NCBI GenBank assembly: GCA_004294445.1
Contig: REAZ01000007.1
Location: forward strand, 62,001 to 126,000
Direction of reading: 5' to 3'
Length of the DNA stretch: 64,000 nucleotides
Origin: Cytophagales bacterium
GTDB lineage: Bacteria > Bacteroidota > Bacteroidia > Cytophagales > Thermoflexibacteraceae
Both the position numbers and the translations under genes were made by a program. Shown piece after piece: positions 1 to 64,000 of the stretch (position 1 is the stretch's first letter; the number at the start of each line of letters is the position of its first letter). The notes below the pieces were generated by a model. The model saw only the letters and a list, made by a program, of their open reading frames with translations, made no database searches and was not told the origin of the DNA.

Positions 1-468
1 TGCTTTTTGCTGTTAAGTCATTTTCCTGCTTTTTCGCAAAATGAAAATATTTGGGAGTTTGTAAACTGGGAGATGAAGCTAAAACAAGTGCAGGATAGTC
101 TGCATGAAAGGCAAATCGATTATTCTTACTCGCTTAATGACGGCAAAGGAGCTTTTATCAAGGTAAGCATTGCGGACTATCAGGGCTGGTCAGTAGATTT
201 CTTGTTTTCAATGAGTAGTCAGTTGCTTTACCAAATCAGTACAAAGAAAAAATTTGCCCAAACTGACGTAGAAAAAGGTGAAAAAGAATTAGCCAAAGTA
301 TCGGAGTATTTGCGGGAAACTTGGGGCGCACCTCTCAAGGAAATGGAAGACAAAACTGCTCCTTTCTGCCAATACGAATATGTATGGGGCGTTGGCAATA
401 CCAAAATCACCGCGACCTATTGCAAAACTTCTACTATTTCTCTGTCGGTAGTTTATCTCAAAAAATAG
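1..468 (+). CDS. Small secreted protein, 5' end cut by window start
   Basis: The frame is open from the first base and the visible residues begin inside a hydrophobic signal-peptide core (LLLSHFPAFSQ), so the real start lies before the window. A TTG at 7 is an in-frame codon but unlikely to be the start. Cleavage is expected after FSQ, leaving a mature protein of about 140 residues. Two cysteines sit near the end (C in PFCQYEY and in TYCKTS) and could form a disulfide. I do not recognise the family. It is followed after 44 bases by another exported protein on the same strand, so the two are probably cotranscribed and act in the periplasm or envelope. Confidence 0.6.
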   Translation, partial: CFLLLSHFPAFSQNENIWEFVNWEMKLKQVQDSLHERQIDYSYSLNDGKGAFIKVSIADYQGWSVDFLFSMSSQLLYQISTKKKFAQTDVEKGEKELAKVSEYLRETWGAPLKEMEDKTAPFCQYEYVWGVGNTKITATYCKTSTISLSVVYLKK

Positions 469-512
469 AAAATACGTCAAAATCAATATCTTAAACACTA
501 AAAATTAATAAA

Positions 513-3128
513 ATGAAACGCTATCGGATATTTAGCTTGTTTATTATCAGCACATTGCTTTTTCTTGGTAAGATACCAAATCAAGCGGAAAGCCTTTGTG
601 CGGGCGGAGATGATGTTTATAGTGAGAATTATCGTTTCGGAGATTATGTATTCAATGCCAAAATCTTAGAAAATACCTTACAGAGCAAAGCCTATTTAGA
701 TTTTTTTACGGACAATGCCTACAATTTTGATAGCTATACTTCCTGCCTGCCAGGGAATGAAAAAAACATAGAGGAGTGGCAAAAGCAATACCCTCAGATT
801 AGCAAGGATACTGCTGATTTTCACGAATTTATCTATGAAACAGCGTTGGATGCCTATAAGAAAATAGCTGTGGGCGGAAACCCGTTGCCTCAAAATAAGT
901 TAGCAAGCCTTTTGAGCAAGGAAGAAAACAAAGAAGCGATTGATTATTTGATATTTGCAAAAACGTGTGAACCATTTGTGGTGCAGGTCGAAAAAAGCAC
1001 ATGGGATTTGGGAGAAGACGAGGAAGAAACTGCCAAACCCGACAAAGCAGGCACAGCACCAACTATAGAGCAAGGAATAGAGCAAATGAGGAAAGCGAAA
1101 AAACCAATTATACAGCAACGTTATGCTTTCCAGATAGTTAGACTTGCTTATTACTCTCAGAAATACGAACAAACGCTACAGCTTTTTGACCAGTTTTTTG
1201 ATAAAACAGAAAAAAATTATCTCTATTATCGTGCCTTGCTTCATAAAGGTTTTGCACTTAGGAAATTAAAAAAAGTAGCCGAAGCCAATTACTGTTTTTC
1301 GTTGGTGTATGGCAATGAGCCGTCTTTGAAGTGCATTGCTGCCAAAAATTTTTACTATGCAGAGGCATCCTATGAAACAGACATTACAGAGGAGCAGTGG
1401 CAAAAAACCTTGACTCTTACTAAGAATGACAAGGAAAAATTTGTGCTTTATTTTATGCGTGATGCCCTTCAAAATCAGCTCAATGTAGCTAATTTTGAAG
1501 GAATTTTCAAAACAACAACCGATGCAGACCTGATGCACGTTTTGCTTTTGAAACAGCTCAAGTATGTGGAAAATACAGTTTTCCTTCCTGCACTTAAAAC
1601 TAATTCGGCTTTGGATTCTGCTGCCCTTACCTATGGCGATTCCTTGCCCGCAGAAAAGACTATCGAGTCAAAATCGTGGTGGAAGGGATTTTGGGATGCC
1701 ATTGCCAACTTCTTCAAATCACTTTTCGGAAGCAAAGAAAAGTCTGATGACAAAAAAGTTTCTGCTACAACTAATGCAAAAATCTTGTATGCGGGCGTAG
1801 CCGATAGCCAAGAAAATGTACTTTCAGAAGAGCAAACAAATACTATTACACAATTAGAAGAAATTACCTTGCAGATGGCAGAAAAATTTGCAGGAAACCA
1901 TAAGGCTTTAGATTATTTGGTAGCGGCTTATTTGCAACTAATGAAACAAGATTTTAGCGATGCAAACAAAAATATTGACTTAGCAAACCAACTTCTTAGC
2001 TCAAAACCCGATACAACTTTGCAAAAACAAGCTACTTACTTGGCCGCCTTTTCTACTGTATTGGAAAACGACCAGATAGACGAACAAGTAGAAAATGAGC
2101 TTTTGCCGCTAATGAAAGACCTAAAAAATCTTAGTTTTAATCAGCAATACCTACTTTTTAATGAGTTGGGCAGGCGTTATCTGAAAAACAACCAACTCAC
2201 TAAGGCGATTTTAGCAACGGGTAATGCGTACGGAAGCACATCGCCAAGCCACCTAATTAGCAATGCGAATCAGGCAACTGCTTTGCTCTCTATCTATGCA
2301 AACCAGCAGGACTTAGAAAATATGATTGCTTTCCTAAAATCTTCGAAAACTGATTTTGAAAAGTTGTTGTTGAAGAATATCATCATAGAGGAGAATGATA
2401 TAGTAAGTGTGCAAGTTACAAAACTAATAGTAGAGCAAAAGTTTGCAGAAGCAAAGCAAAAACTTAGTTTGCTCAAGGCAAGTGAGCCATCTATAGTTAA
2501 TGCCAAACCGTATGAAGGCTATTTTTGGGCGAGCAATAATGCCATAAGCTTTACTGAACTGCCAAGTGTAGGCTATCCTTACAAAGAGCCTGATAGCAAG
2601 CAATTTGAGCAAGTGAGCAGGTATGATTTTTTCAAAAAAGTGATTGAACTTTCCCAAAAAGTACAAAGCATATCGGGAGATGAGCAAGCAAAAATTTTCA
2701 TGCAATTAGGCTGCGGTTTTTATTATTCCAACGATTGGCACTACGATATTTTTGGGACAGAAATATCTCCCGTAGAGTATCCTTTTAACGTAGCTAATTT
2801 TTCTACACACTACCACAACAAAGCCAAATTCTATGAAAAGCATTGTGATGAACCTTTTTTAGCGACTCACTTTTTTGCTAAGGCGGCAGAAGTTGCCAAA
2901 GATAGAAATATGATTGCTACAGCACTTTTCTATGCCCAAGCTGCTGCAAATGACAGCTTTATGGCATACAAAAGAATGATACAAACGCAAGGTATTTACA
3001 AGAACTACGAAGGGCAAATAGAAGGCGGTGAAGCCAAATACTTCCAAAAGCTAAAAGAAGAATATGCAGATACGGAGGCATTCAAAGATTTTGAAACAAG
3101 ATGCTCTTATTTAAGAGATTTTAAATAA
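513..3128 (+). CDS. Large secreted TPR-like protein of unknown function
   Basis: An 871-residue protein with a clear signal peptide (MKRYRIFSLFIISTLLFLG..., cleavage near residue 25). The body is almost entirely amphipathic helix. Stretches such as YYRALLHKGFALRKLKK, ALDYLVAAYLQLMKQ and ATALFYAQAAAND have the A/G/Y spacing of tetratricopeptide-like repeats, placed around residues 200-300, 480-560 and 790-830. A Trp/Phe-rich, lysine-rich stretch (SWWKGFWDAIANFF, about residues 388-401) could be a membrane-contacting loop. The role is not known; helical-repeat proteins of this type usually scaffold envelope complexes. It lies 44 bases after the previous exported protein and is followed by a strong hairpin terminator. 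Confidence 0.7.
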   Translation: MKRYRIFSLFIISTLLFLGKIPNQAESLCAGGDDVYSENYRFGDYVFNAKILENTLQSKAYLDFFTDNAYNFDSYTSCLPGNEKNIEEWQKQYPQISKDTADFHEFIYETALDAYKKIAVGGNPLPQNKLASLLSKEENKEAIDYLIFAKTCEPFVVQVEKSTWDLGEDEEETAKPDKAGTAPTIEQGIEQMRKAKKPIIQQRYAFQIVRLAYYSQKYEQTLQLFDQFFDKTEKNYLYYRALLHKGFALRKLKKVAEANYCFSLVYGNEPSLKCIAAKNFYYAEASYETDITEEQWQKTLTLTKNDKEKFVLYFMRDALQNQLNVANFEGIFKTTTDADLMHVLLLKQLKYVENTVFLPALKTNSALDSAALTYGDSLPAEKTIESKSWWKGFWDAIANFFKSLFGSKEKSDDKKVSATTNAKILYAGVADSQENVLSEEQTNTITQLEEITLQMAEKFAGNHKALDYLVAAYLQLMKQDFSDANKNIDLANQLLSSKPDTTLQKQATYLAAFSTVLENDQIDEQVENELLPLMKDLKNLSFNQQYLLFNELGRRYLKNNQLTKAILATGNAYGSTSPSHLISNANQATALLSIYANQQDLENMIAFLKSSKTDFEKLLLKNIIIEENDIVSVQVTKLIVEQKFAEAKQKLSLLKASEPSIVNAKPYEGYFWASNNAISFTELPSVGYPYKEPDSKQFEQVSRYDFFKKVIELSQKVQSISGDEQAKIFMQLGCGFYYSNDWHYDIFGTEISPVEYPFNVANFSTHYHNKAKFYEKHCDEPFLATHFFAKAAEVAKDRNMIATALFYAQAAANDSFMAYKRMIQTQGIYKNYEGQIEGGEAKYFQKLKEEYADTEAFKDFETRCSYLRDFK

Positions 3129-3131
3129 AAC

Positions 3132-3171
3132 AAAAGCCAACGGGCAGTAGCAATACTGTCCGTTGGCTTTT
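3132..3171. terminator. Bidirectional intrinsic terminator
   Basis: A near-perfect hairpin: AAAAGCCAACGG, a mismatch-containing GCAGTA/TACTGT inner stem, a GCAA loop, then CCGTTGGCTTTT. It is flanked by A-rich sequence on the left and ends in T's on the right, so it can stop transcription from both the plus-strand gene ending at 3128 and the convergent minus-strand gene, whose stop codon overlaps its last bases. Confidence 0.85.
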
Positions 3172-3622
3172 AGAAGTATAAATCAACATAATCAACTACT
3201 ACCCCATCGCAGTTTTGCATCTCTTGCAAACGCCAATACCTACGATTTCCTGTTTTTTTGAAAGTGTAAATACCATTTTTTTCGCAAGGAGCCCCACCAT
3301 TATTATAGGATACTGTGGTGATAATTTGCCCAGAAAATTTGATTTCTTTATCGCTAATGACCTCCAAAGTTCCATCAATAGAAACTATGTCCGTCTGATT
3401 TTCCTTGCTTTTCTGCTCTCCCTTGATTCTCAGCAGTTCGCCATCTTTTGTGATTTTTACAATCCCCTTATTTTCCCAACCTACCCATTGCAGGGTAATC
3501 CCATGTTGTCCTATCAAGTTTCTTTGGAAAGCATCCTTATTAAATTTGACAGAGGATTGTGCAAAGCCAGTTAATACACCAATGAAACAAGACAATAATG
3601 TAAAAGAAATCAGTTTTTTCAT
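3170..3622 (-). CDS. Small secreted protein of unknown function
   Basis: 150 residues beginning with a signal peptide (MKKLISFTLLSCFIGVLTGFAQ, cleavage after FAQ). The mature part is rich in alternating beta-strand patterns and contains a pair of cysteines (APCEKNG and QNCDGV, about residues 113 and 138) that probably form a disulfide. The C-terminus (RYWRLQEMQNCDG) is the most distinctive piece. Length and composition suggest a small beta-barrel or lipocalin-like fold, which is inference only. It is convergent with the preceding gene and shares its terminator. Divergent from the DCC gene at 3761. Confidence 0.65.
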   Translation of the reverse strand: MKKLISFTLLSCFIGVLTGFAQSSVKFNKDAFQRNLIGQHGITLQWVGWENKGIVKITKDGELLRIKGEQKSKENQTDIVSIDGTLEVISDKEIKFSGQIITTVSYNNGGAPCEKNGIYTFKKTGNRRYWRLQEMQNCDGVVVDYVDLYF

Positions 3623-3760
3623 AATTTTTTAATTTTTAAACAACGTTATGCAAAATTCATTCAAAATTTTTAAAACCAAAGAAATTGTAACTTTTTGCCC
3701 TAATTTTCGTTCTTTCTTATAGAACTTTCAATATATTCTGAAAATAAAATAATATTAAAA

Positions 3761-4450
3761 ATGCTTAAGAATAATGTAATTATCTACGACCATGAATGCC
3801 CAATGTGTGCTGTTTATACGGATGCTTTCCTTAAATCTGGGCTATTAGACAAAGATGGAAGGTACAAATATGCCGATTTGGATAAGTTCTCCGCAGAGGT
3901 ACTCATAGATAAAGACAGGGCAAGGCATGAAATAGCCTTGGTAGATACTGAAAAGATGGAAGTTCGCTATGGCTTAGATAGCCTTTTTTATATTTTAGCT
4001 ACCCGCTTTCCTGCTTTGAATCTGCTTTTTAAGCAAAAATACTTTGTTTTGATAATGAAAGAGTTATATTATTTTATTTCGTATAATCGCAAAATAATTG
4101 CTCCTTCACCAAAGCAAGACGCATCATCTTGTGTCCCTGACTTTCACCTCAAATATCGAGTGCTGTATATTTTGGGAATGCTGTACGTAGTAGCAAGTTT
4201 TGCTATCTATTTTGATGTTTTCCTGCTTTTTTGGGCATATTGGGCGGCACAAGTGATATTTAGTATGATTATTTTTAAAGAAAAAACCATCACTTATTTA
4301 GGGCATCAGATTACTATTTTGCTGATTGCTTGCTTGCTTATGATTCCGAGTATATTTTTCTCTAATTTATTATATATCAATATTTTAATTTCCTTAACTG
4401 TAGTAATTAAAGAGTTTTGGAGAAGGTGGAAAGTGATGAAATTTGTTTAA
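3761..4450 (+). CDS. DCC-family thiol-disulfide oxidoreductase with C-terminal membrane region
   Basis: The N-terminus (IIYDHECPMCAVY) carries the CxxC active site of the DUF393/DCC family at C13 and C16. The family normally shows D-G-x-C-x-x-C; here the G is replaced by H. A soluble thioredoxin-like part runs to about residue 125. After it come three or four hydrophobic segments (about residues 131-150, 155-175, 185-205 and 205-220), so the protein is likely an inner-membrane thiol oxidoreductase instead of the usual small soluble DCC protein of about 130 residues. The substrate is unknown. It stands alone between a divergent and a downstream gene, with a gap of 160 bases before the M16 peptidase. 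Confidence 0.75.
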   Translation: MLKNNVIIYDHECPMCAVYTDAFLKSGLLDKDGRYKYADLDKFSAEVLIDKDRARHEIALVDTEKMEVRYGLDSLFYILATRFPALNLLFKQKYFVLIMKELYYFISYNRKIIAPSPKQDASSCVPDFHLKYRVLYILGMLYVVASFAIYFDVFLLFWAYWAAQVIFSMIIFKEKTITYLGHQITILLIACLLMIPSIFFSNLLYINILISLTVVIKEFWRRWKVMKFV

Positions 4451-4612
4451 AATATTGTTAAAGAAAATAAAGATTATCGATTTTTATCTTTTTTGATTTA
4501 GTTTTGACCTATCACTTTTGCGATTCTATTATTTGTCTTTGACTGTCTGTAGAGGTAGTTATTTGACGAAATACAACGATTATTATTTTATCCATTTAAT
4601 CTTAAATTTTTG

Positions 4613-7429
4613 ATGAAAAATTTTAGAAAAATTTATTGCCTTTTATTGCTTTTGGCGGTACTATCATTGCCCACTTTTGCGCAGGAAGTAAAAGATTTGA
4701 AGCTACCTATTCCTACTGACCCTTCGGTGCGTGTGGGGAAATTGCCAAACGGACTTACGTATTATCTGCGAAAAAATGCAAAGCCCGAAAAGCGTGTAGA
4801 ATTGCGCTTGGCGGTCAATGCTGGCTCTATTCAGGAGGCAGCAGACCAAGTAGGCTTGGCGCATTTTACCGAACACATGGCGTTCAACGGATCTAAAAAC
4901 TTCCCAAAAAATGACTTAGTGAAATATTTGCAGACGATTGGCTCGCGCTTCGGTCCTGACATCAATGCTTACACTTCTTTTGATGAAACGGTGTATATGC
5001 TTCAGCTACCAACCGACTCCGCAGAAGCCCTTAACAAGGGTTTTCAAGTCTTAGAAGATTGGGGACACCAACTCTCTTTTGACAACAAAGAGATAGACAA
5101 GGAAAGAGGCGTAATCATAGAAGAATGGCGAGGTGGCAGAGGGGCAAACCAACGCATGAGGGACAAGTATTTCCCCTTGCTTTTCAAAGGTTCTAAGTAT
5201 GCAAATAATAATATTATTGGCACAAAAGAAGTTTTAGAAACCTTTAAATACGAGTCTATCAAGCGTTTTTATAAGGAGTGGTACAGACCAGACCTGATGG
5301 CGGTAGTGGTAGTGGGTGATATGGAACTTGACGAGATGGAGAAAAAAGTAAAGCAGCACTTCTCCAAAATGAAAGTTGCCGACAAAAAAGCACCAAAAAG
5401 AGAATTAGAGAATATTCCTGACCACAAGGAAACCTATATTTCTATAGTGCAAGACAAAGAAGCAACAAATACTCAAGTACAAGTGCTTTATAAACACCCT
5501 GTAGAGTCGCTAAAAACCTTGCAGGACTTGCGCCAGAGAATGTTGCGTACGCTTTATAATGGCATGATGAGTATGCGCTTGGAGGAGCTTCGCCAAAAAG
5601 CAGAGCCACCTTTTATCTTTGCTAACTCCGCTTATACCAACTATATACGTTCCAAAGATGTCTATTTTACGTCCGCAGTAGTGAGTGAAACAGGTGCGGA
5701 AAAAGGCTTAAAAACTGTGTTGGAAGAAAATCAGAGAGTGAAAAGATTTGGTTTTACTCAGGGCGAACTCGACCGCTACAAAAAAGTAATTTTGAAACGC
5801 TATGAGCAGCAACTTAACGAAAGAAACAAAACAGAATCAGCACTTTACACTTATGAATATGTAGATATGTTCTTGGAGGGTACGGCTGCCCCAGGCATAG
5901 AATACGAGTATGCTTTTTTCAAAGAGCAACTCCCAACTGCTACTTTGGAGGAGATAAACGTATTGGCTAAGAAGTGGATAACGAATGAAAATCGTGTAGT
6001 GATTATTACTGCACCTGAAAAGGAAACGGTAAAACTTCCTACTGAAGAAAGAGTAAAAGCTATTTTGATGGAGGCATCAACGGCAACTTTGACCCCGTAT
6101 GAAGAAAAAGCAATCGCCTCTTCACTCATGGAAAAAGCCCCCGCCGCAGGAAAAATCACAAGTGAGAAAAAAATAGAGGCGTTAAATATTACCGAACTTA
6201 CGCTTTCTAATGGCGTGAAAGTGATTTTAAAGCCTACAGATTTTAAAAATGATGAAGTTTTATTTGGTGCATTTAGCAACGGCGGTTCTTCGCTGTATTC
6301 AGACGAGGAAATGTACAGTGCGCAGTATGCAAGCCAAATAGTGGCACAAAGCGGCGTAGCGAACTTCCCGATGATGGACATGATGAAAATGATGTCGGGC
6401 AAATCGGTAAGGGTAAGCCCTTCTATTGGTACGCTTTCTGAAAACTTGGGTGGTAGTTTCTCTCCCGTTGATATGGAAACAGCCTTCCAAACCATGTACT
6501 TGTACTTTACACAGCCGCGCAAAGACGAAGAAGCCTTCAAATCTTTCGTTGCCAAAGGCAAGGCTCAGTGGCAAAACATGATGTCGAATCCTCAATTTTT
6601 CTACATAGGCGAAATCAATAAACTATTGGCAAATAACCACCCAAGAGGCGGCTTATTGCCAAAAGTAGAGGATTATGACAAAATCAATTATGAGCGCGCT
6701 TTCCAAATCTACAAGGAACGCTTTGCCGATGCAAGTGATTTTACGTTCGTTTTTGTAGGTAATTTCCAAACAGACAAAATGAGAACGTTATTGGAAACGT
6801 ATATCGGTAGCTTGCCCGCTACTAACCGCAAAGAAACATGGAAAGACCTTGGCGTAAGACCGCCAAAAGGCATTGTGGAGAAAGAATTTTTGAAAGGCGG
6901 CGAAGGAAAAAGCGTAGTTTCTATGATATTTACAGGCGAATCGGAATACAGCAGAAAAGAGGCTTATGCTCTTGCCTCGGTAGTAGAATTGCTTAACATC
7001 AAACTGATAGAAGCGGTAAGAGAGGAAAAAGGCGGTGCTTATTCGGTAGGTGCTTTTGGCGGACTAAGCAAAAATCCGTACGGCAATTACACAGTACAGG
7101 TGCAGTTCCCCTGCAATTCTGAAAGAGTAGAGGAACTCACAAAGGTAGCTCTTGGCGAGATTCAGAAAATTCAAGATGCAGGAGCTACGCCCGAAGACCT
7201 GCAAAAAGTAAAAGAAACGCAAAAACGTCAGCGAGAAATCAGCTTAAAAGAGAATCGCTATTGGCTAAGTCAGCTACAGTCTTACTACAACCAAGGCGAA
7301 GACCCTACGCAAATACTGAACGCTGAAAAATCTATGGAGGAATTGACTTCTAAGACCTTACAAGATGCGGCGAAAAAGTATTTCAACATGAAAAACTACA
7401 TCAAGGCAGTGTTGAAGCCTGAAAAATAG
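4613..7429 (+). CDS. M16 family zinc metallopeptidase (pitrilysin/insulinase-type)
   Basis: A full-length two-lobed M16 peptidase of 938 residues with a signal peptide ending in TFAQ, so it acts in the periplasm or at the surface. The inverted zinc-binding motif HFTEH is at residues 84-88, and the downstream third ligand lies in the conserved KERGVIIEEWRGG segment about 75 residues later. The second, catalytically silent half (about residues 520-938) keeps the REEKGGAYSVGAFGG substrate-binding element. An in-frame TTG directly precedes the ATG at 4613; I chose the ATG because it starts a canonical signal peptide (MKNFRKIYCLLLLL). The family degrades peptides, often transit or signal peptides. 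It is followed by a clear terminator. Confidence 0.93.
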   Translation: MKNFRKIYCLLLLLAVLSLPTFAQEVKDLKLPIPTDPSVRVGKLPNGLTYYLRKNAKPEKRVELRLAVNAGSIQEAADQVGLAHFTEHMAFNGSKNFPKNDLVKYLQTIGSRFGPDINAYTSFDETVYMLQLPTDSAEALNKGFQVLEDWGHQLSFDNKEIDKERGVIIEEWRGGRGANQRMRDKYFPLLFKGSKYANNNIIGTKEVLETFKYESIKRFYKEWYRPDLMAVVVVGDMELDEMEKKVKQHFSKMKVADKKAPKRELENIPDHKETYISIVQDKEATNTQVQVLYKHPVESLKTLQDLRQRMLRTLYNGMMSMRLEELRQKAEPPFIFANSAYTNYIRSKDVYFTSAVVSETGAEKGLKTVLEENQRVKRFGFTQGELDRYKKVILKRYEQQLNERNKTESALYTYEYVDMFLEGTAAPGIEYEYAFFKEQLPTATLEEINVLAKKWITNENRVVIITAPEKETVKLPTEERVKAILMEASTATLTPYEEKAIASSLMEKAPAAGKITSEKKIEALNITELTLSNGVKVILKPTDFKNDEVLFGAFSNGGSSLYSDEEMYSAQYASQIVAQSGVANFPMMDMMKMMSGKSVRVSPSIGTLSENLGGSFSPVDMETAFQTMYLYFTQPRKDEEAFKSFVAKGKAQWQNMMSNPQFFYIGEINKLLANNHPRGGLLPKVEDYDKINYERAFQIYKERFADASDFTFVFVGNFQTDKMRTLLETYIGSLPATNRKETWKDLGVRPPKGIVEKEFLKGGEGKSVVSMIFTGESEYSRKEAYALASVVELLNIKLIEAVREEKGGAYSVGAFGGLSKNPYGNYTVQVQFPCNSERVEELTKVALGEIQKIQDAGATPEDLQKVKETQKRQREISLKENRYWLSQLQSYYNQGEDPTQILNAEKSMEELTSKTLQDAAKKYFNMKNYIKAVLKPEK

Positions 7430-7444
7430 TTTATTTATTTCCCC

Positions 7445-7480
7445 AACTTTGGCAAAGCCTTAAACTTTGCCAAAGTTTTT
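7445..7480 (+). terminator. Intrinsic terminator after the M16 peptidase gene
   Basis: A perfect 13-bp inverted repeat (AACTTTGGCAAAG / CTTTGCCAAAGTT) with a 7-base loop and a T-run on the plus strand. It abuts the stop codon of the convergent gene at 7480 and may also end that transcript. Confidence 0.85.
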
Positions 7481-8295
7481 TAATTCTTGAACACGACCCC
7501 AAAAGTAACTCTTGTGTCATAGCTTTGCTTGCCTACCGCCGTAATACTTTCGTAAGTTGTGAAGGTGCTAAGTCGGAATGAAAAGTTTTTTCTCATAGGG
7601 AAGTCTATATTGAGCAGATTGCTCCACCTCAGGTTGCGCGTATTCAAGGCGGGTTGGAAAAAAGAAGTATGCGAAAATAGTAGTTTTTTTCCAAATAAAT
7701 TATAATCTAACCTTAGTCGCGAAGAGTTCCGATATACATTTATATCTTCTTGTCTTAGGAAGTCCGTTTGCTCATAGGTAAGCGCATTGCTTATGGAAAA
7801 ACTGATGCGTGAGTTTGATAACCAGTGAAAGCCAACTCCTAAGCCCGCCAAAGTTCGCCATTCTATTGCCCGCAAATTACTTTTTTCTACGGTCATAAAA
7901 AATAATGCATAGATGGACTTTTGGTAAAAAGCAGTAAGATTCAAATCTGTAGTGATTTCTTGCTCTACCGTTTGCCCATTCATGCTGCCAAAAGCAAAAT
8001 AAGGTGTAAGAGAAAACCACAAATGTTTACCACTGAGCATTGAAAAATTATTTCGACTGCTTATCAAATACCGATTCAGATTGCCCAAATTGACCGTTCC
8101 ATCTATCCCAATTAGGTAGTGAAAATCTTTTTTAGGCGGTCTGCTTACGTGCGGCTGCTCGGTAACATGATGCAAAGCCGAATCCAAACGCACTTTTAGC
8201 AGGGAATCTACCTGCGATTTTGTAAAGGTCTGAGCCTGCAATGCCCCGTCAAAGTATGCCAATAATATAAATAACAAGAGTAGTTTTGTTTGCAT
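7480..8295 (-). CDS. DUF481-like outer-membrane beta-barrel protein
   Basis: 271 residues with a signal peptide (MQTKLLLLFILLAYFDGALQAQ). After a short helical linker (to about residue 60) the rest consists of alternating hydrophobic strands with aromatic belts, such as FSLTPYFAFGSM, GVGFHWLSNSRISFSIS and RVTFGVVFKN, ending in an aromatic/basic C-terminal strand. The pattern, including FSMLSGKHLWFSLTPY and the terminal VGKQSYDTRVTFGVVF, matches the DUF481 (YdiY-type) family, whose members are small outer-membrane proteins of uncertain function. It is a single-gene unit facing the M16 gene across a terminator. Confidence 0.7.
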   Translation of the reverse strand: MQTKLLLLFILLAYFDGALQAQTFTKSQVDSLLKVRLDSALHHVTEQPHVSRPPKKDFHYLIGIDGTVNLGNLNRYLISSRNNFSMLSGKHLWFSLTPYFAFGSMNGQTVEQEITTDLNLTAFYQKSIYALFFMTVEKSNLRAIEWRTLAGLGVGFHWLSNSRISFSISNALTYEQTDFLRQEDINVYRNSSRLRLDYNLFGKKLLFSHTSFFQPALNTRNLRWSNLLNIDFPMRKNFSFRLSTFTTYESITAVGKQSYDTRVTFGVVFKN

Positions 8296-8462
8296 ATCTT
8301 AAATTTTTAGACTGCCTATTTTATATCATATTTTTTTGCAGATATAGTGCAAAAAGTAAGCTATTGTCCTTAAAAAGTGTAAGTTTGTGTTTGCAGAGCT
8401 AAAAAAATGAGTAAATTGGATTTAGTATCGCTATATTTTAATATTTAAACTATAAGAACATC

Positions 8463-8996
8463 ATGAACCCATGGCATCAAGTAAGCATTGGCAGAGGGTC
8501 TCCCTCAGTAGTACAGTGCATCATAGAAATTCCCAAAGGCTCTCGTGCCAAATATGAGCTGGACAAAGAATCGGGCTTATTGCGTTTAGACCGTGTGCTT
8601 TATTCTTCAGTCTATTATCCTGCAAACTATGGGTTTATTCCCCGTACCTACTGCGACGATGGCGACCCGTTAGATATCTTGGTCATGTCGCTCATTAATC
8701 TGGAGCCACTCTGCATAGTAGAGGCAAAAGTAGTAGGCGTGATGCGAATGCTCGATAACGGAGAAGCCGATGACAAAATTATTGCAGTAGCAGCTAACGA
8801 CGTAAGTGTGAGCCATATCAACGATATTTCAGAACTTCCTTTGCACACTATCCAAGAACTTCGCAACTTTTTTGAAGACTACAAAAAATTGGAGAATAAG
8901 AGCGTAGTCGTAGAGGAGTTCCAAAATAGAGACCTCGCCTATCAGATTGTTTCACAGTCAATTATAGACTATCAAGAGAAAGTCAGACCGTATTAA
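8463..8996 (+). CDS. ppa: Inorganic pyrophosphatase, family I
   Basis: A 177-residue soluble cytoplasmic enzyme that hydrolyses pyrophosphate to two phosphates and so pulls biosynthetic reactions forward. The family signature [10 protein letters not shown] provides the metal ligands D66, D68 and D71. Other conserved elements are [11 protein letters not shown] (about residues 22-32) and YPANYGFIP (about 52-60). Length is typical of bacterial family I hexameric enzymes. The start ATG at 8463 gives the expected short N-terminus. A -7-like element TAAGTTTG lies upstream at 8380-8387, but I see no matching -33 element. Confidence 0.96.
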
Positions 8997-9000
8997 GAAG

Positions 9001-9044
9001 AAATAGCAACTTGTATATGAGATAAATATATGAGTTGCTATTTT
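9001..9044 (+). terminator. Hairpin terminator after ppa
   Basis: An 11-bp inverted repeat (AAATAGCAACT / AGTTGCTATTT) separated by about 21 bases and followed by a short T tract. The long loop makes it weaker than the other terminators in the window. Confidence 0.65.
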
Positions 9045-9186
9045 GAGTAATTAAAAAATTAAATGCCTATTTGTTAGAAAAATGTTAAAAATAATGAGAT
9101 TTCTTTTTGCTGATAATATAACAAACGATTGCAGTACTACTATTTTTAAATTTTAGTAAAGAAATTATGTTTTTTTAACGTAAACA

Positions 9187-9217
9187 TTTGAATTGGATTG
9201 AAAAACGCCTAAATTGC
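9187..9217 (+). promoter_or_regulatory. Weak candidate promoter for the first susCD pair
   Basis: TTTG at 9187-9190, then 19 bases, then TAAATTGC at 9210-9217. The spacing fits the Bacteroidota promoter (TTTG, about 19, TAnnTTTG) but the -7 element departs from consensus in its last bases. It would give a 5' leader of about 100 bases. Confidence 0.3.
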
Positions 9218-9324
9218 ACTATTATTCACATTTTAATAAAATGTTAGTATTAGAAAACAACAATTTTTTAAGCTGCCATTTTACTTAAATATTATATTTT
9301 TCACTATTATTTATTTATGTAGAT

Positions 9325-12318
9325 ATGAAGAGAGAAACTACTTCTCAACTAAGACTAAGTAAAGCAGGTGCACTCCGCTTGTTTTCTTTCGTTTTTGCCT
9401 TCCTTATATGTGCTGTGCTTGCGCCAAGTGCGTTTGCACAAAGCAAAACAGTAAAAGGCAAAGTTACCGCATCCGATGACGGTGCTGCTCTACCGGGCGT
9501 GAACATTGTCATCAAGGGAACTTCTACGGGTACAACCACGGACGTAGAAGGTAATTTCAGTGTTAATGTACCGAGCAGCGAGTCTGTATTGGTATTTTCG
9601 TTTGTAGGTTTCCTGCAGCAAGAAATTGTTGTTGGCAATCAATCTACCATCGACATTAAATTAGTATCTGATGTACGAGCATTAGGCGAAATCGTTGTAG
9701 TAGGTTACGGCGAGCAGAAAAAGCGAGATATTACAGGTTCTATGGCATCTGTAACATCAAAAGACTTTAATGTAGGTGCTGTAGCTTCTCCAGAGCAACT
9801 TATGCAAGGGCGTGTAGCGGGTGTCGTTATAACTTCTGCTAATGGAGACCCTGGTGCTGCTCCAAACGTACGAATCAGAGGGGGTACTTCTGTAAATGCA
9901 AGTAACCAGCCTTTGTATGTAATTGATGGTGTGCCTGTGGATAATACTTCTGCTACGCCAGACGGTGGTAACGTATCTACGGCTCCTGCTCGTAACCCAC
10001 TAAACACTATTAACCCTAATGATATCGAATCTATTGATGTATTGAAAGATGCTTCGGCTGCGGCGATTTACGGTTCAAGAGGTGCTAACGGTGTTATCTT
10101 GATTACAACAAAAAAGGGTAAAGAAGGTAAGACTACCTTGAATTACAATACCTATTATGGCGTGGCTACTGTTGCGAGATACTTACCTTTGCTCAATGCT
10201 GCTGAATACAAAGCTGAAGGTGCAAGGCTATTCCCTGGCAAAACTTTTGGTACTGCCGATACAGACTGGCAAAAAGAAGTTTTCCAAGCCGCAGCAATTA
10301 AAAGCCATGATGTATCTTTTGGTGGCGGTACGGCAAACACCCAGTATCGCGTATCTTTGAACTACTTTAACCAAGACGGTTTGGTGAGAAATTCAGGCAT
10401 GGAAAGAGTAGCAGCCAGAATTAATGCAACTCATAAGGCAATTAACAACAAGCTTGCTTTAAACCTAAACCTATCAGTGTCAAGCAATACAGACAGGAAT
10501 GTGCCTTATTCTTCTACAGGTGGTTTCGCAGGTGGTCTATTTACAAATATTTTGAAAATGAACCCCACTTATCCTGTACGCAATGCAGATGGTACTTACT
10601 TTGAGTATGCTACTACTTCTATTCGTAACCCTGTTGCTTTGGTGAATCAAATCGTAGATGGCACTCGCACAACGCGTGTGTTAGGTAGTGTTTTAGCAGA
10701 GTATGAAATCATAAGCGGTTTGAAAGCTTCCGTACGCTTAGGAGCAGATCAGCAAAATGCAAATAGAAAGTATTATGTTCCAAGAATTTCTCCTGCTGCT
10801 ATAGATGTGAAGGGTGAGGCAGCTACTCGTAACCTTGAACTCAGAAGCGAGTTATTAGAAGCCAACTTAACATATAATAAGCGCATAATGGAAGACCACA
10901 ACCTAACAGTGTTAGGCGGTTATTCTTACCAGCAGTTTACTCGCGAAGGTTTTGGTGCTGTTTCTCGTAACTTCATTACAGACGCTTTCGGACCTAACAA
11001 CTTAGAGGCTGGTGGTAATACAACAACTCCTCCTTCTTCTTTCAAAGAAACGAGCAAATTAATATCATTCTACGGACGTGTGAATTACGATATTAAGGGC
11101 AAATACTTGATTACTGCCACAGTTCGCCGCGATGGTTCTTCTCGTTTTGGTTTGAATAGCAAATGGGGACTTTTCCCTTCTGGGTCAATAGCTTGGAGAA
11201 TTTCCGAGGAAGCATTTTTGAAAAGCCAATCAGATTGGTTGTCTGATTTGAAGTTGCGTGTAGGTTACGGTATCACAGGTAGCCAAGAGATTGGTAACTA
11301 TCGTTCTCTGACCTTATTGGCAGCAAGTGCAGGTTTGCGAGCTGTATTTGGTAGCGATATTCCTTCAGGCGTAGCTCAAACTCAAAACCCTAACCCAGAT
11401 TTGAAATGGGAGCAAACAGCACAGCTCAACGTAGGGCTTGACTACGGTTTCTTAAATGGAAAAATCACAGGTTCTATCGACTACTTTGTAAAAAGAACTA
11501 CTGATTTGCTACTTGAGTTTGCTATACCTCAGCCTGCTGTTGTAACTACCATCTTGGCGAATGCTGGTGAAATAGAGAATAAAGGATTGGAGATTGCCGT
11601 AAATGCAACCGTGATGGATAAAAATGATTTCAAATGGGAAGCTTCTGTCAATGGTGCCTTTATTCAAAATAAGGTAGTTAGCTTGGCAGGTAGTGCGGAC
11701 TCTTTGTTCAGAAACGGTGTAAATGGTGCAGGTCAGTCAGGGGTGAACGCACAGATTATTGCTCCAGGCTTACCTTCTAACAGTTTCTACGGTCCAGTAT
11801 TTAGAGGCATAGACGAAAAGGGTGCCCAAAAGGCAAATGTAGCAGAAAGAGCGGTAATAGGTAATCCAAATCCAAGATTCACTTATGGTATCAATAATAG
11901 ATTCTCATATAAGAAGTTTGACCTAAGCTTTTTCTTGCAAGGTGTTCAAGGGGTAGAGGTATTCAATAATACCGCTCTTGAGTATGTGACTAAAGACAAC
12001 TTTAAGTCAGATATTAACTTGCTAAGACCTGCAATATCTGATGGCACTGCGGCTACTGAAACTCCTCGCTACTCCTCCAGATGGATTGAAGATGGTTCTT
12101 TTTTACGTCTGAGCAATGCTATGTTAGGTTATAACTTTGATGTGAGTAAAGTGAAGTGGTTAAGTAGCTTACGTGGATATATTTCTGGACAAAACTTGTT
12201 CCTTATCACTAAATACACAGGGTATGACCCAGAGGTAAGTGCTGCAGCTATTGGCATTGACTATGCCAACTACCCAAGGGCAAGAACCTTCATGATTGGA
12301 CTAAATATTGGGTTCTAA
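9325..12318 (+). CDS. SusC/RagA-type TonB-linked outer-membrane transporter
   Basis: A 997-residue outer-membrane active transporter that works with its SusD partner (next gene) to bind and import large nutrients, typically glycans or peptides. A signal peptide ends at AFAQ (about residue 39). It is followed by a carboxypeptidase-regulatory-like domain (about 42-120, VKGKVTASDDGAALPGVNI). Then come the plug domain (about 120-260, with GYGEQKKRDITGSM, the VIDGVPVD segment and SIDVLKDASAAAIYGSRGANGVILITTKKG) and a 22-strand barrel ending in FMIGLNIGF. Length is typical. The substrate cannot be told, as no carbohydrate enzyme or regulator lies beside the pair. Confidence 0.95.
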   Translation: MKRETTSQLRLSKAGALRLFSFVFAFLICAVLAPSAFAQSKTVKGKVTASDDGAALPGVNIVIKGTSTGTTTDVEGNFSVNVPSSESVLVFSFVGFLQQEIVVGNQSTIDIKLVSDVRALGEIVVVGYGEQKKRDITGSMASVTSKDFNVGAVASPEQLMQGRVAGVVITSANGDPGAAPNVRIRGGTSVNASNQPLYVIDGVPVDNTSATPDGGNVSTAPARNPLNTINPNDIESIDVLKDASAAAIYGSRGANGVILITTKKGKEGKTTLNYNTYYGVATVARYLPLLNAAEYKAEGARLFPGKTFGTADTDWQKEVFQAAAIKSHDVSFGGGTANTQYRVSLNYFNQDGLVRNSGMERVAARINATHKAINNKLALNLNLSVSSNTDRNVPYSSTGGFAGGLFTNILKMNPTYPVRNADGTYFEYATTSIRNPVALVNQIVDGTRTTRVLGSVLAEYEIISGLKASVRLGADQQNANRKYYVPRISPAAIDVKGEAATRNLELRSELLEANLTYNKRIMEDHNLTVLGGYSYQQFTREGFGAVSRNFITDAFGPNNLEAGGNTTTPPSSFKETSKLISFYGRVNYDIKGKYLITATVRRDGSSRFGLNSKWGLFPSGSIAWRISEEAFLKSQSDWLSDLKLRVGYGITGSQEIGNYRSLTLLAASAGLRAVFGSDIPSGVAQTQNPNPDLKWEQTAQLNVGLDYGFLNGKITGSIDYFVKRTTDLLLEFAIPQPAVVTTILANAGEIENKGLEIAVNATVMDKNDFKWEASVNGAFIQNKVVSLAGSADSLFRNGVNGAGQSGVNAQIIAPGLPSNSFYGPVFRGIDEKGAQKANVAERAVIGNPNPRFTYGINNRFSYKKFDLSFFLQGVQGVEVFNNTALEYVTKDNFKSDINLLRPAISDGTAATETPRYSSRWIEDGSFLRLSNAMLGYNFDVSKVKWLSSLRGYISGQNLFLITKYTGYDPEVSAAAIGIDYANYPRARTFMIGLNIGF

Positions 12319-12344
12319 TTTTTTGAATTTTGTTAGGAAAAAGA

Positions 12345-12391
12345 TTGTTAGGTAATAGAACATTTTAGTAAAACATATTATTACCTAACAA
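12345..12391. repeat. Inverted repeat between susC and susD
   Basis: Perfect 13-bp arms, TTGTTAGGTAATA at 12345-12357 and TATTACCTAACAA at 12379-12391, with a 21-base loop. It lies in the 122-base gap inside the susCD transcript. There is no T-run after it on the plus strand (A's follow), so it looks more like an mRNA-stabilising or processing hairpin than a full terminator. Confidence 0.65.
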
Positions 12392-12440
12392 AAAACTACA
12401 CCATAAATTTTAATTTTTATCTTAATTTCTCATTAAGAAA

Positions 12441-13946
12441 ATGAAAAATAAAATCTCTAAATTTTTTGTGATGGTAGGCATTACGCTTTCCTCACTCTTG
12501 TATCTCGGTTGTACTAACCTAGATGAAACGGTTTATAACCAAATCACGCCAGAGACTTTCTTCAAATCAGAAGAAGAATTTTTTGCTGCTTTGGTGCCGC
12601 TTTATGCACAGCTAAGACCTTTCCTATGGTCTTATTATAACCTTAGCCAAGTTTCTTCAGACGAAACCATAGTGCCAACAAGAGGTGGCGACTGGGGCGA
12701 CGGCGGGCGATGGAGAGCAATGTATCAGCATACTTGGGATAAAACGCTCCCAGATGTGAACGATGCTTGGAACGATGCTTTTACAGGCGTAGCAAGAGCA
12801 AACTCTTATTTGAAAAGTATGGAGTTAGTTCCTAACACTTCTGCCGCAAAGCCGAGATTTGTAGCAGAAGCGAGAGTGTTGAGAGGTTTATACTACTATT
12901 TGCTCATGGACTTATTCGGAGGCGTACCGATAGTAACAGACTTAGTAGATAGAGCGAATCCTCCTGCGCGCAATAGCCGCCAAGAAGTATTTAACTTTAT
13001 TGAAAAGGAAGTAACAGAATCTATTGCTGCTCTTCCAGAGGCTGCTACAGGTGATTCAGGTAGATTGACTAAAAACTCTGCTCGTGCGTTGTTAGCAAGA
13101 ATGTATCTAAATGCTGGGGTGTTTACTGGCTCTGCTCAGTGGCAAAAAACATTAGATATGTGCGATGCCATTATCAATTCAGGGGTTCAAAAATTAGAAG
13201 GAAGTTTCTTTGATAATTTTATTCCTACGAACGAAAAATCAAAGGAAGGTCTTTTAGTGATTGGCTATGCTAATATAGACTTGGGATTCCCTGGCATGAA
13301 TTTCACTATGAGGACAGGGCATTACAACCAAGTGCCTCAAAGCCCTTGGAATGGTTTCTGTACCATTGCTGAATATTATGATTCTTTTGACCCACAAGAC
13401 GTAAGAAGCAAAATGTTTCAGGCAGGTCAAGCTGTGAACTTGCTTACAGGTGAGCCTGTGAATAACCGTCAAGGTGCGCCACTCATATTCACAAAGGAAG
13501 TGCCTATTGAAAATGCAAACGAGGGTAATGGAATTCGTGTATTGAAATGGGGCGTAGACCCTCTCCAAAATGGTGGAGATTCTCGTAATGATTTCTTCGT
13601 ATTCAGATATAGTGAGATATTTTTAACAAAAGCAGAGGCTTTGAACGAGTTAGGCAGAACTACAGAAGCGACAGCCTTAATTAATGTGATTAGAGGAAGA
13701 GCTTTCAACCCTGCAAAACCCTTATCGTCCAGTTTTACCCAAGCCACGTTCCGCCAACAAATTCTTAAGGAACGCGGGTTTGAATTAGGATGGGAAGCAT
13801 CAAGAAGACAAGACCTCATTAGAATTGGTGGCTACACTGCAGCTCGTACTAATAAATTAGTAAGCCAATCTTTTAGAAATTTGTTCCCAATTCCTCAGAG
13901 AGCGATTGACGCAAATCCTAAACTTTCTCAAAATCCTGGCTACTAA
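12441..13946 (+). CDS. SusD/RagB-type nutrient-binding outer-membrane lipoprotein
   Basis: 501 residues with a lipoprotein signal peptide (LLYLGCTNLDETVYN; lipidated Cys at about residue 24), placing it on the cell surface as the lid of the SusC transporter encoded just upstream. SusD hallmarks are the TPR-like helical pairs (ARVLRGLYYYLLMDLFGGVPIVTD, about 145-170) and the C-terminal ILKERGFELGWEASRRQDLIRIG and PIPQRAIDANPKLSQNPGY segments. It is the second gene of a two-gene unit ending in a strong terminator. Confidence 0.95.
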   Translation: MKNKISKFFVMVGITLSSLLYLGCTNLDETVYNQITPETFFKSEEEFFAALVPLYAQLRPFLWSYYNLSQVSSDETIVPTRGGDWGDGGRWRAMYQHTWDKTLPDVNDAWNDAFTGVARANSYLKSMELVPNTSAAKPRFVAEARVLRGLYYYLLMDLFGGVPIVTDLVDRANPPARNSRQEVFNFIEKEVTESIAALPEAATGDSGRLTKNSARALLARMYLNAGVFTGSAQWQKTLDMCDAIINSGVQKLEGSFFDNFIPTNEKSKEGLLVIGYANIDLGFPGMNFTMRTGHYNQVPQSPWNGFCTIAEYYDSFDPQDVRSKMFQAGQAVNLLTGEPVNNRQGAPLIFTKEVPIENANEGNGIRVLKWGVDPLQNGGDSRNDFFVFRYSEIFLTKAEALNELGRTTEATALINVIRGRAFNPAKPLSSSFTQATFRQQILKERGFELGWEASRRQDLIRIGGYTAARTNKLVSQSFRNLFPIPQRAIDANPKLSQNPGY

Positions 13947-13967
13947 TCATCATTTTTTGTAGCTTAT

Positions 13968-14006
13968 AAGCCCATAAAGTCTTTAAGACCTTATGGGCTT
14001 TTTTTT
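13968..14006 (+). terminator. Intrinsic terminator after susD
   Basis: Stem AAGCCCATAA / TTATGGGCTT, with an inner AGTCTTTAAGACC that can itself pair, followed by a run of eight T's. It separates the susCD unit from the convergent polysaccharide operon. Confidence 0.9.
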
Positions 14007-14064
14007 ATGATGTTAATTATCAGAGGTAAAAAACTGTGCAGCCAGCATTTATATAATATGGTAT

Positions 14065-14811
14065 TTAATAAGTCCGAAAAATCAGTCTTTTAAATACAAA
14101 GAAAAGGAATATACTGTTACCAATTACATACCTTCTCCAAAGTCTTTTTGGCTCTAAATAGAGGCGATAAGCCCACTCAAGCGACCAATCACGCGCCCAT
14201 TTAGGTAGGCGTTTTTCTAATCCTGTGTACGTAAGAAATGCTTGCCCTACGCCGAGCATACAAGCGTTTACTTTGCCTTTGTGTGCCGCCATCCATTTTT
14301 CTTGCTTGGGACAACCCAAAGAAACAAAAACTAAATCTGCCCCCGAACCGTTGATATTATTGATAATTTGCTGGTCTTCCTCTTCGCTAAGAGGTCTGAA
14401 TGGTGGAGAATAAGTACCTGCTATACGCAGTTTTGGAAAATCTGCGGCTATTTGAGTTCGTATTTTGGTCAGCACCTCTTCGGTTGAACCATAAAAATAA
14501 ACAGATTTACCCCTTATTTCTGCTTCCTTGAGCAAAATAGGGAGTAAATCCATGCCCGCAACTCTTTCTTGGGCTATTTTATCAAATAACTTTATGACTA
14601 CAGAAATTGGGCGACCGTCTGGCGTAACAAGGTCTGCTTCATTGAGCATTTTATTAAAGGCTTTGTCTTGGTAAGCCTCTACTACCATGTGTACATTGGC
14701 ACAGCAAACATAAGAGGAAAGCCGGTTATCTGTGAAATCGAAAATAGTATCGACAAATTCTTTGAAAGTTCCCGTTGAAATGAGCGAGCTAACAACCTTT
14801 ACTTTTTTCAT
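14065..14811 (-). CDS. WecG/TagA/CpsF-family glycosyltransferase (GT26)
   Basis: A 248-residue soluble or peripheral glycosyltransferase that adds a sugar to an undecaprenyl-linked intermediate in exopolysaccharide, ECA or teichoic-type polymer synthesis. Family hallmarks are NVHMVVEAYQD, LVTPDGRPISVVIKLF with the conserved TPDG (about residues 55-65), and the signature VFVSLGCPKQEKWMA (about 160-175). A longer open frame extends upstream, but I chose the ATG at 14811 (MKKVKVVSSLIS) because it gives the normal family N-terminus and an ATGA overlap with the stop codon of the preceding epimerase gene, showing translational coupling. It is the last gene of the polysaccharide operon. Confidence 0.9.
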   Translation of the reverse strand: MKKVKVVSSLISTGTFKEFVDTIFDFTDNRLSSYVCCANVHMVVEAYQDKAFNKMLNEADLVTPDGRPISVVIKLFDKIAQERVAGMDLLPILLKEAEIRGKSVYFYGSTEEVLTKIRTQIAADFPKLRIAGTYSPPFRPLSEEEDQQIINNINGSGADLVFVSLGCPKQEKWMAAHKGKVNACMLGVGQAFLTYTGLEKRLPKWARDWSLEWAYRLYLEPKRLWRRYVIGNSIFLFFVFKRLIFRTY

Positions 14812-15800
14812 ACAAGTATTTCTTCTCTGATAGTTTCTGCTACTTGCTTTTGAATCCAAGTATATGTATGTTTGATTCCTTCTCGGAGTGTTAGTGTAGG
14901 TTTCCATCCTAATTTTTCTCCAATAAGATTATTATCAGACCGCCTGCCTCTCACGCCTTGCGGACCAGGAATATTATTGATAGTTACATTTTTGCCTGCT
15001 ATTTCCATGACTAAGTGTGCCAAATTATTAATTGAAATCATTTCTTCTGAGCCTATATTAACGGGTCCCGTAAAATCAGAATCCATAAGTTTTCTCACGC
15101 CGTCCAAACATTCAGAGATATAGAGGAAAGACCGCGTTTGTTTGCCATCTCCCCATATTTCAATCGAGCCTCCATTTTCAGCTTCAGCTATCTTGCGGCA
15201 TACTGCGGCAGGAGCTTTTTCTTTACCGCCTGTCCAAGTACCTTCTTCGCCAAAAACATTGTGGAATCGGGCGATGCGTACTTGTATGCCGTAGTTGCGG
15301 TAGTAGGAAAGGTAAAGTCTTTCGCTAAATAATTTTTCCCAACCATATTCGCTATCAGGAGCAGCGGGGTAGGCTGATGCTTCTGAACAATTAGGGTTTT
15401 CGGGGTCTAACTGATTGTATTCGGGATAGATACAAGCTGAAGAAGAGTAAAAAATTTTCTTTACGCCTGCCCTGTTTGCTTGTTCTAATACATTTAGGTT
15501 AATCATTGCAGAGTTGTGCATGACTGCTGCATCGTGAAAACCTGTAAATATATAGCCCGCACCGCCCATATCGGCGGCTAATTGATAAATTTCATCGATG
15601 CCTATGACTACGTTTTGAGCCACTAAGGGGTCAGTAAGGTCGCCAATAATAAACTCATCGGCGGGTGAAACGGAGAACTCATTGTGCTTAAGGTCGCAAC
15701 CTCTCACCCAAAAACCTTCTTCTTTCAAGCGTTTTACCAAATGCCCACCAATAAACCCACCAGCACCACATACAAGAATCTTCTTTTTTTGATTTGTCAT
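14808..15800 (-). CDS. GDP-mannose 3,5-epimerase-like NAD-dependent epimerase
   Basis: A 330-residue extended short-chain dehydrogenase/reductase. The Rossmann motif GAGGFIG is at residues 12-18 and the YxxxK pair is Y152/K156. The sequence matches plant GDP-mannose 3,5-epimerase unusually closely: LAADMGGAG, SSACIYPE, GGKEKAPAA and QGVRGRRSDNN. From memory of the Arabidopsis enzyme, its catalytic Cys145, Tyr174, Lys178 and Lys217 correspond here to C123, Y152, K156 and K195, with identical spacing. The predicted reaction is GDP-D-mannose to GDP-L-galactose. It sits between the GDP-fucose genes and the glycosyltransferase, consistent with a sugar precursor for the exported polymer. Another NDP-sugar epimerase specificity is possible but less likely. 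Confidence 0.82.
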   Translation of the reverse strand: MTNQKKKILVCGAGGFIGGHLVKRLKEEGFWVRGCDLKHNEFSVSPADEFIIGDLTDPLVAQNVVIGIDEIYQLAADMGGAGYIFTGFHDAAVMHNSAMINLNVLEQANRAGVKKIFYSSSACIYPEYNQLDPENPNCSEASAYPAAPDSEYGWEKLFSERLYLSYYRNYGIQVRIARFHNVFGEEGTWTGGKEKAPAAVCRKIAEAENGGSIEIWGDGKQTRSFLYISECLDGVRKLMDSDFTGPVNIGSEEMISINNLAHLVMEIAGKNVTINNIPGPQGVRGRRSDNNLIGEKLGWKPTLTLREGIKHTYTWIQKQVAETIREEILV

Positions 15801-15871
15801 AAAATTTCAAAACAATTATTTCTTACAATAATAATGATATAAATACATCGTAAAAAAGATTATGCCAAATT

Positions 15872-16807
15872 TCATGCTAAAACTTCTTCCCAATTCACAG
15901 ATTCATAAACTGACTTGATGCCATCTACCAAAGAAATCTGATGTTTCCAGCCTTTGCTGTGCAGTTTGCTCACGTCCATCAATTTACGGGGCGTGCCATC
16001 GGGCTTAGTAGCATTGAAATAAATTTCGCCTTTGTAGCCAACTATTTCTTTGATGAGCAGTGCCAAATCTTTGATGGTAATGTCTTCGCCAGTTCCCACA
16101 TTCAAGAAATCTACCTCATTATAATTTTGCATGAGGTAAAAGCAGGCTTCCGCCAAATCATCTACGTGCAAAAACTCTCTGCGCGGGGAGCCTGTTCCCC
16201 ATATTTCTACGGATGCTTTGTTTTCTATTTTTGCCGTATGGAATTTACGAATGAGTGCAGGCAATACATGAGAGTTTTGCAAATCATAATTGTCGTTCGG
16301 TCCATATAAGTTGGTAGGCATGACTGATATATAATTACAACCATATTGGCTTCTATAGGCTTCGCACATTTTGATTCCCGCTATTTTTGCGATGGCATAC
16401 GGCTCGTTGGTAGGCTCCAATAGCCCTGTAAGCAGATAGTCTTCTTTCAATGGTTGCGGTGCTAATTTTGGGTAGATGCACGAAGAGCCTAAGAATAAGA
16501 GTTTTTTTACATTGTTCAGATAACTTTCTTGGATTACATTATTCTGAATCATTAAGTTATTGTAAATGAACTCCGCCCTATAAATGTTATTGGCATTGAT
16601 GCCACCAACTCTTGCTGCCGCCATGAAAACATAATCGGGCTTTTCTTCGCTAAAAAATTGACGCACAGCAGCTTGGTCTTCCAAATTAAGCTCTTTGGAA
16701 GTGCGATAAACAAGATTTTGGTAGCCTTCTTTTTCTAATTTACGCTTGATAGCAGAGCCTACCATTCCTCTATGCCCTGCTATATATATCTTGGCATTTT
16801 TTTCCAT
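15872..16807 (-). CDS. fcl: GDP-L-fucose synthase
   Basis: A 311-residue bifunctional 3,5-epimerase/4-reductase converting GDP-4-keto-6-deoxy-mannose to GDP-L-fucose with NADPH. Visible family features are the nucleotide-binding [10 protein letters not shown] (residues 11-20), [12 protein letters not shown] (about 63-74), FLGSSCIYP (about 105-113), the catalytic YAIAKIAG (about 136-143) and LYGPNDNYD (about 168-176). The C-terminal [18 protein letters not shown] is characteristic. Length matches the E. coli enzyme. It lies 11 bases after the gmd gene, which makes its substrate. Confidence 0.95.
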
Positions 16808-16818
16808 TTCAAATTGTT

Positions 16819-17940
16819 TTAGTAAGAATCATCATGGTAACTGAGTGTGCTGTGTCCGCCAGTTTTCAAATATTGGTCTTTCTTGAATAGGTTTACGTCA
16901 GCCCAAATCATATCATTTACAAGCCCCTTGAGGTCGTACTCTGGCACCCACCCAAGTTTTGTCTTAGATTTTGTAGGGTCTCCAAGCAACAAATCTACCT
17001 CCGTAGGTCTGAAATAACGCTTATCAACGCCAATTACTTCTTTCCCAACAGGAATTTGGAAATCTGGGTGAGAGCAACTTACTACGTGTGCTTTTTCATC
17101 TACCCCTTCGCCACTAAACTTTACTTCGATTCCCAGTTCTTCAAAAGACATTCTTACAAAATCTCTAATTCGCGTAGTTACGCCTGTGGCAATTACGTAA
17201 TCTTCGGGCGTTGGCTGCTGCAAAATAAGCCACATAGCTTTCACGTAATCCTTGGCATGACCCCAATCTCGTTGAGAGTCCAAATTTCCTAAAAATATTT
17301 TATCTTGCAAGCCTAATGCTATTCTGGCAACGCCTCTTGTAATCTTGCGAGTTACAAAAGTTTCACCGCGCAAAGGTGACTCGTGGTTAAATAAGATACC
17401 ATTCACCGCATACATATTGTAGGCTTCGCGATAATTCACAGTAATCCAATAGCCATATATTTTAGCAACGGCATACGGAGAGCGTGGGTAAAATGGCGTA
17501 GTTTCGCTTTGTGGTACTTCTTGTACCAAGCCATAAAGTTCCGAAGTAGAAGCCTGATAGATACGTGTTTTCTCTGTTAAGCCCAATATACGTACTGCCT
17601 CCAAAATCCTCAAAGTACCCAACCCATCTACATTGGCAGTGTATTCAGGGCTATCAAAACTCACTTTTACATGCGACATCGCACCTAAGTTATATATCTC
17701 GTCGGGCTGTACCTCTTGAATAATACGAATGATATTTGTAGAATCGGTTAGGTCGCCGTAGTGTAGCACTACTTTCAAATTCGTTTCGTGTGGGTCTTGG
17801 TAAAGGTGGTCTATTCTTTGGGTATTGAATAGCGAACTACGTCGCTTTATACCATGTACTTGGTAGCCTTTGCTGAGAAGTAAATCTGCCAAGTATGCAC
17901 CATCTTGACCTGTAATACCTGTGATTAATGCTTTTTTCAT
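16819..17940 (-). CDS. gmd: GDP-mannose 4,6-dehydratase
   Basis: A 373-residue NADP-dependent dehydratase turning GDP-D-mannose into GDP-4-keto-6-deoxy-D-mannose, the first committed step to GDP-L-fucose. Motifs seen are [15 protein letters not shown] (8-22), [17 protein letters not shown] (35-51), the active-site QASTSELYG (about 129-137) and [15 protein letters not shown]. The C-terminal [20 protein letters not shown] is diagnostic. Length is typical. The following fucose synthase gene is 11 bases downstream in the same operon. Confidence 0.97.
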
Positions 17941-18054
17941 TATTAAAACTTTGATTAGTTTGAAGAATTATTAGTAGATATAATGGCATAACAATATATC
18001 TTGCAATATAGAAACAAAATGAGAATTACTATCCGTATGGCATCAAATATTGCC

Positions 18055-19446
18055 TTAGTAAGCATTTTCTTCTCCCCTTATAGCATTCCAAACAGTAAGA
18101 AATATAATTTTTATATCGAAAAACAAACTCCATTTTTCCATATACATTACATCATATTTTACCCTTTTTTCCATCATGCTATGTTCTCTTGTTTCGCCTC
18201 TAAAGCCGCTTACTTGAGCATAGCCCGTAATGCCGGGCGTTACGAAATGACGAAACTGATAATTATCTATTGTTTTTGAGTATTCCTCTAACTGCTTGAC
18301 CATGTTAGGACGAGGTCCTACTACCGACATATCGCCGAGAAGTACATTAAAAAATTGAGGCAATTCGTCTAAACTTGTTTTTCGTAAAAAACCGCCTATT
18401 TTAGTAATGCGTGAATCGCCTTTCGATGCTTGCAATTCGCTGCTGTTATTCACCCTCATACTGCGAAATTTGTAGCAGCCAAAAAGCCTATTTTTTTTAC
18501 CAGGTCGCTTTTGCACAAAAAACACAGGTCCACTAGAATCTTCCATTTTGATAAGGAGAGCGATAATGGGAAAAAGCCAAGGGAAAATGAGGCTGATGAC
18601 CATGAAAGAAAAGAAAATATCAAATGCTCGTTTTGAAATCTGATTTAGCTTCGAGCTAAGTGGCTCTTTGCGAAGACTCATAACTTTCACATTATCAAAA
18701 GTAAATATATTTACATCGTCAGTTGCTTTCGCTTTTTCATCTACCACAATTCGGAGGTAAATAAAATTCGCATCCGCAAACTTCTGCAACTCACTAATAA
18801 AAGAAGGAGGAAGATTGGGGAGTGCCAAATAAATCTCATCTATATTCTCCTTCCTACAATACGATTTTAAGTCTTCGATATTTCCCTTAATCAAATGGTT
18901 ATATGGATTATTGCGGGTTTTTTGGTCAAAAAAACCTAAAAACGTGTAACCAAAAGATTTGTAAGATTGAAAATAGTTATACAAAGAAATACCTTCCGTA
19001 CTTACACCCAATATAACAACTTTTGTATTATTAATAGCGGACTGTTTGTAGTATCTTACGAAGTTGATGTACAAAAACCGAAATACAAAGGTGAGGCACA
19101 GACAAATTGCGTAAGTAGTGATGAGATATTCAAAAGCAATGCCTGGCAATAGATAGACAACATAAAGAACAATAACGAGCAAATGTAGCCCGTATGTGAG
19201 CATCAAATCCAAAGACATCGTATTGGCTTGCATAAAACGCTCTATTCGATAAATTCTATTAATCAGTGCTGAAACTAACCAAGTGATACAAAAAACGGCA
19301 TAAAAAGACAGATAATAATCATCAAAATTGATATCTGGGTTCACCAGCAGAAAATAAACTAATCGCAAAGAAAAATCAAATAAGCAAACATCGATGATAA
19401 CTAACAAGAATGCTACAAAATTAAAAGTAGGGAGTAGTTTTTTCAT
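18055..19446 (-). CDS. Undecaprenyl-phosphate sugar phosphotransferase initiating exopolysaccharide synthesis
   Basis: 463 residues, a polyisoprenyl-phosphate hexose-1-phosphate transferase of the WcaJ/WbaP type. It has four or five N-terminal membrane helices (to about residue 125), a CoA-binding-like Rossmann segment (about 140-240) and the C-terminal bacterial sugar transferase domain (about 268-463). The transferase domain shows KRAFDIFFSF, PVFFVQKRPGKKNRLFGCYKFRSM, RKTSLDELPQFFNVLLGDMSVVGPRP and GITGYAQVSGFRGET. It attaches the first sugar phosphate to the lipid carrier at the inner membrane. As first gene of the operon it follows a consensus promoter, and its product defines the cluster as exopolysaccharide or capsule synthesis. 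No flippase or polymerase is in the window. Confidence 0.93.
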   Translation of the reverse strand: MKKLLPTFNFVAFLLVIIDVCLFDFSLRLVYFLLVNPDINFDDYYLSFYAVFCITWLVSALINRIYRIERFMQANTMSLDLMLTYGLHLLVIVLYVVYLLPGIAFEYLITTYAICLCLTFVFRFLYINFVRYYKQSAINNTKVVILGVSTEGISLYNYFQSYKSFGYTFLGFFDQKTRNNPYNHLIKGNIEDLKSYCRKENIDEIYLALPNLPPSFISELQKFADANFIYLRIVVDEKAKATDDVNIFTFDNVKVMSLRKEPLSSKLNQISKRAFDIFFSFMVISLIFPWLFPIIALLIKMEDSSGPVFFVQKRPGKKNRLFGCYKFRSMRVNNSSELQASKGDSRITKIGGFLRKTSLDELPQFFNVLLGDMSVVGPRPNMVKQLEEYSKTIDNYQFRHFVTPGITGYAQVSGFRGETREHSMMEKRVKYDVMYMEKWSLFFDIKIIFLTVWNAIRGEENAY

Positions 19447-19879
19447 TGTATTATTCTAGAGGTAAAAGTTTAATTAGTAATACATGTTTTTAATTATTCA
19501 TGTAAGTTTCTAACATAATAGGTAATTAATACAAATTTAGGGTAAATTATATAAATGGCAAATTTTATCTTGAAATATTGGAAATATTTTTCGAATATTT
19601 TTAATAAGGTAAAATATTACAAACATATAATTTTAATAAACAATTAATACATAAAATTAGCATAATACATATAAATACTTGATAAACAAATAAATAAACT
19701 ATTTATTAATGAAATTTAATGTCATGTTTGTTATAAAAAATTTGCTTTTTTTAATGTAAAACTAATGTTAAATTTTTTTGAGGGGAAATAGAAAAAAAAT
19801 AATAATTGTACTTTTTCAAGAAATCAATAGTAAATTATTGTGATTTTATATTGAAATGTTTTTTCAATAAAACAACTAA
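19447..19879. other. AT-rich regulatory stretch upstream of the polysaccharide operon
   Basis: Extremely AT-rich. It contains the operon promoter at 19532-19562 and an 8-bp inverted repeat (AATAAATA at 19689-19696 and TATTTATT at 19700-19707). A 9-bp palindrome (ACTAAAAAA/TTTTTTAGT, 19875-19894) sits at the right edge. No RNA gene or credible coding frame was seen in it. Confidence 0.5.
19532..19562 (-). promoter_or_regulatory. Consensus Bacteroidota promoter of the polysaccharide operon
   Basis: On the minus strand TTTG (19562-19559) is followed by exactly 19 bases and then TAAATTTG (19539-19532), a full match to the TTTG-N19-TAnnTTTG primary sigma factor consensus. It would start transcription near 19525, leaving a leader of about 80 bases before the sugar-phosphate transferase. 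Confidence 0.7.
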
Positions 19880-20107
19880 AAAAACTTTTTTAGTACAAGT
19901 TATTATGTAAGTTTTATTGAATTTTTATATAATAGCGTGTACGGTAGCTTCTTATCAGAGAATATAAGACAGCAAACAAAATTAGCTCGCAATGATGACC
20001 TTGCCGAATTAGGCAAGGGAATTTACAAGGTAGAAATTATAAACTGGGACTTTGTTACTACCCATTCGGGCAAAAAAACAGTAGAGCAGGTATATAAGAT
20101 TCAATAA
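19880..20107 (+). pseudogene. Possible C-terminal remnant of a secreted protein gene
   Basis: A frame open for about 75 codons with no good start codon (one in-frame GTG at 19937). Its last part reads GKGIYKVEIINWDF...SGKKTVEQVYKIQ and ends at TAA 20105-20107. The gly-x-tyr-x-val, beta-strand, charged turn and Lys-rich final strand resemble the C-terminal end of Bacteroidota secreted proteins. Base composition of the 3' part (19935-20107) is clearly coding-like compared with the AT-rich DNA to its left. I read it as a decayed or 5'-deleted gene. A short real gene is the alternative. Confidence 0.35.
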
Positions 20108-20120
20108 TAGGAAGTTATAA

Positions 20121-20156
20121 AAAAAAGCCATTCTTTTGATAGGAATGGCTTACTTT
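20121..20156 (-). terminator. Terminator after the carbonic-anhydrase-like gene
   Basis: Stem AAGCCATTC / GAATGGCTT with a 9-base loop. Read on the minus strand it is followed by a run of eight T's, just after the stop codon at 20167. Confidence 0.8.
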
Positions 20157-20166
20157 TGTTATGCTT

Positions 20167-21309
20167 TTACTTCTTAGGCATCAAATCTACATTATTGATA
20201 GGCAACAAGTTTACCTTGAATTTATCAACTATCAGACTCATAATAGGGTCATTATAAATTTTTTGCACTATCCTATTGGTCTGCGTTTGGTCATAGCCCA
20301 TCACCATTTGGTCTATCAGATTTAGGTATTTTACGCTATAATAAAAGCCCGCAATTACATAGGGACCGAAGGGCATCAGAGGCACATCAAAAGAACTTCC
20401 TGTCATATTAAAAACTGTATTTGGCAGATAATCAGTAACTTGACCGCAGCCTCGTAATTCTCTGTAGTATTGGGCTGCCAATGTACGGCTCGATACGCGT
20501 GGGTCGGGCATACAGAGCAAGCCCGCCAAAGGTTCTTGCTTGTCGGCTTGGGCAGCCAAAGAAATGCCATCACTTTCCTTTACTTTTTTTCGTACCAATA
20601 GCTGCATCGTGTCCCAGTAATGCACTTCTGGGTCGCCGCCGTCCACCCTAATAAGTGCATGGGCGGTATAGTCTTGGATGCCTGCGGTAACTTTGATGTC
20701 TAAATTTTTGAAATCTATGTCAGTTGCCAATGTTCGTTCCAAACTTGCTCTTTGCGCTCGCGGGTGAGTCCGCAGGTAGTCTATTCCCCGAATCCAATCT
20801 CCCGCCAAATAGCCATCATAGCCATATACCCACGCAAGCATTTTGCGAATTTCTTTTTCTGAAGTAATTTTTACTATTTCCCCTTTGATATTTACTTCGG
20901 GCTGGGCGTTTAAGATAAACTCCTCAATTTCAACCCCTACGCTCGATGCCTTAAGCATACCACAGTTGAGCGGAGAGTCTGGCACTACGCGTAAGCTATG
21001 CACATGGCTGATGTAATGCTTTTCAGACTCATCGTCCAAATCGCCATGCGATTGGATATGAACGAAATAGGTGATTTTTAAGCAAGCCGTATCTCGTTGC
21101 GTTTCGTCTATGATTCGCTTTATGTCTGTTACCACATCAGGCGTTACAAAAGAGCCTGCTACACGTAATATCCTCATTTCCACGCGAATACCATTGTCTT
21201 TGAAGGTCTTTATGGTTTCATTCACACTATCAATCTGCACTTGGTTGAGGTCGCGCGCATCCGCACAGCCAATCAGTATATGTACTTGTTTTTCGTTGTA
21301 TTCAGCCAT
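20167..21309 (-). CDS. Beta-carbonic-anhydrase-like protein with altered metal site
   Basis: 380 residues, no signal peptide. The first 110 residues follow the layout of beta-carbonic anhydrases. C15-A-D17-A-R19 matches the CxDxR motif (zinc Cys and the Asp-Arg dyad), R49-V-A51-G52 matches RxAG, and a strand ends in VHIQSHGDL (H84, H88) where the canonical GHxxCG occurs. The second zinc Cys of HxxC is missing (HGDL). After that comes about 270 residues unlike the family, with GYDGYLAGDWIRGIDYLRTHP and a hydrophobic MPFGPYVIAGFYYSVKYLNLI. Function is not established; it may be an inactive, differently ligated or repurposed homologue. It lies 27 bases after a glycosyltransferase gene and ends in a terminator. 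Confidence 0.55.
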   Translation of the reverse strand: MAEYNEKQVHILIGCADARDLNQVQIDSVNETIKTFKDNGIRVEMRILRVAGSFVTPDVVTDIKRIIDETQRDTACLKITYFVHIQSHGDLDDESEKHYISHVHSLRVVPDSPLNCGMLKASSVGVEIEEFILNAQPEVNIKGEIVKITSEKEIRKMLAWVYGYDGYLAGDWIRGIDYLRTHPRAQRASLERTLATDIDFKNLDIKVTAGIQDYTAHALIRVDGGDPEVHYWDTMQLLVRKKVKESDGISLAAQADKQEPLAGLLCMPDPRVSSRTLAAQYYRELRGCGQVTDYLPNTVFNMTGSSFDVPLMPFGPYVIAGFYYSVKYLNLIDQMVMGYDQTQTNRIVQKIYNDPIMSLIVDKFKVNLLPINNVDLMPKK

Positions 21310-21336
21310 TTCTATTTTTTTTTATAAAGCACAAAT

Positions 21337-22227
21337 CTACCGAATACTATTAGGATAGTAAAATCTACGTTTCAGTATTTCTGTGATTGTCCCTTGATGC
21401 CTATACCCCTGATACGTTCCCCAAAACTGCATGAATCGGAACATAGGAATATCGAGGAGGTTTTCCCAAAATTTCCCTTCTCTGACGGCATGAATGTAAT
21501 CAGAAAAAGTATTGGAAATAAAAAGAAGTACGAAGTCTGCCAACGAAAAATGTGCTTCTGGAAAGATATTTTTGTAGGCAATAGCTTCTCTTTTATAGCG
21601 GTTGCGTATTTTCTTGGGTGTTTCCTCGTGAATATGTACGATGGCTGCTTCTGCGACATAGCTTATCCAATAGCCCTTTTGCAAAATTTTGTTTGCCCAC
21701 GCCAAGTCTTCCAATCCTGTAATATCTTCGTCATAAGTCTGTGATTCCCACAGAGATTTGCGGATAGCACAGTTGGCATTATTGCAAAAAGGATGTTTTT
21801 GAACAAAGTGAGATTCGGCAGGGAACCACTTTTTAAAAATCTGATGTTCGGAATATTTGGTAATTTCATTGCCAACTTGCCTTCCGTAGCTAAGGGCTAT
21901 TTTCTCATTGCTGAATGGCTTTACCAAATTTTCTAGCCAATGCTTGTTCGTAGGGTAAACGTGGGCAGAAGCAAAAATCATAATCTCTCCCGAAGCCGCT
22001 AATATGCCTTTATTCAAAGCTCTGCCGAAGGTAAAATCGTGTGGTTGGATATGGATAATCTTTACAGGAAACGATTTAGCAATTTCTATGGTGCGGTCTT
22101 TTGAGCCAGAATCCACCAAAATTACTTCAGTTTGTTCGATAATAGTTTGCTCAAAAAGACTTTCAAATAGCTTTCCAATGAATTTTTCTTCGTTGTGCGC
22201 ACGTATGATAACGGAATATAAAGGCAT
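21337..22227 (-). CDS. Family 2 glycosyltransferase
   Basis: 296 residues of GT-A fold. The N-terminus SVIIRAHNEEKFIGKLFESL (about 5-24) starts the nucleotide-sugar binding domain. VDSGSKDRTIEIAKSF (about 39-54) is the usual second strand. EIMIFASAHVYPTN (about 80-93) takes the place of the DxD region, with A-H where D-x-D is common, and EDLAWANKI (about 172-180) gives the ED acceptor-side motif. It resembles rhamnosyl- and other surface-polysaccharide transferases. No membrane segments. It shares a short intergenic region (34 bases) with the MFS gene upstream and is followed by the carbonic-anhydrase-like gene, so all three may be one transcript. Confidence 0.87.
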   Translation of the reverse strand: MPLYSVIIRAHNEEKFIGKLFESLFEQTIIEQTEVILVDSGSKDRTIEIAKSFPVKIIHIQPHDFTFGRALNKGILAASGEIMIFASAHVYPTNKHWLENLVKPFSNEKIALSYGRQVGNEITKYSEHQIFKKWFPAESHFVQKHPFCNNANCAIRKSLWESQTYDEDITGLEDLAWANKILQKGYWISYVAEAAIVHIHEETPKKIRNRYKREAIAYKNIFPEAHFSLADFVLLFISNTFSDYIHAVREGKFWENLLDIPMFRFMQFWGTYQGYRHQGTITEILKRRFYYPNSIR

Positions 22228-22261
22228 AAGTATGACTTTTCAAATATTTTACTTCTAAGCG

Positions 22262-23458
22262 TTAATTCTTCCCTACATTGACCGATTTAAGTTTTTGTGC
22301 AACAAAAATACAGGCAATACTCACCAAAATTGAGGCATAGCCCACATATTGATAATTTTGCAGCTCTCCTGTTGCTGACTTGGTAATGACAAAACCTGCC
22401 GCAAAAGATGCAAAACCAGATGCTAACTGCTGCACAGAGGAGGAAATACTCATAAATCCACCCCTTTGCTGCGGAGAAACCAATGCCGTAATCATGGCAT
22501 TAGCGGGAATAAAACGGCTGCTTGCAAATACAAAAAAGAGGGCTGTAGCTACCAAAGCATACTGGATAGGTATTCGCGGCATATTGGTAATGAGAAAGAT
22601 AGGCAATAATGCCAAAATACCCACCAAAGTAAACATACGAAGTTTGCCATATTTGTCTGCCAATCTGCCAACCAGAGGAGAGCTAAAAAAAGTAAGTACC
22701 CCGCCTACCAAATAAATATAAGTGAGTTCTTTTTCCGAAAAGCCCACATTCGCTACCATATAGGGAGAAATAAATGGAATGATAGAAAAATGTCCTATCA
22801 TCAAGATAGTGCCAAAAAACAACCCAATTTGCTGATTGCGGTCTTTGACAATGTTTTGAATCACTGCAAAAGGCTGATTGATAGAAGTATGCTGAATGTG
22901 AGCAGTCATTTTAGGCAACATCTGATAGACAAGTGGCACAATCATCACGCCCAAAGCACCAACCAAAAGAAATGGAGCGTGCCAGCTAAATTCTGTTGCG
23001 ATATAAAGCCCAAAAGGTATTCCTATCACAGAAGCTACCGAAAAAGCGGCACTCATATTGCCCATGGCACTGCTCCTCCTTTCATAGGGGACTAAATCAC
23101 CAATAATAGCAAAAATCTGCGCCCCTATCAGCCCACCGAAAGTTCCTGCTATTATCCTCGCAGTCATCAGCAAGGCATAACTCGGAGCAATGCCGCAAGC
23201 AAAAGTGCCAACGAGAAAGCCAATGTAGCCAAACAATAAAACTTGTTTTCTATCAAATTTGTCCACAAAAAAAGCAGCTAAAAAACCTGAAATACCTGCA
23301 CTGAAAGTATAAGCAGATACAATAAGCCCAAACTCTTGGGGGTTAATTTGGAAAGTACGCATCAGTTGGGGACCTAAGGGCATCATAATCATGAAATCTA
23401 TGATGTGTGTAAAGTTAATGGCGGCTAATAAAAGGACTATTATTTTCTCTTTATTCAT
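22262..23458 (-). CDS. MFS transporter (12 transmembrane helices)
   Basis: A 398-residue inner-membrane secondary transporter. The N-terminal half carries the MFS motif between helices 2 and 3 (VDKFDRKQVLLFGY, about residues 64-77) and the family pattern ARIIAGTFGGLIGAQIFAIIGDLVPYERRSSAMG (about 100-133, shown by its key R and G residues). A matching loop in the second half reads GRLADKYGKLRMFTL (about 262-276). The pattern places it with DHA1-type drug or metabolite exporters; the substrate is unknown. It is transcribed from the consensus promoter at 23490-23523. Confidence 0.92.
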   Translation of the reverse strand: MNKEKIIVLLLAAINFTHIIDFMIMMPLGPQLMRTFQINPQEFGLIVSAYTFSAGISGFLAAFFVDKFDRKQVLLFGYIGFLVGTFACGIAPSYALLMTARIIAGTFGGLIGAQIFAIIGDLVPYERRSSAMGNMSAAFSVASVIGIPFGLYIATEFSWHAPFLLVGALGVMIVPLVYQMLPKMTAHIQHTSINQPFAVIQNIVKDRNQQIGLFFGTILMIGHFSIIPFISPYMVANVGFSEKELTYIYLVGGVLTFFSSPLVGRLADKYGKLRMFTLVGILALLPIFLITNMPRIPIQYALVATALFFVFASSRFIPANAMITALVSPQQRGGFMSISSSVQQLASGFASFAAGFVITKSATGELQNYQYVGYASILVSIACIFVAQKLKSVNVGKN

Positions 23459-23489
23459 TATTTGTGTGAAGGTTTGGGCGTAAAAGATG

Positions 23490-23523
23490 CAAAGGTAAGA
23501 AAAATTAGCCTAATTTTGCCAAA
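23490..23523 (-). promoter_or_regulatory. Consensus promoter of the MFS gene, overlapping a divergent -7 element
   Basis: On the minus strand TTTG (23523-23520), 22 bases, then TACCTTTG (23497-23490), about 30 bases before the MFS start codon. A plus-strand TAATTTTG at 23511-23518 lies inside the same stretch and may serve the divergent endonuclease-family gene at 23541, so the two promoters would compete for polymerase. Confidence 0.6.
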
Positions 23524-23540
23524 AATCTAATTTTAAAACC

Positions 23541-24515
23541 ATGACCACAAAGCAATTACTTTTTAGTGCTACATTATTCTTATTTTGTTGCTCTTTTATT
23601 ACTTTTTCATGTACGCAATCCCTTGTTTTTCAGGGTAGTACGCTCCCCGCCGATTATATATTCCCTACCAAAGATACACTTTCGGTGCTTACTTGGAATG
23701 TAGAACATTTTGTAGATGACTATGATAATCCGTTCATTCGCAATCAGATGGAAGACAAACCAAAAGACGTGAATAAGCGAATAGATTTGCTGGCGGCAAC
23801 GCTCAAAAAAATCAATGCAGACGTGGTTGTTTTCGAGGAATTTGAAAGCAGGGCATTGGCAATGAAAATAGCAAAAGAAAAATTAGCGGGCTTAGGCTAC
23901 AGATTTTTTACAGGCAGCGAAAGCCCTGATTGGTACATGAATGTAGTGATAATGAGTAAGTTGCCCTTAGGAGTAACTTATTCCTATGGCAGTATTTATA
24001 CCCCCGTAGTCGGTTTCAAAGACTCTCTCGGACGCATGGAAACGCAAAATAACATCAATGCACGCATGATTTCGGCAGAGGTAAGAGCAAAGGCAGATTT
24101 ATCCTTTATCTTAACGGGTGTGCATCTAAAAGCAGGACGTTTCAAGCGAGATACAATCATCAGGGAAGGGCAAGTACGTTTCTTGCAAGCCCAATCAAAA
24201 CGCTTTTTGAAAGAAAATAAAAATGCAAACTTGCTACTTTTGGGTGATTTTAACTCTACGCCCGAAAGTTCGGAGTTCAAACTATTGCTAAACGGAGATA
24301 AGGCTGTTCAATTCATTGACCCTTTGGCAAATACCAATGTTTTTTCACACCCCGCAGAAAAACCGTTTTGGCGAATAGACCACATTTTGCCAAATAAAAA
24401 CATGATGAAATATTTAGTCCCCAATGGGGTAAAAGTGGCAGAAGGCTTAGATATGAAGGCTTTACAAGAAATAAGCGACCATTTGCCTGTAGTTGGAAAG
24501 TTCTTAATCAAATAA
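23541..24515 (+). CDS. Endonuclease/exonuclease/phosphatase-family lipoprotein
   Basis: 324 residues with an N-terminal hydrophobic segment ending in ITFSC (Cys about residue 24), consistent with a lipoprotein. The EEP fold motifs are complete: LTWNVEHF (about 49-56, the metal-binding Asn), VVFEEFES (about 97-104, catalytic Glu), GVHLKAGR (about 193-200), LLLGDFNSTPES (about 233-244, DxN pair), RIDHILPN and ISDHLPVVGKF at the end. The fold acts on phosphodiesters or phosphate esters; for an envelope-located member the substrate could be extracellular DNA, nucleotides or phospholipids. It is followed by a dehydrogenase gene 27 bases downstream. Confidence 0.87.
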   Translation: MTTKQLLFSATLFLFCCSFITFSCTQSLVFQGSTLPADYIFPTKDTLSVLTWNVEHFVDDYDNPFIRNQMEDKPKDVNKRIDLLAATLKKINADVVVFEEFESRALAMKIAKEKLAGLGYRFFTGSESPDWYMNVVIMSKLPLGVTYSYGSIYTPVVGFKDSLGRMETQNNINARMISAEVRAKADLSFILTGVHLKAGRFKRDTIIREGQVRFLQAQSKRFLKENKNANLLLLGDFNSTPESSEFKLLLNGDKAVQFIDPLANTNVFSHPAEKPFWRIDHILPNKNMMKYLVPNGVKVAEGLDMKALQEISDHLPVVGKFLIK

Positions 24516-24542
24516 TAACAACGATAAAAAACACAATATTTT

Positions 24543-25478
24543 ATGAAAATTTTACTTACCTGTCCGCCAATGATTGGGCAGATAGAAAGGTTCCGACCTG
24601 CTTTCGAGGCAAAAGGGGTACAGGTTGTCATTCCTGATAATTTTGTCCAGACCCTTAGCGAGGAAGCGCTGATAAAGCTATTACCCGATTTTGATGGATG
24701 GATTATAGGAGATGACCCTGCTACAAAGCAAGTATTTGAAGCTGGGAAAAAAGGTAAATTCAGGGCGGCAGTAAAATGGGGAATCGGCATTGACAACGTA
24801 GATATGCAAGCAGCAAAAAATATGGGGATTCCTATCTCGAATACGCCTTATATGTTTGGCGGTGAAGTAGCTGACCTTGCCGTTGGCTATACTATTGCCC
24901 TTGCGCGCTATACTCATCTGATAGACAAGGCAATACGCGAAGGGAGATGGGCAAAACCTGCGGGAATTTCTCTGGCAGGGAAGACAGTCGCTTTGGTAGG
25001 CTTTGGCGATATTGGCAGGAGCATAGCCAAACGGCTGTTGGCAATGGACATGGTTTTGAATGTATATGACCCCTTTGCCAAAGACAAAGAGCGTTACACA
25101 GATTATAATTTTTCTGTTTTCCCTGAAAAGTTAGAAAAAGCTGATTTTGTGGTACTTGCCTGCGCCCTTACTTCCGAAAACAAGCATCTGATAAATGCCC
25201 AAACACTTGAGAAAATGAAAGAGGGGGTACGGATAGTAAATGTATCGAGAGGCGGACTGATAGACGAAAATGCACTCATCGCAGCAATGAAAAGTGGAAA
25301 AGTTCATTCTGTAGCCTTAGATGTTTTCGAAACAGAACCTTTGCCAGCAGATTCTCCTTTGAGAGATTTTGAAAATACAATTTTTGGCTCGCACAATGGC
25401 TCAAATACTATAGATGCCGTTACCAGAGCAAGCAGGAAGGCGATGAGCTTGTTATTTGAGTTTTTGGGAATAGACTAA
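24543..25478 (+). CDS. D-isomer-specific 2-hydroxyacid dehydrogenase
   Basis: A 311-residue NAD-dependent oxidoreductase of the phosphoglycerate-dehydrogenase superfamily. The Rossmann motif ALVGFGDIGRSIAKRL is at about residues 144-159. The catalytic Arg is in VNVSRGGLIDENAL, the Glu in ALDVFETEPLP, and the His in GSHNGSN. The N-terminal substrate lobe contains the conserved VKWGIGIDNVD (about 79-89) and ISNTPYMFGGEVADLAVG. It lacks the ACT domain of true SerA enzymes, so the substrate (3-phosphoglycerate, glyoxylate or another 2-keto acid) is undetermined. It is paired with the preceding EEP gene and closed by a terminator. Confidence 0.9.
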   Translation: MKILLTCPPMIGQIERFRPAFEAKGVQVVIPDNFVQTLSEEALIKLLPDFDGWIIGDDPATKQVFEAGKKGKFRAAVKWGIGIDNVDMQAAKNMGIPISNTPYMFGGEVADLAVGYTIALARYTHLIDKAIREGRWAKPAGISLAGKTVALVGFGDIGRSIAKRLLAMDMVLNVYDPFAKDKERYTDYNFSVFPEKLEKADFVVLACALTSENKHLINAQTLEKMKEGVRIVNVSRGGLIDENALIAAMKSGKVHSVALDVFETEPLPADSPLRDFENTIFGSHNGSNTIDAVTRASRKAMSLLFEFLGID

Positions 25479-25528
25479 TTCCTGTAGCACAAACCAGAGT
25501 GTTCGCAACACAATCTGAATAAGTCATA

Positions 25529-25565
25529 AAAAAACCGATTGAGCGTTTTGCCTAATCGGTTTTTA
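25529..25565. terminator. Bidirectional intrinsic terminator
   Basis: A perfect 10-bp stem (AAAACCGATT / AATCGGTTTT) with a 13-base loop and A and T tracts on the two sides, placed between two convergent genes. Confidence 0.85.
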
Positions 25566-25650
25566 TGTTTTGGTATTCGTTTGTGGGTAATTCATTTGTA
25601 AAATTTAATTAATAAGGGGTAAAAAATCAATCTGTATTGGTCTAATGAAG

Positions 25651-26430
25651 CTATTTTATGCTCATTTTTTCTATTTTATTATCATAAACTACGTAATAAT
25701 TTCCTGCGACTAATTGCGAGTAATCTACTGTTTCGCCCTCGCCTTTCATTACTACTTGGCGGTTCTCATTCTGGATTTCATACTTAGTTTGCGCAGAAAA
25801 AGTAAGATTGTTTTCTGTGTCGTTTATTAGGAAACTAATTTTTGCTCTGTTAGCGAAATAAACAACTTCGTTAGAGAAAAATATTTTGCCATGGCTGTTT
25901 ACATAACGCACTCTGAATTTGTTAATGCCTGTGTGCAAAGAAAGTTCTTCTGCGTATGGGCTGTTAAGACCTCCCTTAGCGTTAATCACTTTTACAGTAG
26001 CCCAAGAGTCATGCTTGAAAGTTTCCAAAAAATATACACCATGCTTTTGCTCACCCTTGCCAATCCAGCTTAATTGATTTTTGCTGAACTCTACTGCTGA
26101 AAAATGAAATTCTTGGTTTTTACGCAATACGTTCATATTCATTAACTTAGGCTCGCATACTTCTGTATGAATTACTTTGATAGTAACATTAGTTTCCGCA
26201 AGGAGATGAGATAAATCTACATCAATAGCACTTGACTTAGGGGCAGTAAAACGAACACCGTTTACATAAAACTCAGTAATACAAAAATCTTCATCTTCGT
26301 TGTGAGGATTGTGAATATATAAGTTTTTGCCATTGTAAATACCTTTGATAACAAACTCTGCGGCTGAAGCTATATTTACAATGAATAAACCACAGATAAG
26401 AGCGAGTATTAATTTAGTGAAATTTTGCAT
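25651..26430 (-). CDS. Secreted protein with sorting-domain-like C-terminus
   Basis: 259 residues with a signal peptide ending at ASA (about residue 23). The middle (about 30-190) is beta-rich, with two central cysteines (DFCITEF and EVCEPK). The last 70 residues (ISFLINDTENNLTFSAQTKYEIQNE and then GNYYVVYDNKIEKMSIK) have the strand-turn-strand pattern with a G-x-Y-Y-V-x-Y ending seen in type-A T9SS sorting domains. The match is partial, so surface export by T9SS is an inference. Ligand and function are unknown. A consensus promoter at 26528-26560 drives it. Confidence 0.65.
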   Translation of the reverse strand: MQNFTKLILALICGLFIVNIASAAEFVIKGIYNGKNLYIHNPHNEDEDFCITEFYVNGVRFTAPKSSAIDVDLSHLLAETNVTIKVIHTEVCEPKLMNMNVLRKNQEFHFSAVEFSKNQLSWIGKGEQKHGVYFLETFKHDSWATVKVINAKGGLNSPYAEELSLHTGINKFRVRYVNSHGKIFFSNEVVYFANRAKISFLINDTENNLTFSAQTKYEIQNENRQVVMKGEGETVDYSQLVAGNYYVVYDNKIEKMSIK

Positions 26431-26527
26431 AATAATATAGAGTTATTAGTGTTCTAAAATATTTTAAATTCAAAAATGATTTAGCTTGTTTTTTTAATCT
26501 TTAAAAGATTGTCCTTGTTTGACATTA

Positions 26528-26560
26528 CAAAGATAGCATATATAAAACATCAAAAGCAAA
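26528..26560 (-). promoter_or_regulatory. Consensus promoter of the secreted-protein gene
   Basis: On the minus strand TTTG (26560-26557), 21 bases, then TATCTTTG (26535-26528). Both elements match the Bacteroidota consensus and spacing; the leader would be about 95 bases. Confidence 0.6.
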
Positions 26561-26637
26561 TATTTTTTAAAAATATTTACAAAAACTTTTAAAAATTACA
26601 TACATGATAAAAACAAAGGAAGCGTGTATTAATAAAG

Positions 26638-26906
26638 TGCAATAAGTATCTTTGTAAAATACAATTTATATGATTTATATGATTTTTACAAGAATTAAGT
26701 GGTATAAAATAAGGTTTAATTGTACTATAATCATGGTAAAAATACTTAGTATTCCTCCTGTTAGTGCTACTTTTTATAAAAAACAGTATATTTTACGGTC
26801 AATAAAATCAAATAAATTCAATTTTTTAATAAAAACTTACATTGTATCTAAAAAACAGCAAAGTGAATATTTATAAAATACAATAAGGTTCTTTGAAAAG
26901 TACAAT
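26638..26906 (+). repeat. Imperfect 28-bp direct repeat pair
   Basis: 26638-26665 and 26879-26906 agree at 23 of 28 positions (both contain AATAAG, CTTTG, AAAA and ACAAT in register). They are 241 bases apart. The first copy includes a consensus -7 box TATCTTTG on the plus strand. Confidence 0.5.
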
Positions 26907-26910
26907 AAAA

Positions 26911-26950
26911 AAGCATAGCCCCTAACATCAAATAGTTAGGAGCTATGCTT
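26911..26950 (-). terminator. Terminator after the heme/copper lipoprotein gene
   Basis: 16-base arms with one mismatch (AAGCATAGCCCCTAAC / GTTAGGAGCTATGCTT) and an 8-base loop. Read on the minus strand it is followed by a T-run, 28 bases after the stop codon at 26978. Confidence 0.85.
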
Positions 26951-26977
26951 CTTTTAATGAAAAAAGGAGTAGATAGA

Positions 26978-28339
26978 CTACTCTTCGTAATAATATCCGA
27001 AAATAATACCCATTTCGTCTTCGCTTGTTAGCCCAAACGATACTGCTCTGTTCGAAGTATTATTGTAGGTAATTTCTGAAGTGAGTCCTTCGCCCGAATT
27101 GAGTGTGATAGGTGTGGCAAAATTGACGATAGTAGGATGCTCCCAATCAGTTGCCGTATAGATAATTTCACCGTTGCGGCTACCCCCCGAAATTTTGATA
27201 ACAAATTTTTCTCCCATCTTATGCGTATGCGAGGTCAGGGAAACTATTTTGGTGCGTTTGCTTACTTTGAATGTTTTTGAATTTACCGTGCGCTGATTAG
27301 CGGGAATGTTCAAAGAAGTATTTGCCCAATTAATTACTTTGACCTTGTTTTTTACCTGTGAGATAGGCACAGTAAAAAGATTGATACTAACTTCACCTGG
27401 GATAGGTAAGGTGCTTTTGTTTACATAGTGAGAGTTCATATCAAAGGCAAAATTAGCAGGAATTTCCAACGCTGTACCCTCTGGAAAGGTATAGTTATGG
27501 TAGGGTGTTTGTGTTCCTGCCCAAAAAACGTGGTACCCCATAGAAATAATAGTATTTATATTTAAGTTACCGTTAGGCTGCCTCAAATCTCTGATAGTGC
27601 CGAAGGGAGGAATAACGGAAGCGGGAGTCCTATCCTCGAATCCGTACAAAATAAAATGATGACTGCCTGCACGCATCTTCACTTCTACCCTATTGACTAA
27701 TAATGGCTCTGTATTTCCTACTTTCTGGTACATGAAAAATTCTCTTTCAAAGTTGGGCGCAATTTCTACAAGAGGTATCCGCATTTGCACTCCCTGCCCT
27801 GCGGCGGGCGGAGCAAGAGCCTCGAATTTGGGATAAGTTACACTGCTATCTTCCAATACTTTCTCATCTACGACACTTCCTTTTTCAGGCGCGCCAGCTT
27901 CTATCCATCTGCGTACAAATTCTATCTGCCCATTCGTAAGCGGGCGACTACCTAAGGGCATTGGGCTACCGTAATCTCTGCTGTTATGGTGGTCGGCGGG
28001 AGCTTGCTGAAGTTTGTGAAATAAAAAACTTTGGTCGGCTTTGAAAGGTTTTATCCGCAGAAGTCCGTCTGCTTTGGCATCGGCATTATTGGCAAGCACA
28101 TTCACCAAATTAGTAAATGCTACTGTTTTTTCTAATACCAAGCCATGCTGTTTGTAGCTACCATCACTCGGCGAGGCATGGCATCCGCTTGTTGCACAGT
28201 TTTTCAGAAAAATTTTTTCCTGTACTATTTGGAATGAATCCATTTTTTGTTCTACGGCATTTTGCTGGCAGGCTTCCAAGCATATTACCAAAATAGCTGT
28301 CAGGCACAGCCCAAGCAGGAATTTATATGTTTTTCCCAT
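26978..28339 (-). CDS. Lipoprotein with cytochrome-c-like and PHM-like type II copper monooxygenase domains
   Basis: 453 residues with a lipobox (CLEAC, Cys24). Residues 40-150 look like a c-type cytochrome: heme motif C48-ATSG-C53-H54 (a CX4CH variant) and a possible distal ligand in MPLG (M127). The rest matches copper type II ascorbate-dependent monooxygenases of the peptidylglycine alpha-hydroxylating (PHM) type. H227-H228 and H304 would form one copper site and H371-x-H373 plus M443 the other. The spacings of 76, 67 and 70 residues resemble those I recall for rat PHM (65, 70, 70). Predicted role is a surface or periplasmic copper hydroxylase fed by an attached heme domain; substrate unknown. 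A purely structural role is possible. Confidence 0.75.
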   Translation of the reverse strand: MGKTYKFLLGLCLTAILVICLEACQQNAVEQKMDSFQIVQEKIFLKNCATSGCHASPSDGSYKQHGLVLEKTVAFTNLVNVLANNADAKADGLLRIKPFKADQSFLFHKLQQAPADHHNSRDYGSPMPLGSRPLTNGQIEFVRRWIEAGAPEKGSVVDEKVLEDSSVTYPKFEALAPPAAGQGVQMRIPLVEIAPNFEREFFMYQKVGNTEPLLVNRVEVKMRAGSHHFILYGFEDRTPASVIPPFGTIRDLRQPNGNLNINTIISMGYHVFWAGTQTPYHNYTFPEGTALEIPANFAFDMNSHYVNKSTLPIPGEVSINLFTVPISQVKNKVKVINWANTSLNIPANQRTVNSKTFKVSKRTKIVSLTSHTHKMGEKFVIKISGGSRNGEIIYTATDWEHPTIVNFATPITLNSGEGLTSEITYNNTSNRAVSFGLTSEDEMGIIFGYYYEE

Positions 28340-28473
28340 TTTCTTATTTCATTTTATTTTATTGCAAATGTACTTAATATTCTGCTATAGACACTTTGGC
28401 AAAGAGAAAGGTTTATTAGTATTTTGAAATAGAATAAAAAAAAACAATATTTGAGCAATAAAAAACAATATAT

Positions 28474-29001
28474 ATGGCAACATGGCTTATAGATGCAGCA
28501 CACTCTACGATTGAGTTTAAAATAAAATATTTGCTGATTTCTACAGTTACAGGGGTTTTCACAAAGTTTGATGCTAAATTAGAATCCGAAAATGATGATT
28601 TTAATGGCGCAAAAATTAGCTTTTCAGCGGAAGTCAATAGCATCAATACCAACAATGCAGAGAGAGATGAACACTTGAAGTCAGAGGATTTTTTTTCGGC
28701 AACAACTTTTCCTCGTATTACTTTTCGCTCTCTTTCCTTCCACAAAATAGGAGGAACGCACTATAAACTGATAGGAGAAATGACTATCCGAAACTATTTG
28801 AAAGTAATAGAATTAGATGTTGATTATGGTGGGAAAGTAACAGACTCAAGGGGAAATACGCGAGCAGGTTTTGAGATTATTGGCAAAATAAGCCGAAGGG
28901 CGTATGGCTTACTCTGGGATGCCGTTACTGAAACTGGGGGCATCATGGTTGGCGATGAAGTAAAACTTTTCTTGAGCGTACAAATGGTGAAGATGCTTTA
29001 G
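28474..29001 (+). CDS. YceI-family lipid-binding protein
   Basis: A 175-residue lipocalin-like beta-barrel of the YceI family, which binds polyisoprenoid or other long hydrophobic chains. It starts with the family signature WLIDAAHSTIEFKIKYLLISTVTGVFTKF (key residues D7, H10 and F14) and continues with ERDEHLKSEDFF (about 67-78), the ITFRS strand and the terminal GDEVKLFLSVQ. It lacks a signal peptide and so is probably cytoplasmic, unlike the E. coli founder. The stop codon overlaps the stop of the convergent glycosyltransferase gene by a TTAG four-base overlap. Confidence 0.93.
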   Translation: MATWLIDAAHSTIEFKIKYLLISTVTGVFTKFDAKLESENDDFNGAKISFSAEVNSINTNNAERDEHLKSEDFFSATTFPRITFRSLSFHKIGGTHYKLIGEMTIRNYLKVIELDVDYGGKVTDSRGNTRAGFEIIGKISRRAYGLLWDAVTETGGIMVGDEVKLFLSVQMVKML

Positions 29002-29927
29002 ATTTGTGCCAACATTTTACGTATGATCCTTTTGGGGTCAAGAAAAAAAGAGCCTATCAGACTTGCCACGAAGAGGAGATAGTTATCATTACCGTACTGA
29101 AAAGCAGCATTTCTATATAGGTAGTTGGAGTATAACTTACGAGTTCGGTTCATCTGCACCCAAAAAGGTTTTGCCGCTATCTGCTGCTGGAAAGTATCAA
29201 AAGATATTTCAGCTTTTGCCTGCCTTCTAAGTTTCATACACGTCCCAATCCACTCAATATAGTTAAGGGAGTTGATGTGTTGCGAAGTAGTAATAGAATC
29301 TTCGTGTATTCTGTATTGCATGAGTATCTGATTGGTACAAATGATCACTACTCCATGCTCTACAAGTCTGTTCCACAAATCTATATCCTGACTCGGAGCG
29401 ATGGGCTTATATCCGCCTATTCGCAGAACTACTTCTTTTTTCATTATCGTACCAGGGTGCAAAATATAAATAACTTTATTTTGCTCAAGGTATCTTTGGC
29501 TATCTTGGGGATTATTCAAATCGGTCGGCGATTTGAGTTTGCCTATGATTTTGCCCTGATGACCAATATAGTAAGCCCAGCAGCTAAGTACGCCTACTTC
29601 GGGGTGCTGTCGAAGATATTTGACTTGCTCTTCCAACCTATGAGGTAGCATGATATCATCTGCATCCATGCGCGCTATCCATTCACCTTTTGCCATGCCC
29701 ATTCCTCTGTTCAGAGAGTTACCAAGCCCCATGTTTTCATGGCTATCTATCACTATACGAGTGTCTTGTGCTTGATAATGCTTGGCTATAGCTAAAGTAT
29801 TGTCTTTCGAGCCATCATCAACGATAATAAACTCAAAATCTTGAAAAGTTTGAGCTAATACGCTTTCTATGGCGATTGCTATGTACTTTTCAGCATTATA
29901 TGCCGACATTAGAACAGAAACTAACAC
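28998..29927 (-). CDS. Family 2 glycosyltransferase
   Basis: 309 residues of GT-A fold with SVLMSAYNAEKYIAIAIESVL (key residues Y10-N11-A12), IIVDDGSKDNT (about 34-44), and the metal-binding DxD in MDADDIMLPHRLEEQ (about 88-102). IGGYKPIAPSQDIDLWNRL supplies the acceptor-side ED-like D-x-D-L-W motif. It probably adds a hexose or hexosamine to a surface polymer. The C-terminal third is basic and may bind the membrane. It is a single gene driven by the perfect consensus promoter at 29956-29986. Confidence 0.9.
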   Translation of the reverse strand: MLVSVLMSAYNAEKYIAIAIESVLAQTFQDFEFIIVDDGSKDNTLAIAKHYQAQDTRIVIDSHENMGLGNSLNRGMGMAKGEWIARMDADDIMLPHRLEEQVKYLRQHPEVGVLSCWAYYIGHQGKIIGKLKSPTDLNNPQDSQRYLEQNKVIYILHPGTIMKKEVVLRIGGYKPIAPSQDIDLWNRLVEHGVVIICTNQILMQYRIHEDSITTSQHINSLNYIEWIGTCMKLRRQAKAEISFDTFQQQIAAKPFWVQMNRTRKLYSNYLYRNAAFQYGNDNYLLFVASLIGSFFLDPKRIIRKMLAQI

Positions 29928-29955
29928 AGTGATATAGAGGTAAAGTTAATTTGCA

Positions 29956-29986
29956 CAAAAGTAAGAAAAACTCTCACTTTTTCAAA
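29956..29986 (-). promoter_or_regulatory. Consensus promoter of the GT2 gene
   Basis: On the minus strand TTTG (29986-29983), 19 bases, then TACTTTTG (29963-29956), a full match to the Bacteroidota consensus, about 30 bases before the start codon. The -33 box lies in the T-rich tail of the terminator of the gene upstream. Confidence 0.7.
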
Positions 29987-29992
29987 AAATTA

Positions 29993-30045
29993 AACCACGT
30001 ATTTAGAATTGACAGTAAAGGCAATCCGAAATACGTGGGTTTTTT
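29993..30045 (-). terminator. Hairpin terminator between two minus-strand genes
   Basis: Stem AACCACGTATTT / AAATACGTGGGTT with a 24-base loop. It is followed on the minus strand by TTTAATTTTTTG, which also begins the next promoter. Confidence 0.7.
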
Positions 30046-30058
30046 ATCTTTCTCTAAG

Positions 30059-30439
30059 CTATTTCAAAAGTAAATAATAAGCTGTATTTCCCTTTATTGT
30101 GAGTTTTTCAGCACCTACAGGAAGTATTGCTTCATGTTCTTTGTGGTCAGTAACATTCAATTCTTGGATTACTTTACCCCCTAAATCTACAACGATTACT
30201 TTTTCCACTTTGCTCTGAACCAAATTCAAAGGGTTGCTATATTTTTGTGCGAAGTAAGCATCCATTTCAGTGATGAATTTCGTTTCATCTTGGCTGTAGC
30301 TTGTGCTTGCTACTTGCTTGCTTGTTTCTTTTTTCAAAGAGTCTTTTTTAGGATTGTCATCAGCAAAAGCATTAAAAAATGTGAAGCTAACAAAGACAAA
30401 AGACAAAACCGCGATTAAACTATTTTTTGAAGTTCTCAT
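30059..30439 (-). CDS. Small secreted protein of unknown function
   Basis: 126 residues with a signal peptide ending in NAFA (about residue 26). A Lys/Ser/Asp-rich spacer follows (DDNPKKDSLKKETSKQ). The last 50 residues (VEKVIVVDLGGKVIQELNV... and TIKGNTAYYLLLK) form beta-strands in a pattern like the core of a T9SS sorting domain (V-x-V-x-D-x-x-G-K-V-I at about residues 77-87). As the protein is nearly all spacer plus this module, it may be a minimal secreted peptide or a degenerate gene. I do not recognise a family. Confidence 0.55.
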   Translation of the reverse strand: MRTSKNSLIAVLSFVFVSFTFFNAFADDNPKKDSLKKETSKQVASTSYSQDETKFITEMDAYFAQKYSNPLNLVQSKVEKVIVVDLGGKVIQELNVTDHKEHEAILPVGAEKLTIKGNTAYYLLLK

Positions 30440-30717
30440 ATTCGTAAGTAATTAAAGATTAAGTTTTTATATAAATTATTTGAATTAATTTGATTACGCA
30501 AAGGATATTTGCCAAAGACGTGCCAATATTTATAAAATATTAATTATCAGATGTTTATGTGTAATTATAAAAAATACTGTTCGCAAAAAGTGTACGAAAG
30601 CAAATAATTAGCGTGCGATTTCGGACAGTAGGGAATTAAATGCTACTTTTTTTTCAAAATCGAAAGAAAAAGTTTAGTATTGTAGCAAAAAACAGGAAAA
30701 CTTAAACTCAATTTTAT

Positions 30718-31488
30718 ATGAAAAAACACTTCTTTTTTACTTTTACGACAATTACTGTGTTGTTTATGACTTCGTTTGTAAGCTACAAAGCAGCATACAA
30801 ACCAATTATCAATTCTATGGAAAGCCTCATAGATGCGATGCACAAACGATACAAAGACAAGGCTGCAAAAAATGTAACTTTTACCCAGTACAATACACAC
30901 TATCAGGCAGATACTGTTTCTGGAACATCTATTTGGTACGAAGCTATACAGTACCCTACAAATTTCCGAATCGATTTTGGGGCTATCAAAGAAGGAAATG
31001 CGGTCATATTTGCCTACGATTCGGTTTTTAATTTCAAAGACGGAAAAAATACACGCAAACTTCCTTTCAAAAACAACCTCATTCTTTTGGCGGGAGGCAT
31101 GAACGCAATGCCTAAAGAAAAAGTATTGGCAGAACTAAAGGCTGCGAGCTACGACATCAGCAAATTCAGAGAGGATACTTACAACAATAAGGCTGTATAT
31201 GTGATAGGGGCGGCATCGGGCGATTTTACTTCTCCGCAATTTTGGATAGATAAAAAACACTTATATTTGGTGAGAACTTTCGAGAAAATGCCGAACGGAG
31301 ATGTGCGCGAGGCGCGTTTTAGCAAGCATACTAAAGCGGGCAAAGGTTGGATAGAAACAGAAGTATTGTTTTTGGTAAATGGTAAGAAAACTCAGTTGGA
31401 ACAGTACAAAGACCTCAAAGCAAACGTAGCTTTCGATGCCCGACTCTTTGATGCTGCCTATTTTGGCAAAGTGCATTGGAAAGAATAA
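30718..31488 (+). CDS. LolA-like periplasmic protein (outer-membrane lipoprotein sorting fold)
   Basis: 256 residues with a signal-type N-terminus (MKKHFFFTFTTITVLFMTSFVSYKA). The remainder shows the half-barrel pattern of LolA/LolB-like proteins. The parts are an initial helix (SLIDAMHKRYKDKA), the strand VTFTQYNTHYQ, then paired strands including IWYEAIQYPTNFRIDFG, AVIFAYDSVFNFKDGK and PQFWIDKKHLYLVRTFE, which is the recognisable F-W-I-D-x-x-x-x-L segment. Such proteins carry lipid or lipoproteins through the periplasm. It precedes recO by 29 bases and may be cotranscribed. Confidence 0.7.
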   Translation: MKKHFFFTFTTITVLFMTSFVSYKAAYKPIINSMESLIDAMHKRYKDKAAKNVTFTQYNTHYQADTVSGTSIWYEAIQYPTNFRIDFGAIKEGNAVIFAYDSVFNFKDGKNTRKLPFKNNLILLAGGMNAMPKEKVLAELKAASYDISKFREDTYNNKAVYVIGAASGDFTSPQFWIDKKHLYLVRTFEKMPNGDVREARFSKHTKAGKGWIETEVLFLVNGKKTQLEQYKDLKANVAFDARLFDAAYFGKVHWKE

Positions 31489-31517
31489 ATCAGAAAATAC
31501 TTTAAACTCATTTTATT

Positions 31518-32204
31518 TTGCTCTATAAAACCAACGGAATTGTATTAGGCTTTATCCGCTACAGAGATACTTCCATTATTGTAAGGATTTATACGGAGGC
31601 TTTTGGCTTGCGGTCATACATCATTAATGGGGTGCGAAGTGCGAAAAATAAAAACAATAAAATAGCTCTTTATCAGCCGTTTACGCTCTTAGATATGCTT
31701 GTTTATAATAAGCCTAATACTGATTTGAACTATATTTCAGAGTCAAAAATATATCAGCCTTTTCATTCTATTCCCTTTGATATTCATAAAACTACGATTT
31801 GTCTTTTTCTGACAGAAGTGCTGACCAAAGTGCTAAAAAGCGATGAGGCTGACCAAGAACTTTTTGATTTTCTGATGAATAGCATACTGAGTTTGGAAAA
31901 TTTGCCGCAAGGCTTCGAGAATTTTCATTTGCAGTTTCTTATCCGCCTTTCGGGGTTTCTTGGCTTCTATATGGTAGAAGCCTCTGAAATAGGCGAACAA
32001 CTACAGAGAGCGGGCTATCTGTTTGACTATGAATCTTACACCTTGCAGATGAATAACCTCATAAGTGCAGATTACGGTGCTGTGCAGCATATACCAAACA
32101 AAATTCGCAGCGAAATTCTCAATGCCTTGCTCAAGTTCTATCAGCTACATTTTGAAGGGTTTGGAGAAATAAAATCCTTGAATATTTTGAGAGAAATTTA
32201 TTAG
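31518..32204 (+). CDS. recO: DNA repair protein RecO
   Basis: 228 residues. RecO anneals single-stranded DNA and with RecR loads RecA in gap repair. The N-terminal OB-fold has the family pattern LYKTNGIVLGFIRYRDTSIIVRIYTE and GLRSYIINGVRSAKNK. The helical C-terminal part contains FHLQFLIRLSGFLGF. The zinc-finger cysteines of some RecO proteins are absent, as is common in this phylum. Translation must begin at the TTG at 31518, or possibly at ATT 31515: an in-frame stop at 31503 lies upstream and the next ATG would delete half the OB-fold. Confidence 0.88.
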   Translation: MLYKTNGIVLGFIRYRDTSIIVRIYTEAFGLRSYIINGVRSAKNKNNKIALYQPFTLLDMLVYNKPNTDLNYISESKIYQPFHSIPFDIHKTTICLFLTEVLTKVLKSDEADQELFDFLMNSILSLENLPQGFENFHLQFLIRLSGFLGFYMVEASEIGEQLQRAGYLFDYESYTLQMNNLISADYGAVQHIPNKIRSEILNALLKFYQLHFEGFGEIKSLNILREIY

Positions 32205-32288
32205 GAAGGTAGCATTTGCCGTTGGTTCTTGCTATAAGTTGTCGGACAACGGCAGGAAGAGTTGCTGTTTTAAAACTAAAATTTGCGA

Positions 32289-32432
32289 TTAGCGATACTG
32301 AATACTGTTATAATAATTCCATTTTTTCTTTGCTGCCCTGCTATTTCCGCATCGCTGATTGGGCTGATAACTGCTGCACGCACTTACCGTCATCACAAGC
32401 AGGCTAAATACCAATATCATTCTTTTATTCAT
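32289..32432 (-). CDS. 47-residue small lipoprotein
   Basis: A short but convincing gene. ATG at 32432-32430 starts a signal peptide MNKRMILVFSLLVMTVSAC with lipobox VSAC (lipidated Cys19). It is followed by a 28-residue mature peptide ending KKKWNYYNSIQYR and a TAA at 32291-32289. A second Cys (QRCGNS, Cys28) precedes a basic/aromatic tail. The charged N-terminus, hydrophobic core and lipobox are all in order, so chance is unlikely. Function is unknown; small basic lipoproteins of this size are common in the phylum. It is downstream of the second susD terminator on the same strand. Confidence 0.65.
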   Translation of the reverse strand: MNKRMILVFSLLVMTVSACSSYQPNQRCGNSRAAKKKWNYYNSIQYR

Positions 32433-32499
32433 TTTACTTTTTTTGATTTATACTAAGTTTGATAAGATAGTAAACGTATTCAGAATAAAGAAGTTATGA

Positions 32500-32537
32500 A
32501 AAAAGCCATGCAAGATAATAGAAAATCTTACATGGCT
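32500..32537 (-). terminator. Terminator after the second susD gene
   Basis: A 13-base stem with one mismatch (AGCCATGCAAGAT / ATCTTACATGGCT). Read on the minus strand it is followed by six T's, about 20 bases after the stop at 32558. Confidence 0.8.
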
Positions 32538-32557
32538 AAGTATTAGATAATATTTCC

Positions 32558-34033
32558 TTAGTCTTCAGTAGTAGTGAACCACAGAGGCTTGGTATGATAA
32601 TCAACATCATAGCCACCTACAGCACGAAAAGCGGCACTGTTCCAATCTTCTTCGGAGAATGACGGAGGCAAGCAACGCTGCACGGGTTTGCCGCTATTTT
32701 CGGGTGCCAAATTTGCAGGCAGGGCATAGCCCATGAAAATATTGGTATTGTAGTTATAGCGGCGAAGGTCTGTCCATGCTTCTATTTGTCCATAGAGTGC
32801 AATGTATTTTTGCGACATGATGTGCTTTATCTCCAAAGCAGCAGCAGTTTGCGGAATAGCCGTACCCAAAAATGCAGTAATATTTGGCTCTGTTACACCA
32901 GCTTTTTGCATATTGGCACGAATGCCCGCCGTAAATGCCTGATAAGCAAGGGCATTATTACCCGCTTTGAGGGCTGCTTCCGCTTTTATAAACTGCAATT
33001 CAGAGAAAGTTATCAACGGATAAGGCTCTACATCGCGGAAAATATATTTCCCATAGATTTGAGGGAAATTTAATACAGTAGAACCCGCAGGCAAGCCCGC
33101 CGCAGGAGCCAAATTCCTAAAAGTACCATCTGGAGCAGCATTTAAGAACAAAGGCAAGCGAGGGTCGGTTACATTATTAAAATTTGTACCATTCATCAGG
33201 TTTACAAGCGTTCTGCCTTGACGATACGCCGCAAAATTTGCCCTTGTAGGTCCCATAAAGCTAAAACGGTCAGAAATGTCAGTAGTAATGGTAGAAAATT
33301 TCACTACAGCGTCTTCTGTATTGCTTGCCAATGCTTTATCTACAAATTCAATTACTTGTGCGGGATTGTAAGAACGCTTATTGGAAATGTGATTTGCCAA
33401 ACGAGCTTTGATGGCATAAACAAATTTAATCCAAAGTTGCGTGTTCCCACCATAAATGGTTTCTGCTCTTGCCAAATTTGGGTCGATAGTACCGCTTGTC
33501 TTGCTAAGTTCGGCGATAGCATCATCACAAAGTTTATTGACATTGGCATAAATCTCTTTTTGTGTATTGTAGTCAAACTTAGTGCGTGTGTTGTCCCATG
33601 CTTGGTCGTAAGGCATTTCGCCGAACTGGTCGGTTGCAATCTGCCAACTATACGCCCTGATTGCCATCGCAATCCCTTTGTACTGCCCAAATCCGCGTCT
33701 TTCTGCTTGCAGTTCTATCTGATTGAGGTTTGAGCCTATGCTCCAATAGTGATTTCGGTGTATCTGACTCACTGCCAAGCCACCGCCCAAAGCCCTTCTG
33801 CCATGCCTATCATAGTTATCGTTAGCAGTAGTGAATTGCAAATGCTGAATATAACGGGACACATTTCGATAGTCGAACATGGGTCCTTCTGCCATTGCAT
33901 AGATGACCTGCGGTAAGTACAAATGCGGCGGACCCTCTTGCGGCACAAAGGGGTCATTGTTTACGTCTAAATACTCTTTGCATGAGGAGAGTATGGTAAG
34001 TAAGAATATGAATGTGAATATTTTGTATTTCAT
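32558..34033 (-). CDS. SusD-like (SusD/RagB family, type 2) outer-membrane lipoprotein
   Basis: 491 residues with a lipobox (LLTILSSCKEYLDVN, Cys18). It belongs to the second SusD subgroup (SusD-like_2). Signs are NNDPFVPQEGPPHLYLPQVIYAM near the start, the YIQHLQFTTAND region, and AIRAYSWQIATDQFGEMPYDQAW (about 130-155). Others are TFSELQFIKAEAALKAGN and YIALYGQIEAWTDLRRYNYN (about 415-435). It is the surface lid that captures substrate for the SusC partner encoded 79 bases upstream on the same strand. Substrate is unknown. Confidence 0.92.
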   Translation of the reverse strand: MKYKIFTFIFLLTILSSCKEYLDVNNDPFVPQEGPPHLYLPQVIYAMAEGPMFDYRNVSRYIQHLQFTTANDNYDRHGRRALGGGLAVSQIHRNHYWSIGSNLNQIELQAERRGFGQYKGIAMAIRAYSWQIATDQFGEMPYDQAWDNTRTKFDYNTQKEIYANVNKLCDDAIAELSKTSGTIDPNLARAETIYGGNTQLWIKFVYAIKARLANHISNKRSYNPAQVIEFVDKALASNTEDAVVKFSTITTDISDRFSFMGPTRANFAAYRQGRTLVNLMNGTNFNNVTDPRLPLFLNAAPDGTFRNLAPAAGLPAGSTVLNFPQIYGKYIFRDVEPYPLITFSELQFIKAEAALKAGNNALAYQAFTAGIRANMQKAGVTEPNITAFLGTAIPQTAAALEIKHIMSQKYIALYGQIEAWTDLRRYNYNTNIFMGYALPANLAPENSGKPVQRCLPPSFSEEDWNSAAFRAVGGYDVDYHTKPLWFTTTED

Positions 34034-34040
34034 AACGTCA

Positions 34041-34074
34041 AATTATAAATTATGAATGATGAATTATAAATTAT
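34041..34074. repeat. Short AT direct repeat between the second susC and susD genes
   Basis: AATTATAAATTAT occurs at 34041-34053 and again at 34062-34074, a period of 21 bases. Each unit is also nearly self-complementary. It is most likely low-complexity spacer. Confidence 0.5.
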
Positions 34075-34112
34075 ATTTCTCGTTTGAGAAAAGGTAAAGT
34101 GGTAATCTTTTT

Positions 34113-37100
34113 CTAAAACCCAACTCTCACCCCAAAAGAAACTGCTTTTGGCGCGGGAACAGAGAAGTAGTCAAAGCCTACCGCACCACTACCACGAGCA
34201 GAAGCGTTCAAGCCGTTTACGTCAGGGTCTGCACCCGTATAGTTTGTTGATAACCAAAGATTTGTACCTGTTATGTTGAAATCTAAACTCTTGATAACCT
34301 TAGAATCAGCAAACATAGTTTTCGGCAAAGTATAGCGGAAAGTAATATCACGCAGCCTTAGCCAACGGATATTTTTCTCGATAAACTGCTCCTCAATCAA
34401 TCCCGAAGGGTTTGCTCCACCTAAATAGTTACTAAAATAGGCTTGCGTAAGCTCTACTTCTTGGGTATTTGGCTGACCGTCCGACTGCCTTACACCCTCG
34501 AATATTCTGCGAGTGCCTCTGTCCAAGGTGCGTGTTCCCAAGCCAAAATTGGTCAATGCCCAATCCGTACCGTTGAAAATATCGCCACCTACACGCAAAT
34601 CGAGCAAGAAAGACAAGGCAAAATTTTTGTACTTTACAGCATTGGTAAGACCTAAATTGAACAATGGTTGGCGATTTCCTATCAATTTGTAGTTCAAATC
34701 TCTGACAGGGAAGCCATTTGCTCCTATCAGCGCATTGCCATTGGCATCTCTGGCGATAGAATTTCCCGTAATTGTCAAGATAGACTCCCCTGGTACGTAG
34801 CCTGCTCTTGCACCGCCCGCAAGCCAAGTGTCTGATAAATAGAACTCTGTAAAATCACCTGGAAGAGAAAGCACCTTATTTCTATTCAATGCAAAGTTAG
34901 CAATGATGTCCCAAGAGAAATTTTCTTGGCGAATAGGCGTACCCGTTATCATTAGCTCTACTCCTCTGTTTTCTACTTCGCCCGCATTTACCAACTGCAA
35001 AATATAGCCACTTGCGTAGCTCAAACGAGGCTGGGTAATTTGGTTTTTACTTGACAAACGATAATAGGTAAAGTCAATTCCCAAACGATTATTAAAGAAT
35101 TTCATGTCCAAACCGACTTCATAAGAAGTGGTAGTTTCTGGGACAATCTTAGGGTTGGGACCAAAGAAACCAATGTTATAGCCGCCGCCCGTTCTTGTGA
35201 ACTCTTGCAAGGCGGGTAAAATTTGGTGCGGAGGTGCGTCCTTGCCTACTTGTGCATAGTTTGCCCTTATTTTAGCAAAAGAAAGTTTGCCCGCAGGGTC
35301 TATGTCGAATAATTCTGAAAGCACAATGCTACCCGTTATAGATGGGTAAAAGAAACTACGGTTTTCGACGGGTAACGTGGAAGACCAGTCATTTCTGCCC
35401 GTAACAGAAAGGAAAATCATGTTTTTATAATCTACCTTGAACTCCCCAAACACACCTACTAAGTTTCTTTGCGTGCCACGCGTTGCTTGTTCGCGGCGTA
35501 GGGCGTTGGTATTGCTAATGCTTGGCAAATCAGGCACTAAGAATCCTTCTCCGTAGCGAGAATCTACACGATAGTTAGTCGTGAAAAGGTTATGCCCAAA
35601 GGTCAATCCTGTGTTGAAATCGCCAAATTTTTTTTTGAAATTGAATAACAAAAAAGTATTGATGATGCGGCTTTTTTCTTCATACTCGGAAAGAATCCCG
35701 CCAACTACCCGCGAAATGCTTTTATTAGGGAATCTTGCCCAAGAAAGTGGGTCATAGACGGTTTGTCCCGTAGTGTTGTACCAGTCTACGCCTACTCTGC
35801 CTACAATATTGAACCAACTCGTAACGTCATAAGAAAGGCTACCATTCAGAATAAAGCGGTTTGTAACGTCTTTTACTCTGTTTTTCTGTGCGTTAAAGTT
35901 CGGATTGTCAAACACATCATCAGCAGAACCATCGCCATTTGCATCAGGAATAACACCTACCAATCCGCCTGAATCATTTTGCCAGTTGTTAATGTCGCGA
36001 GTGCGCGGATACAACAGGGTATTGTAATAAACGCTACCTACACCCTTTGTAACAGGCGAACGGTCTGTATTTGAGTTGATGTAATTCACTGAGGTCGTGA
36101 GTTTTATCTTTGGGCTTAACTGTACCGAATTACTCATTTTGAAAGTATTTCTGCCAAAGGCTGTATTAGGGATAGAACCATTTTGTCTTAAAATATTTGC
36201 AGAAACGTTATAAGTAAATATTTCATTTCCGCCGCTTACGTTCAAGTTATGTATATTGTTAAAACCCCAGCCAAACACGCTTTTTAAGTTGTCGTACCTT
36301 GGTGTGCCTTCGGGAATTGCTGCTCCCCATGCCCCTATCACTGTGTTTGGGATAGCTGAACCTGCCACTACGCCCGATGTTCCAGAGCTAAATCCATAGA
36401 CATCTTGAGTTTTTGGGAAGCGCGTAATCCTCTCAAACTGTAGGTTGCCTGTGTATTCTATGCGAGTTTTGCCTTTTGCTCCTTGCTTCGTAGTGATGAC
36501 AATCGCACCCGCCGCCGCATCGATGCCATAAAGTGCCGCCGCCGCAGGTCCCTTTAGTACCGTAATGCTCTCAATATCATTAGGATTCAAGTCTGCTATA
36601 CGGTTAGTATAGTCAGAGTTGCGGTTTGGCGCGTCATTGAGTAGCAAGCCTTCGGAAAGTGTATTATTACTTACAGGTACGCCGTCAATCACGAAAAGCG
36701 GCTGATTATTGCTACCCAAGGAAGTAGCCCCACGAATAATAATAGAAGAAGAAGAACCCGGCAAGCCACCTGTTGTCCCTACAGTAACCCCTGCAATTCT
36801 GCCTTGCAAAGCGTTTACTACGTTCGGTCGGTTCGTTTCTGCCAACTCCTCCCCTTTGATTTCTTGGATAGCATACCCCAATTCTTTCTTTTCCTTTTTG
36901 ATGCCAAAAGAAGTTACTACTACTTCATTGAGTTGGCGAGTATCCACTTTCATCGCAAAGTTAATCTCCGTACGATTTCCTATTGCTATTTCTGCTTTTT
37001 GGAAACCAATAAAAGAGAAAACCAAAGTAACGGCATCTTGAGGTACGCTAATTCTATAGCTTCCATCAACATCTGAGATTACGCCAACAGACGTACCTTT

Positions 37101-37262
37101 GACGGTAATATTCACTCCTGGAAGCGCACTGCCATCTTCCGAAGAGCTTACTTTCCCACTGATGACTCTTGCTTGCCCAAAGACGTAAGCCTGATGGCTA
37201 AGACTTTGAAAAACAAACAATAACATCAGAAGTGAAAAACATTTTGTAAGTGTTTTTTTCAT
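34113..37262 (-). CDS. SusC/RagA-type TonB-linked outer-membrane transporter (second copy)
   Basis: 1049 residues. The signal peptide is about 30 residues (ending VFGQA). The carboxypeptidase-regulatory-like domain spans about 32-115 (VISGKVSSSEDGSALPGVNITVKGT). The plug spans about 115-275, with VVTSFGIKKEKKELGYAIQE, LFVIDGVPVSNNT and ESITVLKGPAAAALYGIDAAAGAIVITTKQG. A long 22-strand barrel follows, ending in KAVSFGVRVGF. It works with the SusD-like_2 lipoprotein encoded just downstream. It differs clearly from the first SusC, so the two pairs are paralogues of different specificity and not a recent duplication. Confidence 0.95.
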   Translation of the reverse strand: MKKTLTKCFSLLMLLFVFQSLSHQAYVFGQARVISGKVSSSEDGSALPGVNITVKGTSVGVISDVDGSYRISVPQDAVTLVFSFIGFQKAEIAIGNRTEINFAMKVDTRQLNEVVVTSFGIKKEKKELGYAIQEIKGEELAETNRPNVVNALQGRIAGVTVGTTGGLPGSSSSIIIRGATSLGSNNQPLFVIDGVPVSNNTLSEGLLLNDAPNRNSDYTNRIADLNPNDIESITVLKGPAAAALYGIDAAAGAIVITTKQGAKGKTRIEYTGNLQFERITRFPKTQDVYGFSSGTSGVVAGSAIPNTVIGAWGAAIPEGTPRYDNLKSVFGWGFNNIHNLNVSGGNEIFTYNVSANILRQNGSIPNTAFGRNTFKMSNSVQLSPKIKLTTSVNYINSNTDRSPVTKGVGSVYYNTLLYPRTRDINNWQNDSGGLVGVIPDANGDGSADDVFDNPNFNAQKNRVKDVTNRFILNGSLSYDVTSWFNIVGRVGVDWYNTTGQTVYDPLSWARFPNKSISRVVGGILSEYEEKSRIINTFLLFNFKKKFGDFNTGLTFGHNLFTTNYRVDSRYGEGFLVPDLPSISNTNALRREQATRGTQRNLVGVFGEFKVDYKNMIFLSVTGRNDWSSTLPVENRSFFYPSITGSIVLSELFDIDPAGKLSFAKIRANYAQVGKDAPPHQILPALQEFTRTGGGYNIGFFGPNPKIVPETTTSYEVGLDMKFFNNRLGIDFTYYRLSSKNQITQPRLSYASGYILQLVNAGEVENRGVELMITGTPIRQENFSWDIIANFALNRNKVLSLPGDFTEFYLSDTWLAGGARAGYVPGESILTITGNSIARDANGNALIGANGFPVRDLNYKLIGNRQPLFNLGLTNAVKYKNFALSFLLDLRVGGDIFNGTDWALTNFGLGTRTLDRGTRRIFEGVRQSDGQPNTQEVELTQAYFSNYLGGANPSGLIEEQFIEKNIRWLRLRDITFRYTLPKTMFADSKVIKSLDFNITGTNLWLSTNYTGADPDVNGLNASARGSGAVGFDYFSVPAPKAVSFGVRVGF

Positions 37263-37365
37263 AATGATTTGTTAAAAAAATAAAATAATAATAAAATTAG
37301 ATAATAAAAATAAGACTTTACGAATAAAATGACTAAAATAATTAATACCATTAACTGTCTTACCT

Positions 37366-38535
37366 CTACAAAACAAACGGCTGCGGAGAAAAACACAAAA
37401 TAAAAATGAGCAATGCCAGCCATCCCAAAATTTTTCTTTTAAGGTCTAAAGGGTGTTCATGCTTAGTAGGCGGGTGATATATGCCTAAAAAGTTGCCAAG
37501 TACAAAACCAAAAACTAACCAACCCGAATAACCTTGCACCGTTGGGAAGAGGTAAGTAACTAAAAGCTGTGCGGTAAAAATACTAAGGGCAATGGTAATT
37601 GGCGTTATTTTATTTTTGAACGATTTTTGGAAAACAAAATATAAAAAACCAATATAGGCAAGTACGTACCAAATTGTGTCTATTGTTACTTCTGAATGAG
37701 TAAAACTACCAATACCCGCATAAAAAATGAAAGCAATGAAAAGAATCAAGGAAATAGCTTTGTGCTTCTTGAACCCGATAAGCCCGTAAAGGATATGACC
37801 GCCATCTAACTGACCAATAGGAATGAGGTTAAGTGCGGTGAAGAAAAGTGCCAAATACCCTGCAAACAAATAAGGATAATGTGCCATTTCGTACATATTT
37901 GGGATTAATTTGGGGTCTTCAGCTACATAGCGTTTGAAAAACTCAAAAACTAAGTTTGTGCCTAAACCAAGCGCCCCAAAGGTGTTTTTGTAAACATGGT
38001 CGGCGTATCTGAAGCCAAATTGCTTGTATTCAGGGTGAATCTCAAAAATATATTCGGGTGGCGGTAGGTGCGTAAAACCGTACCACAGCACTCCTAAAGC
38101 CACAACAAAGCCCGCCAGCGGTCCCGCTATACCTACATCAAAAATTTCTTTTGTAGATTTAAGGCTTTCCCTTATTTTAATGAATGCCCCCATAGTCCCG
38201 ATGGAAAGTGTGGGCAAAAAACCAAGCCATACAGGAATATAAAAAGGCAGGGAAACATTTATTTTGTAGTATTTGGCAGTAAAATAATGCCCGAACTCAT
38301 GCGCAGTCAGGATGCCCAAAAAGGGAACAGAAAAATAAAGTCCTGCCCAAAAATTACTGAATCCTAAGAGCTTTGTGCCATAGAAAAATGACCTACCCGT
38401 CATCCACTCTGCACCTGCCAAAGTAGTGCTTATCAAGGTGATAAAAAATAAAAGCAAGTGCAACCAATATTTATTTTGTGGTTTTTCTGGCTCTTGCGAA
38501 AAGAATTTATCATTGATGCTGTAGTCTTCGTTCAT
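37366..38535 (-). CDS. Site-2 protease family (M50) membrane metalloprotease
   Basis: 389 residues with about eight hydrophobic segments. The zinc site is HEFGH (H79-E80-H83) inside the third helix (GILTAHEFGHYFTAKYY), and the third ligand is in NLIPIGQLDGGH (N236, P239, L243-D244-G245), both complete. It lacks the PDZ domain of RseP-type members; the compact architecture with a C-terminal membrane region resembles the EGY1/plant-type or YwhC-type branch. It would cleave membrane-embedded segments, for example an anti-sigma factor. It starts 14 bases after the ZnuD-like receptor gene, so both share a transcript. Confidence 0.9.
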   Translation of the reverse strand: MNEDYSINDKFFSQEPEKPQNKYWLHLLLFFITLISTTLAGAEWMTGRSFFYGTKLLGFSNFWAGLYFSVPFLGILTAHEFGHYFTAKYYKINVSLPFYIPVWLGFLPTLSIGTMGAFIKIRESLKSTKEIFDVGIAGPLAGFVVALGVLWYGFTHLPPPEYIFEIHPEYKQFGFRYADHVYKNTFGALGLGTNLVFEFFKRYVAEDPKLIPNMYEMAHYPYLFAGYLALFFTALNLIPIGQLDGGHILYGLIGFKKHKAISLILFIAFIFYAGIGSFTHSEVTIDTIWYVLAYIGFLYFVFQKSFKNKITPITIALSIFTAQLLVTYLFPTVQGYSGWLVFGFVLGNFLGIYHPPTKHEHPLDLKRKILGWLALLIFILCFSPQPFVL

Positions 38536-38549
38536 TGATTTTTAGATTT

Positions 38550-40931
38550 TCAAAAACTCATTTTAATCCTTAGAGATATATTTCTTCCTATTTCATCGGA
38601 AAAATAGCGAAAACGGTTCATATAATCTCGATAAACAGTGTTAAATACGTTATTTACTTGCAGCCCTATTTGCATTGGTACATTTTCTTTTTTGCCAATT
38701 TTATCTTTCTTTCCTACTGATAAAGAGGTACTTATATCCAAATTTGCCAAACCATAACTCTTTGGCGGAGTAGCATAATCGCTTGCAATAGGGACTCGTT
38801 TTTGCTCAAAAACAGAAAGATAGCTCACCGAAAATATAATGTTTTTCATTTTTCTCCAACTATCTATTTTATAAGAAACTTCATTTTCTACCCTATTAGC
38901 AGGAATAAGTACCAAATAAGCATCATCACGCCGATTATATGCCCAAAGGAATGAACCTTTCGCCTCCCAACTTACTGCCGAAGACAAAGGTACTACTATT
39001 TTTGTATCTATTCCCCTAAATATCGCATCCGTTTGCGTATAGGCGAAAGAAGGGAATGCCCCACGAATGGTAAGCACTTCTGGAAATTGAGGCTTTAGGT
39101 AGATATAATTGTTGATATGGTTATAGTAAAGCACCATCTCGAAAGTCAATTTTGGGTGAGCGTAGTTAAAAGTAGTGCTAAGGTTATAGGCAACTTCGGG
39201 AGTCAAATTTTCATCTCCTTTCTCAAAGGAGGCAGCTCCATGATGCACGCCGTTGCTGAAAAGTTCGTTGATATTGGGCGGTCGCCAAGCTGTAGCGAAG
39301 TTGGTATGCCATTCTATATTTTTGTTTATCTTGTAGTTTGCTCCGATAGTGGTTGAAAAATTATTAAAAATTCTTTCTATACTTCCTACACTTCCGTTTT
39401 GCAATCTTTCAAAAGTTTTAAGCCACTTATAGTCGTATCTGAAACCAAGTTCAAGTTCGTATTTAGACTTTGTAAGACGCTCTATCCAAAAAATGCCACC
39501 ATTGTAACTTCTAAAATTAGGGACTAAAGGGCGACCTTGGTAAATATTAGTCTGTCGGGTGCCGCTCGCGCCTATACTGCCCGTAATTGCTCCTAAAAGC
39601 GGTTTATGTTCAAAAATAAGGTCTAAGGTATGTGTATTGAGTTGGAAATTAAGTTCGGGTTTGTTTAGCCTCAGCAGAGAGTCGTTCAAAGGGCGATGGG
39701 CATCGTACTCTTTGCGAAGATTGACCTGCAAGGCGTAGGTAGTGGTTATTTTTCCCCAGTTATCAAACTTTAAAAAAGCATTGATTTTCAATAAATTATG
39801 GCTTACATCTTGGAAAGGTCTGTCTATCTGATAAGAAAAATCGCTTTTGATAAAAGGTTCCCCGCTTTCAATCACACGCCTCAGGTCAGTCAGATTGCCA
39901 ATGTGCGCCCCCGAAAAAATGCCTATCTGAGTGCTAAATCTGCTAAAGAAGGCTTCTACTCCCCCATGGTATTTCTGGTAGCCCAAAGCGGCAGAAAAAT
40001 TTATTTCCTTCAACCCTGTGTTAGCAAGGTAATAGTTTGGCGTTCTGATATTTCCACTTCTTTTGAGCGTGCCTTGTATTCGCCACGCCACGCCGCTTAC
40101 TTCTTGTTTTTTCTTTGTGTTTCCCTCCAAAATTCCAGAAAACGTGCCTTGCCTACCATTACTTATGCCTATCAAATTTACTTCCCCCGCCATTCCCTTT
40201 TCAGAAGGCAGACTTTTTGGAGAAAGAATAATCACCCCACCTATGGCATCCGAACCGTATCGGACACCTGCTGCTCCTTTTACGACAGAAATATTTTGAG
40301 CAACAAATGGATCTACTTCGGGGGCGTGTTCTGACCCCCACTGCTGTCCCTCCTGCCTTACGCCATGGTTAAGAATGAGTATTCTATTGCTATGAAGCCC
40401 ATGGATGACGGGCTTCGAAATAGAATTACCTGTTTGTAAGCTATTTACCCCTGTAATTGTTTTGAGCATCTCACCCAAATTTTTGCCTTGGGTTTGAGAA
40501 ATTTCTATTTCTGAAAGCTGGGTAGCGGGCTGCCCTACTTGCACGTCTGCCAAGGATGCCGCCTGAATGGTAATAGCCTCTAATAAAATGCTATTTTCTT
40601 CCAAGCGAATTTTCAAAAATAAAGACGTATCTAACTGAATTTGAAGTTTCTGACTTTCGTAGCCCAAAAAACTCACCCGTATTACATACCTTCCTTTGCA
40701 AAGATTTTCGTACTGAAAGTGTCCATGGCTATCTGCAAGTGTGCGTTTATTTGCCTCTTCGATGAAAATGCTCGCCGAAGGTAGCCCCTCTTGGCTATCC
40801 GCACTATATATATGTCCACTCAGCCTGTAGTTACATTGTTTGCTCTGAGCAAAAATAGGAACACATACAATTAGGAAAAATAGAAATAGCGTACAAAAAA
40901 CGCAATATTTGAAACTCCTTTGTGCAATCAT
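38550..40931 (-). CDS. TonB-dependent receptor, ZnuD-like
   Basis: 793 residues with signal peptide (MIAQRSFKYCVFCTLFLFF..., ending IFAQ), a carboxypeptidase-regulatory-like domain (about 34-115, LSGHIYSADSQEGLPSA), a plug (about 118-240) and a beta-barrel ending ISLRIKMSF. The plug segment PVIHGLHSNRILILNHGVR followed by SEHAPEVDPF, with V-x-K-G-A-A-G-V-R-Y-G-S-D-A-I-G-G after it, matches the pattern of ZnuD zinc receptors (P-V-I-R-G-L, D-H-A-x-x-V-D-P). Histidines there could bind metal. Substrate is most likely zinc or another metal or metal complex. The promoter overlaps a perfect inverted repeat. The gene lies between DUF2480 and an M50 protease gene in one minus-strand run. Confidence 0.88.
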   Translation of the reverse strand: MIAQRSFKYCVFCTLFLFFLIVCVPIFAQSKQCNYRLSGHIYSADSQEGLPSASIFIEEANKRTLADSHGHFQYENLCKGRYVIRVSFLGYESQKLQIQLDTSLFLKIRLEENSILLEAITIQAASLADVQVGQPATQLSEIEISQTQGKNLGEMLKTITGVNSLQTGNSISKPVIHGLHSNRILILNHGVRQEGQQWGSEHAPEVDPFVAQNISVVKGAAGVRYGSDAIGGVIILSPKSLPSEKGMAGEVNLIGISNGRQGTFSGILEGNTKKKQEVSGVAWRIQGTLKRSGNIRTPNYYLANTGLKEINFSAALGYQKYHGGVEAFFSRFSTQIGIFSGAHIGNLTDLRRVIESGEPFIKSDFSYQIDRPFQDVSHNLLKINAFLKFDNWGKITTTYALQVNLRKEYDAHRPLNDSLLRLNKPELNFQLNTHTLDLIFEHKPLLGAITGSIGASGTRQTNIYQGRPLVPNFRSYNGGIFWIERLTKSKYELELGFRYDYKWLKTFERLQNGSVGSIERIFNNFSTTIGANYKINKNIEWHTNFATAWRPPNINELFSNGVHHGAASFEKGDENLTPEVAYNLSTTFNYAHPKLTFEMVLYYNHINNYIYLKPQFPEVLTIRGAFPSFAYTQTDAIFRGIDTKIVVPLSSAVSWEAKGSFLWAYNRRDDAYLVLIPANRVENEVSYKIDSWRKMKNIIFSVSYLSVFEQKRVPIASDYATPPKSYGLANLDISTSLSVGKKDKIGKKENVPMQIGLQVNNVFNTVYRDYMNRFRYFSDEIGRNISLRIKMSF

Positions 40932-40965
40932 GTTGCAAAAGTATCGTTATTGCAACATGATTGCA
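40923..40965. repeat. Perfect 16-bp inverted repeat over the ZnuD-like gene start, probable operator
   Basis: TGCAATCATGTTGCAA at 40923-40938 and its exact complement TTGCAACATGATTGCA at 40950-40965, with an 11-base spacer. The left arm contains the start codon (40931-40929) and overlaps the -7 box; the right arm lies between the -33 and -7 boxes and touches the -33 box. It also contains three TTGCAA-type units. Its place and symmetry suggest a dimeric repressor site, and in the RNA it would form a strong hairpin. Confidence 0.8.
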
Positions 40966-40967
40966 AA
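40936..40967 (-). promoter_or_regulatory. Consensus promoter directly at the start codon of the ZnuD-like gene
   Basis: On the minus strand TTTG (40967-40964), 20 bases, then TACTTTTG (40943-40936). The start codon begins only four bases after the -7 box, so the transcript would start at or within a few bases of the ATG and be essentially leaderless. The operator repeat covers most of the promoter. Confidence 0.65.
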
Positions 40968-40976
40968 ATAAATTTA

Positions 40977-41519
40977 TTAATTTTTTGGTTTTGGTTTTTT
41001 GTAGATAGGCACTGTGCTACAGGGTTCTCCGTACATGATAGAATTTGCTAAAGGTCGCAATCTTTTGGTTATTTCCACGTAGGCAGCTACAGGTACGGGA
41101 TGTTTGCTACAGCCTTTGATGACAACTTTTGCATCTTGAAATTGTGCAAAATCTATATTTGCTATTGCCTCTCTGAAAAGGATGTTTTCTAATTCGTCCA
41201 AATTCCCAAAGATGACCTTTTTTGCAAAGGGTTCTAACTGAGCCGCTAAAAGCATATAAGCCCAAACAGGTACTATAGCGTCTGCCGAGCAAGTAATAGC
41301 GATATTTTTAGCCTTGTATTGGCTCCATTCATGCGTTTTGATGAAATCTCTGAAGTCTTTTTCTTTGAGTAAAAGTTCTTGGAAAAGGAGTGGCTTTAGG
41401 TCAAACAATACTCTTTCAGCATGGTCGTAATATTCTTCTAAGTCCAAAGTGAGTAGCCCGCTATTTGCTACTTTGTTAATGATTAGTTCTTCTTGGTACA
41501 GTGTATCTTTGGTTGTCAT
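40977..41519 (-). CDS. DUF2480 family protein
   Basis: A 180-residue soluble protein of a family I know only from Bacteroidota. Conserved stretches seen are IINKVANSGLLTLDLEEYYDH (key start N14-K15-V16-A17), EKDFRDFIKTHEWSQYKAKNIAITCSADAIVPVWAYMLL, VVIKGCSKHPVPVAAYVEIT and PLANSIMYGEPCSTVPIYKKP. Conserved cysteines (C75, about C139, about C168) may be metal ligands or catalytic. Function is unknown. It follows the SPOR-domain gene by 12 bases and precedes the ZnuD-like promoter by about 10 bases. Confidence 0.85.
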   Translation of the reverse strand: MTTKDTLYQEELIINKVANSGLLTLDLEEYYDHAERVLFDLKPLLFQELLLKEKDFRDFIKTHEWSQYKAKNIAITCSADAIVPVWAYMLLAAQLEPFAKKVIFGNLDELENILFREAIANIDFAQFQDAKVVIKGCSKHPVPVAAYVEITKRLRPLANSIMYGEPCSTVPIYKKPKPKN

Positions 41520-41531
41520 ATTAAATATTGC

Positions 41532-43226
41532 CTATTTTACAAATGTACTTAGGAAACCATTTTTATTTATTAAAAGTTTTATTTCACTATATGGAATCGT
41601 AATTTCTATTGGCTCGGCAAGGAGGCTATTTTTTTTATAATCTCGGAAAAATACAATTCCCTGCACTGTGAAATAATAATTTTTTATCATTTCTTCTGTA
41701 CTTGCATTCACCTCGCTTGCCGCAGGTCGAAGTTTGGCAAACTGCTTGTTTATCTTTTCTCTGAGTAGGCTATTTATATTTTTTTCAAAACCATTATTTA
41801 GCACCTCCCCAAGCGTAATTTCTGACCCATTTAGTAGGTTAAATGTCTTGTGCTTTACCTCGCTTTGTGGCTCTACTATTATCTGCTCATTACTCATTCG
41901 CAGACTTAGTATGTTTTTTGTGTTTTCTAAAATTTTTGTTTCATAAGTCTGTGATAACCAGTGGTATTGGGGATAATACGAAGCAATTTTATCCATACCT
42001 CGCTTAAGGGTGGCATCTATTTTTTCGCTCATAGAAGATTCGTCAGCAGTGCCAGAGAGTTGGGTGGCAAGTATATTTATTCTATTTTCTACTATTTTAG
42101 AGTTTGCCCCTACCATAGTTGGGTATTCCAAATATAAATCAGCCCCCATTTCGCCCTTGTTACCTTGCTGACTTTTTTTCTTGTAAATACTTACAATGTC
42201 AAATTGCACACTTCCCGTTGGATAACTTTCCTTGAGTACGAAGTTCAAACTTTCGTTTGTATCCATGTCTTTGACCGTAAAACTAAGTTTCATAGCCTCA
42301 TTTTTTTGACTTGCGGAAGCCTTGACAATCAAACCATTTTCTGAGGAAGACTGTGTTTCGGGCAGGCTATTATTGCCCGCTCTGTAGCCATAATAGACAA
42401 ATTTTTTCCGTGATTTATTTTTAGGGTCATCATAAAAACCTGTAATAGAAGCACTTGAAAAATAAGCATGGACTATGATGGGATAACTCGCATTTAGCGT
42501 TCCTTCCATACGTTTGTAAAAACTTGCCGTTTCGAAGTTGCGTACGGGTCTGTAAGTCTGTGCCAAATCGGAGTTCATAGGGCTACTCGGTGCTGTCATA
42601 AGAGCATCTCTGAGGTCGCTTTCTATCACAAAGGCATTTTCAAAACCCAAGGATTTTACCTTTGCGAGGTAGCGTTCTGCGGAGTCTTTTTCCAGAAAAA
42701 CCCCTGTCATTATTTTAGTAAGTGTATCTTGTTCTTCGGTATAAGTCCGTTCCAGCTTCTCCAAGTTAGGCACATTGAGTCCTGTTGTTTTCTCAAAAGC
42801 CCCAATCTGAACTGAAAACGTCCTTCTTGCTACGGGCGGGCGGTCTATTTTGGGTTGCCGTGCCGTTTCTTTTTCAGGTTGCTTGCTTACCTTGCTGTTT
42901 GTTGCTACTTTGGCAATCTCTACGATTTCGAAATTGATAATATAAGCCTGCGTGTAGTTTCTTGCTTTTACTATTTTAAGGATACTATCCGCTTTTTCTC
43001 GCGTGGAGTAGTCGCCAAGTTTGATACGGGTAGGTTTTTTAGCAACTTCTTCTGTATAAATTTCTCCAAGATCCATCAGACTTGAGAACCTACTTTTATC
43101 AGGACGATTAAATGCACCTAATTGAATAGCAAAAACTTGCCTTTTGACAACTTGGGCTAAAGAAGGTATATTGAGCCAGATAAGCAAGAAAGTGAACAAA
43201 AGAAAACGGAAAATTGTAAGGTTCAT
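41532..43226 (-). CDS. Secreted protein with two SPOR-like repeats and a DUF3298-like C-terminus
   Basis: 564 residues, signal peptide to about residue 24 (NIPSLAQ). Two SPOR-type peptidoglycan-binding repeats follow, at about 27-105 (VFAIQLGAFNRPDKSRFSSL...) and 135-215 (TFSVQIGAFEKTTGLNVPNL...). The I/V-Q-L/I-G-A-F start and the A-x-x-x-L-x-x-x-K-x-x-G-F/Y ends are visible. The second half (about 245-564) shows the DUF3298/PdaC-like pattern: YLEYPTMVGANSKIVENRIN, then FNLLNGSEITLGEVLNNGF and the closing ITIPYSEIKLLI. This joins glycan-strand binding to a domain found in cell-wall-associated proteins. It probably acts at the periplasmic wall. It is first of a minus-strand run with DUF2480. 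Confidence 0.78.
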   Translation of the reverse strand: MNLTIFRFLLFTFLLIWLNIPSLAQVVKRQVFAIQLGAFNRPDKSRFSSLMDLGEIYTEEVAKKPTRIKLGDYSTREKADSILKIVKARNYTQAYIINFEIVEIAKVATNSKVSKQPEKETARQPKIDRPPVARRTFSVQIGAFEKTTGLNVPNLEKLERTYTEEQDTLTKIMTGVFLEKDSAERYLAKVKSLGFENAFVIESDLRDALMTAPSSPMNSDLAQTYRPVRNFETASFYKRMEGTLNASYPIIVHAYFSSASITGFYDDPKNKSRKKFVYYGYRAGNNSLPETQSSSENGLIVKASASQKNEAMKLSFTVKDMDTNESLNFVLKESYPTGSVQFDIVSIYKKKSQQGNKGEMGADLYLEYPTMVGANSKIVENRINILATQLSGTADESSMSEKIDATLKRGMDKIASYYPQYHWLSQTYETKILENTKNILSLRMSNEQIIVEPQSEVKHKTFNLLNGSEITLGEVLNNGFEKNINSLLREKINKQFAKLRPAASEVNASTEEMIKNYYFTVQGIVFFRDYKKNSLLAEPIEITIPYSEIKLLINKNGFLSTFVK

Positions 43227-43282
43227 ATTTTATAGGGTGTCGTTATTTGTCATAAAAAATTAGTACAGCACAAAGTAACTCG

Positions 43283-43327
43283 GCACTAAACTTAGTTAAA
43301 CGGCAGTAAATTACAAAAGTTTAGTGC
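43283..43327. repeat. Inverted repeat upstream of the SPOR-domain gene
   Basis: Perfect arms GCACTAAACTT (43283-43293) and AAGTTTAGTGC (43317-43327) with a 23-base spacer, 57 bases before the SPOR-domain start codon. It may be a regulator-binding site or hairpin in the leader. Confidence 0.55.
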
Positions 43328-43442
43328 GTAAAAAATATTTTTAAGTAAAATAAAGGAAATATAATACAAAAATACAAGACTGTAAAAATGCTTTACGTAT
43401 TTTCATTTCTAAGAAATAGTAAAATATATCCGAAAGATTGTA

Positions 43443-43450
43443 TAAATTTG
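43443..43450 (+). promoter_or_regulatory. Perfect -7 element upstream of trxB
   Basis: TAAATTTG fits TAnnTTTG exactly, but no TTTG is seen 17-23 bases upstream. It would give a leader of about 100 bases. Confidence 0.35.
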
Positions 43451-43558
43451 CGGATTGTAAATAGAAAATGGTGGTTGGCTTGCTACTTTTGCTTGCCTAA
43501 GGATATTGCAAAGGAAAGCCATACACTATTGTAAAATAATATTTTAAAGTCAAAATGT

Positions 43559-44497
43559 ATGACAACTGAAATACTTAAATGCCTAATCATAGGCTCTGGA
43601 CCCGCAGGTTATACTGCCGCTATTTATGCAGCAAGAGCAGGCATAACTCCTGTACTTTATCAGGGAAGCCAACCCGGTGGGCAGCTCACTATCACTTCGG
43701 AAGTAGAAAACTATCCTGGCTACCCAAAAGGAATCAACGGACCCGATATGATGATGGATTTTCAGGCACAGGCAGAAAGATTTGGAACAGATATTCGCTA
43801 CGGCATGGTTACTTCGGTAGATTTTAGTACGTACCCTCTCAAAGTAACTGTAGATGAAACTATTGAATTACAAGCATATAGCGTTATTATTTCTACGGGC
43901 GCATCTGCCAAGTGGCTTGGCTTGCCCTCAGAGCAGCGTCTGAATAGTCATGGTGTTTCAGCTTGTGCGGTTTGTGATGGATATTTTTATCGAGGCACAG
44001 AAGTTGCGGTAGTGGGCGCAGGCGATACGGCAGCCGAAGAAGCAAGCTATTTGGCAAAATTGTGCAAAAAAGTGAACTTGTTAGTGAGGAAAAGCGAAAT
44101 GCGTGCATCTAAAATTATGCAAGAGAGAGTGAAAAACCAGCCTAACATAGAAATTTGGTGGGATACAGAAACAGAAGAAATATTGGGTGAACACGAGGTT
44201 GAAGGGGTGAGGGTTAGAAATAATAAAACAGGAGAAAAGACAGTGATACCTATAAAAGGCTTTTTTGTTGCTATCGGGCATCAGCCTAACACAGCTATCT
44301 TTAGTAATTTTATAACGATGGACGAAACAGGCTATATTAAAACTGTAGCAGGCTCGACCAAGACCAATATAGAAGGTGTTTTTGCCGCAGGGGATGCCCA
44401 AGATAATGTTTATCGTCAGGCAGTTACAGCCGCAGGAACAGGCTGCATGGCAGCTTTGGACGCAGAACGCTTTTTAACAATGAAGGGTATTCACTAA
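43559..44497 (+). CDS. trxB: Thioredoxin-disulfide reductase
   Basis: A 312-residue FAD- and NADPH-dependent enzyme that keeps thioredoxin reduced. FAD-binding GSGPAG is at residues 12-17, redox-active C136-A-V-C139 followed by DG, NADPH-binding GAGDTAAEEA at about 153-162, and the closing FAD motif GVFAAGDAQDNVYRQAVTAAGTGCMAA (key A-G-D). Length is that of low-molecular-weight TrxB. It is a single gene with a possible -7 box upstream. The weak hairpin after its stop separates it from the M23 gene. Confidence 0.96.
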   Translation: MTTEILKCLIIGSGPAGYTAAIYAARAGITPVLYQGSQPGGQLTITSEVENYPGYPKGINGPDMMMDFQAQAERFGTDIRYGMVTSVDFSTYPLKVTVDETIELQAYSVIISTGASAKWLGLPSEQRLNSHGVSACAVCDGYFYRGTEVAVVGAGDTAAEEASYLAKLCKKVNLLVRKSEMRASKIMQERVKNQPNIEIWWDTETEEILGEHEVEGVRVRNNKTGEKTVIPIKGFFVAIGHQPNTAIFSNFITMDETGYIKTVAGSTKTNIEGVFAAGDAQDNVYRQAVTAAGTGCMAALDAERFLTMKGIH

Positions 44498-44530
44498 AAG
44501 ACGTAGTTTAAAAAAAAGAGATGGCTTTTG

Positions 44531-44562
44531 ACACGCATTTTATCAAAAAAGTGTGTTTTTTT
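44531..44562 (+). terminator. Weak terminator-like hairpin after trxB
   Basis: ACACGC pairs with GTGTGT (one mismatch) across 14 bases, then a seven-T tract. The stem is short, so read-through is likely. Confidence 0.35.
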
Positions 44563-44652
44563 GCTTTTTTACTTTAATTTTGTCAAATTTGAACCTTGTT
44601 AAAAAAGCAAATCGTGCTTTTGAAATAAAAACCAATAATTAGGAACTATAAC

Positions 44653-45906
44653 ATGAAGAAAATTTTACGATTATTTTGTCTATTTTCTTTCTTACTTTTT
44701 GTACTAACGATTACAGACGCTTTTGCACAAAAAAAGAAATCTTTCAAGCAGCGTGTAGGTGATTTTATAGAGTTCAAAATCATCAATAAAATTTGGACAC
44801 CTTCGGATACAGCTTCCCTGAATGGCAAAGAGTTGGAAACTGTGCAAGAAGATAATAAGAAAGACTCCTTGTTTTTAAATGAGGCGGGCGAGTTACAAAC
44901 GAAAACAAGCCTCAGCGATGAGTTTGGCGAAGGTGCGAAAACGGGAGGTGGTACGCTTGACGAAAATCTTTCCCCAGAGGAGGAGATGAAGAAGATTGAA
45001 GCTACTTTTAAAGAACTGACCGATTTCAAAAAAGATACTGCTTTTATCAAAAATCTTATCAAACGCACTTATGAAAGCCCTTTAGACCTTAGCGAACCTA
45101 AATCGCTCCTGAGAGAGGACAATAGTTATTTCTATGATGTAAATACTAAAAAAATAGTTACCATAGCAGAAGAATTAGCTATAGACTGCGTGTGGGTAAC
45201 GCTCACAAATTATTATGCTATTTGGGATTCGCAAACTATCAATCCTTACAAATATAAGATAGAAGAATTTAAAGAACCCGTTGATATACAGCTATTTGAT
45301 AGCCTTAGCGAGGAGCAACAGTGGTCGTCGCCGCTCGCAAACGCACAAGTAACCTCCAACTTTGGTTTCCGCCGCTATCGCTGGCACAGTGGCATAGATT
45401 TAGACCTAAATATCGGAGACCCCGTATATGCATCTTTTGATGGAATAGTTCGGATAAGTAGCTATGTAAAAGGTGGTTATGGCAGACATATTGTTCTTAG
45501 GCACAGCAACGGATTGGAAACACTCTACGGACACTTGAGCAAGTCGAATGTGAGTGTAGGGCAAGAAGTGAAAGCAGGGACAGAGATAGGCAAAGGCGGC
45601 AACACAGGGCGTAGCACGGGACCTCACCTGCACTACGAAGTTCGTTTCCAAGGTCATGCCTTTAACCCCGCTGAAATTTACGATTTCGAAGCCAATAAGG
45701 TTAAAACAACAATATTTAGACTTTCCCCAGACCATTTTAAGCACCTCACAAATCGCCGACAAGTGGTTTATCATACTGTAGAGAAAGGAGAAACTATTTC
45801 AGAAATAGCAAGAGCATACGAAATTTCTATAAGAACCCTTTGCCGCATGAATAGGATTTATTCAAGCACGAGGCTTAAAATAGGAAGAAAACTTCGTGTG
45901 AAATAA
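44653..45906 (+). CDS. M23 family peptidoglycan metallopeptidase with C-terminal LysM domain
   Basis: 417 residues, signal peptide to about residue 25 (TDAFAQ). An acidic linker region (about 60-220) precedes the LytM/M23 domain (about 228-345). Zinc ligands lie in SNFGFRRYRWHSGIDLD (H of WHSGIDLD and the D) and in HLHYEVR. The core GYGRHIVLRHSNGLETLYGHLSKSNV is canonical. A LysM domain (about 374-417, VYHTVEKGETISEIARAYEISIRTL) anchors it to peptidoglycan. It trims cross-bridges during growth or acts in envelope remodelling. A TAATTTTG element lies upstream at 44575-44582. The TolC-like gene follows after 64 bases. Confidence 0.93.
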   Translation: MKKILRLFCLFSFLLFVLTITDAFAQKKKSFKQRVGDFIEFKIINKIWTPSDTASLNGKELETVQEDNKKDSLFLNEAGELQTKTSLSDEFGEGAKTGGGTLDENLSPEEEMKKIEATFKELTDFKKDTAFIKNLIKRTYESPLDLSEPKSLLREDNSYFYDVNTKKIVTIAEELAIDCVWVTLTNYYAIWDSQTINPYKYKIEEFKEPVDIQLFDSLSEEQQWSSPLANAQVTSNFGFRRYRWHSGIDLDLNIGDPVYASFDGIVRISSYVKGGYGRHIVLRHSNGLETLYGHLSKSNVSVGQEVKAGTEIGKGGNTGRSTGPHLHYEVRFQGHAFNPAEIYDFEANKVKTTIFRLSPDHFKHLTNRRQVVYHTVEKGETISEIARAYEISIRTLCRMNRIYSSTRLKIGRKLRVK

Positions 45907-45970
45907 TATTTATTTTTGCTTAATTCTCATTTTTATTAGAAATTACGTTACACTAAATTTTAATTTTGAA

Positions 45971-47302
45971 ATGAAGCATACTTCTATTTTTTTGCTAACG
46001 CTCGTATTACTTTTAGTGTCAAGCACTTGTTTTGGGCAAGCAGAAAGTCTCAAATTATCCTTGAAGGAAGCAATAGATTATGGATTAAAAAATAGAAAAG
46101 ATGTCATCAATCAGCAGATAAATATTCAACTTGCCGAAAATGAAATAGATAAAGTGAGAGCAAGAAGCCTTCCACAAATATCAGCAGGTTTTGATTTTCG
46201 CTACAATACGAAGCTACAGGCGGGTTTTATAGCGGCGGGCTTGTTTGCCAACCCCGACCCGCTCGTGTTGCGTTTTGGTGCCCCTTACACTTCTGTAGCA
46301 GGCATCAATGCTAATTATGAAATTTTTAATCCTGCAACTGTAGCGGATAAACAGATAGCACAGAAAAATGTAGCTCTTACGCAGGCAAATGCCGAGAAAA
46401 ATTTGATAGAAGTGAAATTAGCTATTGCACAAGTTTATTATATTGCCTTATTAGACCAAGAGAGAGAAAAGTTTTCAGAAAATAATCTTATAAGAACTCA
46501 AGCCTACTACAAAGAAGGGAAAAACAAGTTTGATAATAAGACTATTCCACAAAATGATGTTGATAGGCTCAAACTTGACTATGAGAATGCCAAAATTACT
46601 TATGAGGAGAGTATCAAAAACTCACTGCTAAGTAAAATGTACTTGGCAAACCAACTCGGAGCTACATTAAATGTAAATATTTCCTTGTCCGAAAATTTGG
46701 CTGAAGTGCTAAATAGCGTCCCAGAAAGCATCATCAAGCAAGCTGATTTAAACAAACGCATAGAAATACAGCAGGAACAGTTAAAATTGGACTATAATCA
46801 GCTCAATATCAAGAAACAAACAAAAATTGCGATGCCTACGTTTGCCCTCTACGGAAGTTGGTCGTCCTTGCAAGTAAGTAGCGATTTTCAATTTTTTAAT
46901 GGGCAGTGGTGGTTCCCGTTTCACTTCGTAGGATTCCGAATGAATATGACTCTTTTTGATGGGATGCTGAGAAATAAAACAAAATACGAATATAAATTAA
47001 GGGAAACTCAGAGTCAGAACGCTCTTGCTAAACTTCAGTCTGATATAGCTTACGAACAAGCAAGCAGCAAAATACAACTTCAAAATGCCTTCAGTAAGCT
47101 CAAAACAGCGAAGGGGAATTATACTTTGGCAGAGAACATTATCGAGATAGACAATGTTCGCTTCAAAGAAGGAAAAATAACGTTATCTGAATTAAATAAC
47201 GCAGAATATACGCTTGCTACGGCTCAAAATAATTTGCTTACCTTCTATTACAACTTTTTGATGGCAAAACTAAATTATCAGAAATCGGTAGGAGAGTTAT
47301 AA
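45971..47302 (+). CDS. TolC-family outer-membrane efflux channel protein
   Basis: 443 residues with a signal peptide (to about residue 23, CFGQA). Two copies of the OEP repeat are visible as long coiled-coil helices (about 40-70, 130-230, 250-270, 340-430) with the usual SLKEAIDYGLKNRKDVINQQ opening. The second is marked by GVGFRMNMTLFDG-type strand FHFVGFRMNMTLFDGMLRNKTKYEYK (key L-F-D-G), and the end reads LSELNNAEYTLATAQNNLL. It would form the trimeric outer-membrane duct of an efflux or secretion pump. The partner inner-membrane and fusion proteins are not in the window. Confidence 0.92.
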   Translation: MKHTSIFLLTLVLLLVSSTCFGQAESLKLSLKEAIDYGLKNRKDVINQQINIQLAENEIDKVRARSLPQISAGFDFRYNTKLQAGFIAAGLFANPDPLVLRFGAPYTSVAGINANYEIFNPATVADKQIAQKNVALTQANAEKNLIEVKLAIAQVYYIALLDQEREKFSENNLIRTQAYYKEGKNKFDNKTIPQNDVDRLKLDYENAKITYEESIKNSLLSKMYLANQLGATLNVNISLSENLAEVLNSVPESIIKQADLNKRIEIQQEQLKLDYNQLNIKKQTKIAMPTFALYGSWSSLQVSSDFQFFNGQWWFPFHFVGFRMNMTLFDGMLRNKTKYEYKLRETQSQNALAKLQSDIAYEQASSKIQLQNAFSKLKTAKGNYTLAENIIEIDNVRFKEGKITLSELNNAEYTLATAQNNLLTFYYNFLMAKLNYQKSVGEL

Positions 47303-47324
47303 ATGCTATCTTTGATTTATAGGT

Positions 47325-49514
47325 TTACTGCTCAATAATTTCTACCCTATCATTTTCGTTCCTTCCGTCTGTGCTTGAAGTATTGGCAACGGGAGAAAGT
47401 GAACCTAAGCCTTTTGGCTTGATACGGTCTTTGTCAAATTTGTAGATTTTCATCAGCTCATCTACTATCAGTTGCGCTCTAAGTTCGGAAAGTGCAATAT
47501 CTTTGCCCAAATCCTTACTTTTTGCTACGTGGCTAATGATGTAATATTTCTTTGTAGGATTATTTTTTAGGTACATAGCCAAGAGATAAATGGAAAAAGA
47601 AGCGTCATCTCTTAATTCTGTAGAAACCTCGTTGGTGAAATTAATCTGATTTAAAATAGCCCGCCCTTGCCCAGCTAACATCATGCCTATCTGATTGTTT
47701 ACTACGTCCTCGATGCTCCCTGACGAAATGGGCGCACTTACAAACTGGCTGCTGCTGTTTGTGTATAGTTGTGGATTGCTGAATTGTTGATTGTTGGCTG
47801 TTGGTTGGTAACTATTAGATGCTGCATTTGTCTGCATACCTATTGCTATACTCTGCGTCCCTGTTGCTGCCTCATTTACTGTAAAGTTGCGTTTTACTTT
47901 CTCGTTATCGCTTATCAATGACAAATTTGGAGAGATAACTTCGGTTTGTGTTTCCAAAATTTTGCCATTTTCATCTACAATCAATTCATTTTTCTGCGTT
48001 GGGGCAACAAGGTACGGCTTATTACTTGCTAAAGGCACATTATAATCTCGTTTTAAGTCTTTCTCGACAATGACTATTTCGTAGTTTCTGCCAAACGAAC
48101 CTATCTGAATCCAACGATTAATGTTGTTTCTTGTATATTCCAAAGTCGCCAAGGGTCCGTCATTCGTAAGCACTCTGCCACCGTAGCCTTTCACTAAGTT
48201 AATATACTGATTAATAATACTCTCATCACTTGGCGGATTGGTATTTTGATTATTGAAAACGTAGTTGAGTTGGTACTTATAGCCCGCTAACTTGTAGCCC
48301 ATATAAAAGTCTTCCTCTTTGTACTCCGCAATGATATAATCGTTTCTGCGGGGTAACATTGGATAATCTCTACTCCCTGCTTTGTCCTCGCTAAGGTTTA
48401 TATCGATTTTTTCTTGAGGTAAGGAAATATTGTTAGTTGATAGTTGTTGGTTGGTAATTGTTGGTTGATAATTGTTATTTGTTGGCTGCTGATAATAATT
48501 GATATTTATTATTGGTTTTTGATTGGTAACTGCGGGCTGATAGTTACTCACCTGCACCTGCTTATTTGTAGTTGGTAACTCATTGACTTCAAAGTTTCTC
48601 CCTGTCTTGTCCAAAGCAGTAGTAGATTGTAATTTATTCATTGCTACCTCTTTATCATCAATAATTTTGGTATTGTCTGCCACTACAATCTGACTTTTCT
48701 GAGTAGCACTTACATCATACGGCTTATTTTTGACTATAGGTGCGTTGTAGTCTTTTTTCAAATCCTTTTCAACCACAATGAGTTCATACTCATTGCCAAA
48801 CGCTCCAATCTGAATCCAACGGTTTATGTTGTCTTTCGTGAACTCCATTGTAGCCAAAGCCCCATCATTGGTAAGAATCCTTCCATTATATTTCTTTACT
48901 TGGCTAATATATTGATTTACAACAGTTTCATCTCTTGGTGGTTCGTTCACACTGTCAGCAAAGGCATAATTTATTTGGTATTTGTAGCCCGAAAGTTTGA
49001 AACCCATATAAAAATCCTCCTCCTTATAGTCCAAAATAATATAGCTTGGGTAGCGAGGGAGCAAAGGGTAATCTTTGCTGCCAATCATATCTTTGAGGTT
49101 CGCAACGAGGATGCCGTCTTCCTGCTTACTCGCTATTTTTTCTATCACAATCATTTCATAAGAACTCGGTTTCGCTATTTTGAGCTGCACCCAAACTTCT
49201 CTTTGTTCTTTGAGAAATTCCATCGTCGCTGCCCCCGCTTGCTGGGTAAGAACTTTGCCTTTTCGCTGTGTAACTTGGGTGATGTAGTGATTCAATACTT
49301 TTTCGATGGGCGGCGGAACGTCCTGCCCTACAAAATTATACTTAAGTACGTACTTATCTCCACGTTTTTCGCCCTGCACCATAAACGGTGTTTGCTGCTG
49401 GTAGGTGGCAGAAAAGCCCGCATAAACAGCTAAATCGGTGTACATGGGTTTGTCTTGAGCCCATAATGACAGGGTACAAAACAAAAATAGAATGGGAAGT
49501 AAAATTTTTTTCAT
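47325..49514 (-). CDS. OmpA-family protein with three DUF4892-like repeats
   Basis: 729 residues, signal peptide to residue 19. Three related domains of about 110 residues follow, at about 24-126, 144-255 and 378-495. Repeats 2 and 3 share GS-x-DYP-x-LPR, YKEEDFYMG-K-L-GYKYQ, a VKxYxGRxLTNDG-LAT-E block and NRWIQIG-FG-Y-EIVVEKDLK; repeat 1 is older and more divergent. The G-S-x-D-x-P-L-x-x-R start resembles DUF4892. Two N/Q/T-rich linkers (about 320-365 and 555-605) separate them from a C-terminal OmpA peptidoglycan-binding domain (about 620-729, ending GRNENDRVEI). The protein probably bridges outer membrane and wall. Function is unknown. It follows the PorE-like gene by 81 bases. Confidence 0.82.
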   Translation of the reverse strand: MKKILLPILFLFCTLSLWAQDKPMYTDLAVYAGFSATYQQQTPFMVQGEKRGDKYVLKYNFVGQDVPPPIEKVLNHYITQVTQRKGKVLTQQAGAATMEFLKEQREVWVQLKIAKPSSYEMIVIEKIASKQEDGILVANLKDMIGSKDYPLLPRYPSYIILDYKEEDFYMGFKLSGYKYQINYAFADSVNEPPRDETVVNQYISQVKKYNGRILTNDGALATMEFTKDNINRWIQIGAFGNEYELIVVEKDLKKDYNAPIVKNKPYDVSATQKSQIVVADNTKIIDDKEVAMNKLQSTTALDKTGRNFEVNELPTTNKQVQVSNYQPAVTNQKPIININYYQQPTNNNYQPTITNQQLSTNNISLPQEKIDINLSEDKAGSRDYPMLPRRNDYIIAEYKEEDFYMGYKLAGYKYQLNYVFNNQNTNPPSDESIINQYINLVKGYGGRVLTNDGPLATLEYTRNNINRWIQIGSFGRNYEIVIVEKDLKRDYNVPLASNKPYLVAPTQKNELIVDENGKILETQTEVISPNLSLISDNEKVKRNFTVNEAATGTQSIAIGMQTNAASNSYQPTANNQQFSNPQLYTNSSSQFVSAPISSGSIEDVVNNQIGMMLAGQGRAILNQINFTNEVSTELRDDASFSIYLLAMYLKNNPTKKYYIISHVAKSKDLGKDIALSELRAQLIVDELMKIYKFDKDRIKPKGLGSLSPVANTSSTDGRNENDRVEIIEQ

Positions 49515-49595
49515 AAAATAAATATTTTATACTGCCCTAATAGACTACAAAACGGTCGTTTCTAAAGGGACGAAACTATTTTCACTATTCATACA

Positions 49596-51581
49596 CTAAT
49601 ACGCCAAAATAATCACCTCTGTTCTTCTATTGAGCTGATGGTCTTCTTCGCTACAGTCTTTGAAGTCAGGGCAATCTAAGGCTAACTTGTTCTCTCCAAA
49701 GGAATTAACAACTAACCTTTCGGGACTGATGCCTCTGGAAACTAAGTAATGATACGATGCTCTTGACCTTCGCTGTGCCAGACGAATATTGTAATAGTTA
49801 GTAGCGCGCGTATCGGTATGTGAAGAAAGTTCTATTTTCAAGTTTGGATATTGGTTCATGATTTCTATTACCCTATCCAATTCTTTGGCAGCCTCCGCAC
49901 GAATATAATATTTGTCAAAGTCAAAGTAAACATTGGTAACTTCTATTACTTTCACATTCGGGTTGCCTTTGTAGCGATATTTCGGCTTGTTTGGTGGTGG
50001 ATTGTTTTCAGTAAAAGCCTCTATAGGGCGGATAGGGATACGAATGGTATCGCTTATGTCCTCGCCGTATTGCAAACATCTTAAGAGTTTTTCCTCCGTC
50101 AATAGTGAGTTCCCTTCCTCAAAACCTTCTTTGAATGCTGTTAAAGCATAATTTGTTCTTAATTTAGTTTTAAAGCTATAGATAGAGTCATTCAAACTTT
50201 CGGCAGGGAAATTAACTGTTGTTTCTTTTTCAGTGCCTTCAACTTTGGCATTTTTGATGATTTCATTGGTTTTTTCATTGACTACCACCACAATAAATTT
50301 ACAAGTTTTTCGCTTGAAAGAATAAATATCATCATCTCCTACGCCTCCGTCTCTGTTTGAGGTAAAATAGCCTTCTTCTGTGTCTTCTTTGTAAATATAG
50401 CCAAAATCATCTTGACTGCTGTTAAGCGGTGCGCCCAAGTTCTGTGGGCTTACGTGCTTACCTGCTTTATTTCTTGCCACGAAAATATCTAAAGCCCCTA
50501 AGCCTGCGTGTCCGTCAGAAGAAAAATACAAATCGTTGTTTTCATCTATAAATGGGAACATTTCATTGCCTTTGGTATTGATTTCTGCGCCCAAATTTAT
50601 AGGTTTGCCCCACTTGCCCTTGCTGTAAATGCTTTTATAAATATCAGTGCCTCCCTGCCCCCCTGGCATATCTGAAGTGAAATACAAGGTTCTGCCATCA
50701 GAGGAAAGTGTAGGGTGTCCTGCGGAATATTCGTCATTATTATATGGGAAATTGGTAATGTTAGCCCAATCTCCGCCTTCGCTTTTTGTAGTGGCAAAGA
50801 AGATTTTTAGCTTGTTTGTTTTGTCTTTGCTTGTTTTGTATTTTCCTTGAAAATAATTATTTCTCGTGAAAATGATAGAGTCTTCCGAAGCATAAAAACT
50901 TACAGGACCTTCATGGTAGCGGGAGTTTAGATTTTGGTGCAGTGAGCTTGCGTCTGTACCGCCGCTTGTAAAGTATAAATCTAAGAAATTGGTTTTGTTC
51001 CACTGAAAAGTATGCTTAACAGGTTTTGTGCCTTCCATTTTGCGATTAGAGCAAAAAACCATTCCACCACGGTAAAACATTGGGCTAAAATCTGCTTCGG
51101 GCGAATTGAAATCTGCTAATTTTACTTGGTAGCGTGCAGAGTCTTTGTAGAAATTGCTCATTATAGAGTCGTTGTAACTCAAGGCAAATTTATTACCACG
51201 GGGGTCTGTTTTTGCTGCTTGGGCGTAGGCTTTGTACCATTTTTGCGATTCCTTGTATTTCTGATTTTTTGCCAATGCCTGTGCGTAGTAGAGTTTATTG
51301 ATAGGGTGCGATTTCTCGATAGTTACTACTTTGGCATACCAAATTTCAGCATTTTTGCTGTCATTTATTTTGCGATAGCAGTTTGCCAATTTTTCTGTAG
51401 CCTCCGCATTATCGGCATTGTCGGCAATGATGGCTTCGTACATCTGAATTGCGTCAGTGTAGTGATAATCTTCATATTTTTTGTTTGCCAAAGACATTCG
51501 CAATGCTTGGGCATGGGCGACAGAGCCGATAAGTAGAAAGAGGAGTATTATGAGTAAACTTCCTGCGTATATATTTTTCAT
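49596..51581 (-). CDS. PorE-like OmpA protein (TPR, beta-propeller, CRD, OmpA) of T9SS
   Basis: 661 residues, signal peptide to about residue 25. The order of domains is TPR helices (about 28-135, YHYTDAIQMYEAIIADN), PD40/WD40-like propeller blades (about 155-430, HPTLSSDGRTLYFTSDMPGGQGGTDIY), a carboxypeptidase-regulatory-like domain (about 430-525, FIVVVVNEKTNEIIKNAKVEG) and an OmpA-type domain (about 545-661, VYFDFDKYYIRAEAAKELDRV). This is the architecture of PorE, which anchors the PorL/M/K/N machinery to peptidoglycan. The neighbouring porP/sprF and giant type-B substrate genes support the role. It could also be a substrate-specific partner and not the core PorE. Confidence 0.85.
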   Translation of the reverse strand: MKNIYAGSLLIILLFLLIGSVAHAQALRMSLANKKYEDYHYTDAIQMYEAIIADNADNAEATEKLANCYRKINDSKNAEIWYAKVVTIEKSHPINKLYYAQALAKNQKYKESQKWYKAYAQAAKTDPRGNKFALSYNDSIMSNFYKDSARYQVKLADFNSPEADFSPMFYRGGMVFCSNRKMEGTKPVKHTFQWNKTNFLDLYFTSGGTDASSLHQNLNSRYHEGPVSFYASEDSIIFTRNNYFQGKYKTSKDKTNKLKIFFATTKSEGGDWANITNFPYNNDEYSAGHPTLSSDGRTLYFTSDMPGGQGGTDIYKSIYSKGKWGKPINLGAEINTKGNEMFPFIDENNDLYFSSDGHAGLGALDIFVARNKAGKHVSPQNLGAPLNSSQDDFGYIYKEDTEEGYFTSNRDGGVGDDDIYSFKRKTCKFIVVVVNEKTNEIIKNAKVEGTEKETTVNFPAESLNDSIYSFKTKLRTNYALTAFKEGFEEGNSLLTEEKLLRCLQYGEDISDTIRIPIRPIEAFTENNPPPNKPKYRYKGNPNVKVIEVTNVYFDFDKYYIRAEAAKELDRVIEIMNQYPNLKIELSSHTDTRATNYYNIRLAQRRSRASYHYLVSRGISPERLVVNSFGENKLALDCPDFKDCSEEDHQLNRRTEVIILAY

Positions 51582-51607
51582 GTCTTTTTAAAATGAAGTT
51601 AATTGAA

Positions 51608-52190
51608 TTTCTAAATCTGTGTTAATCTGTGCTATCTGTAGGTATCAGTGTTCTTAAGATTACTTATAAAGCTGATTAATAAAAACAAGATTAGCTGTTT
51701 AACTGGATTTTAGCTTTTATTTTTCACTTTGCTAAATAGGCTTATAATTTGGTTTTTTGTCATTGGTAAAAATTAGTCTTTTAATTTGAGGCTTTTTACC
51801 AAAATTAAGCAACAAACCTACTTCGATGTTGGTAGCCCGCAAATAATTAAGTAATTGTATTTCATTTGCATAAACCAATGATTCTGTCGCTTTTAATTCT
51901 AAAATTACAGAATTATCGACAATTATATCGGGGTAAAATTCACCCACCATATATTTTTTATAATAGACTCTGCAAAGTTTTTGTGCCTCGACCTCAAATC
52001 CCCTTTCATTTAGTTCAAAATACATAGCATTTTGATAAACTTTTTCCATAAAAGCGTAACCCAAAGTATTGTAAACATCATAATAAGTACCTATGATTTT
52101 ATCTGTTAGTTCTTGATGTAATAGTTTTTCCATAATTTTATTTTGAACACTGAAAAGAACAGATTTTACAAATTAACACTGATAAATACA
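51608..52190. mobile_element. GxxExxY gene cassette with imperfect 50-bp terminal inverted repeats
   Basis: 51608-51657 read on the plus strand and 52190-52141 read on the minus strand align without gaps at 35 of 50 positions (30 of 39 in the core). Both contain GTGTTAAT, ATCTGT and TCAGTGTTC in register. They bracket the only gene inside, at 51732-52133. No transposase is inside, so if mobile it would be non-autonomous. No target-site duplication could be confirmed by eye. Confidence 0.45.
51732..52133 (-). CDS. GxxExxY protein
   Basis: 133 residues, a small protein of the GxxExxY family, which has a PD-(D/E)XK-like nuclease core. The motif region reads LGYAFMEKVYQNAM (about 24-37): the eponymous E and Y are kept, but the Gly is replaced by Ala. 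The downstream VGEFYPDIIVDNSVILELKA (about 62-81) shows the D-x-x-x plus E-x-K nuclease-like pair, followed by LLNYLRATNIEVGLLLNFGKKP, the family's most conserved stretch. The biological role of the family is not established. It stands between porE-like and porP genes within inverted repeats, so it looks inserted. Confidence 0.9.
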   Translation of the reverse strand: MEKLLHQELTDKIIGTYYDVYNTLGYAFMEKVYQNAMYFELNERGFEVEAQKLCRVYYKKYMVGEFYPDIIVDNSVILELKATESLVYANEIQLLNYLRATNIEVGLLLNFGKKPQIKRLIFTNDKKPNYKPI

Positions 52191-52213
52191 TAATTTTCAT
52201 TCCAAATTTTCCA

Positions 52214-53161
52214 TTAAAAATATCTTGGTGTAATAATTCTGCGTTTGCCAAAGCCAAGTTCGTAGCGTATCATGATTTCGTGGCTTCCAGAGGTATATCT
52301 ACCCAAAGAAGTAAGCGTATAATCATAAGCATAGCCAAGACCTAACTGCGGCGTTATCTGAAACTCAAAAAGTGCATCAATCGAATCTCTTGTGCGGTAG
52401 GACAAACCTACGGCAAACATATCGAAAAGCCAAAGATTTGCATTAAAATCAAATTGGACGGGTGCGCCCTTTACTAATTTTACTAATATTGAAGGTTTCA
52501 GTTTCAAACTTTTACTGAGTTCGAAAACATAACCTGTACCTACGAATAAGTGTCTGTATTGCTGTGCCTTATCGCCTACTTGGAAGACCGTTCCCTCGCC
52601 TGTCAATTTGTTATTGATGATGTTAGGTACGGAAACACCTAAGTAAAATTTATTCGTGTAGTAATAAATGCCTGTACCAAAGTTGGGCAACCACCTATTA
52701 ATAACTTGCGAAAAATTGGGGTCAAAGGTAGTTGGAGAGAAAGAGTGCCTAATGGAGGAAAAATCTGCTCGGTACTGCAATACGGATGCTTGCAAGCCCA
52801 TTGAGAGCGTTCCTTTATTTTTGAATTTGATTCTATAGGCGTAGTTTAGCCCCACGTTGTTGGTATTGGTAATGCCTATTTTATCGGTACAAAAAATAAT
52901 GCCCAAGCCTATTTTCTCGTTACGAACAGGAGAGTGGGCTGAAAAAGTCATTGTTTTGGGTGCGCCCTCGATGCCTACCCACTGATTGCGATAGAGGGCT
53001 GTAGCACTCAAAACTTCTCTGCTGCCTGCATAAGCGGGGTTTAGTGCCAAGCCATTAAACATATATTGAGAAAACATAGCATCTTGCTGGGCAAAGGCGG
53101 ATTGCCGCCCAACCATGTTTATCAATATAAGTGAGAATAAAAGAGTAAATAATTTTTTCAT
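52214..53161 (-). CDS. PorP/SprF-family T9SS outer-membrane protein
   Basis: 315 residues with signal peptide to about residue 24. It carries the family opening QQDAMFSQYMFNGLALNPAYAGSR, then TALYRNQWVGIEGAPKT and KIGLGIIFCTDKIGITN. The rest is outer-membrane beta-strands ending in a positively charged GFGKRR tail. PorP/SprF proteins are needed for secretion and surface attachment of particular giant T9SS substrates, usually the one encoded next to them. Here it lies 88 bases downstream of such a substrate gene on the same strand. Confidence 0.94.
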   Translation of the reverse strand: MKKLFTLLFSLILINMVGRQSAFAQQDAMFSQYMFNGLALNPAYAGSREVLSATALYRNQWVGIEGAPKTMTFSAHSPVRNEKIGLGIIFCTDKIGITNTNNVGLNYAYRIKFKNKGTLSMGLQASVLQYRADFSSIRHSFSPTTFDPNFSQVINRWLPNFGTGIYYYTNKFYLGVSVPNIINNKLTGEGTVFQVGDKAQQYRHLFVGTGYVFELSKSLKLKPSILVKLVKGAPVQFDFNANLWLFDMFAVGLSYRTRDSIDALFEFQITPQLGLGYAYDYTLTSLGRYTSGSHEIMIRYELGFGKRRIITPRYF

Positions 53162-53249
53162 ATTTTTTTTAATTACGAATTTCTATTTTTAAAAAACGAC
53201 TGTTAGCAGTTCCACTGTGGGGTAAGACCACTAACAGCGTTTGTATTTT

Positions 53250-56200
53250 TTACCTTTGAACAGTTAGGAAACCGACTTTTGGTTTCTGACCGTTTCGGAA
53301 ATCGACAATGTAATAATACGTACCATCGGGAACGCCTTCACCTACCAAAATACCTACAGTTGCTACTGCATTCCAAGTGTTTTTGTAATGCTCGTCTTCG
53401 TAAATCAGATTCCCCCAACGGTTGAATATTTGGACTTTGGTATCAAAACGTTCTGCCCCTTTGATGACAAAATTATCATTTACACCATCACCGTTTGGCG
53501 AGAAGCCTTCGGGTATAAAGGTGTCTTGGCAATCCAATACGTCCACATATATTTTGGCAGCACCACATTTGCTCAAAGCGGAAACGCTATTGCAAGCCTC
53601 GTAGCTCAAGCTATCTCTGCCAACAAAACCTTTTGGAGGTAAGTAAGAGAATGTGCCATCTGCTGCTATGCTATACACACCACCGCTTACGGTCAGTCCG
53701 TTCGTAACTGCTTTGGCTTTCAAGGCTGTGCCGTTAGGGTCTGTATCATTAGTGAGTACATTGCCAGTTACTTCGGTGCAGTTGTCCGTACCAAATACAT
53801 CAGGTCTGATAACAGGCGGTTGCGAAGTACAAGCTAACACATTGATATAGATTTTACCCTTAGCACATACATTGATGCTGTTACAAATTTCGTATTCTAA
53901 ACTATCCAAACCTACTGCATTCAGGGCAGGGCGATAAATCATTGTACCATCTGCACTGATAGAAACTATACCCCTTAATGGCGTTACCGTATTTGGTAAA
54001 AGTGTGATTTTCACTAAGCCACTGTTTTGCAATATGATTTTCTGCGTCAGAATCGTACTTGAGCAATTATCCGTAGTAAATGAGAACCGAGTCGGTATTG
54101 GCGTTGCAATAGTTTCGGGCTGCAATACGAAAGTTGTTGGAACATCTTCGCTTGGGTTTCCATCTCCGTTAGGGTCAGGGTTAGTACCTTCGGAAGAGTT
54201 GTCCGTAACGGGGATACCGTTTACTGTACCCGTGCCTATAGCCGTATTTCTGTATGTAGCTCCGTTTGCATTTGGTATCACATTGACCGTAAAAGTAATA
54301 ATTTGTGATTCGCCAATGCCTAATCGACCGCTACCGTTTAGCAAGTTATTATTTCCTGCTCTGCCTGTATAATTTGGATTAGTTGTTAGGTTGCCAATAG
54401 AAGTTGGCGCACTAATTACCCTAAATGTAGCAGGTGCAGGGAAAGTTGCTGTCAAGTCATCTATTACTTGTACGTTAGTGATTTCGGCGTTTCCGTAGTT
54501 TCTCACACTGATTTGATAAGTAAAATTATAACTTCCATCTGCCTGTCTGATTGGTGTGAGCAAGTTTTTCGCTACGCCTATCAGAGGTCTGTTATTGTTA
54601 TTATTATTGTCAGTTGGTACGGTGAAAATTGTAGGAGTTTCCTCTCTTGGGTCGCCATCATTGTCGGGGTCAGGGTTTAGCCCGTCTGTAGAGCTATCCG
54701 TTGTTGGTATTCCTCCGTTTTCACCTCTGCCAATAGCCGTATTTCTGAAAGAAGCACCTATCGAGTTTGGTATCAGATTTACGGTGAAAGAGATAGATTG
54801 TCTTTCGCCAATGCCCAAACTACCACTTGAAAGTAAATTGATATTATTTCCTGTCCCTGTGAAACTGCTATTTCCTACCAATCCGCCTGTGGCTGTTGGT
54901 GGCGTTACGATACTAAACTGTGCAGGACTTGGGAATGTAGTTGCCAAATTATCAGTTACTTGTACATTTGATAGGGCTAAATTTCCATAATTCCTCACCG
55001 TAATCAAGTAGGTAAGGTTGAAACTGCCGTTTGCTTGACGTACCGCAGAAAGCAGATTTTTCGCTATGCCTATTCGTGGACTGCTCGCAGGGATTCTCAG
55101 TACCGTTGGGATGTTCTCGTCAGGGCTACCATCTCCGTTAGGGTCAGGGTTTAAGCCGTCTGTAGAGGCATCGGTTACTCTATTTGTCCCATTTTCACCA
55201 CTCCCTACGGCAGTATTTCTATAGAAAGCATTTGTCGCATTTGGCGTTAAGTTTACGGAGAAAGTAACTGTTTGCGTTTCTCCTATTGCCAATGAACCAC
55301 CATTCAAAAGATTTGCATTGCTTCCGATGCCCGTAAATGCTGCGTTTGCAACCAATGTTCCTGTAGCAGTAGGTGCATTTGTTATTCTGAAAACAGCAGG
55401 AGCAGGGAAAGTAGCTGTCAAATCATCAGAAACTTGGAGGTTGTTCAAAATTACGTTTCCATAATTTCTCAATGAAATTGAATAACTTACGTTATAGCTT
55501 CCATCAGTTTGCCTTGCTACTGTCGATATAGATTTGGCTACACCAAGCAACGGTCTGCCACTATTGTTATTATTATCTGCTGGCAAAGTAAACGGAGTAG
55601 GACTTTCCTCTCTTGGGTCGCCATCGCCGTTAGGGTCTGGGCTTGTTCCATCAGAAGAATTGTCTGTTACTCTGCCTGTACCTCCATCGCCGCTTGCTAC
55701 TGCTGTATTTCTGTAAGTTGCATTACTGCTGGCGTTTGGTATCAAGTTTACAGTTAAGACTACATTTTGCGATTCCCCAACTGCTAATCTTCCACCGTTT
55801 ACAAGGACATTATTTCCACCTGTGCCTGTATAAGCAGCGTTTGTAGTCAAACTTCCTGTTGCCGAAGGCGTGCCTACAGTGCTAAACTGGGCAGGGCTTG
55901 GGAAAGTAGCATTCAAATCATCAACTATCTGAACGTTAGTAAGGTCTATGTTTCCATAGTTGCTTACTGTCATCTGATAAGTGATGTTGAAACTGCCGTT
56001 CGCCTGTCTGCTTGTTGAGAATAGATTTTTTGCAATACCGATTCGTGGGCGGCTCAAATTAGGAGGTAATGTAAATACTGTTGGCGTATTTTCTCTTGGG
56101 TCTCCATCATTATCGGGGTCGACACTTACGCCGTCTGTAGAGCGGTCAGTAACCACTGTAGTTCCTCTTTCTCCCCTTGCGATGGCTGTATTTGTATAGT

Positions 56201-59200
56201 TTCCATTGAGTGCGTTTGGAATTAAATTGATAGTAAAAGAAACAGTTTGCGTTTCTCCTGCTGCCAATCTGCCAAAGCCTGTTAGTAGATTGGGATTTGC
56301 TGCCGTTCCTGTGTAAGATGTATTTGCTAAGAGTACGCCCGTAGCCGTTGGTGGCGTTACAATGCTGTAACGTGCAGGTGCAGGGAATACCGTAGTCAAA
56401 TCGTCATTTATTTGTATGTTAGTCAGTTCTGTATTGCCTAAGTTACGCACAGTGAGCAAGTAAGTTACGTTCACACTGCCGTTTGCTTGGATAGCAAGCG
56501 GTAATACTGTTTTTGCCAAACCAATACTTTGCTTTTCGCATACTCTTACAGTTACTACTCCTTTGTCGGCAAGTTCTACTGGAGTACAGTTCACGCCGCC
56601 CACAGTTGGAATTGCAACAACGGTATAGGTTGTTGTGCTTGTTGGGGCAGGGCTGACCGTAAATGTAAGGTTGCTACCTGTTCCCGTTTGCGTAGCTACT
56701 ATGCTATTGTCCGCTCTCCTTAGTTCGTATCTTACGCCATTTTGTGTACCGCTTATATTCACCGTAGCTGAAGGCGGAACCTGATTATCGCAATATTCCG
56801 TATCGCTTACTGATGCACTTGCATTGGCAGGGGTAACTCCTATAACATTAATGGTTACATCTGCGGTATTGGTAGCACAAGCAGTGCCTGTTACTGTCCA
56901 TCTGAATATATAAGTGCCTACTGTTAAAGCAGTTACAGAGGTATTAGGGGCAGCACTGTTGGCAAATGTTGCACTGCTCGGACCCGAAACTTGCGACCAA
57001 GCTCCTACACCTACTACTACTGGTTTTGCATTCAATGATAAGTTTGAACCCAAGCAAATGGTTTGTCCTGTGCCTGCGTTTGGTATTTCGGCATTTACTA
57101 TGGTTACTTCGCTAAATAGATTTGGACAAGCAACGCCCGTTATCGTCCAACGGAATACATAAGTGCCTGCTTGCAAACCGCTTACCGTTGGGTTGGTAAT
57201 GCCTGTATTGCTGATGCTTGCGATGCCCGGTCCTAATATTTGTGTCCAGAGTCCTATACCTGCTACGGGAGCGGTGGCAGACAAAGTAGTAGATGTTACC
57301 CCGCATAGATTTTGGTTAGCTCCTGCACTTGTTGGGGCAGAAACATTGATGACTACTTGGTCGTTTGAGTTTCCGCAGATACCACCTGTAAATGTCCATT
57401 GGAAAGTATAAGTACCTGTAATTAAGCCCGTTACTGTTGAAGTCGCTAAGTTTGAATTTGTAATCGTTGCAGGATTACCACTTATTTGTGTCCAAGTACC
57501 TGTGCCTGTAATGGCTGTATTTCCTGCCAAAGTTACCGTAGTAACGTTACAAACTGCTTGGTCTGCCCCTGCGTTTGCATTTTCAGAAACTCTCACCACT
57601 ACATCATCAGTGGAAGGCGTACAAGCAGAGCCTGTTATCGTCCATCGGAAAGTATAAATGCCTGTTTGCAAATTAGTTACAGTTGCATTAAAGACATTTC
57701 CACTGAAATTAGCAGTGCTTGGTCCTGTGATTTGCGACCACGTTCCCATGCCTGTAGTAGGTGCAAGAGCGTTTAAGTTTACCGTTGTTACATTACACAC
57801 GCTAATATCTACCCCAGCATCGGCGGGTGAAGAAACCAAAATGGTCATTTGCGAATTTGTTGTTGGGCAGGAGCCACCTGTGATTTCCCATTGGAATATG
57901 TATGTACCATTGGTAAGACCTGTTACAGCAGTTGTTGGAGAATTTGCATTGGCAAACGTACCGCCTGCGGGACCGCTTATCTTAGTCCAAGTGCCTGTAC
58001 CTGTAACGGGGGTATTCCCTGCCAAAGTAGTATTGCCTACCCCGCATAAGTTCTGATTAATACCTGCGTTGGCGGGTGCTGAATTTGTGATGACTACATC
58101 ACTAAAAGTAGTAGCACAGCCGCCGCCAGAAATAGTCCAACGGAAAGTATAAGTGCCAGCCACTAAACCTGTAATTGTAGAGTTCGGCGAATTGGGATTG
58201 CTAATCGTAGCAGCTGTGCCTGCGGTTTGCGTCCATGTTCCTATTGCACCGCCTAATGGTGTATTTCCTGCTAAAGTTGCCGTAGTAACATTGCAAAGTG
58301 CTTGGTTTACACCTGCATTGGCATTTGGTGCTACTGTTACGGTCATGCTTTGTGGGACAAGGGCAGGGCAAGGCGTTCCTGAAATTGTCCATGTGAAAGT
58401 ATAAACCGTTCCAACGCTTAAGCCTGTTACTGTGGAAGTTGGAGAAGTTGGCGTAGTTATCGTAACTCCTGCATTAGGCGAAACTGTCCAAGTTCCTGTT
58501 CCTATGACTGGTGCTGTAGCGGCTAAGGTTGTGTTTGTTGTGTTACAAATTACTTGATTTACCCCCGCACTTGCATTGCCAACTACATTGATAATTACAT
58601 CATCAGTAGTTGTTCCGCAAGGGCTACCCGTAACTGTCCAACGGAAGGTATAAGTACCTGTAGTTAAGCCTGTTATTCCTGAATTTGGAGAGTTTATACT
58701 ACTAATTGTGGCGGTAGCTCCTGATACTTGAGTCCAAGTTCCTGTTCCTACTACAGGCGTATTTCCTGCCAAAGTAGCTGTAGTTACACTACACAAATTT
58801 TGGTCTGTTCCTGCATTGGCTGGCTCTGCTACCCTTACAATTACGTCAGAAGTAGAAGGCGCACAGCTTCCGCCTGTCAATGTCCAACGGAAAGTATAAG
58901 TCCCTGTTGTTAAACCATTTACTGTTAAGTTTGGCGTGTTGGCATTGACTAATGTTGCCACTGCTCCCCCTACTTGCGTCCATGCCCCTGTTGTGCCTAC
59001 TACTGTATTTCCTGTGAGGTTTGTAGTAGTAACGCTACATAAATCTTGGTTTGCGCCTCCATTGGCAGTAAATGCTAATGGAATGACAGAAACTGTAACT
59101 TGTGCCGAAGAAGTTGGGCAAGTGCCATTGGCAATTGTCCAATTAAAGGTATAATTTCCTGCTAAAGTAAGTCCTGAAACTATGGCATTCGCTTGGTTTG

Positions 59201-62200
59201 CATTATTAAAAGCAACTGTTCCTACAAAGCCTACAGGTGCAGAAGCCAATGTCCAAGTGCCTATGCCTACTGTTGGAACATTACCGTTTAAGGTAGCAGA
59301 GTTAGCACAAATAGATTGATTTGTCCCTGCATTGGCTACGGTTGGCACGTCTTGGCGTGTAATCGTTACATTTGCAGAAGTAGCTCCACACGAATTTGTA
59401 ATTGTCCAACGAAAAGTATTTACACCAACGGTTAAGCCCGTTACACCTGATGTTGGGTTATTTGGGTCAGTTACCGTTGCTCCGCCCGCAATTACTGTCC
59501 AAGTCCCTATTCCTACTGTAGCGGTATTTCCTGACAAAGCAGGGAAAATATCACTACAAACAGTTTGATTTGTGCCTACAGTTGCCACAGTCGCAGGGGT
59601 GTCCCTTGTGATGCTGACTTCGGCAAAGCTACTGCCACAAGAGTTTGAAATAGTCCATCGGAAGGTATTTATGCCTAAACTCAGCCCTGTTACACCCGAA
59701 TTTGGATTATTTACGTCTGTTACGGTGGCTGTTCCTGCGGTAACTGTCCAAACGCCTGCTCCTGAAGTTGGTGCGTTACCAGTAAGTGCATTAAAGAAAG
59801 TATTACAAGTAGTTTGGTTCGTACCTGCGGCAGCTGTAGTCGGTGCAATCTCACGAGTAATCGTTAAGAAGGCATCTGTAAATCCGCAAGTATTTGAAAT
59901 TCTCCAACGGAAAGTATTTACGCCTGTAGTCAACCCTGTTACTCCCGAAACTGGATTAGTTGGGTCAGTAATGCTTGCTCCCCCTGCGGTAACTGTCCAT
60001 GCACCCGTACCTACTGCTGCTACATTTCCTGTTAAAGTGGCTGTGGTCAAACAAGTCGTCTGATTTACCCCTACAGTGGCTATGGTTGGTGCTGCTGTCT
60101 TAGTAATTGTTACACTTGCCGAAGTAGTACCGCAAGCATTTGATATTGTCCAAGTGAAAGTATTTATACCATCTACTAAACCTGTTACGCCAGAGGCTGG
60201 GTTAGTTGGGTCAGTAACAGTTGCACTTCCTGCGGTTACTGTCCAAACTCCATTGCCTACTAAGGCTGTATTTCCTGTTAAAGTCGCCGTAGTCAAACAA
60301 GTCGTCTGATTTACACCTACAGTGGCTACGGTCGGTGTAGCTGTTTTAGTAATCGTGATACTTGCTGAAGTAGTGCTACAAGCATTTGATATTGTCCAAG
60401 TGAAAGTATTGATACCATTTGATAAACCTGTTACGCCTGAATTTGGGTTGTTTACATCTGTTACGGTGGCTGAACCTGCCGTAACCGTCCAAACACCTGT
60501 TCCCACTGTTACTGTGTTTCCTGTTAAATTTGCTGTAGTCAAACAAGTCGTCTGATTTATCCCTACGGTTGCTACGGTAGCAGGACTACTGCGAGCAATA
60601 TTTACACTGCTCACTGAAGGCGGGCAAGTGCCATTTGAAACTGTCCATTGGAAAGTATTTACACCCAAACTCAAATTAGTAACAGTGCTATTAGGTAAGG
60701 TTGGATTGGTAACTACACCTGTTCCTGCGGTTACTACCCAAACTCCTGTCCCTACTGTTGGCGTATTTGCTGCCAAAGTATAAGTAGCATTACAAGTAAC
60801 TTGGTCTGCTCCTGCAAAAGAAGTGCTTGGAGGAGCTTGACGAGTAATGATGACATCATTAAAAGAAGTTGGACAAGTGCCATTGCTTGTTGTCCATCTC
60901 AATATGTTGTTTCCTACAGAAAGATTGATGACTTGGGAATTTGCTAAGGTAGGATTAACCACTGTGGCTGTCCCTCCTATTACTGTCCATGCACCTGCGC
61001 CAATTGCGGGTGCGGTTGCCGCTAAAATAGTATTATCTGCACATATTGTTTGGTTTGCCCCCGCAACTGCTACAGAAGAAGGTGTTTGACTTGTAATTAT
61101 TACATCATCAAAAGAAGGCGTACAAGTAGCACCATTCGAGATTGTCCAACGGAATGTATTAGTTCCTGCTCCTAAGCCATTTACTTGGGTATTAAATTGA
61201 CTTGCACTCACAAAAACTCCCGAACCACTCACTACTGTCCAAGCACCAGTCCCTGCTGTAGGCGCATTTCCTGAAAGTTGTGCGGTTGTCGAACAAACAG
61301 TTTGGTCTGTTCCTGCATTGGCAGGTGTTACATTGTCGTTTCTTGTAATTACTATAGAAGAAACAGAAGTAGCACAACCATTGGAAACAGTCCAAGTGAA
61401 TTGGTTAAACCCGACCACTAAATTAGTAGCGACAGCAGTTGGATTATTAATATCTGCTGGGGCAATAGTAGCTCCTCCTAATACAGACCAAGTACCTGTT
61501 TCACCTGCGGCGGCATTTGGCACGTTTGCATTAAGGTTATAAGTTGCACCGCATATTGTTTGACTAACACCCGCTACTGAAAGGCTTACTGCTCCTCTGC
61601 CTGTTAAAGTTACATCAGAGAAATTTCCTGCTGAGGGGCAGACACCATTCGTTACAGTCCAACGGAATACGTTAGCTCCTAAACCTAAGCCTGTTACCTG
61701 TGTAGTAGGACTATTTGGGCTGATGATAGCACCACTACCACTTATTCTTGTCCAAGTTCCTGTGCCTGCGGTTGGTACAACTGCATTTAAGAAACCATCA
61801 GCCGCACAAGCAAGGGCATTTGACCCTGCATTGGCAGTAGAAGGTGTTGCAAAGCTATTGACTAATAAATCTGCACTCGAAGATGCGCAAGTTCCATTGG
61901 TAATAGTCCATCTAAATCTATTGATACCAGGGGTCATTCCGCTTACCGTAGAATTAAATTGGTTAGGGAAATTTACAGTTGCGCCACCTGCAACGACTGT
62001 CCAAGTTCCTGTGCCTATGGTAGGGTTATTTCCTGTCAATGTGGTCGTTGCACCACAAATATCTTGTGTTGCGCCTACAGTAGCGATAGTTGGCGGTGCA
62101 TTTATAGTAATATATACTGTGCTTGTTGAATTTGGAAGGCATGGTGCGTTAGCAATAGTCCAAGTAAATCTATAAACTCCATTTACGGTTAATCCGCTTG

Positions 62201-64000
62201 CTGTTGCATTGGCTGCATTAGCATTTGAGAAACTCACGGTTGCTCCTGCGGGCGCAACTACAGACCAAGTTCCTGTTCCAAAAGCGGGTGTGTTCCCATT
62301 TAATGTGTACGAAGTCGCACAAATCGTCTGAGGGCTACCTGCACTTGAAACAGTTGGCGGTACATCTCTTGTTACTCTTACATTTGTAGATGAAGGCGTA
62401 CAAGCATTGCCATTCCTTATTGTCCATGTGAAAAAATATTCTCCGCCTACTGTCAAGCCGCTTACGGTGGCAGTTGGGCTATTAATATCACTGAAAGTAA
62501 TTGCTCCTGCCCCGCTCGGTACGCTTTGTACTGTCCATGTCCCTTGTCCTACTGTTACTGCGGTCGCTGCCAATACTGTGTTGTCTGCACAAATCGTTTG
62601 ATTCGCTCCTGCTACTGATGCACTTGGCGGTGCGGTAACAGCGATTTGAACCGTAGCGGAGTTAGAAGCACAAGTACCGTTAGTAATTGTCCAACGCAAT
62701 ACATAATTTCCTGCTACATTAAAGCCATTGGCAACTGTGTTTGATAAATTTGCATTAACAAAGGTTACATCTGTGAGATTCGCTCCTGCTGGAACACTCA
62801 CTACCGACCAAGTTCCTACCTGCGTCCCTGTTGGCGCACTTCCGCTTAGGGTTGTACTTGGTGTTGTTTGACATAAAGTTTGATTCGTTCCTGCACTTAC
62901 AGTTGGGACATTATCTATTCTCTCAATCTCTACGTCAGAAACAGCATACGAGCATCCTGCTGCTGTTCCATAACCGACTCTCCAAGTGAATTTATTAGAC
63001 CCTAATGCCAAGCCCGAAACTGTAATGGTAGGCGTGCCGTTTGGCCCATTTAGCGCACCCAATGTACCAGAAACTAAGGTTGTTCCCGGTGCCAATGTCC
63101 AAAAAAAGTTAGTTTCAGTAGTAGGTGTATTTGCTTGTAAAGTTACTGTCGAAGCACATTGGATAACAGGAAGTCCTGCGTACGCATAGGCGTTATTGCT
63201 ATTGCTCGTAATGCTTACATCATCGGAAGTGCTTGCGCAACCTCCGCCAGTGCTTACTGTCCACCTTAGTACGGTTGTTCCCACTTGTAAGTTGCTAATC
63301 AAAGAATTAGGCGAAGTGTCATTAGAGAAAATAGGTAAACCACCTGAGGGAGAGCTAACGATTGTCCATCTGCCCGTAACTCCTGCTGGGAGTACATCTG
63401 CACTTAGGGCTGTAACATTTGCACATAAAGTCTGGTCGGTGCCTGCTACTGCTGCGGGAGGATTAGGGGAAACGGTAATGTCCACAAAAGCCGATTTTGA
63501 ATCGCAACTGTTAGAAATTCGCCATTCAAACCTATTTAAACCCGTAGAGAGTCCACTTACCGTAGTATTGGGATTTGTGTCTGATGCGAAAACGCCAGAG
63601 CCAGACGTTACGAACCAACGCCCTGTGCCTATGGCGGGTGTATTTGCCGAAAGCGTGGCGGTGGTAACATTACAAAGATTTTGACTACCGCCTACTGATG
63701 GCGCACTGACAGGCTGCTCCCTTGTAATAGTTACGTTAGTGCTTGTTGTTCCACAAGCATCTACTATTGTCCAAGTAAAAGTATTTGCCCCAAGAGCCAA
63801 ATTAGAAACTGTAGATGTAGGCGAGTTTATATTTGCAATGATGGCACTCCCTGAAGTTGTCCAAGTACCTACACCTCCGTTTATGGGCGTATTGCCGCTT
63901 AAGGTAGCCGTTGTAGCACAGACAGCTTGCGGTAGCCCTGCATTAGCAGTATTACCCCCCGCTATTCTGGTAACAGTCATCTGTGAAGTAGAAGTAGTAC
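53250..64000 (-). CDS. Giant multi-repeat adhesin-like protein with type-B T9SS sorting domain, 5' end outside the window
   Basis: More than 3580 residues visible and the frame still open at 64000, so the N-terminus is missing. From N to C it has about 28 Ig/PKD-like repeats of 80-90 residues (with A-G-x-N-Q-T-x-C, G-x-W-T-V and N-T-F-x-W-T-I-S-N-x-x-C signatures). Then come a linker domain (about 2375-2480), five DUF11-like repeats of about 160 residues (about 2480-3290, each ending in a D-P-x-x-D-G-D-P acidic motif) and two cadherin/Ig-like modules (about 3290-3485). It ends in a CHU_C gliding-motility C-terminal domain (about 3488-3576, FIPEGFSPNGDGVNDNFVI and GTYYYIVDF). It is predicted to be exported through T9SS with the adjacent PorP/SprF. 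Function is probably adhesion or gliding, by analogy to SprB-like proteins. Confidence 0.93.
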   Translation of the reverse strand, partial: TTSTSQMTVTRIAGGNTANAGLPQAVCATTATLSGNTPINGGVGTWTTSGSAIIANINSPTSTVSNLALGANTFTWTIVDACGTTSTNVTITREQPVSAPSVGGSQNLCNVTTATLSANTPAIGTGRWFVTSGSGVFASDTNPNTTVSGLSTGLNRFEWRISNSCDSKSAFVDITVSPNPPAAVAGTDQTLCANVTALSADVLPAGVTGRWTIVSSPSGGLPIFSNDTSPNSLISNLQVGTTVLRWTVSTGGGCASTSDDVSITSNSNNAYAYAGLPVIQCASTVTLQANTPTTETNFFWTLAPGTTLVSGTLGALNGPNGTPTITVSGLALGSNKFTWRVGYGTAAGCSYAVSDVEIERIDNVPTVSAGTNQTLCQTTPSTTLSGSAPTGTQVGTWSVVSVPAGANLTDVTFVNANLSNTVANGFNVAGNYVLRWTITNGTCASNSATVQIAVTAPPSASVAGANQTICADNTVLAATAVTVGQGTWTVQSVPSGAGAITFSDINSPTATVSGLTVGGEYFFTWTIRNGNACTPSSTNVRVTRDVPPTVSSAGSPQTICATSYTLNGNTPAFGTGTWSVVAPAGATVSFSNANAANATASGLTVNGVYRFTWTIANAPCLPNSTSTVYITINAPPTIATVGATQDICGATTTLTGNNPTIGTGTWTVVAGGATVNFPNQFNSTVSGMTPGINRFRWTITNGTCASSSADLLVNSFATPSTANAGSNALACAADGFLNAVVPTAGTGTWTRISGSGAIISPNSPTTQVTGLGLGANVFRWTVTNGVCPSAGNFSDVTLTGRGAVSLSVAGVSQTICGATYNLNANVPNAAAGETGTWSVLGGATIAPADINNPTAVATNLVVGFNQFTWTVSNGCATSVSSIVITRNDNVTPANAGTDQTVCSTTAQLSGNAPTAGTGAWTVVSGSGVFVSASQFNTQVNGLGAGTNTFRWTISNGATCTPSFDDVIITSQTPSSVAVAGANQTICADNTILAATAPAIGAGAWTVIGGTATVVNPTLANSQVINLSVGNNILRWTTSNGTCPTSFNDVIITRQAPPSTSFAGADQVTCNATYTLAANTPTVGTGVWVVTAGTGVVTNPTLPNSTVTNLSLGVNTFQWTVSNGTCPPSVSSVNIARSSPATVATVGINQTTCLTTANLTGNTVTVGTGVWTVTAGSATVTDVNNPNSGVTGLSNGINTFTWTISNACSTTSASITITKTATPTVATVGVNQTTCLTTATLTGNTALVGNGVWTVTAGSATVTDPTNPASGVTGLVDGINTFTWTISNACGTTSASVTITKTAAPTIATVGVNQTTCLTTATLTGNVAAVGTGAWTVTAGGASITDPTNPVSGVTGLTTGVNTFRWRISNTCGFTDAFLTITREIAPTTAAAGTNQTTCNTFFNALTGNAPTSGAGVWTVTAGTATVTDVNNPNSGVTGLSLGINTFRWTISNSCGSSFAEVSITRDTPATVATVGTNQTVCSDIFPALSGNTATVGIGTWTVIAGGATVTDPNNPTSGVTGLTVGVNTFRWTITNSCGATSANVTITRQDVPTVANAGTNQSICANSATLNGNVPTVGIGTWTLASAPVGFVGTVAFNNANQANAIVSGLTLAGNYTFNWTIANGTCPTSSAQVTVSVIPLAFTANGGANQDLCSVTTTNLTGNTVVGTTGAWTQVGGAVATLVNANTPNLTVNGLTTGTYTFRWTLTGGSCAPSTSDVIVRVAEPANAGTDQNLCSVTTATLAGNTPVVGTGTWTQVSGATATISSINSPNSGITGLTTGTYTFRWTVTGSPCGTTTDDVIINVVGNASAGVNQVICNTTNTTLAATAPVIGTGTWTVSPNAGVTITTPTSPTSTVTGLSVGTVYTFTWTISGTPCPALVPQSMTVTVAPNANAGVNQALCNVTTATLAGNTPLGGAIGTWTQTAGTAATISNPNSPNSTITGLVAGTYTFRWTISGGGCATTFSDVVITNSAPANAGINQNLCGVGNTTLAGNTPVTGTGTWTKISGPAGGTFANANSPTTAVTGLTNGTYIFQWEITGGSCPTTNSQMTILVSSPADAGVDISVCNVTTVNLNALAPTTGMGTWSQITGPSTANFSGNVFNATVTNLQTGIYTFRWTITGSACTPSTDDVVVRVSENANAGADQAVCNVTTVTLAGNTAITGTGTWTQISGNPATITNSNLATSTVTGLITGTYTFQWTFTGGICGNSNDQVVINVSAPTSAGANQNLCGVTSTTLSATAPVAGIGLWTQILGPGIASISNTGITNPTVSGLQAGTYVFRWTITGVACPNLFSEVTIVNAEIPNAGTGQTICLGSNLSLNAKPVVVGVGAWSQVSGPSSATFANSAAPNTSVTALTVGTYIFRWTVTGTACATNTADVTINVIGVTPANASASVSDTEYCDNQVPPSATVNISGTQNGVRYELRRADNSIVATQTGTGSNLTFTVSPAPTSTTTYTVVAIPTVGGVNCTPVELADKGVVTVRVCEKQSIGLAKTVLPLAIQANGSVNVTYLLTVRNLGNTELTNIQINDDLTTVFPAPARYSIVTPPTATGVLLANTSYTGTAANPNLLTGFGRLAAGETQTVSFTINLIPNALNGNYTNTAIARGERGTTVVTDRSTDGVSVDPDNDGDPRENTPTVFTLPPNLSRPRIGIAKNLFSTSRQANGSFNITYQMTVSNYGNIDLTNVQIVDDLNATFPSPAQFSTVGTPSATGSLTTNAAYTGTGGNNVLVNGGRLAVGESQNVVLTVNLIPNASSNATYRNTAVASGDGGTGRVTDNSSDGTSPDPNGDGDPREESPTPFTLPADNNNNSGRPLLGVAKSISTVARQTDGSYNVSYSISLRNYGNVILNNLQVSDDLTATFPAPAVFRITNAPTATGTLVANAAFTGIGSNANLLNGGSLAIGETQTVTFSVNLTPNATNAFYRNTAVGSGENGTNRVTDASTDGLNPDPNGDGSPDENIPTVLRIPASSPRIGIAKNLLSAVRQANGSFNLTYLITVRNYGNLALSNVQVTDNLATTFPSPAQFSIVTPPTATGGLVGNSSFTGTGNNINLLSSGSLGIGERQSISFTVNLIPNSIGASFRNTAIGRGENGGIPTTDSSTDGLNPDPDNDGDPREETPTIFTVPTDNNNNNNRPLIGVAKNLLTPIRQADGSYNFTYQISVRNYGNAEITNVQVIDDLTATFPAPATFRVISAPTSIGNLTTNPNYTGRAGNNNLLNGSGRLGIGESQIITFTVNVIPNANGATYRNTAIGTGTVNGIPVTDNSSEGTNPDPNGDGNPSEDVPTTFVLQPETIATPIPTRFSFTTDNCSSTILTQKIILQNSGLVKITLLPNTVTPLRGIVSISADGTMIYRPALNAVGLDSLEYEICNSINVCAKGKIYINVLACTSQPPVIRPDVFGTDNCTEVTGNVLTNDTDPNGTALKAKAVTNGLTVSGGVYSIAADGTFSYLPPKGFVGRDSLSYEACNSVSALSKCGAAKIYVDVLDCQDTFIPEGFSPNGDGVNDNFVIKGAERFDTKVQIFNRWGNLIYEDEHYKNTWNAVATVGILVGEGVPDGTYYYIVDFRNGQKPKVGFLTVQR
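54110..56530 (-). repeat. Five DUF11-like repeats inside the giant protein gene
   Basis: Five units of about 480 bases starting with I-G-x-A-K and running through N-x-T-Y-x-V-x-V-x-N-Y-G-N and an acidic D-P-(D/N)-x-D-G-(D/S/N)-P-x-E. They are similar, not identical, in DNA. The acidic loops resemble thrombospondin-type-3 calcium-binding loops. Confidence 0.8.
56830..64000 (-). repeat. Array of about 28 Ig-like repeats inside the giant protein gene
   Basis: Units of about 245-290 bases, each with two cysteines (one in N-Q-x-x-C near the start and one in S-N-x-x-C). Inside it, 60046-60560 has near-identical units with an exact 246-base period: GTCAAACAAGTCGTCTGATT recurs at 60046, 60292 and 60538, marking recent duplication. 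Confidence 0.85.

Follow-up and report, generated by a model that had tools for sequence, protein, structure and literature searches.

A probable Zur-type double operator over the promoter and start codon of a TonB-dependent receptor gene

In the 64-kb stretch of DNA analysed here (the window), the 45-bp gap on the minus strand between a DUF2480 gene (stop at 40977) and the ATG of a TonB-dependent receptor gene holds both a promoter and a long inverted repeat, which raises the question of what reads this repeat and to what effect. A preliminary description had placed the promoter, TTTG-N20-TACTTTTG, on the minus strand with the ATG four bases past the -7 box, and had reported exact 16-bp inverted arms reaching from the -33 box to the start codon. 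Both statements agree with the coordinates (Table 1): an N20 spacer (40963-40944) separates the promoter elements, CAAC (40935-40932) lies between the -7 element and the ATG, and the arms, TGCAATCATGTTGCAA (40923-40938) and TTGCAACATGATTGCA (40950-40965), are exact reverse complements around an 11-nt spacer. We propose, with a probability of roughly 0.83, that this is a double operator for a zinc-sensing repressor of the Fur family (Zur), lying across the promoter of a gene for an outer-membrane metal receptor, a reading in which we infer the binding protein, the metal, the direction of control and the exact start.

Table 1. Features of the receptor locus, in positions of the window
Feature	Position	Strand	Remarks
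TonB-dependent outer-membrane receptor, 793 aa, ZnuD/haem-receptor-like	38550..40931	-	Pfam Plug, TonB_dep_Rec, CarbopepD_reg_2
M50 family membrane metalloprotease	37366..38535	-	begins 14 nt past the receptor
Operator box 1 (distal), TTGCAATCATGTTGCAA (40966-40950) plus flank	40949..40966	-	overlaps the -33 TTTG; exact motif match
Operator box 2 (proximal), TTGCAACATGATTGCAC	40922..40938	-	starts within the -7 element and includes the start codon
-33 element, TTTG	40964..40967	-	N20 spacing kept in the sister species (L020)
-7 element, TACTTTTG	40936..40943	-	fused to box 2
Predicted transcription start	40931..40932	-	at or about 2 nt from the A of the ATG; inferred from the -7 position (consensus PMC7366714)
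Receptor start codon, ATG	40929..40931	-	inside box 2

Among perfect inverted repeats of at least 14 bp with a loop of at most 30, the two arms are the sole case in the window, and ten Markov-shuffled windows contained none, the longest there being 12. Each arm is a dyad by itself, TTGCAA-N5-TTGCAA, and the receptor ATG falls within the second; the dyad is 15-17 bp long, its form TTGCAAY-NNN-RTTGCAA fits both TTGCAATCATGTTGCAA and TTGCAACATGATTGCA(C), and its core is GCAAYNNNRTTGC. The perfect palindrome first described as operator-like is real, but it is two operator boxes and not one, separate from each other, 28 bp apart and one per promoter element. The ATG can be taken as the receptor start since an in-frame TAA stands just upstream (40949-40947) and the signal peptide follows immediately downstream, with no other in-frame ATG, GTG or TTG before the end of that peptide. 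The M50 protease gene is probably co-transcribed with the receptor. Downstream of both, on the same strand, a SusC-like TonB receptor of 1049 aa occupies 34113-37262, and one open frame of 3576 aa spans 53250-63980 on the minus strand of the window. At none of the 29 receptor orthologue loci of relatives do the DUF2480, SPOR or M50 protease genes lie beside the receptor; the box therefore belongs to the receptor, and the repeat does not belong to the 3' end of DUF2480.

The pattern TGCAAYNNNRTTGCA, searched with 0 mismatches, has five sites in the organism's own genome, two of them the window pair, and 7, 10, 4, 3 and 2 sites in five relatives, whereas the same pattern read backwards has no match in any of these genomes. 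As reversal is a mild control that does not preserve dinucleotides, we also ran shuffles and positional controls. With at most one mismatch, a box was found at 21 of the 29 receptor orthologues, scanned from 280 bp upstream to 40 bp inside the matched start, where shuffles predicted 0.065; no boxes were present in stretches of the same length taken within the gene and 600-900 bp upstream, and six of the 29 have no box within two mismatches in the 280 bp scanned. A second set of 78 orthologues from named genomes (Dyadobacter, Larkinella, Runella, Emticicia, Algoriphagus and others), which partly overlaps with the first, carries a box at 29 against 0.06 expected. The loose motif TTGCAA-N5-TTGCAA, with 59 one-mismatch matches, was dropped for the YNNNR version, and its 13 two-mismatch matches in the window are no excess over the 9.9 expected. 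Several sites were judged unconvincing as promoters, namely one with no correctly oriented gene close downstream (G005 C11), two whose downstream genes have no known zinc link (G005 C33 and G006 C21) and one within a gene (G005 C52). An inverted pair at G009:C58:15854-15909, a longer inverted repeat with box-like arms and GCGAGC/GCTCGC ends, was also rejected as a regulon site, as it looks like a longer and perhaps repetitive palindrome unrelated to the regulon.

FolE paralogues are classic zinc-limitation genes. COG0523 GTPases behind Zur sites are likewise an established feature of zinc starvation (PMC2770081). Of the other three sites in the own genome, the first precedes a small secreted protein and then a ZigA-type COG0523 GTPase (576 bits against the ZigA model, cut-off 600), the second a MerT-like protein, whose cluster also includes a DUF4625-like lipoprotein, and the third has an FtsX-type permease downstream. 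Among 90 proteins behind boxes in relatives we counted 15 of MerC type, 12 of the Fur family, six each of DUF4625, thioredoxin-reductase-like and TonB receptor type, five of cobW/ZigA type and three GTP cyclohydrolases I, where some of these genes lie on the far side of a divergent site and may be outside its control. Recurrence at other metal genes had been put forward as a check on the idea of a zinc- or metal-responsive operator, and this idea is now well supported by the three own-genome operons and, in relatives, by boxes before receptor, MerC, cobW, folE and fur-family genes. Since the genes behind the box form a zinc regulon, it can be sharpened to a Zur operator of Bacteroidota. The own assembly is only 62% complete, so that some regulon members and repressors may be missing from it. 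In three loci (L122, L126 and L161) the GTP cyclohydrolase I paralogue is second in the operon behind the box, after a MerC-like gene. FtsX/MacB-type permeases, candidate zinc-linked transporters, stand behind a box in the own genome (L082, 2397-3602) and at L164 (3-791), there with an ABC ATPase.

In E. coli, the core bound by one Zur dimer is RNNNYxxxRNNNY (PMC4219657). The preliminary description could not match the repeat to a Zur box with certainty, a reservation since overtaken, as the core GCAAYNNNRTTGC, i.e. GCAAY-NNN-RTTGC, fits this skeleton, which is loose and by itself gives weak support. In each of the 11 genomes searched, a single long Fur/PerR-type protein is encoded alongside one or more short proteins of the Fur family. 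The long protein, a separate gene from the short one, scores about 98-106 bits against the FUR model where examined; the short proteins carry, in 11 of 11 genomes, a CxxC...CxxC arrangement and a further cysteine (C80 in L017) aligned with Cys88 of E. coli Zur, which PMC4219657 describes as the best conserved site-B residue of Zur proteins. The candidate Zur, L017 (G000:C24), combines the Fur fold, the CxxC/CxxC structural site and the site-B cysteine. Its best match among curated models is Zur (NF008646), a model of the E. coli type, although at 35 bits it falls far below the cut-off of 167, and its profile scores are 52.1 bits for PerR and 52.0 bits for Zur; by sequence alone the candidate short Fur protein is indistinguishable from PerR. 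Two genomes have an extra short Fur gene whose promoter carries boxes, and in one of these (G027) a box pair precedes the gene and the receptor comes directly after it. The C15 Fur match L018 was discarded as a Zur candidate, its sequence reading as a BlaI-type protein.

With regard to the receptor, the best-scoring NCBIfam models belong to the haem-receptor family and not to ZnuD: TonB-hemin gives 143 bits and ZnuD (NF038289) 115 bits against a cut-off of 950, both below cut-off. The label ZnuD-like used earlier holds for the regulon and not for the sequence, and as the protein falls short of the curated ZnuD model we call it ZnuD-like in regulation without classing it as ZnuD; a role as a zinc (metal) receptor is proposed.

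At 33 of 71 gene-proximal boxes, the TTTG of the -7 element TAnnTTTG is also part of the box, compared with four of 71 on the opposite side, and a TTG stands at N19-21 upstream of the -7 in 24 of the 33 fused boxes; the boxes thus overlap a predicted promoter, as Zur operators do. The spacing of the boxes is explained by this fusion, since box 2 as a rule starts in the -7 element and covers the transcription start while box 1, where there is one 27-29 bp away, falls on the -33 element. Because box 2 of the window also includes the ATG, a bound repressor should sit on the promoter, the start of transcription and the start codon at once. In the control that we propose, each dyad would be the site of one repressor dimer, box 1 placing one on the -33 element and box 2 placing the other over the -7 element, the start of transcription and the ATG. 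When zinc is plentiful, the zinc-loaded repressor would occupy both boxes and keep RNA polymerase off; when zinc drops, it would depart, and an mRNA beginning at or next to the AUG would allow the receptor to be made.

The same double operator might instead be read by a Fur-family sensor of iron, nickel or manganese, or by a redox sensor, with the receptor importing haem or another metal. We regard this as unlikely, even though the receptor scores best with haem-receptor models, the candidate repressor ties between PerR and Zur, and a thioredoxin-reductase-like gene lies near some boxes, because the regulon includes FolE paralogues as well as ZigA/COG0523 GTPases, the short Fur proteins keep the Cys88-type ligand, and the Fur/PerR-type protein with its high FUR scores is a different gene. 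Still less probable, and in our estimate very improbable, is that the inverted repeat works as RNA, either as a 3'-end hairpin of DUF2480 or as a structure hiding the AUG in a longer receptor leader. The arms do fold into a stable 16-bp stem (-23.7 kcal/mol) that begins 11 nt past the DUF2480 stop codon and includes the receptor AUG, but the repeat has no U-run and no terminator is called there, DUF2480 and SPOR accompany none of the 29 relatives' receptors, a long hairpin is missing from most regulon sites, which consist of a single box, and the sister species G002 retains the promoter and box 2 while box 1 is lost.

A separate matter is where the mRNA begins. The start site could lie farther upstream and give the receptor an ordinary leader, the four-base gap being accidental, which we consider improbable, if less so than the two preceding alternatives. 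Leaderless mRNAs are a minority in the phylum, at 5.5% in F. psychrophilum, with leaders shorter than 10 nt at about 3.7% in B. thetaiotaomicron, and so a leaderless receptor mRNA would be uncommon yet known; moreover, the distance from -7 to ATG in other fused boxes is at least 14 nt (mostly 14-123 nt), and is 4 nt only in the window and in G002. Against an ordinary leader, G002, whose receptor is 70% identical, keeps TTTG-N20-TATTTTTG-CAAC-ATG-ATTGCA, an exact TTTG-N20-TAnnTTTG-CAAC-ATG, despite the loss of box 1 and an otherwise different upstream region. The ATG also lies mid-box at two further receptor loci, L044 (TTGCAACC-ATG-TTGCAA) and L251 (TACTTTTGCAATC-ATG-TTGCAA), and in L251 the -7 box comes directly after a strong intrinsic terminator hairpin (-22.6 kcal/mol, z -7.35), with the ATG five bases on, which makes a long leader unlikely there. 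In the window, the receptor lies no more than about 45 bp from the upstream gene, although it may be co-transcribed from there. Taken with the -7 fusion, the promoter conserved in G002 and the L251 terminator lend indirect support to the earlier claim of a messenger starting at or near the ATG; the receptor mRNA is likely leaderless or nearly so, from a predicted start site. Elsewhere, ORFs at L078 (1824-2438), L137, L057 and L034 start with ATGCAACA..GTTGCA, so that the box forms their first codons (MQHCC, MQQSC); these are probably mis-called starts, possibly further starts inside operators.

The two boxes of the window are also related to each other, and in this they resemble other pairs. 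Among the pairs listed (at least 109), spacings cluster at about 23, 27-30 and 36-40 bp. Of these, pairs spaced by at most 31 bp have exactly reciprocal centres in 15 of 30 cases and a direct repeat in one, against 0.94 from random re-pairing, while at 34 bp or more the centres are reciprocal in 11 of 77 and direct in nine, with 2.3 expected, relatedness being ignored in both comparisons. For closely spaced listed pairs of the window's family, the centres are reciprocal reverse complements in 9 of 10 (0.26 expected), or in 7 of 8 when near-identical orthologues are counted once (binomial 2e-10, relatedness otherwise ignored); the effect is weaker outside this family (6 of 20 listed pairs). In G002, G005 and G009 the lipoproteins are 40-56% identical, and their promoters have three different centre pairs, all exactly reciprocal, as if changes in one arm were matched by the other. 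The G003 lipoprotein promoter (L147, G003:C191, about 1486-1590) contrasts with these inverted pairs, its two boxes forming a 39-bp tandem direct duplication that includes the flanks.

Independent boxes or dimers need no inverted-copy relation, since the three centre bases are free, and reciprocity without a fixed sequence argues for arm-to-arm pairing, as protein recognition would favour one best centre everywhere. Our tentative view, held at somewhat below even odds, is that in close Zur-box pairs of the window's family the base pairing of the arms, besides protein recognition, shapes the operator, and that with the ATG in the box one repressor would cover promoter, start and ATG. Hairpin-templated correction during replication would copy one box onto the other, or selection would act on the symmetric whole; template switching in a short-loop hairpin is a possible source of the reciprocity.

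Compared with known systems, the locus appears by its sequence to resemble the E. coli znuABC operators in the dimer core, in two dimers per promoter and in zinc-uptake targets; however, the E. coli sites overlap within one box (PMC4219657), whereas here two separate boxes are each tied to a promoter element, with TTGCAA half-sites and a Bacteroidota promoter. ZnuD-type receptors under Zur in Neisseria, Acinetobacter and Pseudomonas, and receptors of Caulobacter (PMC4176598), likewise join a TonB-dependent receptor to a Zur-type site, but the receptor of the window is only distantly alike, has an N-terminal CarbopepD_reg_2 domain and is a proposed zinc transporter. Both elements of the primary-sigma promoter of Bacteroidota, TTTG and TAnnTTTG (PMC7366714), are present at N20 spacing; here, though, the TTTG of the -7 element is also part of the operator, and four bases separate that element from the ATG, against median leaders of 24-32 nt at ordinary promoters. 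The predicted start at or next to the AUG is shared with leaderless bacterial mRNAs (PMC3160421), which are rare in Bacteroidota, and the present case differs from others in its link to a repressor box with the start codon inside. Among the open papers that we searched, none describes a zinc-repressor operator for Bacteroidota. The class of Zur-type double operators is known; the new parts are the sequence, the layout and the reciprocal arms, and the reciprocal reverse-complement centres are a new observation.

With a specific motif at hand, the zinc regulon of Bacteroidota becomes readable by sequence search, and the motif flags uncharacterised zinc genes such as those of MerC-like proteins, DUF4625 lipoproteins and the FtsX-type permease. 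A start codon inside the box makes this a layout in which regulated leaderless expression can be tested. The reciprocal box pairs, in turn, are a natural setting for asking whether mutation or selection maintains inverted repeats in operators.
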